A stretch of 41,990 nucleotides of DNA. It comes from Fidelibacterota bacterium. GTDB lineage: Bacteria; Fidelibacterota; Fidelibacteria; Fidelibacterales; Fidelibacteraceae. The position numbers were made by a program, and so were the translations under genes. The notes beneath the pieces are model-generated. The model made no database searches and had not been told where the DNA came from. It was given only the letters and a program-made list of their open reading frames with translations. How positions within the stretch are numbered: the first letter of the stretch is position 1; every line of letters starts with the position of its first letter. The stretch is taken from assembly GCA_018400915.1 (NCBI GenBank), contig JAGYLW010000005.1, positions 1 to 41,990 on the forward strand, written 5' to 3'. Below are positions 1 through 41,990 of this stretch, in pieces.

Positions 1-625
1 TGGCCTGCACCCTGGCCGGATCCCCTTCGCGCTCGCCGGGCACAAAATCCAGATAGTATTTGTTATCCGCATAACAGAGGGCGGTCAGCCCGGCACCGTA
101 GTAATTGCCGATGTCCTCCCACGTCCAGTGGCCGGGAACATGATACGGCGGATACAGGGATTCATCCGCGACCACCGCCCCGTTCACTGACCTGATCCCT
201 TTGCGTTTTACGGCCTTTACCCATTCGGACAGCAGTTTTTTCCTTGGATACGCGCCGCCGACCTGATCGCCTCCCAGTGTCGGGTCACCGCCGCCTGCAA
301 TATAAATATTCCCGTTCAGTACTCCCTCCCCATCGATCTCGCCGCTGTAATACAAACGGGTCTTAAAACGGTAATTTGCACTCAGTTTATCCAGCGCAAG
401 GGCAAGGGTCAGCACTTTCAGGCTTGAGGCGCAGGAAAGCGACATATCGGAATGATGATCGATGATCGGAGATTCACCTTCTTTTTCATCAACATAACGG
501 GCATACACGCTCCACTGCGCATGCTCAAGTTCCGGCAGGTCCGAAAGTATTTCAACAAGTGCTCCGGGGCCCTGCGCAAACGCAAATACCACACAGAATA
601 ATGTTGTGATCAGGATCCTTTTCAT
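1..625 (-). CDS. dacB: D-alanyl-D-alanine carboxypeptidase/endopeptidase, PBP4 (DacB) family, 3' end cut by window
   Basis: About 208 N-terminal residues are visible; the C-terminal part lies beyond the window edge. The start ATG at 625 follows AAAGGAAGTC. Residues 1-18 form a signal peptide (MKRILITTLFCVVFAFAQ), so the protein is exported to the periplasm. The segment CASSLKVLT carries the SxxK nucleophile motif (Ser-Ser-Leu-Lys), followed by a long stretch including GNIYIAGGGDPTLGG and VNGAVVADESLY, which are typical of the PBP4/peptidase S13 family. Members of this family trim or cleave peptidoglycan peptides. The SxN and KTG motifs cannot be checked because the gene is cut. Family assignment is fairly secure; the balance between carboxypeptidase and endopeptidase activity is unknown. 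Confidence 0.85.
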   Translation of the reverse strand, partial: MKRILITTLFCVVFAFAQGPGALVEILSDLPELEHAQWSVYARYVDEKEGESPIIDHHSDMSLSCASSLKVLTLALALDKLSANYRFKTRLYYSGEIDGEGVLNGNIYIAGGGDPTLGGDQVGGAYPRKKLLSEWVKAVKRKGIRSVNGAVVADESLYPPYHVPGHWTWEDIGNYYGAGLTALCYADNKYYLDFVPGEREGDPARVQA

Positions 626-716
626 CAGAATGACTTCCTTTCTTTTTTGTCACGGTTGCTGAATTGGCAATATCCTTTTTGTTTACAGATCTGTGCATAT
701 CCTCATGTCACCGGCT

Positions 717-1775
717 TCATCGCCGGAAAATATGCGGGATCGGTATTTTTGACCATTGTTCCTCACACATTTCGATCAGGCTTTCCGTATTAAAAACGCC
801 CTTTTCGATCCAGTCGACAAAACGGACGGTCGTATCCGGATATTTCATCGCCCGTATCGGGGGCATGTTCAGCCATTCCCGCACCTCCCGGGGATCCAGC
901 TCATGCATATGTTTCCCGAATCCCAGCTGTTCGATCGCCATCGCGTTGGCGATCTGCTCCGCCTGACCGGCAATGGGTTTGACAAGCGTTTTTATCCCCA
1001 TATCGAACGATTCGCTGTTCGCCATGAACCCGGCATGGAGGATGGCCCCTTCCGAAAGGGCGAGTTTGTTCAGAAAATCCTGACGGTCCCTGGGAAACAG
1101 ATAGATATTGTCCTTATTCTGTTTGCGGTTCACGTTCGTAAAAAAATAATAATCATGATCCCGGGGACACTGGCGGAGCATTTCCAGAACGTTCCGCGGA
1201 TCCTCGTATTGCAGATATACCATCACATACGGACGTTCCGGGGCATCCTGGGCATCGATATGCGTGCGGGGAAAGACCGGGGGAAGGACGGGAAAACCGA
1301 AATGGTGCCAGTGCAGCGGAACGATAAAGTCCGCCGGCACAAAGTATTCCATGATCGTCCGCACCATGATCTGGAGAGGCGGGTACGGAACATCATGCTG
1401 GAAAACGTATTGATGGCTGATGCCCACGGAAGGTATTTTATTCCTTTTCGCCACCTGTACGGACACCGGTTCAAAATCGGTGATCACAAGATCGATGTCC
1501 CGGGCGTCATAGGTGAGGATATCGCGCACATAGGAAAATGCGTCCAGACGCGGGGCCGTCTTGATATAGTTGATCTTGCCGTTCTCGGTCACGTAGGTAA
1601 GCCCCTTGAATACGCGATAGGGCTTAAAATCCTCCACTTTATGGGATATATCCTGCTGTTCCCCGCTGAATATCACACGCACGTTATTGCCGCGGCGCCT
1701 CAGCTCCCGCACAATACTGCGTGATTTACCGATGTGTCCGTTCCCGGTGGTCTGGACACCGTATAAAATATTCAT
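717..1775 (-). CDS. GT-B fold glycosyltransferase of the MJ1255/VC2487 family
   Basis: A 352-residue protein. I start it at the ATG at 1775 (MNILYGVQTTGNGHIGKS), preceded by GGGGAAG, rather than at the upstream in-frame start at 1826, because family members begin at this beta strand. The N-terminal glycine-rich loop (GVQTTGNGHIGKSRS) and the C-terminal stretch (ILHAGFMANSESFDMGIK, then AGQAEQIANAMA) correspond to the acceptor-side loop and the nucleotide-sugar-side pocket of MurG-like GT-B enzymes. There is no signal peptide or membrane segment, so it is probably cytosolic or peripheral at the membrane. Family members are thought to glycosylate lipids or envelope precursors; donor and acceptor cannot be read from sequence. 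It is followed after 91 bases by the dacB-like gene on the same strand. Confidence 0.75.
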   Translation of the reverse strand: MNILYGVQTTGNGHIGKSRSIVRELRRRGNNVRVIFSGEQQDISHKVEDFKPYRVFKGLTYVTENGKINYIKTAPRLDAFSYVRDILTYDARDIDLVITDFEPVSVQVAKRNKIPSVGISHQYVFQHDVPYPPLQIMVRTIMEYFVPADFIVPLHWHHFGFPVLPPVFPRTHIDAQDAPERPYVMVYLQYEDPRNVLEMLRQCPRDHDYYFFTNVNRKQNKDNIYLFPRDRQDFLNKLALSEGAILHAGFMANSESFDMGIKTLVKPIAGQAEQIANAMAIEQLGFGKHMHELDPREVREWLNMPPIRAMKYPDTTVRFVDWIEKGVFNTESLIEMCEEQWSKIPIPHIFRR

Positions 1776-1962
1776 GTTCTTCCCCGTAAAAAACGATCTT
1801 TCATCAGTAAAATATACATGAAGCAAACAATATTTCCAAGCGGCAGATGCGGCATGTTTTGAATAAGTCCGCCGGCGGGACCGCAGTGGATACCGTTTTC
1901 ACAGCGTCAGAAAGATATTCATTTTCAGGCATATTGTTGTTATATTTGCACGGAGAAACAAG

Positions 1963-2673
1963 ATGACAACACATGCAGATATCAGGATCATCGGTTTTGA
2001 CGCCGATGACACTCTCTGGGATAACGAGCCGCATTACCGGGCGCTGGAAAAGGTCTTTTGCGATGAGATGAAGGACATCCTTCCTCCGGAAGAAAGTTCC
2101 GCGGAACTTTTCAGGACCGAAATCGGGAACCTTCCCCTCTACGGATACGGGGCCAAGGCATACACCCTTTCCATCCTGGAGACCGCGCTGCGCCTCAGCA
2201 ATGACCGCCTGCCCGCAGCTTCGGTAGGAAGGATCCTTGAAGCCGGAAAAAAGCTGGTGGATTCCCCCCTGCGGCTTCTCGATGATGTGGAAGACGTCTT
2301 AAAGCGTCTGTCAACACGCTATAAACTGATCGTCGCCACCAAGGGCGACCTGCTTGACCAGGAACGGAAACTCCGGAAATCCGGCCTGGAACCCTATTTC
2401 CATCATATTGAGATCATGAGCGACAAGCAGGGGCCGGACTACCGGAAACTGCTGCGGCATCTTGATATCCGTCCTTCCCAATTCCTGATGATAGGGAATT
2501 CCCTTCGCTCCGATATTATCCCGGTGCTGACACTCGGCGGTTACGCCATTCATATCCCCTACCATACGACCTGGCTGCATGAGAAGATCGAAGCGGTCGA
2601 ACTCCCGCCGGAACGCTTCAGGAAATTTGACAGCATCGCAGAGATCCCCGACCGGTGTTCGTGGATCAACTGA
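1963..2673 (+). CDS. HAD-superfamily hydrolase (YjjG/Gph-like phosphatase)
   Basis: A 236-residue cytosolic protein starting at ATG 1963, six bases after a GGAG-containing ribosome site. All four HAD motifs are present: motif I FDADDTLW (residues 12-19, nucleophile Asp14 and acid Asp16), motif II Thr in IVATKGD, motif III Lys in SDKQGPDYRK, and motif IV GNSLRSDI. The alpha-helical cap between motifs I and II fits C1-cap subclass phosphatases such as YjjG (nucleotidase) or Gph (phosphoglycolate phosphatase). The substrate cannot be predicted. It is a lone plus-strand gene, diverging from the glycosyltransferase and converging on glgC with a 10-base spacer. A possible -10 (TATATT at 1941-1946) lies just upstream. 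Confidence 0.85.
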   Translation: MTTHADIRIIGFDADDTLWDNEPHYRALEKVFCDEMKDILPPEESSAELFRTEIGNLPLYGYGAKAYTLSILETALRLSNDRLPAASVGRILEAGKKLVDSPLRLLDDVEDVLKRLSTRYKLIVATKGDLLDQERKLRKSGLEPYFHHIEIMSDKQGPDYRKLLRHLDIRPSQFLMIGNSLRSDIIPVLTLGGYAIHIPYHTTWLHEKIEAVELPPERFRKFDSIAEIPDRCSWIN

Positions 2674-2683
2674 GCCGCATGGT

Positions 2684-3919
2684 TCAGATCTCGGTGCCGT
2701 CCGGTATCGTCACATCCTTCTTGACGACGACGATCCCGTCGCGGATGCAGTAGCTGTCCGTTTCCCGTTCGCTGACCTTGTCTTTATTGATGATCTTTAC
2801 GTTCTTACCGATGCGTGCGTTCTTGTCGACGATCGCCTTCCTGATCACGGTGTTCTTCCCGATGCCGAGCCGAATGCTGCCCGGATTCTCCGTCTCAAAA
2901 TAATCGTTTCCCATAATGTAGGAATCGTATATTTCCGCACCTTCCTGCACCACGGAACGAATCCCCAGTATGCTGTTCGTTAAATACTTCGCCTTCACGA
3001 GGGCACCGTCATTGATGAGCGAATCCCGCACGTGTGCATTATGCACCCGGGAACCCGGCAGCATGCGGGCATGCGTGAACATCGGGAAATTCTCATCGAC
3101 AAAACGGAATTTCGGCTTCATCTTCGTTAGATTAATATTCGCACGGTAAAAGGCGTCAATGGTCCCGATGTCCTCCCAGTAGTCCTTGAAAAAGAACGCC
3201 ATGACCTTGTAATTTTCAATGGCGGCGGGAATGATATCCCCGCCAAAATCATCTTCACGGATCTCAAGCAGCGTTCTGGACAATGTTTCGCGGTTAAAAA
3301 CATAGATGCCCATTGAACCCAGATAAGGGCGGTCCGGATCACCGGTCGGACTTTTCATTCTGTCGAGCGTTTCCGCATCCTTGGGTTTTTCGGCGAATTC
3401 CACAATATGGCCTTTGGCATTCACTTTCAGAATGCCGAAACTTTTTGCCTCTTCCCTGCTCACCGGTTTCACGGATATCGTAATATCCGCTCCGGAATCC
3501 CGGTGCTGCTCAACAAAGTCATGATAATTCATGCGGTACAGATGATCGCCGGCCAGGATCAGGTACTGGTCGAAACGGTAGTTCTCAAAATGGTTCAGAT
3601 TGTGCCTGACGGCATCCGCGGTGCCCTGGTACCAGTTCATATTGTCGATGGTCTGCGAAGCCGCGAGCACCTCCAGGAAACCGTCCGTAAAATTATCCAG
3701 TTTGTAGGTCTGGTTGATATGCCGGTGCAGGGATTCGCTGTTGAACTGCGTCAGGATATAGATCTTCCGGATATTGGAATTCAGGCAGTTGCTGATGGGA
3801 ATATCGATCAGGCGGTATTTCCCGCCGATGGGAACGGCGGGTTTGGACCGTACCGTTGTCAGCGGAGCCAGCCTTGTACCTCTTCCTCCCCCGAGAATAA
3901 GACTCAGTACTTTTCGCAT
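2684..3919 (-). CDS. glgC: Glucose-1-phosphate adenylyltransferase (ADP-glucose pyrophosphorylase)
   Basis: A 411-residue enzyme making ADP-glucose from glucose-1-phosphate and ATP, the committed step of bacterial glycogen synthesis. The pyrophosphorylase signature GGGRGTRLAPLT (residues 10-21) is followed by RSKPAVPIGGKYRLID, by GTADAVR and by the metal-binding GDHLYRM. Further on are the sugar-binding FAEKPKD and GSMGIYVF. The C-terminal third contains the hexapeptide left-handed beta-helix (IGKNVKI and neighbours). Length is normal for the family (about 400-430). Start ATG at 3919 follows AAAGGAG. It is the last gene of an apparent rnz-comEB-LolA-like-glgC transcript. No glycogen synthase or branching enzyme is in the window. 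Confidence 0.95.
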   Translation of the reverse strand: MRKVLSLILGGGRGTRLAPLTTVRSKPAVPIGGKYRLIDIPISNCLNSNIRKIYILTQFNSESLHRHINQTYKLDNFTDGFLEVLAASQTIDNMNWYQGTADAVRHNLNHFENYRFDQYLILAGDHLYRMNYHDFVEQHRDSGADITISVKPVSREEAKSFGILKVNAKGHIVEFAEKPKDAETLDRMKSPTGDPDRPYLGSMGIYVFNRETLSRTLLEIREDDFGGDIIPAAIENYKVMAFFFKDYWEDIGTIDAFYRANINLTKMKPKFRFVDENFPMFTHARMLPGSRVHNAHVRDSLINDGALVKAKYLTNSILGIRSVVQEGAEIYDSYIMGNDYFETENPGSIRLGIGKNTVIRKAIVDKNARIGKNVKIINKDKVSERETDSYCIRDGIVVVKKDVTIPDGTEI

Positions 3920-3961
3920 ATTGCTCCTTTCCTGTTACGTTTTGGTATGATCTTACGGCCT

Positions 3962-4645
3962 TCACTGTTCCCCGGAAAGTGTGTCGGCGGTATCCGGGAC
4001 CGTGATGGCGGGCTGCAGGGTGTTGATCCGGTAGTTATTGAACCGCAGGTCGATATACCCGAAAGAGGAGGTAACGGGAATACCGCCGCGGGGATTGGGC
4101 ACCTTTTTTTTCTCCGTTGCCTTGCTTTCGATCATCACACGGATGGCCGAGGGAAGCATAATGCCGGGAAAGACCTCTTCCTGGGTAAAATTGATATCGG
4201 CGACCATTTCGGGCTTGTCGATCATTTTCATCTGCGAAAGCACCCAGTCCGCGGTATCGATCATGGCAAGGAAAATGACCTCCCTGCCTTCCACCGGCTT
4301 CTTCACTTCTATAAAGACCGAATGGTTCTCCGCCTCTTGATAATCGATAAGCCGCAGCGAAGTGGCATCTTTCACCAGACGTTCAAGGTCCATCATGAAG
4401 ATCTCCTCCGGGAACATCAGCGGGGTATTGTCTTCGGTATAAAAGGAATCGGGGCGTACAAAATGCAGGGTCGTTTCACGGTCGGGCACCGTGGCTTCCG
4501 GCATCCTGGACCGGATCTTCAGGTCTACGGTCATATCGTCGACCTGCTGGAAATTCCGGTTCGCCCGCCGTATGTAATAATGCGGGTCCGCCGCAAACGC
4601 CGATATTCCCATGCAAAGCAATATGAACAGTATTTTTTTCAGCAT
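3962..4645 (-). CDS. Secreted LolA-like outer-membrane lipoprotein-sorting family protein
   Basis: A 227-residue protein with a Sec signal peptide (MLKKILFILLCMGISAFA, cleavage near residue 18). The mature part alternates beta strands in the pattern of the LolA/LolB/MucB-like fold (residues about 25-200): repeated strands such as DDMTVDLKIRSRM, TTLHFVRPDSFY and VFIEVKKPV, with a terminal strand SFGYIDLRFNNYRIN. Such proteins bind lipid or lipoprotein moieties in the periplasm. Sequence similarity to true LolA is low, so chaperone function is inference. It overlaps the end of comEB by 7 bases and has GAGGAG ten bases upstream of its start, which suggests translational coupling. The C-terminal 25 residues (PAITVPDTADTLSGEQ) look disordered. 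Confidence 0.6.
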   Translation of the reverse strand: MLKKILFILLCMGISAFAADPHYYIRRANRNFQQVDDMTVDLKIRSRMPEATVPDRETTLHFVRPDSFYTEDNTPLMFPEEIFMMDLERLVKDATSLRLIDYQEAENHSVFIEVKKPVEGREVIFLAMIDTADWVLSQMKMIDKPEMVADINFTQEEVFPGIMLPSAIRVMIESKATEKKKVPNPRGGIPVTSSFGYIDLRFNNYRINTLQPAITVPDTADTLSGEQ

Positions 4646-5109
4646 GAATAAGACTCCTCGTCAATAGGGTGCACTTTCCAGTCGCGTTCCGGCCGCCACT
4701 CCTCGACATTCCCGTCGGGATGTTCCAGCACCACCCGTTTGATGTTCGCATTCGCGATCTGTGCCCGGCACTGGTGACATACGAACGCATGGCCGGAGAT
4801 ATAGATCGTACTTCCGGAGGTCGCATGGCCGTTCCGTGCGGCAAGGGCAATGGCATTGGACTCGGCATGCGATCCCACGGCGCGGCAGTTCTCCAGCTGG
4901 GTTCCGGACTTTATGTGCATCCTGTCGCGGTAGCAAAACCCTATTTCAAGACAGTTCTTCTGATACTGCGGGGCGCCGTTATATCCCGTGGACACGATAT
5001 CCTTATCATGTACGATCACCGCTCCCACATGCCGGCGCAGGCAGGGGGACCGGCTGGCGACCACCTTTGCAATGTTTAGAAAATATGCATCCCAGGACGG
5101 ACGTTTCAT
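4639..5109 (-). CDS. comEB: Deoxycytidylate deaminase (ComEB/dCMP deaminase family)
   Basis: A 156-residue zinc enzyme that would convert dCMP to dUMP, feeding dTMP synthesis. The cytidine/dCMP deaminase motif HAESNAI carries zinc-ligand His81 and catalytic Glu83; the second half of the zinc site is CHQC (Cys111, Cys114), where most members have PCxxC and this one has VCHQC. GYNGAP (residues 42-47) and the YRDRMHIKSG insert containing extra Cys and His residues match the dCMP-deaminase rather than tRNA-adenosine-deaminase branch. It starts 9 bases after the rnz stop and overlaps the LolA-like gene. ComEB is only a naming convention here; no competence genes are near. Confidence 0.9.
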   Translation of the reverse strand: MKRPSWDAYFLNIAKVVASRSPCLRRHVGAVIVHDKDIVSTGYNGAPQYQKNCLEIGFCYRDRMHIKSGTQLENCRAVGSHAESNAIALAARNGHATSGSTIYISGHAFVCHQCRAQIANANIKRVVLEHPDGNVEEWRPERDWKVHPIDEESYSC

Positions 5110-5118
5110 AAGAACCCC

Positions 5119-6012
5119 TTATAAGATATCGAACACATCAAAGTCATGTGCAATATGCGTATTTTTAAAAATCTTTTCAACAGCTTTCTCGTAGATCGCC
5201 GGATCTTTATATCTTTCGGAATAATGGGTGAGGATGAGCTGCTTCACTCCGTTGTCCCGCGCATATACCGCCGCCTGTTCCGCCGTCATATGCATGACCT
5301 TTTCCGCGAGCGCCTGTTCAGCGCTGTCCAGATAGGTCGCTTCCATCAGGAGACCGTCCGCGTTCCGGATAAGGGGAGTGATATTTTCACATTTTCCGGT
5401 GTCAAGTGCATAGGCGAATACCTTTTCCGGCGTGCGATAGCTGAGTTCCTGCCGCGTAAAATGCTTCCCCCTGCAGGAAACGCTCCCCTGCGCTTCCAGC
5501 TTTCCGACGACCGGCCCTTTCAGGCCGGCGGCCTCCAGCTTCGCCCGGTCGAACCGCCACTGCGGTTTCCGTATGAAGCGGTAGCCCAGGACCGGTGTGC
5601 TGTGCTTCAGCGCATAGGCCTCAATGCGATAGCGTTCCGTTTCTTCCACAAGACCTTCCTTCAGCGGACGGGCCTCGAATTCGATGCGTTGTGTGTATCT
5701 GGATGACCGGCAGAGCGAACGAAAATATTCCTCCCCTTCGGCGGGATAGAAAATACGCACGGTCTGCGGCACCTCCATCAGCGAAAGTCGCTGCATCATG
5801 CCCGGAAGTCCCAGGCAGTGGTCCCCGTGGAAATGGGAAATGAATATCCGGTGCACCTTCCCGGGAGATATCCCTGCGTGGGTGAACTGGCGCTGCGTAC
5901 CTTCTCCGGGATCAAAGAGAATGCCCTCTTCAAACCACTCAAAAAGATAGCCGTTCTGGTTCCGCGTTCGGGTCGGCAGCTGCGATGCAGTGCCCAGAAT
6001 CGTCAGTTTCAT
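5119..6012 (-). CDS. rnz: Ribonuclease Z (tRNA 3'-processing endonuclease)
   Basis: A 297-residue metallo-beta-lactamase-fold nuclease that cuts tRNA precursors just after the discriminator base. The metal-binding motif HFHGDH is at residues 60-65. Further ligand regions are LKHSTPVLGYRF, the Asp of YALDTG, and the C-terminal LTHYSERY, which closely matches the LTHFSxRY signature of RNase Z. An enzyme of this type fits a genome whose tRNA-Ala (8147-8219) lacks an encoded CCA. A -10-like TATAAT (complement of 6028-6033) lies just upstream of the start, with a poor -35. First gene of the rnz-comEB-LolA-like-glgC run. Confidence 0.9.
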   Translation of the reverse strand: MKLTILGTASQLPTRTRNQNGYLFEWFEEGILFDPGEGTQRQFTHAGISPGKVHRIFISHFHGDHCLGLPGMMQRLSLMEVPQTVRIFYPAEGEEYFRSLCRSSRYTQRIEFEARPLKEGLVEETERYRIEAYALKHSTPVLGYRFIRKPQWRFDRAKLEAAGLKGPVVGKLEAQGSVSCRGKHFTRQELSYRTPEKVFAYALDTGKCENITPLIRNADGLLMEATYLDSAEQALAEKVMHMTAEQAAVYARDNGVKQLILTHYSERYKDPAIYEKAVEKIFKNTHIAHDFDVFDIL

Positions 6013-6100
6013 AGGATGAACTTCGTTATTATACGGCCATTATCCAAGAACAAAACCGCCGTCAGGGACAGAAAAAAGGTTGCGTTCGGGGCGGCCTTTT

Positions 6101-6970
6101 TCAGATCATGCTCAGGATAATGGAATTCAGTTTTTCCGAGGGGCGGTCGGAACGGGACAGCAGGATAAGCGGGACCTGCGCACCCATCACGATGCCGCCC
6201 ACCGGTGCCCGCTGGAGTTCAATGATCTGCTTGAGCATGAAGTTACAGACCGTGATGTTCGGGAAGACAATAAGGTCCACATCCCCTGAGATCCGGGATT
6301 CGATGCCTTTTTTCACTGCGGCCTCGGAGTTCAGGATCACGTCAAGCGCCATGGGGCCTTCGGCCTCGTACCCTTTTTTCGTGTACTCCTTTGCAAGTGT
6401 GCGCGCTTCCCCGGTTTCGGGAAGTTTGGGATTGATCTTTTCAATGATAGCGGCAAACGCGATCCTGGGTTTTTCCTGCAGCACGGCTTCCGTGAAGGCA
6501 ACGGCATTGTCGGTGATACTGCGTTTCCTTTCAAGGTCAAGTTCAATATTGATGGCGCCGTCCGTGAGAAAGAGCAGTTTATGATATCCCGGACTGTCAC
6601 AGACCGCAACGTGCGAAAGCAGTTTGCCTTTTCGCAGTCCCTTTTCACGATCCAGCACCGGCTTCAGGAAGGAGGCGGTCGCGATATCGCCTTTCATCAG
6701 GGCGTCTCCCTTCCCCTCACGGATATCCGCGATGGCATTGCGGACCGCTTCGTCGGGAGTTTCCGAAGGGACGAGCTCGTAGTGTTTCAGGCCGCTTTTT
6801 TCGGCAAGCGTCCGCACCCTTTCCGGTACCCCGTAAAGCCGTGTGAGGATATACGCTTTCCCGGTCGCTTCACTCAGCGCTTCATAGATCGCTTCCTTAT
6901 CGGGGAAAACGACATTGACCGTTTTCGGTTCCTGTACATCGATCCGATCGTAAATGTCCCTGAAATGCAT
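6101..6970 (-). CDS. ptb: Phosphate butyryltransferase (phosphotransbutyrylase)
   Basis: A 289-residue enzyme of the phosphate acetyl/butyryltransferase family. It exchanges CoA for phosphate on butyryl-CoA, giving butyryl-phosphate for Buk. Diagnostic segments are AIADIREGKGDALMKGDI, FLTDGAINIELDLERK, GPMALDVILNSEAA, VDLIVFPNI and PVGGIVMGAQVPLILLSRSD near the C-terminus. I place the start at ATG 6970 (MHFRDIYDRIDV), because the ribosome site GAGGTG lies in the last codons of buk and the two genes are separated by a single base; the longer in-frame start at 6997 would lie inside buk. Related phosphate acetyltransferases cannot be excluded by sequence alone, but pairing with buk favours the C4 substrate. 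Confidence 0.88.
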   Translation of the reverse strand: MHFRDIYDRIDVQEPKTVNVVFPDKEAIYEALSEATGKAYILTRLYGVPERVRTLAEKSGLKHYELVPSETPDEAVRNAIADIREGKGDALMKGDIATASFLKPVLDREKGLRKGKLLSHVAVCDSPGYHKLLFLTDGAINIELDLERKRSITDNAVAFTEAVLQEKPRIAFAAIIEKINPKLPETGEARTLAKEYTKKGYEAEGPMALDVILNSEAAVKKGIESRISGDVDLIVFPNITVCNFMLKQIIELQRAPVGGIVMGAQVPLILLSRSDRPSEKLNSIILSMI

Positions 6971-6971
6971 A

Positions 6972-8045
6972 TCACACCTCGTCCTTTTCGTAATCATAGA
7001 TTCTCATTTTCCCGTCCAGTATGCGGAATCCGCCGTCCGCCATCGCTTCCAGCTCATTTTCACCGGGGTGAAAAACAATATTGAAGGATTTCCCCAGGTG
7101 GGTTTGCAACGTATCCTGAATATAATCCGAGTATGCCGCTCCTCCCGTCACGATCAGCGCTTTTACCTGAAAATCGAGCACGGCCGCCATCGCGGCGATC
7201 TCTTTCCTCAGCTGATACAGCATGGCATCCATGATCAGCTTCGCTTTTTCATCGCCGTCACGGATCCGGGACACCACTTTGCGGACATCGTTGGTACCAA
7301 GATACCCTTTAAGCCCGCTCTCCCGGGTAAACAGCCGCCGCAGGGACCTTTCATCCATTCTTTTTGCAAAGGCCAGCTCCAGCATCCCTCCCAGGGGAAG
7401 CGCGCCGGCCCGTTCGGGGGAAAAGGGACCCATGCCGAGCAGTGCGTTATTGACATCAATATTGTACCCTTTCCGCATCGCACAGACGGAGATACCGCCG
7501 CCGAGGTGCGCGATCACGAAGTTCTCTTTTGTGATGTCCCATTTTTCCCGCTCACAGATCCTCCTGGCGGTCGCTTTGATGTTCAGGGCATGCGCAACGC
7601 TTTTCCGCTCGATCCCCGGAACACCGGAAATACGCGCCAGGGCGGTCATCTCATCCACGGAGACCGGATCGATGATATAGGCGCCGGCAGCATATTGCTT
7701 TCCGAAATGTTCCGCCAGGGCGGCTCCCAGATTACTGGCATGATTTCCGTAAAGGGATCGCTTCATCTCACTGATCATCTTTCCGCAGACGGTGTATGCT
7801 CCGCTCTTGAGAGGCTTGAGCATTCCGCCGCGTCCGATCACAATATCGATGCGGTTAACCCGGTGTTCGTTCAGTTCCTTTTCGATCTGTTCCTTTCGAA
7901 AAGGAAGTTCGTCATACACATTCCCCCTGGATACCTTTTCAGGGTCCATATCGACTTTTAATTCCATTTCCTTCTCATCCCGCGTAAATACCGCCATTTT
8001 CGTACTGGTGGAACCCGGATTGATCGCAAGAACCCGTTCTGCCAT
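6972..8045 (-). CDS. buk: Butyrate kinase
   Basis: A 357-residue ASKHA-fold acyl-phosphate kinase that forms butyrate and ATP from butyryl-phosphate, or runs in reverse to activate short or branched acids. The start at ATG 8045 is chosen because GAGGAG lies 7 bases upstream and the protein then begins with the family's MAERVLAINPGSTSTKMAVF phosphate-binding loop. Other signatures are GRGGMLKPLKSGAY, DPVSVDEMTALARISGVPG, HLGGGISVCAMRKG and GGAAYS. It is translationally coupled to ptb downstream, the standard substrate-level phosphorylation pair. Its own promoter is proposed at 8083-8111, back to back with the tRNA-Ala gene. Confidence 0.92.
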   Translation of the reverse strand: MAERVLAINPGSTSTKMAVFTRDEKEMELKVDMDPEKVSRGNVYDELPFRKEQIEKELNEHRVNRIDIVIGRGGMLKPLKSGAYTVCGKMISEMKRSLYGNHASNLGAALAEHFGKQYAAGAYIIDPVSVDEMTALARISGVPGIERKSVAHALNIKATARRICEREKWDITKENFVIAHLGGGISVCAMRKGYNIDVNNALLGMGPFSPERAGALPLGGMLELAFAKRMDERSLRRLFTRESGLKGYLGTNDVRKVVSRIRDGDEKAKLIMDAMLYQLRKEIAAMAAVLDFQVKALIVTGGAAYSDYIQDTLQTHLGKSFNIVFHPGENELEAMADGGFRILDGKMRIYDYEKDEV

Positions 8046-8082
8046 AAGCACACTCCTCATTGTCTTTAGTCGGTCATCTTGA

Positions 8083-8111
8083 AAGATACAAATTTTTAAT
8101 TTGATTTTCAA
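8083..8111 (-). promoter_or_regulatory. Predicted sigma70-type promoter for buk-ptb
   Basis: Read on the minus strand, TTGAAA (complement of 8106-8111) is followed after 17 bases by TATCTT (complement of 8083-8088) in a very AT-rich spacer. The start point would fall about 30 bases upstream of the buk ATG. Its -35 shares bases with TTGATT at 8101-8106, a weak candidate -35 for the divergent tRNA gene (possible -10 TATATT at 8122-8127). Confidence 0.45.
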
Positions 8112-8146
8112 AATTTTTTCTTATATTGGCAGGCAATTGACAGTAT

Positions 8147-8219
<73 letters not shown>

Positions 8220-8224
8220 CAGCG

Positions 8225-8250
8225 AACCTTCCGGAACGGAAGGTTTTTCT
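8225..8250 (+). terminator. Rho-independent terminator of tRNA-Ala
   Basis: An 8-bp perfect stem AACCTTCC/GGAAGGTT with the 5-base loop GGAAC, running into TTTTT and then CTG. It begins 6 bases after the tRNA, so the tRNA appears to be a single-gene transcript. Confidence 0.8.
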
Positions 8251-8337
8251 GTTTCATACGAAAATCCCGGCAGCCGGAAAACAGGATCCGGCCGTACGGA
8301 AAGAAGTTCCGCTTCACCCGTGCGTTAAAAATTATTT

Positions 8338-8365
8338 TTGCAATGGACGGCAATTTTCGTATAAT
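8338..8365 (+). promoter_or_regulatory. Predicted sigma70-type promoter for the NTF2-like/SDR/flavoenzyme operon
   Basis: TTGCAA (8338-8343), a 16-base spacer, then a perfect TATAAT (8360-8365). Transcription would start near 8372. This excludes in-frame starts upstream of that point, such as the ATG at 8343, and supports translation from ATG 8412. Confidence 0.6.
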
Positions 8366-8411
8366 TAAAGGATCAACTTATTCACGGCACGGGTACTGCG
8401 GGGAGCACTTC

Positions 8412-8879
8412 ATGATATCACAGGAAATTCAGGACGGTCGCCGGCACGAAAGCCTTACGGCGGAGCATGTAAAGATACTGTGGTCAAAGACCTACAATAC
8501 GGAGGGAAAGCCGGACTGGTCGCACCTTTTCCCCTATTATCACAAGGATATCCTTTTTCAGGATTCCATTCAGCGCATCGAAGGGATTGACGCATTCAAA
8601 AAGATGTGTTCCCGGCTCACGGACCGCTGCAGGCAGCTGAACATGGAGATCCTGTCGATCGCACAGAATGAGAATGTGATCATTTTCGACTGGATCATGA
8701 CCATGATGTTCAAAAAATTCCCGAGCACTCCCCTGTACGGCGCGAGCAGGCTTACCCTGGACGAGAACGGTCTGATCATAGAACAGCGCGACTACTACGA
8801 TCTCTGGGGGGATATCTTTAACAATATTCCCCGCTTCAACCGGATGTACCGGCGTTTTATAAAACGAAAATTCGGATAG
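8412..8879 (+). CDS. NTF2-like (SnoaL-type) small protein of unknown function
   Basis: A 155-residue soluble protein beginning MISQEIQDGRRHESLT at ATG 8412, with GGGGAG six bases upstream. The pattern of an N-terminal helix bearing LWSKTYN, WSHLFPYYHKDILFQDSIQRIEGIDAFKKM, then curved beta strands ending in LTLDENGLIIEQRDYYDLWGD resembles the cone-shaped NTF2-like fold used by SnoaL-type cyclases, ketosteroid isomerases and many accessory proteins. The YYDLWGD ending is common in the SnoaL-like group found beside SDR and amine-oxidase-like genes. Its stop codon touches the start region of the SDR gene, so the three genes are likely co-translated. Enzymatic role is unknown; no catalytic residue can be assigned with confidence. 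Confidence 0.7.
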   Translation: MISQEIQDGRRHESLTAEHVKILWSKTYNTEGKPDWSHLFPYYHKDILFQDSIQRIEGIDAFKKMCSRLTDRCRQLNMEILSIAQNENVIIFDWIMTMMFKKFPSTPLYGASRLTLDENGLIIEQRDYYDLWGDIFNNIPRFNRMYRRFIKRKFG

Positions 8880-8884
8880 TGAAC

Positions 8885-9847
8885 ATGGGCTTTGAACTAC
8901 CGGATGAACTGAAGTTCATCAGCAACAGCCGGCGTCCGCAGAAATGTGCCTCTGAAAGGCTGGACGGCCGTGTCTGCGTAATGACCGGAGCCACCTCCGG
9001 CGTGGGATATCAGGGGGCGTTGCGGCTGGCGGCAGCGGGTGCGCACATTGTCTTTATCGCCAGAGACCCCGAAAAGGCGGAAAATGTCCGCCGCAAAATA
9101 GAGGACATCAGCGGAGCGAAGGCGGAGTATTACATTGCCGACCTGGCCCGGCTTGAAGAGGTGCGGGAAGCGGCCGGGCGCATTCTGGAACATTATCCCC
9201 GCATCGATATCCTTATTCACAGCGCCGGCGTGCATTTCACGCGGCGCACCCTGACGGAGGCGGGGCACGAAACGGTGTTTTGCGTGAATCACCTCGCTCC
9301 GTTTTTTCTCACGAGGCTGCTGCTGGACCTCATGATCCACAGCGCCCCTTCCCGGATCATCCAGGTGAATTCTGAGGGTCACCGTTTTAACGGGCTGGAT
9401 ATCAGGGACCTGAACTGGGAAAAGCGAATATACCGGGGACTCGGAAGCTACGGTGCGGCAAAGACCGCACAACTGCTGACAATGTGGGAATTCGACGACA
9501 TGCTGAAAGGCAGCGGCGTCACGATCAATGCAATGCATCCCGGTGCGGTCCGCAGCAATATCGGGAACAATAACGGTCCCCTGTACCGCTTTTACCTTCA
9601 TTATATCCTCAGGCCCTTCCTGAAGGACCCTGTGATCTCCGGGAACGCCCTTCACTTTCTCAGCGCATCCGAAGAGCTGAGATCCCTGAGCGGCCGTTTT
9701 TTCAATCTCACCCATGAAGAGATCCCCGCACCGCATGCGCGTGACAGGCAACTCGGGAAACGCATCTTCCGGATCAGCGACGCACTGACCGCCGGCAGGG
9801 AGGCACCGGCTGATATTTATAAAAGGATAAGCAAATATGAAAGTTGA
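8885..9847 (+). CDS. Short-chain dehydrogenase/reductase (retinol-dehydrogenase-like SDR)
   Basis: A 320-residue NAD(P)-dependent oxidoreductase. Numbered from ATG 8885, the cofactor motif TGATSGVG is at residues 34-41, IHSAG corresponds to the NNAG stabilising motif, and the catalytic triad is Ser163 (VNSEGH), Tyr189 and Lys193 (YGAAK). MHPGAVRSNI is the usual post-catalytic PG motif. The overall pattern, including VNHLAPFFLTRLLLDLM, resembles retinol dehydrogenase/WWOX-type SDRs acting on lipophilic alcohols or ketones. A GTG at 8879 overlapping the previous stop codon is an alternative start, two residues longer. It overlaps the next gene by 11 bases. Substrate is unknown. Confidence 0.85.
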   Translation: MGFELPDELKFISNSRRPQKCASERLDGRVCVMTGATSGVGYQGALRLAAAGAHIVFIARDPEKAENVRRKIEDISGAKAEYYIADLARLEEVREAAGRILEHYPRIDILIHSAGVHFTRRTLTEAGHETVFCVNHLAPFFLTRLLLDLMIHSAPSRIIQVNSEGHRFNGLDIRDLNWEKRIYRGLGSYGAAKTAQLLTMWEFDDMLKGSGVTINAMHPGAVRSNIGNNNGPLYRFYLHYILRPFLKDPVISGNALHFLSASEELRSLSGRFFNLTHEEIPAPHARDRQLGKRIFRISDALTAGREAPADIYKRISKYES

Positions 9848-11438
9848 CGCGATTGTTGTCGGCGGAGGTATGGCCGGCCTGACATCGGCGGCGTATCTCG
9901 CCCGGGCCGGAAGGTCTGTGATCCTCTTCGAAAAAGAAGCAAAAACCGGAGGCCTGGTCAACAGCTTTGAAAAAAACGGCTATGTCTTTGACGGCGGCAT
10001 CCGTGCCATTGAAAACTCCGGCATTATTCTTCCCATGCTCCGGCAGCTGGGGATTGATGTCGATCTTATTGAAAGCAACGTTTCCGTCGGAATGGAAAAG
10101 GAAGTGATCACGCTCAGGGACAAAGGGAGTCTCCGCGAATATGAAGATTTCCTGAAAAGGCATTTCCGCGAAAATCAGAAGGATATCACGGACATCATCC
10201 GGGAGATCCGAAAGATCATGGGATATATGGACGTCCTGTACGGTATCGACAATCCCGCTTTCCTGGACCTGAAGCACGATCCGGGCTATGTAATGAAGAC
10301 CCTCCTCCCCTGGCTTGTGAAATACCTCTTTACCGTCGGGAAGATCATGCGGCTTGACATGCCCGTGGAAACGTACATCAAAAAATTCACGTGCGATCGC
10401 AAACTGATCGACATCATCGCCCAGCACTTCTTTCAGAAGACCCCCGCTTTCTTTGCCCTGAGTTATTTTTCCCTGTACCTGGATTATCGGTACCCCCGCG
10501 GTGGAACGGGAAAACTGTCGGAAAGCTTGGAGGCATACTGCCGGTCCCGGGGAGTGAATATCATGACCGGCACCCGGATCACGGCCCTGGATCCCGAAGG
10601 CCGCAGCGTGACAGATCACCGGGGCAATGCTTATACTTACGGGGATCTGGTCTGGGCGGCCAATCTGAAAGACCTTTATGACAATATTCCTGAAGAAAGG
10701 ATCGGAAAAAAGAAAATACGGAATGCGGTGCGGGGAAAACGGCGTGAGATCCGGGGCTTGCGCGGGGGCGATTCGGTCTTTACGCTGTACCTTTGCGTCA
10801 ACCGTGATAAAAAGTACTTCTCGGATATCTGCAGCGGACATTTTTTCTACACGCCGCACAAGGACGGCCTTTCGACGGTGGATGTCTCGGATGTCGGCAA
10901 ATACCTGAACGATCCCGGATCCTTTGAGGAACCCCGGGCAAGGCAAATGATCAGGGCATATCTCGATGAATATTTCCGGCTGAACACCTTCGAGATATCA
11001 TTTCCCGTCCTCAGGGACGATTCGCTTGCTCCGGAGGGCAAAACGGGCATTATCGTCAGCACGCTTTTTGATCACCGCCTGACAGAACGTATTGCGGAAG
11101 CGGGCTGGTACCAGGCATTCAAGGCCCATGCGGAGGATGCGATCATTTCCGTGCTTGAGAACAGTATTTTTCCCGGCCTGTCCGCAGATATTGAGGACCG
11201 CTTTTCCTCCACGCCGCTGAGCATTGAAGCACGCACTGCGAACATGCACGGCGCGATCACCGGATGGGCGTTCACCAACCCCCGGATTCCCGTGACGCAC
11301 AAACTGACCAGGATGTTCAGTTCAACGGAGACGCCCCTGCCTCACATTCATCAGGCCGGGCAATGGTCCTACAGCCCCGCCGGACTCCCCATCTCGGTGC
11401 TCACCGGAAAACTGGCGGCGGATAAGATTTTGAAGTGA
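9837..11438 (+). CDS. FAD-dependent oxidoreductase of the phytoene desaturase/carotenoid isomerase (CrtI-like) family
   Basis: A 533-residue flavoenzyme. The dinucleotide-binding motif VGGGMAGLTSAAYLARAG (residues 8-25) and the following acidic EKEAKTGG match the amine-oxidase/CrtI superfamily. The middle holds the substrate-domain segment YRYPRGGTGKLSESLEAY, typical of phytoene desaturases and retinol saturases, where a second strand (VNIMTGTRITALD) contributes to FAD binding. The C-terminus (HIHQAGQWSYSPAGLPISVLTGKLAAD) is the usual FAD-contacting tail. The ribosome site AAAGGAT lies inside the SDR gene. With an SDR and an NTF2-like protein it probably acts on a lipid, isoprenoid or polyketide-like substrate; no phytoene synthase or prenyltransferase is nearby, so carotenoid synthesis is not supported. 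Confidence 0.8.
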   Translation: MKVDAIVVGGGMAGLTSAAYLARAGRSVILFEKEAKTGGLVNSFEKNGYVFDGGIRAIENSGIILPMLRQLGIDVDLIESNVSVGMEKEVITLRDKGSLREYEDFLKRHFRENQKDITDIIREIRKIMGYMDVLYGIDNPAFLDLKHDPGYVMKTLLPWLVKYLFTVGKIMRLDMPVETYIKKFTCDRKLIDIIAQHFFQKTPAFFALSYFSLYLDYRYPRGGTGKLSESLEAYCRSRGVNIMTGTRITALDPEGRSVTDHRGNAYTYGDLVWAANLKDLYDNIPEERIGKKKIRNAVRGKRREIRGLRGGDSVFTLYLCVNRDKKYFSDICSGHFFYTPHKDGLSTVDVSDVGKYLNDPGSFEEPRARQMIRAYLDEYFRLNTFEISFPVLRDDSLAPEGKTGIIVSTLFDHRLTERIAEAGWYQAFKAHAEDAIISVLENSIFPGLSADIEDRFSSTPLSIEARTANMHGAITGWAFTNPRIPVTHKLTRMFSSTETPLPHIHQAGQWSYSPAGLPISVLTGKLAADKILK

Positions 11439-11445
11439 ACGGCGG

Positions 11446-12540
11446 TCACGCTGCGTTCCCGGCCTCTTTCTCAATAAACGGCTCGATATCGTAGTTGCCG
11501 GTAAGCTTTGCGCCCACCCAGACCAGAATGCACAGTATCACGATCCCCGTAATGCCCAGGGGAGCGATCAGCGTCTCCTTCCCCATGTACCCCGTCAGCA
11601 GGATGATCGAAGGTACCATGCCGTTAAACCATCCGTGTCCCGCCGAGGTCAGGATCACGGAATTTCCGCGGATATACATGTAGTTGAAAAGCGTGCCGAT
11701 AAGTATACATACCAAAACAAAAAGAAAAATACCGGCAATATTGTAATATCCGTAATTGTAACCCATAAGAATGACGGGGGCATGCCAGAGACCCCATACC
11801 GCTCCGGTGATAATATTCGCTTTCCAGAAGCCCAGGGGAAGCAGGTGCTGTAGCAGATAGGAACGCCAGCCGTATTCCTCACCGAACATCATGATGATCG
11901 GAAAGGTAAGGTTGGCAATGACGCCGACAATGAGGAACTGAAAGACCCAGAATAAAAAGGGAGAAACGGGCTTCCCCACCAGGGCCAGGCTCTCCATCCC
12001 CATTTCCTTCAGCTGCCAGTCGGGCGCCTGTCCGGAGATCAGGGTATTGGCCAGGATGCTCAGGAACGTGAACACCACGATAAATCCCAGCGTCCAGAAA
12101 TAATTCGAGGCCTTCCCGAAACGGAAGCCGCTGTTGCGGAAACCGTCCCTGAAGATCAGGCGGAGAATGACCGCGATCAGGGCGGGAAAGATCATCATGG
12201 CACCGAACGCCTGTATCGGAAGATGTTTTTGAGAAACGAAAACAGCCACTTTCTCCTCAAGGGTATTCAGCTCCGTCACGCCGCCCACCCCGGGGACCGT
12301 CGAAGGAAGATCCTCCTCACTGATCTCCGGATGCGTCTCAAGATACCTGGCAACGGCCTGAGGATCCTTCTGCGAAATATCGGTATAGAGCTTGATCGCC
12401 GGCTTTTCGGGATCCAGTTTTTTTCCCTGGACATAGACAAAACCGCAGAGCAGGAAGGAGATCAGGTACGTCAGACCGATGAACCAGAACACCCGTTTCC
12501 AGGAAACGGAATTTCTTACGAGTAGCTTTTTCTTTTTCAT
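11446..12540 (-). CDS. CPBP-family intramembrane metalloprotease (CAAX/Abi type), large form
   Basis: A 364-residue polytopic membrane protein. The N-terminus has one hydrophobic helix (residues about 17-36) followed by a soluble charged segment (residues 40-105, with a THPEISEEDLPS region), then several membrane helices. All CPBP motifs are present: EEYGWR (Glu221, Glu222, Arg226), WGLWH ending in His253, and a third His302 in SAGHGWFNG. Family members are related to Rce1 prenyl-protein proteases and to bacteriocin self-immunity or PrsW/sporulation-type proteases. Target is unknown. The gene converges on the flavoenzyme with a 7-base spacer and starts after AAAGGAAAAG. Confidence 0.85.
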   Translation of the reverse strand: MKKKKLLVRNSVSWKRVFWFIGLTYLISFLLCGFVYVQGKKLDPEKPAIKLYTDISQKDPQAVARYLETHPEISEEDLPSTVPGVGGVTELNTLEEKVAVFVSQKHLPIQAFGAMMIFPALIAVILRLIFRDGFRNSGFRFGKASNYFWTLGFIVVFTFLSILANTLISGQAPDWQLKEMGMESLALVGKPVSPFLFWVFQFLIVGVIANLTFPIIMMFGEEYGWRSYLLQHLLPLGFWKANIITGAVWGLWHAPVILMGYNYGYYNIAGIFLFVLVCILIGTLFNYMYIRGNSVILTSAGHGWFNGMVPSIILLTGYMGKETLIAPLGITGIVILCILVWVGAKLTGNYDIEPFIEKEAGNAA

Positions 12541-12640
12541 CTCTTTTCCTTTACGGTCATTCGTTGATCATGTGGAAAATCCTTTTTCCCGGCTGCAGCG
12601 CCTGCCGGGGCATTGAGCGGTATGCATCATGCCGTTCATT

Positions 12641-14020
12641 TTACATGTCTTTCGGGCCGGGCCTTTTTCTCATGCGCGAAAAATAATCCCCGGCCAGTCT
12701 CACAACGATCGGTGAAAGCACAAGGAGGGCAATGAGGTTCGGTATTGCCATCAGCGCATTCATGATGTCGCTGAAGCTGATCACGAGGTCCAGTTTTATT
12801 ACCGCCCCCAGGACGAGAAATCCGAGATAGACCCAGCGGTAAGGGGTCACCGCTTTTTTTCCAAAAAGGTAATCCGAAGCGCGGTCCCCGTAATACGACC
12901 AGGATATTGCCGTGGAAAACGCAAAGAAAATGATCCCGAGAGCGACGATCTTCCCTCCGAGAAGGCTGCCGAGTCCCGCTTCAAAGGCCCGGGCCGTCAG
13001 TTCCCCCTTGATGGAACAGGTCTCATAGACGCCCGTGACAATGATGATCAGGCCGGTGATACTGCAGACCAGGATGGTGTCGATAAAGGGACCCAGCATG
13101 GCAACAAGGCCTTCTCGCACCGGCTCCTTCGTTCTGGCGGCACCGTGCGCAATGGCCGCCGAGCCCAACCCCGCCTCATTGGAAAAAAGTCCCCGTGCGA
13201 CACCGCTCCGGATGACCGTACCCAGCAATCCGCCCGCCATGGCCTCGGGCGTATGGAAAGCATAATAGAAAATGCTCTGAAATGCCGCCGGTATCGCGGC
13301 ATAGTTCTTAAAGAGAATGATGAGCCCCGCTCCCACGTAGAACACGAACATGACCGGAACGATCCGGGAAGCGACCCTGCCGATGCTTTTGATCCCTCCG
13401 AGTATCACCGCTCCCACCAGTACGGAGACGATGATCCCGGTGATCAGGTTAAAGAGGAAGCCCGGCTGTTCATGGCCCTGGATGAGGAAACTCAGGCTGA
13501 CGGCCATGTTGTTGATCTGGAACATGTTCCCGATGCCGAAACTGGCCAGCATCGTAAACAGGGCGAATAATATCGCCAGCCATTTGAAATGCTTTCCCAT
13601 GCCCTGTTCGATAAAATGCATGGGGCCACCGTGCGCCTCGCCTTGCTCGTCCACACGGCGGAATTTCACGGCAAGCGTGCAGGAGGTAAACTTGACGGCC
13701 ATGCCGAAGAACGCGGTGACCCACATCCAGAACAGGGCGCCGGGACCGCCCATGAGAATGGCGGCGGCAACACCCACGATATTTCCGGTGCCGATCGTCG
13801 CGGACAGGGCCGCCGTCAGGGCCTGGAAATGTGTGATCTCCCCGGGATCGCGGTCACGGTCGTATTTTCCGGAAAGAATTTTGAACCCGTGACCGAAACC
13901 GCGGACCTGCATGAATTTGTTGCGGATCGTCAAAAAGAGTCCCGTACCCACCAGGAGCACCATCAGTACCGGCCCCCACACAAAGTCCTGGATCGATGAA
14001 AGCATCTCGGCAAATTGCAT
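12641..14020 (-). CDS. Sodium:alanine/glycine symporter, AGCS (AlsT/DagA) family
   Basis: A 459-residue transporter with about 10-11 transmembrane segments. Characteristic AGCS segments are ALTAALSATIGTGNIVGVAA (substrate/Na+ site region of TM1), GGPGALFWMWVTAFFGMA, GGPMHFIEQGMG, GLFSNEAGLGSAAIAHGAA and FFAFSTAISWSYYGDRA. Members import small neutral amino acids such as alanine or glycine with sodium. The length is typical. It stands alone on the minus strand, diverging from the small TTG-start gene across a 183-base AT-rich spacer. Confidence 0.93.
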   Translation of the reverse strand: MQFAEMLSSIQDFVWGPVLMVLLVGTGLFLTIRNKFMQVRGFGHGFKILSGKYDRDRDPGEITHFQALTAALSATIGTGNIVGVAAAILMGGPGALFWMWVTAFFGMAVKFTSCTLAVKFRRVDEQGEAHGGPMHFIEQGMGKHFKWLAILFALFTMLASFGIGNMFQINNMAVSLSFLIQGHEQPGFLFNLITGIIVSVLVGAVILGGIKSIGRVASRIVPVMFVFYVGAGLIILFKNYAAIPAAFQSIFYYAFHTPEAMAGGLLGTVIRSGVARGLFSNEAGLGSAAIAHGAARTKEPVREGLVAMLGPFIDTILVCSITGLIIIVTGVYETCSIKGELTARAFEAGLGSLLGGKIVALGIIFFAFSTAISWSYYGDRASDYLFGKKAVTPYRWVYLGFLVLGAVIKLDLVISFSDIMNALMAIPNLIALLVLSPIVVRLAGDYFSRMRKRPGPKDM

Positions 14021-14150
14021 GTCTCTCCCTTTGTTAACTCACTGACTTTCTTAAACGGTTATGCTGACAATATTTTAAGGAATATACATTTTTCATCAAC
14101 CGAATTAAAATACTTTTTTACAAAACCTGCCCTGCCACAAGTTCAACTTA

Positions 14151-14179
14151 TTGTTTGCCATTCGGCAATTTAATATGTA
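14151..14179 (+). promoter_or_regulatory. Possible promoter for the small gene and gltS-like gene
   Basis: TTGTTT (14151-14156), a 17-base spacer, then TATGTA (14174-14179). The -10 is a weak match. The implied start near 14187 would exclude the ATG at 14186 and fits use of the TTG at 14204. Confidence 0.3.
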
Positions 14180-14203
14180 CTTTTTATGAAGAAAGGAGTG
14201 CTT

Positions 14204-14455
14204 TTGAAAGAGGAAAAAAAACAGACGGCTACGCCCGGCTGGGGACACAAGATCATCCGCATTGTCAACGACGAAAAGTTCCTGAACAATGCGCTTTCCG
14301 TGAAGGCAAAAAAAAATATCAATCATATTAACCTTGACGACCTTCAGTATGAGTATGAAATGCTCAATGTCGAAGGCTGGCGATATCAAATGGGGTTCGC
14401 GCTGGATGACGATTCTTTTTACCTGTTTTACAAAAAACCGATAAATTCAACCTAA
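14204..14455 (+). CDS. Small uncharacterised protein upstream of the GltS-like symporter
   Basis: An 83-residue soluble, lysine-rich protein. I start it at TTG 14204, because AAAGGAG lies just upstream and the in-frame ATG at 14186 has no ribosome site. The C-terminal half (LDDLQYEYEMLNVEGWRYQM, then DSFYLFYKKP) recalls the small DUF4177-type domain, in which a helix ending in EGWELV is followed by a strand ending in FKR/YKKP; this is a weak resemblance only. No signal peptide or membrane helix. It lies 30 bases ahead of the symporter on the same strand and may be co-transcribed with it. Function unknown. Confidence 0.6.
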   Translation: MKEEKKQTATPGWGHKIIRIVNDEKFLNNALSVKAKKNINHINLDDLQYEYEMLNVEGWRYQMGFALDDDSFYLFYKKPINST

Positions 14456-14485
14456 TCACAGCTTTTTTTTATTCAGGGAGGGAAC

Positions 14486-15922
14486 ATGCATTTTCAATGG
14501 GATATTTTCATTAACATGGGAATTATTTCCCTGGCTTTATTGCTTGCCACCTTTATACGCTCCAAAGTAACGTTCTTTCAGAAATTCCTCATCCCCAACG
14601 CCCTCACGGCGGGATTTCTCCTGCTTCCCCTCTACAACTATGTTTTCCCGATGATCGGATTTGAGACTTCCTCCCTGAAGGACCTGGCATATCACTTCCT
14701 GGGCATGTCCTTCGTAGTGCTTACGCTCAGGAACCGGGCACCCAAATCCAAAGAAAATGACGGTGCCGGCCCCATGGCGATCGCAATCCTGTTCCAGTAC
14801 GCCATTCAGCTGGTGCTGGGACTGCTGCTGACACTGGCCATTATCTATACGATCCGCCCCGGACTTTTCCACAGTTTCGGGGTGTTCATGCCGCTCGGCT
14901 TTGTACTCGGGCCGGGGCAGGCGCTTTCCATCGGCGAATCCTGGGGCAGCATGATGTCCATTGAGGGACTCGGTTCCGTCGGCCTCACCTTTGCGGCGAT
15001 CGGCTTCATTCTCTGCTGTTTCGGGGGCATTTACCTGATCAACTTCGCTTTGCGCAATCACTGGATCACCAAAGCCGAACTTGAATACATGGGAGAAGCC
15101 GGGACCCGGCGGGGGATCTTTTCCAACACAAAGAAGAAACTGCCGGTCGGTTCCTACCTGACAACGGAGACCGAGGCCATCGACACCATGACCCTGCACA
15201 CCGCCCTCGTCATTTTCACCTACTTTTTGTCCTACCTGGTGCTCCAGGGAATCACCCAGCTTCTTACCCTGGCGGGAGACGCCGGGTTCCGCCTCGCCGA
15301 AAGCCTCTGGGGGATCAATTTTATCTTCGCCGCCTTTACCGGCATGCTGGTACGCAAATTCCTGGTGGCCGTAAATGCGAATCATGTGATTGACAACATG
15401 AGCATGAACCGCGTATCCGGCCTCCTGGTGGACATCATGGTCACCTCCGCCATCGCCGCCATTTCCATTGCGGTGGTGATGGACTACTGGCTTCCCATTC
15501 TGGTCGTCAGTGTCGTCGGCGGCATCATCTCCACCTGGGCGGTTATATTCATCGGTTCCCGCATGTTCAAAACCCACCGCTTTTTCCGCACACTGATGAT
15601 CTTCGGCGTGTCCACCGGCACATTGTCAACGGCCCTGGCCCTGCTCCGGGTCGTGGACCCGGACTTCAAGACCACCGTTGTCGAGGACTACACCTACGGT
15701 GCGGGAATTGTCTTTGTCCTGGCCATTCCCCTCATTCTGCTGATGACCTGGCCGGTCAGGACCTTTTTAACAGGAAACTGGCTGTATTTCTGGATGTTCT
15801 TCGGCCTGTGCCTGCTGTATCTTGTCGGCTGCGCCATTTACTATATCTTTAAGTCCGACCGGCACGCTTTCAGGAACAAACGGCAGATCTGGCTGAAGAA
15901 AAAAGACGGCGTGAGCAAGTAA
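14486..15922 (+). CDS. GltS-like sodium/carboxylate (glutamate) symporter family protein
   Basis: A 478-residue membrane protein with about 12 hydrophobic segments, preceded by a strong GGGAGG ribosome site. It shows the two-fold inverted-repeat layout of the ESS/GltS family: a first re-entrant loop region with GFVLGPGQALSIGESWG (about residues 138-154) and a second with GVSTGTLSTALALLRVVDPD (about residues 373-392), matching the glycine/serine-rich loops that bind substrate and sodium in GltS. It is longer and more divergent than E. coli GltS (401 residues), with an extra hydrophobic C-terminus. Glutamate is the family's best known substrate, but specificity here is inference. Confidence 0.75.
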   Translation: MHFQWDIFINMGIISLALLLATFIRSKVTFFQKFLIPNALTAGFLLLPLYNYVFPMIGFETSSLKDLAYHFLGMSFVVLTLRNRAPKSKENDGAGPMAIAILFQYAIQLVLGLLLTLAIIYTIRPGLFHSFGVFMPLGFVLGPGQALSIGESWGSMMSIEGLGSVGLTFAAIGFILCCFGGIYLINFALRNHWITKAELEYMGEAGTRRGIFSNTKKKLPVGSYLTTETEAIDTMTLHTALVIFTYFLSYLVLQGITQLLTLAGDAGFRLAESLWGINFIFAAFTGMLVRKFLVAVNANHVIDNMSMNRVSGLLVDIMVTSAIAAISIAVVMDYWLPILVVSVVGGIISTWAVIFIGSRMFKTHRFFRTLMIFGVSTGTLSTALALLRVVDPDFKTTVVEDYTYGAGIVFVLAIPLILLMTWPVRTFLTGNWLYFWMFFGLCLLYLVGCAIYYIFKSDRHAFRNKRQIWLKKKDGVSK

Positions 15923-16010
15923 GGTGTAAGATTCACGGTACCGGACACAGGCGCCGGAATCCGGAAAGAGGATACATCGTTCAGAGAAAACATTCACTGC
16001 GGCCGGCGGC

Positions 16011-16029
16011 CCTGAGCATGCGGCTCAGG
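16011..16029. terminator. Hairpin in the convergent gltS-like/rsmA spacer
   Basis: A perfect 7-bp inverted repeat CCTGAGC/GCTCAGG with a 5-base loop, in the 146-base spacer between converging genes. There is no T-run on either side, so termination is only a guess from position. The rest of the spacer shows nothing recognisable. Confidence 0.3.
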
Positions 16030-16068
16030 CTTGGAAAGTACCCCGCATTTTCCCGTCAGGCTTCCGGT

Positions 16069-16803
16069 TCAAAGAAGCCTGAGATAGGTTTCGGGAGGAA
16101 TGGAGTCCGCACGCTCTTCCCAGGGAAAGTCCGTTTGTGATCCCGGATAATATGCTGCCAGGCTGTTCCGGAGCCGCTTCCGGCGCTGTGTGAAGGCCGT
16201 CCTTACGATATTCACGAACCGTTCATCGTCAATGTCACACTCCCTGAAACGCAGGTGTACACAGGCGGACATGACATGCGGCGGCGGAGAAAAGACCTCA
16301 GGAGGGACATTGAAAAGAGGATCGATCCGGCAGTACACCTGGGTCAGCACGGAGACAACCCCGTAGGACGGCGTGCCGGGCGGGGCGTACATTTTTTCCG
16401 CAAACTCTTTTTGCACCGTCAGGAACGCTTCTTTCATTTTTTTCCGGTATTCAAATATTCTGAACATCAGCGGCCGGGAGATGTTGTAGGGGATATTTCC
16501 CACCAGTTTGTCGCAGGGCAGCCAGGGGCTCCAGTCAAGCGACAGCGCATTGCCTTCAATACAGCGGAAATCCGGAAAGGCCTTTGCCTTTTCCCTCCAG
16601 GCGGAAGCAAAGCGCGTATCCAGTTCCAGGGCCGTTAAACGGCAGCCGCTTTCGAGCAGGGGACGGGTTAATGCACCCTTCCCCGGTCCGATCTCTACGA
16701 CGGTATCCTTTTTCAGGGGTGCAATATGCCGGATGATCTTGTCGATCATGTTCCTGTCGGTCAGGAAATGCTGGCCGAGGGATCTTTTGGCAGCGTCGCT
16801 CAC
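16069..16803 (-). CDS. rsmA: 16S rRNA (adenine-N6,N6)-dimethyltransferase
   Basis: A 244-residue SAM-dependent methyltransferase that dimethylates two adjacent adenosines in helix 45 of 16S rRNA late in 30S assembly. The N-terminal KRSLGQHFLTD, the SAM motif VVEIGPGKGALT (residues 35-46) and the catalytic NIPYNIS (residues 103-109) are all intact. At 244 residues it is slightly shorter than the usual 255-275; the C-terminal helical domain (FTQRRKRLRNSL) is present but compact. The start overlaps the tatD stop by 4 bases (ATGA). Last gene of adk-metG-tatD-rsmA. Confidence 0.94.
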   Translation of the reverse strand: MSDAAKRSLGQHFLTDRNMIDKIIRHIAPLKKDTVVEIGPGKGALTRPLLESGCRLTALELDTRFASAWREKAKAFPDFRCIEGNALSLDWSPWLPCDKLVGNIPYNISRPLMFRIFEYRKKMKEAFLTVQKEFAEKMYAPPGTPSYGVVSVLTQVYCRIDPLFNVPPEVFSPPPHVMSACVHLRFRECDIDDERFVNIVRTAFTQRRKRLRNSLAAYYPGSQTDFPWEERADSIPPETYLRLL

Positions 16804-17561
16804 GGTTCCTGCAATCTGAAAAATGTCTCCGCCGTGCGGCGGGTTATGGCGGCGACCGATGCGATATCCTTCCCGAAGATCTCCGCGTAGGCCCTTGCCA
16901 CTTCCACCACATATGCGGGCTCGTTCGTCCTGCCGCGGTAAGGCACCGGCGCCATCCAGGGACAGTCGGTTTCGGTCATCAGTTTTTCCGGGGGAAGTTT
17001 TCCGGCAAGGGCTTTCGCCTTTCCCGAGAAGGTGATCACACCGGTAAAGGAGATAAGCGCCCCTTCAGAAAGTACTTTCCCGGCAAATTCCCTGTCCGAT
17101 CCGAAACAGTGGAACTGCGCATGAAAATTTCCGGCGGTTTCCATGACGGAGAGGGTGTCCTCATCCGCAGCCCGGTTGTGTATGATCACGGGCATGTCTT
17201 TGTGTCCGGCAAGTTCGAGCTGTTCCCGGAAAACCTTCAGCTGCGCATGCCGGGGGGCGTAATCACGGTAATGGTCCATGCCGATCTCCCCCAGCGCACA
17301 GACTTTCGGATGAGAGAGGAATGCCTCAATGATCCGGAGATAATCCTTCGGCGCCTTTGCGCTTTCATGGGGATGGATGCCGGCCGCGGCAAAAACGGGA
17401 CCGTACTTTTCAGCCAGTGCCACGGCGCGTTCCGAGCTTTCGATGTCGATCGAGGGAACGATCATACGCGTAACGCCGGCTTGCAGGGCCCTGTCGATGT
17501 AGGGACCGGGATCATCATAAAAGGGATCAAGGTTCAGATGTGCATGCGTATCAATAAACAT
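16800..17561 (-). CDS. tatD: TatD-family metal-dependent hydrolase/DNase
   Basis: A 253-residue amidohydrolase-fold TIM barrel. Metal ligands are visible in the expected order: IDTHAHLN (His6 and His8), the glutamate of GEIGMDHYR, VIIHNR, the histidine of AQFHCF, and TETDCPW near the C-terminus. Members (YcfH/TatD) show 3'-5' exonuclease or AP-endonuclease activity in vitro, and the gene is commonly beside metG and rsmA, as here. It starts 29 bases after the metG stop and overlaps rsmA by 4 bases. Confidence 0.92.
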   Translation of the reverse strand: MFIDTHAHLNLDPFYDDPGPYIDRALQAGVTRMIVPSIDIESSERAVALAEKYGPVFAAAGIHPHESAKAPKDYLRIIEAFLSHPKVCALGEIGMDHYRDYAPRHAQLKVFREQLELAGHKDMPVIIHNRAADEDTLSVMETAGNFHAQFHCFGSDREFAGKVLSEGALISFTGVITFSGKAKALAGKLPPEKLMTETDCPWMAPVPYRGRTNEPAYVVEVARAYAEIFGKDIASVAAITRRTAETFFRLQEP

Positions 17562-17590
17562 TTTTCCCGACTCCGGACGTCCGCCCCCGC

Positions 17591-19123
17591 CTAATCGTTG
17601 GTTTCAAGCCGCTTCATATCAAAACGGGGGAATAGCGCCTTCATTTCGCCCAGTTCCGTGCCCGCGGACAGATCTTCCCAGCGCACGATACGTCCCGGCT
17701 TTTCTCCGCTGTTGAGCATGCTGAAGAATTCGGCGGTCTTCTCCGGCAGCACCGGATACAGCAGTGCGGCCGAAAAACGCAGGCTGGCAAGTCCGGCATA
17801 CAGCACCCTGCCGGCAGCATCGGGATCGCTTTTGGCAAGTTTCCAGGGTTCCTTCTGCTCCAGATAGCGGTTGACCGAACTCACATAAGCGATGATCTCC
17901 GAGACCATGGCGTTCACATCAAGCGCCTTCAGATGCTCCATTACGGCATCTCTCACCGCCTCCGCCGCCTTTTTCATCTCCTGTTCGTCCTCCTGCAGGG
18001 TTCCCGGCGGGGGGACCTTTCCGTCGTAATATTTTTTTATCAGCTTGAAGATACGGTTCACGAGATTTCCGAAATCATTTGCAAGGTCCATATTGTAGGT
18101 ATGATAAAACCGTGCTTTCGAGAAATCCGAATCACTGAAGAGCGGGCCCTCCTTGGCCATAAAATACCGGTACGCGTCCTTCCCGACATGATCGCAGTGG
18201 CTCTGTATGGTCTCGAGGTCAATGAAATTCCCCAGCGACTTGCTCATTTTCTTTCCTTCGCTGGTCCACCAGCCGTGGGCGAAGATGGCCTCCGGCAGCT
18301 CGATCCCGGCAGCCATCAGCATGCTCGGCCAGTACACGCAATGCGTGGTCAGAATGTCTTTGCCGATCATATGCACGGCCGGCCAGTACCTGCGGAATTT
18401 TTCCTCATCGGCACCGTAACCCGGGGCGGAAATATAGTTCAAAAGCGCGTCGAACCAGACATACGTCACATAATCTTCGTCAAAGGGCAGTTCGATGCCC
18501 CATGCCAGGCGTGCTTTGGGCCGGCTGATACACAGGTCTTTCAGGGGCTGTTTTAAAAACCCCAGGATCTCATTGCGCCGGTTCTCCGGACGGATAAATC
18601 CCGGATGTTCCCGGATATGGTCGATAAGGCGCTGACGGTAGGCGCTCATCCTGAAATAATAGTTCGTTTCGCTGATACGGCGGACATCCCGGTATTTGCC
18701 CTCTGCATGATCTTTTTCCGACACGAACATCTCATCGGCAACGCTGTACCATCCTTCGTAATCGTCCTTGTAGATCTCTCCGCGGTCGTAAAGCGTCTGC
18801 ATCACGTCCTGCACCACCCGTATGTGGCGTGCTTCGGTCGTCCGGATAAAGTCATCGTTGCTGATATTGAAATAGGACCAGAGCTCCTGAAAACGTTCCG
18901 CATAGATATCGCAGTGTTCGGCCGGAGACAAGTTGTTCTTTTCCGCCGCCTGCTGCACTTTCTGTCCGTGTTCATCGGTACCGGTGAGAAAAAAAACGTC
19001 TTCGCCCTTCATCCGGTGGTACATTGCAATGATGTCCGCGATGAGGGTCGTATAGGAACTGCCGATATGCGGACGGTCGTTCACATAGTACAGGGGGGTG
19101 GTAATGTAGAAAGACTGATTCAT
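17591..19123 (-). CDS. metG: Methionyl-tRNA synthetase, short zinc-less type
   Basis: A 510-residue class I aminoacyl-tRNA synthetase. The HIGH-type signature is PHIGS (His19-Ser22) and the second signature KMSKSLGN is at residues 292-299. In the connective domain, where zinc-containing enzymes carry Cys pairs, this one reads EGWYSVADEMFVSEKD, so the zinc knuckle is absent, as in several bacterial MetRS of the mycobacterial type. There is no C-terminal EMAP/Trbp-like tRNA-binding domain; the protein ends after the anticodon-binding helices. It begins 19 bases after the adk stop. Confidence 0.95.
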   Translation of the reverse strand: MNQSFYITTPLYYVNDRPHIGSSYTTLIADIIAMYHRMKGEDVFFLTGTDEHGQKVQQAAEKNNLSPAEHCDIYAERFQELWSYFNISNDDFIRTTEARHIRVVQDVMQTLYDRGEIYKDDYEGWYSVADEMFVSEKDHAEGKYRDVRRISETNYYFRMSAYRQRLIDHIREHPGFIRPENRRNEILGFLKQPLKDLCISRPKARLAWGIELPFDEDYVTYVWFDALLNYISAPGYGADEEKFRRYWPAVHMIGKDILTTHCVYWPSMLMAAGIELPEAIFAHGWWTSEGKKMSKSLGNFIDLETIQSHCDHVGKDAYRYFMAKEGPLFSDSDFSKARFYHTYNMDLANDFGNLVNRIFKLIKKYYDGKVPPPGTLQEDEQEMKKAAEAVRDAVMEHLKALDVNAMVSEIIAYVSSVNRYLEQKEPWKLAKSDPDAAGRVLYAGLASLRFSAALLYPVLPEKTAEFFSMLNSGEKPGRIVRWEDLSAGTELGEMKALFPRFDMKRLETND

Positions 19124-19142
19124 GAAATACCTTTTTAATCCT

Positions 19143-19802
19143 TTATTTTATTCCCTTTTTCTCAAAGAGGTCCTGAATGCGTTCACTTACGGTTCCGGGG
19201 ACCGCGTTACCGTCCACCCGTTCGAGCAGTCCCCTTTCCCGGAAAAATCCGATCAGCGGAGCGGTATTCTCTTTATAGACGTTCAGACGTTTCAGGATCG
19301 TTGCTTCCTTATCATCCTCGCGCTGGTAGAGCTCTCCGCCGCATTTCGGACATTTTGCATCTTCGGGCTTTCCGTCCGGGAAGCTGACGGTCGCCGAACA
19401 CTCCCTGCAGGTCCACCGGCTGGTCAGGCGCCGCACCAGCTCCTCTTCCGGAACATCGATCAGCAATGCCATGCTTAGTTCCACGTCCTGTTTTTCGAGC
19501 ATTTTCAGCAATGCCTCCGCCTGCGGCACGGTCCGGGGAAAGCCGTCCAGGATATAGCCCTGGCCTTTACTCTCGAAACCGGCGGTGATCTTTCTCAGTA
19601 TGCCGATCATGACGGCATCCGGCACCAGTTCGCCTTTGTCCATATATGACCTTGCCTCTTTGCCGAGATCCGTGTTTTTCTCTGTCTCTTTCCGGAGCAG
19701 GTCCCCGGTGGATAACTTCACAAGCTGATATTTTTGCTTCAGGATATCGGCCTGGGTCCCTTTTCCGCTGCCCGGTCCGCCCAGCAGGACTAATCGTATC
19801 AT
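19143..19802 (-). CDS. adk: Adenylate kinase, zinc-lid type
   Basis: A 219-residue enzyme interconverting ATP+AMP and 2 ADP. The P-loop GGPGSGKGT is at residues 8-16, the AMP-binding DGFPRT at 86-91, and the LID domain has a complete four-cysteine zinc site (Cys132, Cys135, Cys151, Cys154), a form common in Gram-positives and many other phyla but not E. coli. The start ATG follows TGAGGTAAGCG. It heads a probable adk-metG-tatD-rsmA operon. The 204-base upstream spacer (19803-20006) is AT-rich; I could not pick a convincing minus-strand promoter in it. Confidence 0.96.
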   Translation of the reverse strand: MIRLVLLGGPGSGKGTQADILKQKYQLVKLSTGDLLRKETEKNTDLGKEARSYMDKGELVPDAVMIGILRKITAGFESKGQGYILDGFPRTVPQAEALLKMLEKQDVELSMALLIDVPEEELVRRLTSRWTCRECSATVSFPDGKPEDAKCPKCGGELYQREDDKEATILKRLNVYKENTAPLIGFFRERGLLERVDGNAVPGTVSERIQDLFEKKGIK

Positions 19803-19956
19803 CGCTTACCTCACTGTATCATTCTTTATGTTCATTTGCTTAATTTAACATGCGGAGAGCTGATATAAAACAGCTAAATCAATAATCAGCCCCTGTTTGC
19901 ACGCCAATAAGCAAAACCGTGAGTGTAAGCCGCAGCGGATCTGTTTCATTGATAAG

Positions 19957-19985
19957 TTGCCGCGACGTGTAAATAGTATTATATT
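19957..19985 (+). promoter_or_regulatory. Predicted sigma70-type promoter for the CapA-like/DUF819 pair
   Basis: TTGCCG (19957-19962), a 17-base spacer, then TATATT (19980-19985). Transcription would begin about 15 bases before the CapA-like start codon at 20007. Confidence 0.45.
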
Positions 19986-20006
19986 CATGGAAAATTTGGA
20001 ATAACC

Positions 20007-21059
20007 ATGAAGGAACAATCCGCAAAAACCGTCATATTCGTTATTGTCCTCTCCGTATTTTCCGTCCTATGTGCCGAAACGGATACGGTGAGCGTGATCG
20101 GTGTGGGAGACCTTATGCTCGGAACCTCTTTCCCGGACCGTTCCGCCCTGCCTCTGTATCCCGAACGGCTTCTCAAACAAGTGGACGATATTCTCCGTTC
20201 GGCGGACCTTTCCGTTGCCAACCTTGAGGGCTGCCTGATGGATTCGGGCGGGACGCCGAAAGACTCCTGGGGGAAGACGGAACGTTCTTTTATTTTCCGC
20301 ATGCCGGAATCCTACGTTCACCACATCCTGGACGCCGGCTTTGATGCGGTCGGACTGGCGAACAACCACGTGCGCGACATGGGGTATCAGAGTTACCGCC
20401 GCACCATGGAGGTCTGCGACAGCACCGGGCTTCGTCATGCGGGGATCTACTCGGCGCCTGCGGATACCTTTACGATCAACGGCATCCGTTTTGGTTTTGC
20501 CGCTTTCTCTCCGCACTGGGCGACGGCGCGGATGCATGATGATGACAAGGTCACCAGGATCATCTCGGAACTTGACGAACACAGCGACATCGTGGTCGCA
20601 ATGTTTCACGGCGGCGGCGAAGGCGAGGAATACGCGCATACGCCGCGGGTCAATGAAAATTACAAAGGCAGTATCCGCGGCAATGCCTATCGTTTTGCAC
20701 ACACCGCCGTTGACGCCGGCGCCGATATAATTTTTGGAAGCGGCCCGCACGTGACGCGTGCCGTGGAACTGTACAGGGACCGCCTCATCGCCTACAGCCT
20801 GGGTAATTTCTGCACATACCGGCGCTTTAACCTTCAGGGTTCACGCGGCGTGGCGCCGATATTGAAGGTGTTCACCGACCGGGACGGCGCATTTTTATAT
20901 GCCCGTGTTTTTTCCATTCTTCAGCATTATCCCGGCTATCCTGCTTTAGACAATGCGCACCGTGCCCTGAAAGAAATGCAGGCGTTGACAATGGAAGATT
21001 TTCCCGAAATGGATTCGGTCCTCGTTATTGATGATTCGGGATATATTTACAAACGATAA
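20007..21059 (+). CDS. Secreted CapA-family (PGA_cap) metallophosphoesterase-like protein
   Basis: A 350-residue protein with a signal peptide (residues 1-23, ending SVLCA). The mature part follows the CapA/PgsA calcineurin-like pattern: VGDLMLG with Asp35, VANLEGCL (Asn in the metal site), GLANNHVRDMG (Asn-His), MFHGGGEGEEY, GSGPHVTRAVE and IAYSLGNF. In Bacillus, CapA/PgsA takes part in poly-gamma-glutamate capsule synthesis and export, but most genomic members have no proven role and no pgsB/pgsC homologue is seen here. The predicted location is periplasmic or extracellular. It is followed 10 bases later by the DUF819 membrane protein, probably in one transcript. Confidence 0.8.
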   Translation: MKEQSAKTVIFVIVLSVFSVLCAETDTVSVIGVGDLMLGTSFPDRSALPLYPERLLKQVDDILRSADLSVANLEGCLMDSGGTPKDSWGKTERSFIFRMPESYVHHILDAGFDAVGLANNHVRDMGYQSYRRTMEVCDSTGLRHAGIYSAPADTFTINGIRFGFAAFSPHWATARMHDDDKVTRIISELDEHSDIVVAMFHGGGEGEEYAHTPRVNENYKGSIRGNAYRFAHTAVDAGADIIFGSGPHVTRAVELYRDRLIAYSLGNFCTYRRFNLQGSRGVAPILKVFTDRDGAFLYARVFSILQHYPGYPALDNAHRALKEMQALTMEDFPEMDSVLVIDDSGYIYKR

Positions 21060-21069
21060 AAGGGAGTTT

Positions 21070-22251
21070 ATGGAAACCGCACTGATCAAAGACTCATTCG
21101 GCTTACTGGCGATCCTGCTGATCGTTCCTGCTGTCATTTACGCGATCAATCATTATACTGCCTGGGGGAAACGGTTTTTCGGCATTGTACCGCCCCTGGT
21201 CTTCGCTTATTTCATTCCCACCATTCTAACTTCCCTGGGCGTTATCCCCATGAGCAGCCCCCTGTATTCCCAGGTCAAGACCTTCGTGCTTCCCGCTTCC
21301 CTGCTGCTGCTGACGCTCGCCATCGATATCAAGGGGATACTCAAGCTCGGCAGCAAGGCCCTGATCATGTTCCTGACCGGAACACTGGGCATTGTCATCG
21401 GAGGCCCCCTGTCGCTGCTGATCTTTAAAAACGCCCTGCCGGAAGGAATATGGAAGGGCATGGCGGCTCTCTCCGGTTCCTGGATCGGCGGAGGCGCCAA
21501 TTTTATCGCTATCGGTCAGTCCGTCGGCACGCCGGACAGTATGCTGGGCACCATGGTGATCGTGGATGTCCTGGCGGCAAATATCCTTACCGGGATCCTC
21601 TTTTTCCTCGCAGGCCGCTACATGAGCATTGACAAGCGTCTCGGCGCGGATAATTCCGCAATCATCGAACTCCGGGACAAGGTCATTAACTTTCAGAAAA
21701 GAACGAACCGGGTCGCCTCAAGTACGGATTATTTCGTGCTTCTGGCCATGGCCTTCGGTTTTTCCTATGTAGCCTACCTGCTGGGGAACGCCCTCCCGCA
21801 AGTCGGCGATATTATTTCGCATTCCACCTGGAAAGTGATCATTATCACCAGCATCGGCGTCGGGCTCTCCTTCACCCCGGTCAAAAATTACGAGGGTGCG
21901 GGCGCTTCCAAGATCGGCACGGTGATGCTTTATCTTCTTATCGGCGTGATCGGCGCAGGCGCCAATCTCAAGGCCGTGACGGAATATCCCGCGCTTTTCG
22001 GAATGGGACTTACCTGGCTCGCCATTCATCTACTCATCCTCTTTGTGGTCATGAAGCTTATTAAAGCACCCCTGTTCTTCATGGCGGTCGGATCTCAGGC
22101 GAATGTGGGCGGCGCGGCTTCGGCGCCCATCGTGGCGTCCGCTTTCCATCCCGCACTTGCCTCCGTCGGCGTCATGCTCGGTATCGCCGGCTACGTTCTG
22201 GGGACCTATGCCGCATTGCTCTGTGCGCGACTGCTGCTTTTTGTTTCCTGA
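21070..22251 (+). CDS. DUF819-family membrane protein (YjcL-like)
   Basis: A 393-residue protein with about 10-11 transmembrane helices. ATG 21070, preceded by AAAGGGAG, is preferred over the in-frame ATG at 21028, which lies inside the CapA-like gene. Two repeated glycine-rich segments, LSGSWIGGGANFIAIGQSVG (about residues 136-155) and SQANVGGAASAPIVASAF (about residues 347-364), are the hallmark of DUF819 and resemble the paired re-entrant loops of GltS/CitS-like elevator transporters. Transport of an organic anion is therefore plausible but unproven. Confidence 0.85.
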   Translation: METALIKDSFGLLAILLIVPAVIYAINHYTAWGKRFFGIVPPLVFAYFIPTILTSLGVIPMSSPLYSQVKTFVLPASLLLLTLAIDIKGILKLGSKALIMFLTGTLGIVIGGPLSLLIFKNALPEGIWKGMAALSGSWIGGGANFIAIGQSVGTPDSMLGTMVIVDVLAANILTGILFFLAGRYMSIDKRLGADNSAIIELRDKVINFQKRTNRVASSTDYFVLLAMAFGFSYVAYLLGNALPQVGDIISHSTWKVIIITSIGVGLSFTPVKNYEGAGASKIGTVMLYLLIGVIGAGANLKAVTEYPALFGMGLTWLAIHLLILFVVMKLIKAPLFFMAVGSQANVGGAASAPIVASAFHPALASVGVMLGIAGYVLGTYAALLCARLLLFVS

Positions 22252-22325
22252 CCCGTTGGATTTGAGAAGATATATGTGTATTTTTTACATATTGTTAACC
22301 CTGGAATAATGAACGGATACCCGTA

Positions 22326-24212
22326 ATGGCCGGAACGTGTTTGATCATAAGGAAAGCGGGAAGCGACCCGGAAAAATTCGAAAGGCTCCGGGAGGCCGGA
22401 GAGGCGCCGGTACGGCGGCTTATGCAGGATCATTTTAAAGAGATCCGCTTCTGCAGCCCGGATGAGAACAGCTGGCTGATCCGCTTTGTAAAGGACGATG
22501 AAGAGAAATTCATCTCCGACAGGAGGGGGTGGATGGCGTTCGAAGGAACGGTCTTCGCCCTCCGGGAAACCCGGAAGCATACGATCGAAAGCCTGTGGAC
22601 GCTCTACTGGAACAGCAATAATATCCGGGAGTTCGCCAACGCCCTCGACGGACATTTTGTGATCAAGCTCTATGATACCACTGAAAAACGTTACTATATC
22701 GTCAATGACTTTATCAAAAACAAAACGCAGTATTACCATGAAACGGATGCTTTTTTTTGTTATACATCTTACTCCTTCCTCAGCGCGATGATCACTGAAC
22801 CGAAAGCGGACCTGCATGCCGTTAATGAATATCTTTGGCGTTATTATATCCTTTCGGAACGTGCATTTCTAAAGGATACTAAACGTCTGGAGGCAGCCTC
22901 CGTCCACAAGATCCATCATAGTGTCCTGACCACTGAAAAATACTGGGATACCCCCGAACAATATTCCACCGGTCGCTTCCATGAACAGACAGACAACATG
23001 GTCTGCGATCTGCAGGAAACGGCACAATTGCTGGGAAGGCATTATAACCCCAGCGTGGATTTTACCCAGGGTCAGGACAGCCGCCAAATGGTTGCAGCGA
23101 TGCTGAACCAAAATCAGTCTTTCAGCACCTTCATTTTCGGGAAGTCTGATTTTTACGAAGTACAGGCGACAAAAGACATGGCACAACGCTATCGAATACC
23201 GCATCATGCACTGGAATTAAAAGAGAATTTCACACTTAATCCCCTGAAATATTTCAAAAGATCAATGATCTATGGCAGTGCTGAAGAGCCCGGGCAGCAG
23301 CTTGGACGTATTACGTATATGCGCGAACAGCAAATGAAATTCGGCAATGCCCTCTGTAACGGAACCGAAGGCCGTTTTTATAAGAACGGCCTCTGGGATG
23401 AGATGTACACGTTAAATTTTTACCGTGAACCCAAAAAGGTCAATATTGATCTGCTTTTATCTTTGAGGATCATGAGCAAGAACTATTATGACCCGATTTT
23501 TATCCCGGAATACCGGGCGATAAAGCACCATTCACGGGATTATTTTTACGACATGATCCGCACACGCATAGCAGGCATGGAACATGCGCCTGTTTCCATG
23601 CAGGTTGACAGATTCGACATTAACCACTGGCTGAATTTCGGCATTGTTTCCAACAATGCCGCAAATTCTTTCACCGATTCTTTTTCACCGTTGTTATTTC
23701 GCAGAAATCTTGAAGACGCTCTGAAAGTCCCGGTAAAATGGAAATTCAATCTTTCGAGGTTTCAGCGCGCCGTTGTTTACAAACTTCACCCGGAACTGGC
23801 GGCCGAAAAAACGGATTTTGCGGGTGTCAACATGCGGCCCAAAAACGCGGCCACCTATCCCCTTTTCCTCGCGCGCTACGGCTGGCACCAGTCCAAACGC
23901 CTCCGTGATAAATACCTGAGCAAACTCGGTTTCCATCCCCGGACCCATCTACAGGAGGCCTGGGACTATCTTCCCGTTTACCGGACCCTTTTCCGTCAGA
24001 TGAAAGATCGCGGATATCTGGAACTGAACAGCACGTCCATGCAGGAGATCATCCTTCGCGATCCCTGGCACAAGCTCACCGGTATACCAGACACATCCGG
24101 CAGTGAAAACCTTGCCGATTATGAATATATCTTTAAAATTGTCACGTTGGACCGGTATTTTTATCTGGCTTCTCAGATCTACCGTGACCTGCATCCGTTA
24201 ACGTCAAACTGA
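22326..24212 (+). CDS. Divergent asparagine-synthetase-like protein, glutaminase and P-loop motifs degenerate
   Basis: A 628-residue soluble protein. Residues about 50-160 follow the N-terminal Ntn-hydrolase domain of asparagine synthetase B (FEGTVFALRET, ALDGHFVIKLYD, RYYIVNDFIKNKTQYYH), but there is no Cys2 after the initiator, so glutamine hydrolysis is not expected. Residues about 200-450 resemble the ATP-pyrophosphatase half: SVDFTQGQDSRQM (243-255) sits where SGGxDSR normally lies, with SGG changed to TQG, and NALCNGTEGRFYKNG (341-355) replaces the second glycine-rich motif. Such proteins often occur with surface polysaccharide genes. Here it stands alone after the DUF819 gene, with a weak ribosome site, and the DNA looks more AT-rich than its neighbours. 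Function unknown; an amide-forming activity is possible. Confidence 0.65.
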   Translation: MAGTCLIIRKAGSDPEKFERLREAGEAPVRRLMQDHFKEIRFCSPDENSWLIRFVKDDEEKFISDRRGWMAFEGTVFALRETRKHTIESLWTLYWNSNNIREFANALDGHFVIKLYDTTEKRYYIVNDFIKNKTQYYHETDAFFCYTSYSFLSAMITEPKADLHAVNEYLWRYYILSERAFLKDTKRLEAASVHKIHHSVLTTEKYWDTPEQYSTGRFHEQTDNMVCDLQETAQLLGRHYNPSVDFTQGQDSRQMVAAMLNQNQSFSTFIFGKSDFYEVQATKDMAQRYRIPHHALELKENFTLNPLKYFKRSMIYGSAEEPGQQLGRITYMREQQMKFGNALCNGTEGRFYKNGLWDEMYTLNFYREPKKVNIDLLLSLRIMSKNYYDPIFIPEYRAIKHHSRDYFYDMIRTRIAGMEHAPVSMQVDRFDINHWLNFGIVSNNAANSFTDSFSPLLFRRNLEDALKVPVKWKFNLSRFQRAVVYKLHPELAAEKTDFAGVNMRPKNAATYPLFLARYGWHQSKRLRDKYLSKLGFHPRTHLQEAWDYLPVYRTLFRQMKDRGYLELNSTSMQEIILRDPWHKLTGIPDTSGSENLADYEYIFKIVTLDRYFYLASQIYRDLHPLTSN

Positions 24213-24244
24213 CAGAAAGGAACTGTTATTATCGCGGAGGGTTT

Positions 24245-24649
24245 ATGAAAAGAGGCATTATCGTACTGTTCAGCATCCTTCTGATCCTGATCATCATTGT
24301 GATCGCCGGCATGCATCATTTCAAAAAGGAATACAGCAGTTTCTTTGATGAAATAAATCATGAATACGGCCGCATCGGGAACGTGGACCTTTCGGAAGTG
24401 CCGGACGGGGTTTACCGTTACCATTACGGCCGCATCCCGGTGTATGTCGATTTGAGCATACATGTGAAAGATCACGCCATTGACTCGATCGTCATTCACG
24501 AACAATCCTCGGGCCCCGGTTATGAAGCCCGCGAAACGGTCGACCGGATGCTCCGGCAGCAACAGATGAAGGTCGATGCGGTGACGGGGGCGACCATCAG
24601 CAGCAAATGCATTATGATCGCAGGCTATAAAGCGCTGGCGGACCTCTGA
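24245..24649 (+). CDS. Membrane-anchored FMN-binding domain protein with covalent flavinylation motif
   Basis: A 134-residue protein: an N-terminal membrane helix (residues 5-22) followed by an FMN_bind domain. The motif DAVTGATIS (residues 111-119) matches the site where ApbE-type flavin transferases attach FMN through a phosphoester to threonine (predicted acceptor Thr117), as in NqrC and RnfG. VDLSIHVKDHAIDSIVIHEQ is the usual beta region of the domain. It is much shorter than NqrC/RnfG and has no Rnf/Nqr partner here, so it looks like a stand-alone extracytoplasmic electron carrier. The ribosome site GGAGG is strong. No apbE lies in the window. Confidence 0.85.
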   Translation: MKRGIIVLFSILLILIIIVIAGMHHFKKEYSSFFDEINHEYGRIGNVDLSEVPDGVYRYHYGRIPVYVDLSIHVKDHAIDSIVIHEQSSGPGYEARETVDRMLRQQQMKVDAVTGATISSKCIMIAGYKALADL

Positions 24650-24660
24650 CGGCCTTTCAT

Positions 24661-26052
24661 TTAATCCAGTACGATCTTTTCTTCATACACGGGGATATGG
24701 GTTTCCCATCCCCGTGCATTTCTGATCAGGTTCTGCAGATGGCTGCTGGCATCCGGTTCGCCGTGAACGATAAAGGTCTTCCGGGGCGCTTCTCCGAAAT
24801 ACTTCAGCCATTCCATGATCTCACGGTAGTCGGCATGCGCCGAAAAGTCGCTGATGGTCTCTACGGATGCCTGCGCCTTGATGTACCGCCCGTGAATTTT
24901 GATGTTGTCCCTGCCGTTCTGCAGCGCCCGCCCGCGGGTCCCTTCCGCCTGATAACCCACAAAGACCACCGTATTCCGTGAGTCCGGAAGGCGTTGTATC
25001 AGGTGGTGCAGGATACGCCCGCCGGTAAGCATGCCGCTTGCGGAGATAATGATACAGGGCCCGCGCTGTCCGTTAATGCGCTTGGAAGCTTCCACGCTTT
25101 CCGTGAATTCCGTATGTTTTGTCAGCAGGACTTCCTCGCCGCCCTTTAACAGCGCGTTCGCCTCTTTGTCGTAGATCTGCGTATGCTTCAAATACAATCT
25201 AGTCGCCCGGATCGCCATGGGACTGTCAACATACACCGGGATCTCGGGGATCCGGGAAGCGGATTCCAGTGCTCTCAGGGTATACAGCAGTTCCTGGGTC
25301 CTTCCTACGGCAAATGCCGGAATAAGGACCGCACCCTTTTTCTCTACCGCTCTCAAAATGATCTTTTTCAGCTCCTCCTGCGGATCGGATTCTCCGTGCA
25401 AACGGTCTCCGTAAGTGGATTCCAGCAAAAGATAATCCGCCGCTTTTATTTTCCGGGGATCTCTCAATACCGGCCGGCCGGGACGGCCCAGGTCTCCGGA
25501 AAAGACGATCCTTTTTGCCCGGTCCTTCTCCGTCCAGGACACGATGGCAAATGCGGAACCCAGTATGTGACCGGCATCGCGGAAGCGCGCCCTTATGCCG
25601 GGTGCAACTTCAAATTCCGTCTCATAGGGGATCCCTTTCAGAAGCGAGATCGCTTTTTTTGCGTCTGCGGTGTCATACAGCGGCAGGGCCGGCTTATGCT
25701 TGCTGAAACCTTTCTTATTGGCATACTTTGCGTCTTCTTCCTGCAGGTGAGCGGAATCCAGCAACATGATCTCCAGCAGGTCGCGGGTTGGCTCCGTACA
25801 GTAAACCGGCTTATGATAACCCTGCCTGACCAGGCGCGGCAGATAGCCGGTATGATCGATATGCGCATGGGTAAGCACCACGGCATCCAGTGTTGCGAGA
25901 TTCACCCTCAGGGGATTCCAGTTGCGAAGCCGCAATTCCTTGAGTCCCTGGAACAAACCGCAATCAAGCAGAAAACTGCTTCCTTCCTGTTCAAAAAGAT
26001 ACTTTGAACCGGTGACCGTACCGGTTGCCCCGAGAAATGTAAGCGTTGCCAT
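24661..26052 (-). CDS. Metallo-beta-lactamase/beta-CASP ribonuclease (CPSF73/YSH1-like)
   Basis: A 463-residue predicted RNase. Motif 2 HAHIDH (His62, His64, Asp66, His67), the later AGHILGSA, FSGDLGR and the beta-CASP segment (ESTYGDRLH, IPAFAVGRTQELLY, VYVDSPMAI, IISASGMLTGGRILHHL) and the C-terminal RMMBL-type DFSAHADYREI and FIVHGE are all present. This architecture matches bacterial TTHA0252-like enzymes, related to archaeal and eukaryotic mRNA 3'-end endonucleases, rather than RNase J, which has an extra C-terminal domain. It probably acts in RNA decay or processing. Last gene of the long minus-strand run; it converges on the FMN-binding gene with an 11-base spacer. Confidence 0.9.
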   Translation of the reverse strand: MATLTFLGATGTVTGSKYLFEQEGSSFLLDCGLFQGLKELRLRNWNPLRVNLATLDAVVLTHAHIDHTGYLPRLVRQGYHKPVYCTEPTRDLLEIMLLDSAHLQEEDAKYANKKGFSKHKPALPLYDTADAKKAISLLKGIPYETEFEVAPGIRARFRDAGHILGSAFAIVSWTEKDRAKRIVFSGDLGRPGRPVLRDPRKIKAADYLLLESTYGDRLHGESDPQEELKKIILRAVEKKGAVLIPAFAVGRTQELLYTLRALESASRIPEIPVYVDSPMAIRATRLYLKHTQIYDKEANALLKGGEEVLLTKHTEFTESVEASKRINGQRGPCIIISASGMLTGGRILHHLIQRLPDSRNTVVFVGYQAEGTRGRALQNGRDNIKIHGRYIKAQASVETISDFSAHADYREIMEWLKYFGEAPRKTFIVHGEPDASSHLQNLIRNARGWETHIPVYEEKIVLD

Positions 26053-26068
26053 GGCCGCTTCCTTTGTG

Positions 26069-27301
26069 TTATTCGGATTTGTGATAATATTCTGTGAGCG
26101 CCGTTCTCAGCATGTCCGTAAAAAAAGTTTTTCCGCGTTCGTTGAGTGCCGTTCCGTTTTGAAAAAAGCGGTTTACCGTCAGTCCGCCGGAAGCGGCCGC
26201 TTTTGCCTCCGCACGGACATCGACTGACACATTCCCGTTCAAAGCGGTATATTCGCGAAGCAGGCGGTCCGTCCCCGGCTGGGGGCGTACGCGGAACCCG
26301 TCGCGCCGGAGCGCTTCTTCATAGTGCTTTACCGCTGCTTCCTTTTCTCCGCGGCGTTCGTTGATCATGGCCAGACAGTAATAATAGATCGCCGTTTCCG
26401 GCTCCCAGGCCCCGAGCTCCCCGATCCAGCGGTCAAGGCTGAAACGGTCGGCATTGTCCACCAGCACGGCGCATTCTTTTGCGATCGCGGCATCTTTCAT
26501 TTCCGTGTCGTTAAAATTTGAACGGTAAGGATGCACCTTGATGTTCACCGGAAGATTGACAAAGAACAGGGGGAAATCGGCATTTCCGGTCATGCGCTTG
26601 AGATTGCGTTCATAAAAGTCCAGGGATTCCCGGTATTGTCCGGATCCGGCGGGTACGGTCCATTGATCGATATCTGCGGGGGGAAATACCCCGTCCCTGT
26701 CCCTCTTCAGATACACAAAACGGTCGAGCACCTGTAAAAAGCGGTGCGCTTTCAAGGTCACGTACGCGGACAAACCCCAGTAGTTGTGAATATCCTGCAT
26801 CCAGCTGCTTTTTTGGGGAAGCCCGTAAAACTCCGCGGCTCCGCTCAGCACGATGCAGGCATCGGCATCATATCCGGACAGCTTCCCGACCAGATGGGCA
26901 AGTGCAAAACTGTTGCTCAGCGGCGCCGCCAGCTGTACAACATCGTAATAGGTGCTGTCCGGACCGTAAAAGCCGGGCAGGATCTGTTCCCGGTTCGCAT
27001 CCGGGAAGAGGGAACAGAAACTCTGGTCACCGATGAGAAAGATCCTTTTTGTATGCTCCGCTTTGCTCACCGGGAAACGCTGATGAAGGATATCGAGATC
27101 CGGGAACTGTTCGGCGGAAATAAAACGTCGGTAATATTTCGGGTTTAATTCATAATCCTGTTTATCCGCTGAAACATTGAACAAGACATAGGATTCACCG
27201 ACACCCAGAAAACGCAGCGACAATTCAAGCAACAGGAGTATCAGTAACGGTGACAACCGGAAGAATATATTGTATGCAAAACGTCTGAATGATGTTTTCA
27301 T
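26069..27301 (-). CDS. Membrane-anchored SGNH-hydrolase-like protein, catalytic motifs altered
   Basis: A 410-residue protein. Residues 16-34 form a membrane helix (SPLLILLLLELSLRFLG) of the kind that heads a family of large bacterial SGNH/GDSL-like proteins. IFLIGDQSFC (residues 87-96) sits at the usual GGSS/GDS nucleophile block, and VLSGAAEFYG (151-160) at the family's GHNEFYG block, where the Asn is replaced. Residues about 305-332 contain a TPR-like helical pair (YYYCLAMINERRGEKEAAVKHYEEAL), as in relatives with C-terminal TPRs. The end reads TALNERGKTFFTDML, without the expected DxxH. It overlaps the small DUF5989-like gene by 4 bases. Probably an envelope protein; hydrolase activity is doubtful. 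Confidence 0.6.
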   Translation of the reverse strand: MKTSFRRFAYNIFFRLSPLLILLLLELSLRFLGVGESYVLFNVSADKQDYELNPKYYRRFISAEQFPDLDILHQRFPVSKAEHTKRIFLIGDQSFCSLFPDANREQILPGFYGPDSTYYDVVQLAAPLSNSFALAHLVGKLSGYDADACIVLSGAAEFYGLPQKSSWMQDIHNYWGLSAYVTLKAHRFLQVLDRFVYLKRDRDGVFPPADIDQWTVPAGSGQYRESLDFYERNLKRMTGNADFPLFFVNLPVNIKVHPYRSNFNDTEMKDAAIAKECAVLVDNADRFSLDRWIGELGAWEPETAIYYYCLAMINERRGEKEAAVKHYEEALRRDGFRVRPQPGTDRLLREYTALNGNVSVDVRAEAKAAASGGLTVNRFFQNGTALNERGKTFFTDMLRTALTEYYHKSE

Positions 27302-27453
27302 GGCAATACAGGCAGGGGCGTATGGCCCGAATTAGCTCCCAGGACAATGATGAGAAAAAAAAGAAAAAGGACAAATACGGACATCAGGATATAATGATGC
27401 CTGTCAAAGACAAAATCGATCATGGTTTTCAGCAGTGAGCGGAATTCATTCAT
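27298..27453 (-). CDS. Small single-pass membrane protein, DUF5989-like
   Basis: A 51-residue protein translated from ATG 27453 (MNEFRSLLKTMIDFVFDRHH...), with one hydrophobic helix (YILMSVFVLFLFFLIIVLGA) after a short amphipathic start and ending SGHTPLPVLP. The layout (short N-terminus, basic/aromatic step, single helix, Pro-rich tail) resembles DUF5989 proteins, which often sit next to SGNH-like and carbamoyltransferase-like envelope genes. Its stop overlaps the SGNH-like start (ATGA), and AGAGAGG lies upstream, so the two are probably translated together. The family call is from pattern only; the gene itself is well supported by the coupling. Confidence 0.7.
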   Translation of the reverse strand: MNEFRSLLKTMIDFVFDRHHYILMSVFVLFLFFLIIVLGANSGHTPLPVLP

Positions 27454-27536
27454 ATTTTCACGGCCTCTCTCTTACGGAATATACACAATTCTCACTCCCC
27501 TCTGCAATACATAAACGCCGTGCTTTTTTCTTTCCC

Positions 27537-28232
27537 TTACCGGGACGGCGGGCTCAGCCTGTCTGCCAGTACCGGCAGAAGGAACAGGTTCATGATATTC
27601 ACCATCATATGCACTGCAACCAGAAAATATATGCTTTTGCCGAGCACCGTAAAATAACAGAGTAAGAAACTGATCATAAAGATCCACAACGTGGACCAGA
27701 ATCCCTGCAGGCCGGCATGCAGAAAGCCGAATACGGCGGAGATGATCAGGGAGGCCCAAATCCATGAACCCCAAAGATTCACGACCGCCAGAAAAATAAA
27801 ACCGCGGAACAAGATCTCTTCGATCGCCGATCCGGAAAGGGCGATGCTCAATGCCCATTTCCTCTGCCTGCGGTTTTCCGGCAGCATGAAATCCGAGCGG
27901 TGGATCCATTCATTTAATTTTTCCCTGTCCCTGATATATCCCACAGCACCGTCCAGCAGCAGGAACATGCCCGCAAGGGCGGCACCGGCGAGCACCCCCG
28001 TCAGAAGGTCGGAAAACAAATGCGGGGTCCGGAACAGGCCGTGGAACTGCTGCAGCCAGCGTTCCAGTCCGGCGTATCCTCCTCCCGGATCCTGCGTCAG
28101 AAAGCGGATTACGGTATAAACGGCGAGCATGATCAGCAGCATGACAAGCTGCTGGATCATGCCCTGAGCATTCCATACCTGTTCCGGCCGGATCCGGAAC
28201 GTTTTCCTGTGCTTCGGGTCTTCGCCGTTCAT
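27537..28232 (-). CDS. CPBP-family intramembrane metalloprotease, short form
   Basis: A 231-residue membrane protein with about six hydrophobic segments. It carries EEILFR (Glu138, Glu139, Arg143) and FGFLH (His172), the first two CPBP motifs, and a third histidine in VAVHMMVN. This places it in the same broad Rce1-like protease family as the gene at 11446-12540, but the two are not close copies. It overlaps mpg by 4 bases, so it belongs to the end of the aromatic operon. The 83 bases between its stop and the DUF5989-like gene show nothing recognisable. Substrate unknown. Confidence 0.85.
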   Translation of the reverse strand: MNGEDPKHRKTFRIRPEQVWNAQGMIQQLVMLLIMLAVYTVIRFLTQDPGGGYAGLERWLQQFHGLFRTPHLFSDLLTGVLAGAALAGMFLLLDGAVGYIRDREKLNEWIHRSDFMLPENRRQRKWALSIALSGSAIEEILFRGFIFLAVVNLWGSWIWASLIISAVFGFLHAGLQGFWSTLWIFMISFLLCYFTVLGKSIYFLVAVHMMVNIMNLFLLPVLADRLSPPSR

Positions 28233-28849
28233 TTCCGCGTTCCCTTTTTCGCCTTGCTCACCCAGTCGTTATCCATGAGGTAATATCTCCACGGAAACGC
28301 CGTAGCGCGGCGGATGCCGATCCTGGGGGACTGAAGGACATGAGGCTTAACATCTGCTTCCCCGTATTCAATATGAAAATCCCCGGAACACAGATCCGTG
28401 CCGTTCTGATCCCCCGTAATATTCATTGCGCGGCAGAGTTTGGCGGGACCGTTCGAAAGGTTCGCATATTCACGTACGGAAACGGTATCCCTGCCGTAAC
28501 GGTTGCAGATCATGCGTTCGGTGCCCGCGAGCGGTTCTGCCGCACGCAGTAAAACCGCTTCACCGCTTCCCTCGCATCCGGTGACGATATTACAGCAATG
28601 GTGCATGCCGTAGATAAAATAGACATACAGGTGTCCCGCCGGTCCGAACATGACGGAATTCCCCGGGGTTTTCCCCCGGTATGAATGCGAGGCCGGATCT
28701 CCGGATCCGGCGTACGCCTCCGTTTCGACAATGCGGACCCTGATCTGCCCTCCGTCCCGGAAGGTCCTTACAAAGATCCTTCCCGGAAGGTCGGCGGCAA
28801 CTTCCTGTACGGTCCTCTGAAAAAATGATCTGCGGACTTTCGTGCTCAT
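28229..28849 (-). CDS. mpg: DNA-3-methyladenine glycosylase, AAG/MPG type
   Basis: A 206-residue base-excision repair glycosylase removing alkylated purines. The catalytic segment RIVETEAYAGSGDPASHSY contains the water-activating Glu of the family (VETEAY), and YVYFIYGMHHCCNIV is the DNA-intercalating/base-pocket stretch seen in human AAG. GEAVLLRAAEP and LSNGPAKLCRAMNI are also typical. Length is normal for bacterial members. It overlaps both neighbours (aroQ and the CPBP gene) by 4 bases, so it is embedded in the aromatic operon without an obvious metabolic link. Confidence 0.94.
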   Translation of the reverse strand: MSTKVRRSFFQRTVQEVAADLPGRIFVRTFRDGGQIRVRIVETEAYAGSGDPASHSYRGKTPGNSVMFGPAGHLYVYFIYGMHHCCNIVTGCEGSGEAVLLRAAEPLAGTERMICNRYGRDTVSVREYANLSNGPAKLCRAMNITGDQNGTDLCSGDFHIEYGEADVKPHVLQSPRIGIRRATAFPWRYYLMDNDWVSKAKKGTRK

Positions 28850-29304
28850 GCCTTCTTCTTCAGATGATCATGCAAAAATGCAAGCGCTTCGGTGTAACTT
28901 TTTTCCTTCTTCCCGTATATCTGGCGAATGCAGACATCTTTGGTGACCGAGATCCTCCGGAACGGCTCCCGCTCATCAATATTGGAAAGGTGCACTTCCA
29001 CGACCGGCCCGGGGATCAGTTCGATGGCATCACGGATGGCGTAGCTGTAATGGGTGTATGCGGCGGGGTTGATGATCACCGCGTCACAGCGGTTCCGGTG
29101 CCGGTGCAGGGTGCGGATGATCTTTTCTTCGGAATTGAACTGAAAGATACGGAGCTCCATTCCCCGTTCCGCCGCACATTTCCGGAGACGTTTATTCAGC
29201 TTGTCCAGCGTGAGTGTGCCGTATTCCTTTTTATCACGGTGACCGAGCAGATTCAGGTTCGGACCGTGGATGACGAGGATCTTCATAATGTTTTCCGTAT
29301 TCAT
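28846..29304 (-). CDS. aroQ: 3-dehydroquinate dehydratase, type II
   Basis: A 152-residue enzyme for shikimate step 3. I use ATG 29304, whose ATGA overlaps the aroB stop and which has GGGAG upstream; ATG 29286 (MKILVIHGPNLNLLG) is a possible shorter start. The family signature GPNLNLLG, the catalytic Tyr in KEYGTLT, NPAAYTHYSYAIRDA and VEVHLSNI are all present. Type II enzymes form dodecamers and use an enolate mechanism, unrelated to type I AroD. Confidence 0.95.
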   Translation of the reverse strand: MNTENIMKILVIHGPNLNLLGHRDKKEYGTLTLDKLNKRLRKCAAERGMELRIFQFNSEEKIIRTLHRHRNRCDAVIINPAAYTHYSYAIRDAIELIPGPVVEVHLSNIDEREPFRRISVTKDVCIRQIYGKKEKSYTEALAFLHDHLKKKA

Positions 29305-30419
29305 TGCCCTTTCTCCCTGCAAAATGCTTTTTGGGTCCTGCTGATGCTTTCCCTGATCAGATCCCCGGGCAGGTCTTCCGCAACAGAGGCCTTCCCGATC
29401 TCGTCTAAAAGCACGAATTTCAGGCGTTTCCCGCGTCTCTTTTTATCCCGTGACAATGCCGGATATACCGCAGCGGTGTCGATCTCCCCCGGCGAAACGC
29501 CGAGGGGGACGGATGTCAGGCCGTCCATATAGTGCCGGGCGGTCCTTCGGTCTAAGCTCCCGCTTTCCATGCTCAGGAACAGGGCCGCGTACATACCGGC
29601 AAGCACGGCTTCCCCGTGGCGGAATGTGCCGTATCCGCTGCTCTGTTCCAGGGCATGCCCCACCGTGTGTCCGAAATTCAGCAGCATTCGGATATTCTCT
29701 TCCTTTTCGTCCTCCGCCACGATCGCGGCCTTGATCTCCAGGGAACGGCGGATAACCCCGCCGAGGTAATCCATATCCCGGAGCTCAAGGATCTTTTGCC
29801 GGTCCGCTATACAGCGGTCCAGGAACTCCCTGTCGCGGATGAAACCGTATTTAAGGATCTCCGCATAACCGGATACCCGTTCGCGCATTTCCAGGGTATG
29901 CAGGACCGCAGGATCGATCAGCACCGCCTCCGGCTGATAAAACGCTCCGATAAGGTTCTTTCCCTCCGGATGATTCACACCGGTTTTCCCGCCCACCGCG
30001 GAATCCGTCTGTGAAAGCAGGGTTGTCGGCATCTGCACGTAGGGAATGCCGCGGTAAAGCGTTGCAGCCGTAAAGCCGCCGGTATCGCCCACGAGCCCTC
30101 CGCCGAGCGTAAGGATCAGACAGCTGCGGTCAAATCCTTTCGCAATGAGCGCATCGTACAGCGACGACACCGTTTCCATGTTCTTGTTCTCCTCTCCCGT
30201 CGGCATCCTGAAAAAGCTGACGGTGAAACCCGCCTTTTCCAGTGAATCCTGTACCGGCCCGCGGTAATATTTTTCCACGGTCTTCGAGGCCATGAGCCCG
30301 ATGTGTGTCTGCGGGGAAAAAAGCTTCCGGAGCATTTCCCCGCTTTTCTGCAGCAGGCCTCCGGCAATATGGATGCGGTAGGCATGTTCCCGGGTCTTCA
30401 CCTTGATGCTGTTTGTCAT
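29301..30419 (-). CDS. aroB: 3-dehydroquinate synthase
   Basis: A 372-residue NAD- and divalent-metal-dependent enzyme for shikimate step 2. The NAD site GGGLVGDTGGFTAATLYRGI, the segment LLSQTDSAVGGKTGVNHPEG, the catalytic Lys region KYGFIRD and the metal-ligand segment NFGHTVGHALE are clear. The sequence RHGEAVLAGM provides a further ligand histidine. Overlaps aroK and aroQ by 4 bases each. Confidence 0.96.
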   Translation of the reverse strand: MTNSIKVKTREHAYRIHIAGGLLQKSGEMLRKLFSPQTHIGLMASKTVEKYYRGPVQDSLEKAGFTVSFFRMPTGEENKNMETVSSLYDALIAKGFDRSCLILTLGGGLVGDTGGFTAATLYRGIPYVQMPTTLLSQTDSAVGGKTGVNHPEGKNLIGAFYQPEAVLIDPAVLHTLEMRERVSGYAEILKYGFIRDREFLDRCIADRQKILELRDMDYLGGVIRRSLEIKAAIVAEDEKEENIRMLLNFGHTVGHALEQSSGYGTFRHGEAVLAGMYAALFLSMESGSLDRRTARHYMDGLTSVPLGVSPGEIDTAAVYPALSRDKKRRGKRLKFVLLDEIGKASVAEDLPGDLIRESISRTQKAFCREKGQ

Positions 30420-30925
30420 TGCAATGCCTCTGCGATCTTTTTCGCTGTCACTTCCGGTTTCTGATTCTCGGTATCAAAAGACATCTCCGCCTCCCGGTAG
30501 ACCGGGATACGCCGGGAAAGGATCTTCTCGATTGCTTCCTTTTTCACGGGAAGAGGCAGCAGGGGGCGTTCTTCATGCCGGAGGCGTTCCCTGATACTGC
30601 CGCTTCCGGCGCGAAGCCATATGACCCTGCCGTTCGCTTTCATCCAGCGCATATTCTCTTCCCTCAGGGGGAAACCACCTCCGGCAGCGATAACCGCCGG
30701 CCGCCGGAGATCAAGCTTTCGGGCGGTCTCCGTTTCCCGTCTGCGGAATTCCGCTTCCCCCTCCTCCTGAAAGATCTCCGGAATGCTTTTCCCGCTTTCC
30801 GCTTCGATCAGTGTGTCCAGATCGATAAAATCGCGATGCAGGATCCCGGCAAGGCGTCTTCCCACGGAGCTTTTTCCGGCTCCCATCATTCCGATGAGAA
30901 AGATATGGACGGCGCGGTCATTCAT
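30416..30925 (-). CDS. aroK: Shikimate kinase
   Basis: A 169-residue kinase for shikimate step 5, phosphorylating the 3-hydroxyl. The Walker A motif is GMMGAGKSS, the shikimate-binding DLD is in FIDLDTLIE, FRRRE provides the conserved Arg, and AAGGGF is the third binding motif. RLRHEERPLL is the LID arginine region. I use ATG 30925 (MNDRAVHIF); a GTG one codon upstream is possible. Its start overlaps the aroC stop by 8 bases. Confidence 0.95.
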   Translation of the reverse strand: MNDRAVHIFLIGMMGAGKSSVGRRLAGILHRDFIDLDTLIEAESGKSIPEIFQEEGEAEFRRRETETARKLDLRRPAVIAAGGGFPLREENMRWMKANGRVIWLRAGSGSIRERLRHEERPLLPLPVKKEAIEKILSRRIPVYREAEMSFDTENQKPEVTAKKIAEALQ

Positions 30926-32054
30926 CACCGGCGGCCCTTGCTTTCAGATCCTTCCACGTATCTCCGCCGAAACGGGACAGCAGCGCATTCAGAAGCGGAA
31001 CGGCGGTGATATTTTCCGCAACGACGGATGCGGCCGGCAGGGCGCAGGTGTCGCTGCGTTCCTTATGCGCCTTCATTTCCTCCATGCTTTCGATATGGAA
31101 GCTTTTCAGCGGCTTTGTCAGCGTGGGAATGGGTTTCATCACGGCACTGAAGCTCAGTACTTCTCCGTTGCTCACCCCTCCCTCCAGTCCGCCGGCGGAA
31201 TTGGAAGTTCGCAGGACTTTCCCCTCCGCGATCTCAAATTCATCATGATACCGGCTTCCGGGGAGATCCGCGGAGGAAAAACCGGCACCGAAGCCGATGC
31301 CCTTGATTCCCTGTATGCCCATGATCTCCGCGGCGATCATGGAAGAAAGCTTATCGTCCCAGTGCACATAACTCCCCAGACCCGCGGGTAAACCGTAGAC
31401 GCAGACCTCAAAAACACCGCCGAGCGAATCGCCCGCCGCCCCGGCGGCGTCAATGGCTTGCCGCATTCTCTCCGCTGCCGTTTCGTCAATACAGCGCACG
31501 TCGGAATCGTCCGCCTTTTTCAGCAATGCTTCACAGGCCCGCATTTCAGAACATACCGTTCCCAGACGGATAACATGGGAATAAAGCCGGATGTTCAGGG
31601 CTTCAAGATATTGCCTGCATACGGCTCCCGCCAGGATACGGGCCGCCGTTTCACGTGCCGAAGCGCGCTCCAGTACATTCCGGATATCGTCAAACGCATA
31701 TTTTTTCACGCCGGCGTAATCCGCATGACCCGGCCGCGGCACCCGGACTTTTTCGCTCATATCGGCGGCAACGGGATCCATTTTATCCTGCCAGCTGAGA
31801 TAATCCTTATTTTGCAGCATCAGCGTGAGCGGTGAGGCAAGTGTCATTCCTCCCCGCAATCCGCTGAGCACGGCCACCTTGTCTTTTTCGATCTTCATGC
31901 GTCCCCCGCGGCCGTATCCCTGCTGACGCCGCCAGAGCTGATAATTGATCTTCTCCATATCGAGGCTGAATCCGGCAGGCAGGCCGCGGATCATCGCGAT
32001 CATGGCCGGACCGTGGCTCTCGCCTCCCGTCATGTACTGAATGCTTGCTTTCAT
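30918..32054 (-). CDS. aroC: Chorismate synthase
   Basis: A 378-residue enzyme for shikimate step 7, which needs reduced FMN as a catalytic cofactor. Signature segments are GGESHGPAMIAMIRGLPAG, RRQQGYGRGGRMKIEKD, RPGHADYAGVKKY, DIRNVLERASARETAARI and GIKGIGFGAGF. Length is normal. No flavin reductase domain is attached, so this is a monofunctional enzyme depending on an outside FMN reductant. Overlaps aroE by 4 bases. Confidence 0.96.
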   Translation of the reverse strand: MKASIQYMTGGESHGPAMIAMIRGLPAGFSLDMEKINYQLWRRQQGYGRGGRMKIEKDKVAVLSGLRGGMTLASPLTLMLQNKDYLSWQDKMDPVAADMSEKVRVPRPGHADYAGVKKYAFDDIRNVLERASARETAARILAGAVCRQYLEALNIRLYSHVIRLGTVCSEMRACEALLKKADDSDVRCIDETAAERMRQAIDAAGAAGDSLGGVFEVCVYGLPAGLGSYVHWDDKLSSMIAAEIMGIQGIKGIGFGAGFSSADLPGSRYHDEFEIAEGKVLRTSNSAGGLEGGVSNGEVLSFSAVMKPIPTLTKPLKSFHIESMEEMKAHKERSDTCALPAASVVAENITAVPLLNALLSRFGGDTWKDLKARAAGDE

Positions 32055-32875
32055 TGCTTCTCCGCCGATGATGGAATGTCCGTGTTTTTCCGGGACCTCA
32101 TCCCGTCCGTCTCCGTTTTCCTGGGAAATGTGTTTATCCGCCAGATCTTCTGCGCTTCAACGGCCTGGAATACAAGCATTTCCAGCCCGTTGAACGTTTT
32201 TATCCCTTTTTGCCCCGCCGCATTCTCAAGAAAGGTCGGAACGGGCGCATAATTCAGATCGAACAGGATGTCGTCTCTGCGTCCGGGAATAAGCTCGCCG
32301 GGAACCCCGGGTGCCCTTTCGCTCCCCGCGGGCGTGCAGTTGATCCAGATCCGCGGCATGTCCGGAAGGACCGTCAGCAACTGCATGTGCAGCTGCCTTT
32401 TCATGGAAAAAATGAAGTTCAGACGTTTTTCCCTGCTGTTTCCCCCGTAAACGGTCGCGGCGTAAAAACCCATTTTCCGCAGGGCAAACAGCACCGCCCT
32501 GGCAGCACCGCCGTATCCCGCCACCACGGGATGGTAAGAAAGAAAATCCGGGATGTTCTTTTTGAAAGCACGCATGAATCCCAGGTAGTCCGTATTGAAC
32601 CCGGTCCATTTCCCCTCCCGGTTCAGCACCGTGTTCACGGCGCCGATCTTCCGGACAGGCGGATCGAATGCGTCACAATGCCGCATAATGCGCACTTTAT
32701 AGGGGGTCGTCACATTGAATCCGCTGAATTCCGGCAGACGTTCTTCCACTGCCTGATCAAATTCCTCCGGGGGAACATCAAGGATACGGTAGTCAAACTC
32801 CGCTCCGGCGATCTCACGGTGTATGCCGGGACTCAGGGAATACCCGATCTGATGTCCGAATAACGCAAATTTCAT
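32051..32875 (-). CDS. aroE: Shikimate dehydrogenase
   Basis: A 274-residue NADP(H)-type dehydrogenase for shikimate step 4. Start ATG 32875 (MKFALFGHQIGYSLSP) overlaps the aroA stop by 4 bases. The shikimate-binding SLSP (residues 13-16), catalytic Lys60 in NVTTPYK, and Asp96 in NTDYLGF are intact. The nucleotide loop reads GYGGAA (120-125), with Tyr in place of the usual Ala of GAGGAA. The C-terminus extends about 20 residues (TETDGMRSRKNTDIPSSAEKQ region) beyond the last helix and looks disordered. Confidence 0.94.
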   Translation of the reverse strand: MKFALFGHQIGYSLSPGIHREIAGAEFDYRILDVPPEEFDQAVEERLPEFSGFNVTTPYKVRIMRHCDAFDPPVRKIGAVNTVLNREGKWTGFNTDYLGFMRAFKKNIPDFLSYHPVVAGYGGAARAVLFALRKMGFYAATVYGGNSREKRLNFIFSMKRQLHMQLLTVLPDMPRIWINCTPAGSERAPGVPGELIPGRRDDILFDLNYAPVPTFLENAAGQKGIKTFNGLEMLVFQAVEAQKIWRINTFPRKTETDGMRSRKNTDIPSSAEKQ

Positions 32876-34170
32876 GAGCGGCCTATTCTTTCCATTGTGT
32901 CGTAAAAGTTCGGATAGGAGATGTTCACACAGGACCATCCGCGGATATGAACGGGGGCGGCCGACAGAAGTCCCGCAACGGATGCCGCCATGGCAATACG
33001 GTGATCCCCTTTTGCATCAACCTTCCCGCCTTTCAGTGGAATACCCCCCGTGATCTCCATACCATCTTCAAATTCCTCAACCTCGGCACCGAGAGCCCTG
33101 AGCATGGCGGCCGTACTGGCAATACGGTCGCTTTCCTTATACCGCAATTCCTTCGCTCCGCTGATCACGCTCCTGCCTTTTGCCTGCGTTGCGATAAGCG
33201 CAAGCAGGGGCAGTTCGTCGATCATTCCCGGCACCTGTTTACTGTGTATGTGAAAATTCCGCAACGCAGAGGTCCGGACAACGATATCGCCTTCCGGCTC
33301 CAGGCTTTTGTTATTCTGCAAGATATCGATATTAGCGCCGCAGCGTTTCAGGAGTTTCAAATAGGATATGCGGGTCGGGTTCAGTGAGGTCTTCCGCAGC
33401 AGCAGCCGGCTTTTCAGCGGCAGGGCCCCCGCCGCCACCCAGTAAGCCGCGGAAGAAGGATCCCCGGGAACATCATACTGAAAACCCGGTATCGTCCTCC
33501 GGAGCGTATGCACGGAAATTGTGTTCTTGTTCCTGAAGACCGGAATGTGAAACATTTTCATCAGTGTCTCGGTGTGATCCCGGGACCTGAGCTTTTCCTC
33601 CACATAGGTTTTGCCTTTTGCGGACAATCCGGCAAGCAGAACGCAGGACTTGACCTGTGCGCTCGGCAGCGGAAGCCGGTAGAAGATGCCCTTTAAGGGT
33701 GCACCCCTGATCTTCAGGGGCAGATAGCCGTCGCGTGAACGGATATCCGCTCCCATCTTTTCCAGGGGATCGATGATCCTCCGCATTGGCCGTTGGCTCA
33801 GCGAATTATCACCCTGCAGGCTTACCGACATATTATCGCGTCCGGCCAGCAGGCCGCTGAGAAGGCGGACGGTCGTTCCGGAATTTCCGCAGTGCAGCAC
33901 ACCGTCCGGAGGCTGCTGCCATGCCGAAAAACCGGGGCTGTCCACGTCAACCGTAAATTTTCCCAGCTGGAAATTGACACCGAGCTTCTGCAGGCAGGAA
34001 ACGGTGGAGAGTGCATCCGCACCGATGTTTAAATGCCGGATCTTTGAACGGCCTTTTGCGATGGCCGCAAACATCAGCGCGCGGTGGCTGATGGACTTAT
34101 CCCCCGGGGGGGTTATCTGTCCGCGTACCCTTTCCACCGGTTCGATGATCTTTGCCTGTGCTGTTTTCAT
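32872..34170 (-). CDS. aroA: 3-phosphoshikimate 1-carboxyvinyltransferase (EPSP synthase)
   Basis: A 432-residue enzyme for shikimate step 6. PGDKSISHRA (residues 22-31) carries the catalytic Lys; GNSGTTVRLLSGLLA is the phosphoenolpyruvate/inhibitor-loop region; LPSAQVKS, IDELPLLA and RYKESDR complete the active site, followed by the late DHRIAMA. The GNSGTT loop looks closer to the low-GC Gram-positive type than to the E. coli type, though class assignment needs an alignment. No clear ribosome site precedes the ATG, which lies 4 bases after the tyrA/pheA stop, so translation is probably coupled. Confidence 0.95.
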   Translation of the reverse strand: MKTAQAKIIEPVERVRGQITPPGDKSISHRALMFAAIAKGRSKIRHLNIGADALSTVSCLQKLGVNFQLGKFTVDVDSPGFSAWQQPPDGVLHCGNSGTTVRLLSGLLAGRDNMSVSLQGDNSLSQRPMRRIIDPLEKMGADIRSRDGYLPLKIRGAPLKGIFYRLPLPSAQVKSCVLLAGLSAKGKTYVEEKLRSRDHTETLMKMFHIPVFRNKNTISVHTLRRTIPGFQYDVPGDPSSAAYWVAAGALPLKSRLLLRKTSLNPTRISYLKLLKRCGANIDILQNNKSLEPEGDIVVRTSALRNFHIHSKQVPGMIDELPLLALIATQAKGRSVISGAKELRYKESDRIASTAAMLRALGAEVEEFEDGMEITGGIPLKGGKVDAKGDHRIAMAASVAGLLSAAPVHIRGWSCVNISYPNFYDTMERIGRS

Positions 34171-34174
34171 ATTT

Positions 34175-35503
34175 CTAATTGTTGACGACGGTAATGAAAT
34201 CCGTCACGTTATACGCAAGGTCCTGTATGTTCTTATCGATCAGTTTTAACTGATAACGTTCAACGCAGACTTCCGATGCGATGACCATGGCGTCCCGCGG
34301 AAGTTCCCCGGCCGCAAGTTTCCGGGCAGCCACAGCGGTATCTTCCTCCTCGACAAGGGGTATTCCGGGATAATGCTTTGCCAGGTAATCCCTGCACTGC
34401 CGCAGGGCCTGCGGATGGGAATGTAACGCGCGGGGTTTTTCCGCCTTTACGTCCCTTCTCCCCAGCAGACACTGCACCACGGGAAATGGAAAAAAGCCCG
34501 AGATCTTGCAGTTGTAACGCGCAAGCCCTTCCACCGTTTCGATCACCATCCCGCCGACGGCGTTCTGCACCGGTAACAGCCCGGTTTGAACAAGGCCGAA
34601 CCGGAGTGCGTCATAAACCTTTTCCGCCGTTGTCAGACAGGATATTTTCCCCTTGTGTATATGTTTGTTTTTCAGCCATGTCTTTCCGGCTTCATGAGAA
34701 AAACTGCCTTCCTCTCCCATCACACCGAGGGTCATGGGTCCGGTATACTGCACGTTCTCCCTGCGGATACAGGCGGATACTTCATGACTTGCCTTTAAAA
34801 AAAGCCTGAACATATCCATGGAATGCGGATTGTACAGGAGCATGTCGCGGAAAAGCTGCGAGGTGTCGTTACTGCAGAACCTCTCCACGTCCCGGAGCAT
34901 ATTGTAGCCCCGGGTCGGCGTGGCGCTTTCCGGAAGCCCCATATTTTTCAAAACATTCCCGATAAAATGCGTGATCCCCTGGGAATAGGCGATGCTTTTG
35001 TCGTGCACTTCCGGGCTCAGTATCTTTGTGTGGAAACGCCAGGAAGTCAGTATCTCATCCCATTCAGCGGAAAGTCCCGGATATTGCTCCGAAGGTGTAA
35101 TGACCATGAGCCTGGCCTGATTATTATCGTAACTGTCAGGACCGAACAAAGGGTGCACCCCAAGATGCCGGATGCCCGGGATATGCCTGTCCATCCAGGT
35201 TCCCGGCAGGGATTTCACGGAAGCCATCTCTATGACCGTAGCGTTCTCCGGAATGCGGGAGGCATGATCGCGCAGGAACGGTTCGATGGCCGAAATAGGT
35301 ATGCAGAGGAAGATCACCTCCTGTTTCAGAGCGGTATAAAGATCCGTAAACTGTATGTTCGCCGCGGTCCCGGGGATGTTCACGGGATCTTTTTCATAGA
35401 CAAAAACCCTGCCGTGTCCGGAAAGGATATCCGCCCACAGTTTTCCGAACCGCCCGTAACCGATAAGCGAAAAAGAACGGTATTTACGTGTTTGCTCTGA
35501 CAA
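34175..35503 (-). CDS. Prephenate dehydrogenase fused to a prephenate-dehydratase-like domain
   Basis: A 442-residue two-domain protein. Residues 10-250 are TyrA-like: Rossmann motif LIGYGRFG (13-20), GVHPLFGPD (115-123, substrate His117) and SQGITHFIGNV (174-184), which would oxidise prephenate toward tyrosine. Residues 258-440 follow prephenate dehydratase: GEEGSFSHEA (263-272), LPVQNAVGGMV (310-320), SHPQALRQC (362-370), EDTAVAARKL and NIQDLAYNVTDF (425-436). In normal dehydratases the second motif is PIENSxxG and the last ends TRF; here Glu is Gln, Ser is Ala and Arg is Asp. There is no ACT regulatory domain and no chorismate mutase domain. The start is TTG 35503, inside aroF by 20 bases, with GGAAG upstream. 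Dehydrogenase function is likely; dehydratase activity is uncertain. Confidence 0.85.
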   Translation of the reverse strand: MSEQTRKYRSFSLIGYGRFGKLWADILSGHGRVFVYEKDPVNIPGTAANIQFTDLYTALKQEVIFLCIPISAIEPFLRDHASRIPENATVIEMASVKSLPGTWMDRHIPGIRHLGVHPLFGPDSYDNNQARLMVITPSEQYPGLSAEWDEILTSWRFHTKILSPEVHDKSIAYSQGITHFIGNVLKNMGLPESATPTRGYNMLRDVERFCSNDTSQLFRDMLLYNPHSMDMFRLFLKASHEVSACIRRENVQYTGPMTLGVMGEEGSFSHEAGKTWLKNKHIHKGKISCLTTAEKVYDALRFGLVQTGLLPVQNAVGGMVIETVEGLARYNCKISGFFPFPVVQCLLGRRDVKAEKPRALHSHPQALRQCRDYLAKHYPGIPLVEEEDTAVAARKLAAGELPRDAMVIASEVCVERYQLKLIDKNIQDLAYNVTDFITVVNN

Positions 35504-36512
35504 ATTTTCTTCCGAGGGCTTCCGAGATCATTTCGATCTCATGGGTTAATGCTCTGAAAGCTTCGACGGACAGCGACTGCGGACCGTCGGAAAGGGCGTT
35601 GCGGGGATCATGATGCACTTCCACCATAATCCCGTCGGCACCCGCCGCGATCGCCGCCCGCGCCATGGGAATGACATATTCACTCTGCCCCATGGCGTGG
35701 CTTGGGTCGACAATGACCGGCAGATGGGACTTTTTCTTGATGACCGGCACGGACGAAAGATCAAGGGTGAATCGCGTGGACCGTTCAAAACTCCTTATTC
35801 CCCGTTCACATAAGATGATCTTTTGATTCCCCTTGCTTGCAAGATATTCGGCCGAATTGAGCCATTCTTCAACCGTGGCGGAAATACCGCGTTTCAGCAA
35901 CAGGGGCTTTGTGATGTTCGCCAGTTCTTTCAGAAGGGCAAAATTCTGCATGTTGCGCGCACCGATCTGTATTACGTCAACGTACTTTTCAAAAAGCGGA
36001 ATATCCTGGATGGCCATGATCTCCGACACGACCGGTGCCCCGGTCCTGTCACCGGCTTCCCGGAGATATTCCAGCCCTTTTTTCCCCAGTCCCTGAAAAC
36101 TGTAGGGCGAGGAACGGGGCTTAAAGGCGCCGCCGCGTATCATGTTCGCACCATGCGGCACGACATCAAGCGATATTTTTTTGATCATGTTCTTATTTTC
36201 CACGGAGCAGGGGCCCGCAATCACTACGATCTCCCTGCCGCCGACGGTCACGTCCCCGATCTTCACCTTTGTATTTCCCGGATGAAAGCTCCGCGAGCAG
36301 CGTTTGTAGGATTCGACCACCCGGAAGGCGTCGGAAACCCCGTCAAAACCCTTAAAATACTCGGGTGAAAGTTTCTGGGTATTGCCGATGACCCCGTAAA
36401 GCGTATATTCCTTCCCCCGGCTGGGATGGATCTCAAAACCGTGAGCACTCAGGTAGTCGTGTACTTGTTCCATCTGTGCTTCGCTTGCATTCGGCTTGAA
36501 TACGATGATCAT
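35484..36512 (-). CDS. aroF: 3-deoxy-7-phosphoheptulonate (DAHP) synthase, type I-beta with ferredoxin-like regulatory domain
   Basis: A 342-residue enzyme for shikimate step 1, condensing phosphoenolpyruvate and erythrose-4-phosphate. Residues 1-70 form the ferredoxin-like domain (MIIVFKPNASEAQMEQVHDY...) that in Thermotoga-type enzymes binds Tyr/Phe for feedback control. The barrel has GPCSVEN (100-106), RGGAFKPRSSPYSFQG (126-141), IQIGARNMQNF, LLKRG, CERGIRSFE, DPSHAMG and GIMVEVHHDP. No chorismate mutase domain is fused at either end. Its start overlaps the tsaD stop by 4 bases, with GGGAG upstream. Confidence 0.95.
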   Translation of the reverse strand: MIIVFKPNASEAQMEQVHDYLSAHGFEIHPSRGKEYTLYGVIGNTQKLSPEYFKGFDGVSDAFRVVESYKRCSRSFHPGNTKVKIGDVTVGGREIVVIAGPCSVENKNMIKKISLDVVPHGANMIRGGAFKPRSSPYSFQGLGKKGLEYLREAGDRTGAPVVSEIMAIQDIPLFEKYVDVIQIGARNMQNFALLKELANITKPLLLKRGISATVEEWLNSAEYLASKGNQKIILCERGIRSFERSTRFTLDLSSVPVIKKKSHLPVIVDPSHAMGQSEYVIPMARAAIAAGADGIMVEVHHDPRNALSDGPQSLSVEAFRALTHEIEMISEALGRKFVRANT

Positions 36513-37540
36513 CCTTCACTCCCTGATGTTAATTTCAAATTCGGCACCGCGGGTACCTCCATGCTGGAAAACATGCCTTTGCGGTAATACATCACCCCGG
36601 TGGCGGCGATCATGGCGGCATTATCGGTACAGTACTCCAGCGGCGGATAGTATAAACGCAGGTTTTTCCGCTCCGCGGTCTTTCCCAGGACCTCTCTTAA
36701 ACGCCGGTTCGCGGCAACGCCGCCCGCCAGCACGACCTTTTTATGACCGCTGCGTTTTACCGCCCGGCGGAGTTTTTCATCGAGCACGTCAACGACCGCT
36801 TCCTGAAAACCGGCGGCAATATCCGCTTTATCTCTGTCGGTAATGTGCTTCTTTTGGTTGACGTAATGCAGGACTGCCGTTTTCATACCGCTGAAGCTGA
36901 AGTCCAGGCTCCCTGCCTCCAGCAGGGAACGCGGAAAACGCACTGCATTCCGGTTGCCGGAATCAGAGAGGGTATCGATCACCGGACCGCCGGGGTACCC
37001 GATCTTCAGGAGGCGGGCGGTCTTGTCAAATGATTCTCCGGCAGCATCGTCACGTGTCGAACCGAGGATCTCAAAATCCCGCAGTCCGCGCACATCCACC
37101 AGCATCGTATGACCGCCGGAGACAAGAAGGCAAAGGAAGGGGGGCTCAAGTTCCGGAAATTCCAGCATGGGTGCATAAAGGTGCGCCTCAATGTGATTCA
37201 CCGCGATCAGGGGAATATTTTGCGCCAGGGCAAAGCCCTTCGCATAATTCAGCCCCACCAGAAGCGCTCCCATCAGCCCGGGTCCGCAGGTCACGGCAAC
37301 CGCATCGATCTCCGCGGGACGGCAGCCGCATTGATCAAAGGCGGATTCCACTACCTGTGAAATGGCATGTTCATGGGCGCGGCTGGCCAGTTCCGGAACC
37401 ACGCCGCCGTATTTTTTGTGGATCATCTGGGAATATACGATATGGGATCTTACGTCAAAACCGCTGAGAACGGCTGCGCTGGTCTCATCGCAGGATGATT
37501 CAATCCCGAGGATACAGGGATGTGTTTTTTTTTTATTCAT
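36509..37540 (-). CDS. tsaD: tRNA N6-adenosine threonylcarbamoyltransferase
   Basis: A 343-residue ASKHA-fold enzyme that transfers the threonylcarbamoyl group to A37 of ANN-decoding tRNAs, with TsaB and TsaE (not in this window). GIESSCDETSAAV at the N-terminus, the metal ligands in NHIEAHLYA (two His), SGGHTMLV, GESFDKTARLL, DFSFSGMKTAV and AGGVAANRRLRE are all standard. TsaD is universal and often sits at unrelated operons; here it is locked between ybbR and aroF by overlaps of 8 and 4 bases. Confidence 0.97.
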   Translation of the reverse strand: MNKKKTHPCILGIESSCDETSAAVLSGFDVRSHIVYSQMIHKKYGGVVPELASRAHEHAISQVVESAFDQCGCRPAEIDAVAVTCGPGLMGALLVGLNYAKGFALAQNIPLIAVNHIEAHLYAPMLEFPELEPPFLCLLVSGGHTMLVDVRGLRDFEILGSTRDDAAGESFDKTARLLKIGYPGGPVIDTLSDSGNRNAVRFPRSLLEAGSLDFSFSGMKTAVLHYVNQKKHITDRDKADIAAGFQEAVVDVLDEKLRRAVKRSGHKKVVLAGGVAANRRLREVLGKTAERKNLRLYYPPLEYCTDNAAMIAATGVMYYRKGMFSSMEVPAVPNLKLTSGSEG

Positions 37541-38465
37541 CGTTCCTTTTTATCACTACCACTTCGATCGTTTCCGGATTGATGCTTATGATATCCAGGA
37601 CTTCCTCAGGGGGATCGATATTCACCGGATAATAATGCTTATTGGGGAACCACTGCGCAAGATAATCAAAATGCACGAGGAAATCGTTCGGGGCGAGGTC
37701 CTGGATGCGCCCGTTCCCTCCCGTAATGCGGAGGCTTACCGCATCGGGGATAAGCTGCAGTTCCAGATCGGGAGGCTGGTTGCGAACTTTTACCGGAATA
37801 TTATGAATGCTGCGTTCACCGATCATCTCGATCTCAAAGGCAACCTTTACCTTCCCGGGATCGAGATTCAGAAGTTCGGGATCCGGATTGATCACACTGA
37901 TCTCTGCACTGAAGGACATGTCCACATTTTCTTTTTTCAGTGTCTCCGTGCGGAGATGATCAAGCGAATTCACATGATTTTCGGGACCGGTGACCGTCAC
38001 ATGGCTCTGAACGGATTCGTCCACCTGAATATAGCCGGACCTGACGGAAATATCGGATGCGATCTCCAGCGGGATCTCTCTGGTGACCTTGTTCTCGATC
38101 ACGATATCGACACTGTCGGGATATACGATCTCAAGAAAGGTGATCTCCGGATGCAGGATCACCTGGTTCGGCCGCTGCTCGAAATAGGATTTTAAAGAGA
38201 TCCGCTGATCCTGATAAATGGTGCCGACATCCAGCACAAGGGACGCATTTTTCATCCATCTCTGGAAATAAAGGATATGTCCGGGGCCCTCCACGCGCAC
38301 ATTGACATGTTCCGGCAGGGCCTTCCCCAGGGTTACCTCCGACCGCGGATCGTACACTTTCAGGGAGACCTCCCTGACGGTCACGTATTCCTGGCCGGCC
38401 ACGATCAGCAGCCAGAAGATCACCGCCGCAACGGAAACAATCATTTTTGGTAAAATATTTTTCAT
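37533..38465 (-). CDS. ybbR: YbbR-domain membrane-anchored protein
   Basis: A 310-residue protein with one N-terminal membrane helix (residues 7-24, MIVSVAAVIFWLLIVAGQ) and three or so repeated extracytoplasmic YbbR-like domains. Each repeat has the pattern of beta strands ending in a short VxGP or VxVTGPEN turn, for example VRVEGPGHI and VTVTGPENHVNSL. In Gram-positives YbbR (CdaR) regulates the c-di-AMP cyclase CdaA and adjoins it; no cdaA is next to it here, so that role is unproven. It is the first gene of the aromatic operon, just downstream of a predicted promoter. Confidence 0.8.
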   Translation of the reverse strand: MKNILPKMIVSVAAVIFWLLIVAGQEYVTVREVSLKVYDPRSEVTLGKALPEHVNVRVEGPGHILYFQRWMKNASLVLDVGTIYQDQRISLKSYFEQRPNQVILHPEITFLEIVYPDSVDIVIENKVTREIPLEIASDISVRSGYIQVDESVQSHVTVTGPENHVNSLDHLRTETLKKENVDMSFSAEISVINPDPELLNLDPGKVKVAFEIEMIGERSIHNIPVKVRNQPPDLELQLIPDAVSLRITGGNGRIQDLAPNDFLVHFDYLAQWFPNKHYYPVNIDPPEEVLDIISINPETIEVVVIKRNDE

Positions 38466-38489
38466 CCTGCCGGTCCTGACAATTTGTTA

Positions 38490-38518
38490 AATTTAAAGAT
38501 AATAATTGTATTTCACAA
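38490..38518 (-). promoter_or_regulatory. Predicted promoter of the ybbR-tsaD-aro operon
   Basis: On the minus strand, TTGTGA (complement of 38513-38518) is followed by a 17-base spacer and TAAATT (complement of 38490-38495) in a strongly AT-rich block. Transcription would start near 38483, about 18 bases before the ybbR ATG. It is the only plausible promoter I see for the genes down to aroQ, since every junction below is overlapping or nearly so. Confidence 0.45.
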
Positions 38519-38613
38519 TTTAAAATAAAATATCCGGTGATCCGTGTATTATTCTTTCAATTCAGCGGCATTTCTTCTTATCACCGGGAGGTATCCGGAA
38601 GGGTATTGGGTAA

Positions 38614-38648
38614 AATAAAAAAGCCGCTCTTTCCGGAGCGGCTTTTTC
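38614..38648 (-). terminator. Strong rho-independent terminator after rpsA
   Basis: An inverted repeat AAGCCGCTC/GAGCGGCTT with a short loop (bases CGGAAA on the minus strand), flanked by A-runs on one side and T-runs on the other, so it could act in both directions. On the minus strand it reads stem-loop then TTTTTTATTTTA, and it ends the cmk-rpsA transcript. It lies about 20 bases past the TAA at 38666-38668, not past the rpsA stop at 38984, which is evidence that the region between is part of the original coding unit. Confidence 0.85.
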
Positions 38649-38665
38649 TGTGAACGTTATACCGT

Positions 38666-38983
38666 TTACGCCTGGTCTTTTTCCTTTTCTTCCGGTCCTG
38701 TTTCCGTTTCCATTCCTGTTTCGCTGTCTTCTGCTTCTTCCGGTCCTGTCTCTTTGCTGTCGGAGGTCTTTTTTACTTTTTTAGCGGCAGGAGCTTCCTT
38801 TGCGGATTTCGCCTCCTTTTTCGCTTCTTTTTTTTCGGTCGTTTTTTCCACTGTCTTTTCCGCTTCGGGTTCCGTTCCTTCGCCGGAGGCTTCTTCCGCT
38901 TTCTTTACGGCTGTTTTTGCTTTGGTTCGCTTGCGGTTTTTGCAGTCTCCGTTTCAGGTTCTGGTTCTGGTTCAGGTTCTGGT
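38666..38983 (-). pseudogene. rpsA: Probable displaced C-terminal tail of ribosomal protein S1
   Basis: Directly downstream of the rpsA stop, and in the same frame, the sequence becomes open again from about 38923 to a TAA at 38666-38668. It reads as Lys/Glu/Ala-rich protein (KAKTAVKKAEEASGEGTEPE, then EKTTEKKEAKKEAKSAKEAP, ending PEEKEKDQA), very like the existing S1 tail. Between 38984 and about 38920 this frame has TGA codons, while the +1 frame reads a (Glu-Pro)n run followed by ETETAKTASEP. One extra G in GGG near 38992 and one missing base near 38920 would join everything into an 831-residue S1. It might instead be a sequencing or assembly error, or a real recent pair of indels. A separate 61-residue gene from ATG 38851 is less likely, as it lacks a clear ribosome site. 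Confidence 0.6.
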
Positions 38984-38988
38984 TCAGG
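38953..38988 (-). repeat. Hexanucleotide repeat at the rpsA stop codon
   Basis: Six tandem units of CCTGAA or CCAGAA (minus strand), encoding Glu-Pro repeats in the +1 frame but TGA in the annotated rpsA frame. The rpsA stop codon is inside the first unit. Unit slippage would change length by multiples of three, so it would not by itself explain the frame change. Confidence 0.85.
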
Positions 38989-41161
38989 TTCCCAGTTTAG
39001 GTTCTTTCGGCCTTTTCTTTTGTTTGGCGTCGCTTTTTTCCACTTTCTCTTCAGGATCCGCTTTGCTTTTCTTTTCCTGGAACTTGTTCAGGACATTATC
39101 CGGAATTTCAATTTTCTGAGTGAAGTCTTCCTGTTTGGCCATAACCCTGGCAATATCCTTGTCGTCTTCGGAAAGGCTCAGGTCTTCACTGGCCAGCACG
39201 ATCTTGCGATCATCCGGCCGCACTTCCACGACCCGAAGCTCAAGTTCATCTCCGACATTGATATTGCGTGTGTAATCACGTTTTTCCTTCTTGGACTTAT
39301 TGTAGAGGGGAACGATCGCCTCTACTTCCTCGCCTTCAATGGTCATGATGATCCCTTTATCGAGGATCTTCAGGACATTGGCCTTGACCATTTTCCCGGG
39401 TTTGTATTTTTTCTCCAGCGCTTCCCAGGGATTGGGCTTCAGCTGTTTATATCCGAGGGAGATCTTCCGGGCTTCGCTGTTGATGTCCAGGATGACCACA
39501 TCGATCTCCTGATCCTTCTGCAGGACCTCTTTCGGATGGCGTACCACCTGTGTCCAGGAAAGGTCCGAGACATGGACGAGCCCGTCAATCCCTTCCTCGA
39601 TCTCAACAAAGGCGCCGAACTGGGTCAGGTTGCGCACCACGCCGCGTACTTTCATACCCGGAGCGTACTTCTTTTCCAGCGCTTCCCAGGGATCCGGCTG
39701 CAGCTGTTTGACACCGAGCGAGATTTTCCTGTCGTGAGCATCAATATCCAGGACCTTGGCCTCGATCTCATCATTGATCTGATAGATCTCCGAGGGGTGT
39801 TTGATGTGCTGTGTCCAGCTCATCTCCGAAATATGGACCAGGCCCTCGACGCCCTTTTCCAGTTCCACGAAAACGCCGTAGTTGGTGATCGAGACCACCC
39901 GGCCTTTGACAACGGAGTCAATGGGGTATTTTTGTTCGATATCTTCCCAGGGATGCGGCTCGAGCTGCTTCAGTCCGAGTGACACGCGCTGCCGTTCGGT
40001 ATTGTAATCAATTACCTTCACTTCCACCACGTCATCGATGGAAAGCATTTCCGAGGGGTGCTTGATGCGGCCCCAGGACATGTCCGTGATGTGCAGAAGT
40101 CCGTCAACACCGCCGAGATCGATAAAAGCGCCAAAATCGGTGATATTTTTTACACGGCCTTTGAGCACCTGATCGACCTGGATCTGGCTCAGCAATTCCT
40201 CGCGTTTTTCTTTCAGGGCTTCTTCAAGGATCTCCTTGCGGCTTACCACGATATTTTTGCGGGCCTCGTTCAGCTTCACGATCTTTAATTCCATGGTCTT
40301 GCCGACATAGGAATCAAAATCGATCACCGGACGCACATCGATCTGTGAACCGGGAAGGAAACCTTCGACACCGCCGAGATCAACGACCATACCGCCTTTG
40401 ATCCTTTTGATGACATAGCCTTCAATAATGCCGTCTTCCTCATAAACTTCTTTGATACGGTCCCAGGCACGCAGGAAATCCGCTTTCTTCTTTGAAAGGA
40501 TCAGCTGCCCCTTGCGGTCCTCGATCTTATCTACATAAATCTCAATTTCATCACCAAGTTCAGGAACATTATTCCCGAATTCTTCAAGCGGGATCAGTCC
40601 TTCCGATTTAAAACCGATATCCACGACCACCTCTTTGTCCGTGATGCGGATCACGTGTCCGTTCACACGCTCGTTATTGCTGAACTTGTTCAATGTTTTT
40701 TCATACATCTCTTCAAGTTCGGGATTGACTTCATGTTCATCCCCGGATTTAACGTCCTCGCGTTTTACGACAGCGATCTGATCATAGATGTCGCCGGCAT
40801 TTTTTTTATCAGCCTCAGTTGCCGGTACATCGTCAGAAACTTCTTCTCCGCCTTTTTCGTCTGCGGTCTTGTCCGCTTCTTCCGGAGCTTCCTCCGAGAC
40901 CGCTTCGGATTTCAGGTCCTCCTTCGTGGCTTTCTCTGCGGATTCTTCCGTATTGACTTCTTTCTCCGCTTCTTCAGCCGCCGTTTCTGTTTCCTCTGTG
41001 CCTGTTTCCTCTGCCTTTTCAGCGGAAGTGCCTTCTGCGGAAGTTTCTTCTTTTTTCATCGCTTCAACATCTCCGGTCCGGTCTTCCTGTGCTTCCGTTA
41101 CTTCCCGGGTGTCTTCGCTCTGAGGGTTTTCGGGTTCTACTTTTTTTAACTCTTCAGCCAT
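38984..41161 (-). CDS. rpsA: 30S ribosomal protein S1, six S1 domains with acidic N-terminal extension; C-terminus possibly frameshifted
   Basis: A 725-residue protein that binds mRNA on the 30S subunit during initiation. Residues 1-160 are a very acidic, low-complexity extension rich in Glu, Ala, Thr and Lys. Six S1 domains follow, starting near 165, 246, 333, 417, 504 and 589; domains 3-5 carry the canonical GAFVxLxxGVxGLVHISxMSW pattern, with linkers of the form KQLxPxPWEALEKKY. Domains 1, 2 and 6 are more divergent, as in other bacterial S1. The tail from 690 is Lys/Glu-rich and stops within a hexanucleotide repeat; see the entry for 38666-38983. The start directly abuts the cmk stop, with GGAGG inside cmk. 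Confidence refers to gene identity; the 3' boundary is doubtful. Confidence 0.93.
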   Translation of the reverse strand: MAEELKKVEPENPQSEDTREVTEAQEDRTGDVEAMKKEETSAEGTSAEKAEETGTEETETAAEEAEKEVNTEESAEKATKEDLKSEAVSEEAPEEADKTADEKGGEEVSDDVPATEADKKNAGDIYDQIAVVKREDVKSGDEHEVNPELEEMYEKTLNKFSNNERVNGHVIRITDKEVVVDIGFKSEGLIPLEEFGNNVPELGDEIEIYVDKIEDRKGQLILSKKKADFLRAWDRIKEVYEEDGIIEGYVIKRIKGGMVVDLGGVEGFLPGSQIDVRPVIDFDSYVGKTMELKIVKLNEARKNIVVSRKEILEEALKEKREELLSQIQVDQVLKGRVKNITDFGAFIDLGGVDGLLHITDMSWGRIKHPSEMLSIDDVVEVKVIDYNTERQRVSLGLKQLEPHPWEDIEQKYPIDSVVKGRVVSITNYGVFVELEKGVEGLVHISEMSWTQHIKHPSEIYQINDEIEAKVLDIDAHDRKISLGVKQLQPDPWEALEKKYAPGMKVRGVVRNLTQFGAFVEIEEGIDGLVHVSDLSWTQVVRHPKEVLQKDQEIDVVILDINSEARKISLGYKQLKPNPWEALEKKYKPGKMVKANVLKILDKGIIMTIEGEEVEAIVPLYNKSKKEKRDYTRNINVGDELELRVVEVRPDDRKIVLASEDLSLSEDDKDIARVMAKQEDFTQKIEIPDNVLNKFQEKKSKADPEEKVEKSDAKQKKRPKEPKLGT

Positions 41162-41812
41162 TCATTTTCCTCCATTTTTTGGCTCTCTTATCAATGATAA
41201 TATTTTATCAGTCTGCTGCTGTAATGTCATATTCGTGGTATCGATCACAATGGCGTCCGCGGCGCACTTCAACGGGGAGTGCTCCCGGGAAGCATCATAT
41301 TCGTCCCGTCGCTGCAGGTCGTCCCTTACCTCCTCCAGGCTGAGTGCGTCCGGAGCTTCTTTCATGCGCCTTTCCGCGCGAACCCCGATTTCGGCGGTCA
41401 GAAAGAACTTATAGTCCGCATCCGGGAATACCACCGTCCCGATGTCACGGCCTTCCATGACCACGTCATGATCACGCGCATACGCGCGCTGTTTTTCAAC
41501 CAGAAGTTTCCGTACGGCGGGATTGGCACTTACGGGTGTTACCGCCTTATTGGCGGCATCCTCACGAATGGCTGTCGTCACATCCCGGCCGTCCAGCAAT
41601 ACCTTTCCTTTACGGAAAAGCACTGTCATGTGACGGACCGCCTCAGCGACTTCTTCAGAATTTTCCGGGGCGATCCCGGACCGCAGCACACCCACGGATA
41701 CCGCGCGGTACATGGCACCGGTATCAAGGTAAACAAAATTCAGGGCTTTTGCAACCCGCTTTGCCGTTGAACTCTTTCCGGATCCGGAAGGTCCGTCGAT
41801 CGCAATAATCAT
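41162..41812 (-). CDS. cmk: Cytidylate kinase
   Basis: A 216-residue kinase phosphorylating CMP and dCMP. The start is ATG 41812 (MIIAIDGPSGSGKSS); an in-frame TTG one codon upstream is possible. The P-loop GPSGSGKSST, YLDTGAMYRAV, DGRDVTTAIR, the CMP-binding MEGRDIGTVVFPDA and the LID region RRDEYDASREHSPL are intact. Cmk next to rpsA is a widely conserved arrangement; here the rpsA ribosome site lies in the last cmk codons, so S1 translation is probably coupled to cmk. Confidence 0.96.
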   Translation of the reverse strand: MIIAIDGPSGSGKSSTAKRVAKALNFVYLDTGAMYRAVSVGVLRSGIAPENSEEVAEAVRHMTVLFRKGKVLLDGRDVTTAIREDAANKAVTPVSANPAVRKLLVEKQRAYARDHDVVMEGRDIGTVVFPDADYKFFLTAEIGVRAERRMKEAPDALSLEEVRDDLQRRDEYDASREHSPLKCAADAIVIDTTNMTLQQQTDKILSLIREPKNGGK

Positions 41813-41892
41813 CAATGATCAATACCTTCCCTTCATTTAAAAAAGCGTGTGAATTTAAGCTCTAAAAAAGTTCAAACAAAGGTTTTTTTCGT

Positions 41893-41921
41893 TTGACACG
41901 GTAATTTTATTTTTGTATTAT
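41893..41921 (+). promoter_or_regulatory. Strong consensus sigma70-type promoter reading out of the window
   Basis: A perfect TTGACA (41893-41898), a 17-base AT-rich spacer and TATTAT (41916-41921). It points to the right, away from cmk. Downstream to 41990 there is only a 9- to 13-codon open frame (ATG at 41942 or 41954, stop at 41981-41983) preceded by GGGGTG for the second start, so the main gene must lie beyond the window. The spacer 41822-41892 shows nothing else I can support. Confidence 0.65.
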
Positions 41922-41990
41922 TATATGAACTTTGACAGGAATGCGGGGTGCGATGAAAAATTTAATATTTTACTTCGTGTAATAATATTT

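Follow-up and report, generated by a model that had tools for sequence, protein, structure and literature searches.

Where does ribosomal protein S1 end in this member of the Fidelibacterota? The window, by which we mean the whole stretch of 41,990 bases analysed here, is contig C150 in the draft assembly of an uncultured bacterium (1.72 Mb, 204 contigs, 87.7% complete). Its minus strand carries an rpsA gene whose reading frame stops in the middle of a hexamer repeat, with coding sequence continuing beyond the stop. Is the S1 of this organism truncated, is it recoded, or is the assembled sequence itself at fault?

The S1 gene and its interrupted tail

The readable protein has multiple S1 RNA-binding domains, PF00575 being matched in six stretches (Pfam, E 2.7e-86), all of them inside the 725-residue product and upstream of the break (Table 1). 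In the best segment it is 76-87% identical to the S1 of five named Ca. Neomarinimicrobiota MAG loci. The neighbourhood agrees, as the type of ORF that lies before S1 is common to the window and locus L005, and the start of the protein downstream is of a type seen in L003-L007; judging by their sequence, we take these neighbours to be a cytidylate-kinase-like (cmk-like) ORF and the start of a membrane protein. The N-terminal region of S1 (40787-41161, minus strand), which is acidic and low-complexity over roughly 125 residues, is a single open frame here.

Table 1. Features at the 3' end of rpsA (positions in the window)
Feature	Position	Strand	Basis and remarks
rpsA, ribosomal protein S1 as readable	38984..41161	-	ORF, 725 aa; S1 repeats and first part of charged tail
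GGG run, most likely first shift site (+1)	38991..38993	-	codon model; posterior 0.86 at 38992
GAACCW hexamer array	38953..38991	-	Glu-Pro repeats in +1 frame
S1-frame stop TGA	38984..38986	-	inside hexamer array
Most likely return-shift site	38922..38928	-	codon model; posterior 0.74 at 38925, 0.16 at 38928, 0.05 at 38922
Rest of ancestral S1 tail, original frame	38666..38923	-	85 codons, then TAA (38668-38666); undecayed, codon usage as in tails
TAA closing +1 frame	38905..38907	-	frame reading
Intrinsic terminator of rpsA	38615..38642	-	hairpin fold; stem starts 23 nt after ancestral stop

A sequence-only reading of this DNA had placed the S1 stop inside an array of hexamers, and the details bear this out. 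The array has a periodicity of 6, 12 and 18, with matches up to 95%, and in the +1 frame it translates as EPEPEPEPEPEPETETAKTASEPKQKQP, Glu-Pro repeats that run, as that reading had said, into a stop of their own. Downstream the original S1 frame is again open, rich in Lys, Glu and Ala, up to the TAA at 38668-38666, which is where the Lys/Glu-rich stretch had been said to end. Read through, the gene spans (41161-38666+1)/3 = 832 codons including the stop, so that the 831 residues given for a restored S1 are correct, and the figure of about 106 residues for the shortening relative to the ancestral protein is right as well. The downstream tail also holds a run of eight A at 38828-38835 (minus strand), a possible indel hot spot that is nevertheless in frame in this assembly.

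How firm is the frame pattern? A codon model was trained on 719 codons, taken from the tails of seven relatives and from the acidic N-terminus of the window's own S1. Its scores for the S1 frame and the +1 frame, respectively, were +8.6 and -23.6 before the array, -63.0 and +10.0 over the array, and +48.5 and -72.6 downstream of it. The optimal path moves into the +1 frame at 38992 and back at 38925, for a gain of 37.6 nats over ending at the first stop. When the DNA past the stop was dinucleotide-shuffled 300 times, no shuffle reached this gain (maximum 1.0), and the shift sites were the same when the window's own N-terminus was left out of the training. The shifts of +1 and then -1 bracket the repeat, as the sequence-only reading had proposed, and the GGG run that it noted near the break is present, at 38991-38993 rather than at 38988-38995. 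In leave-one-out runs the model found a shift in 0/7 of the relatives' tails, two of which (L005 and L095) are mutually close, so that these are not seven independent tests. The 85 codons after the return shift are undecayed, with a mean log-odds of 0.53 nats per codon versus 0.41-0.93 in the relatives. Direct DNA alignment of the tails met too great a divergence to tell which base is extra or missing. The frame pattern is genuine in the sequence as given, and is not due to chance.

The S1 end in relatives

What do related genomes say about the original end of the gene? The genus has nine other genomes, seven of them with a readable S1 end (G001, G002, G003, G004, G006, G007 and G009), and in the comparison of C-termini that had been suggested at the outset, the tail of each of the seven is a single unbroken frame. 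L003-L007 appear identical to five of these seven sequences and are counted once. Among the 60 other genomes considered in all, six had no rpsA match and were left out (G005, G008, G014, G028, G044 and G047, the first two of the same genus), having given only weak matches to other S1-domain places. The survey of spacing and tail length thus comprises 54 other genomes and the window, with G035 running off its contig or stretch. The survey of leftover tails comprises 53 S1 genes including the window, and omits L106 (G035), whose S1 frame is cut by the end of the contig, and L037 (G012), whose S1 tail is a run of N and which had been set aside in advance; S1 tails may be hard to assemble, and the N in L037 may be masking.

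Among these 53 phylum genes the tail-like coding score after the stop is highest in the window, at 24.3 nats, the next being 13.9, 13.1 and 10.7, and some of the lower-scoring post-stop stretches seem to belong to the following gene. A comparable leftover tail is found in none of the 52 other readable genes, and the break is common to no relative.

The sequence-only reading expected a strong terminator about 20 bases past 38666, and a hairpin stem does begin there (folding z = -6.1). The stem lies 341 nt from the annotated stop, and among the same-genus genomes the distance from stop to stem is 23-25 nt in all seven with a readable S1 end. The rpsA stop-to-terminator spacing is nearly fixed in the genus (7/7) despite wide variation in the sequence and length of the tail. 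Outside the genus (n=47), a terminator-like match was found in 27 genomes and none in 19, while one ran off; 25 of the matches lie at 19-89 nt, and two, both with weak stems, at 262 and 315 nt. A simple terminator scan missed the rpsA terminator that hairpin folding and the spacing script show, probably, we would guess, due to the stem reaching into the T run. Because the relatives' tails are unbroken, and because the stop-to-terminator spacing fits only the stop at 38668-38666, the long frame to 38666 is well supported as the ancestral S1.

What broke the frame?

Since close relatives keep the tail intact, the break most likely stems from a flaw in the assembly or from a recent lesion, and not from new biology. 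Three options had been offered from the sequence alone: a pair of recent indels, a consensus error, and recoding. The last is not supported, as it is required in none of the seven relatives and neither site looks like a usual shift site. Between the first two we lean toward error over natural lesion, and regard a local consensus or strain-mixture error as the most likely cause, with a probability of about 0.58.

If so, the true S1 would most likely have about 831 residues, encoded without interruption up to the stop at 38668-38666, and some 176 of them would form a charged, presumably disordered tail behind the conserved core. In the assembly, a low-complexity Glu-Pro repeat would be flanked by two frame errors, each of one base and opposite in sign, at a distance of about 67 nt, and both probably arose together during consensus building of a low-complexity, perhaps strain-variable stretch. 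The second shift could not repair the protein in a living cell because it lies downstream of the first stop, and two close lesions together with 85 undecayed codons suggest one correlated cause. We infer that this cause lay in the consensus and not in the cell. The break falls in low-complexity DNA, at a tandem repeat, and the gene is intact in all seven same-genus relatives; both points count for an error.

Other observations count against an error. The shift sites are at GGG and at short A runs, not at long homopolymers. The genome assembly contains no other exact copy of the array that could mislead an assembler: one search returned only the array itself, and another gave five overlapping matches within the array and one match with three mismatches on contig C161, with no donor or decoy among them. 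As the array is unique in the genome assembly, it is unlikely that two copies were confused with each other inside this genome; the array-region sequence could still derive from a strain mixture. Nor was a raised frame-break rate, which would support an error but is not required by one, found elsewhere in the assembly: a scan of a 184,250-base sample, 69,691 bases of which were covered by homology, gave 0 breaks, although it is blind to unconserved low-complexity tails. That scan dropped shadow ORFs; two frame-break candidates within the window, at 3919/3962 and 37533-37540, had proved to be antisense open frames across a gene border and were rejected.

The same lack of breaks, taken as a sign that the assembly is reliable, favors a second explanation, in which the sequence is right and a very recent natural lesion has cut S1 to 725 residues, whether by two indels, by a single complex event (a template switch, for example), or by a 69-nt insertion in the wrong frame. 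The cell would tolerate the loss, since the tail shows poor conservation while the S1 repeats, all before the break, are whole. Across the phylum the tail after the S1 core measures 9-181 residues; within the genus the range is 83-141, and a truncated window protein would have 70; because of the variation in the phylum, loss of about 106 residues need not be harmful. A natural lesion is a serious contender, though we think it somewhat doubtful, for it must place two events within about 67 nt and yet leave 85 downstream codons without decay, and no comparable leftover tail is seen in the other readable S1 genes. A single foreign insert meets a further difficulty at its left border, where, by eye, GAACCT at 39004-38999, upstream of the array, keeps to the S1 frame, and the hexamers of the array are displaced from that register by exactly one base.

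Might S1 instead always have ended near 38984, the frame beyond being a chance opening in purine-rich 3' untranslated DNA? Such DNA is poor in stops, and the other two frames are each also open over long parts, but the tail-like composition far exceeds that of the shuffles, the post-stop score stands well clear of those of the 52 other S1 3' flanks (24.3 versus 13.9 for the next), and the 23-nt spacing fits; the idea is already strongly contradicted and must be judged very improbable.

Least credible of all is recoding. The DNA would then be correct, and either the ribosome or RNA polymerase would slip by +1 at the GGG/TGA and by -1 near 38925, two opposite events around the Glu-Pro array that would yield an 831-residue S1 with a Glu-Pro insert and make tail length switchable among products of 725, about 751 (first shift only) and about 831 residues. 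In its favor, the Glu-Pro segment scores well in the +1 frame (+10 nats, against -63 for the S1 frame), and coding character persists in the last part of the tail. Against it, two opposite shifts are needed in one gene, the frame change is conserved in none of the seven same-genus relatives, and, by eye and by the usual rules of frameshifting, ACC, GGA or CTG tRNAs would not re-pair well at the +1 site, the return site is only a weak A AAA CAG, and the runs at both sites are too short for polymerase slippage. Inspection by eye gave no convincing slippery site, Rfam had no match at the locus, and a literature search found no paper linking rpsA, Marinimicrobia and frameshifting.

Implications and comparison with known systems

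The cause of the break is probably mundane, and the locus serves mainly as a warning: S1 as annotated here probably lacks about 106 residues. The near-fixed spacing of 23-25 nt between stop and terminator in the genus offers an easy means of recognizing broken 3' ends. Should reads bear the sequence out, the locus would capture an essential ribosomal protein in the course of losing its tail.

How does the locus compare with known systems? It shares with other Ca. Neomarinimicrobiota rpsA genes the Pfam S1 repeats, the acidic N-terminal region and the charged tail, and differs in that its tail is broken by two frame changes, whereas the relatives' tail is a single open frame. Programmed ribosomal frameshifting, of which the +1 shift of prfB and the -1 shift of dnaX are examples, resembles it in that coding continues past a stop in another frame; in the present case, however, there is no conserved site, no good slippery sequence is seen by eye, and two opposite shifts would be needed. 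Indel errors in draft assemblies fragment genes, as treated for long-read assemblies in PMC12007338. As in such cases, a short indel here would give a premature stop with coding continuing in another frame; unlike them, the window has two opposite indels that bracket a hexamer array, off long homopolymers.
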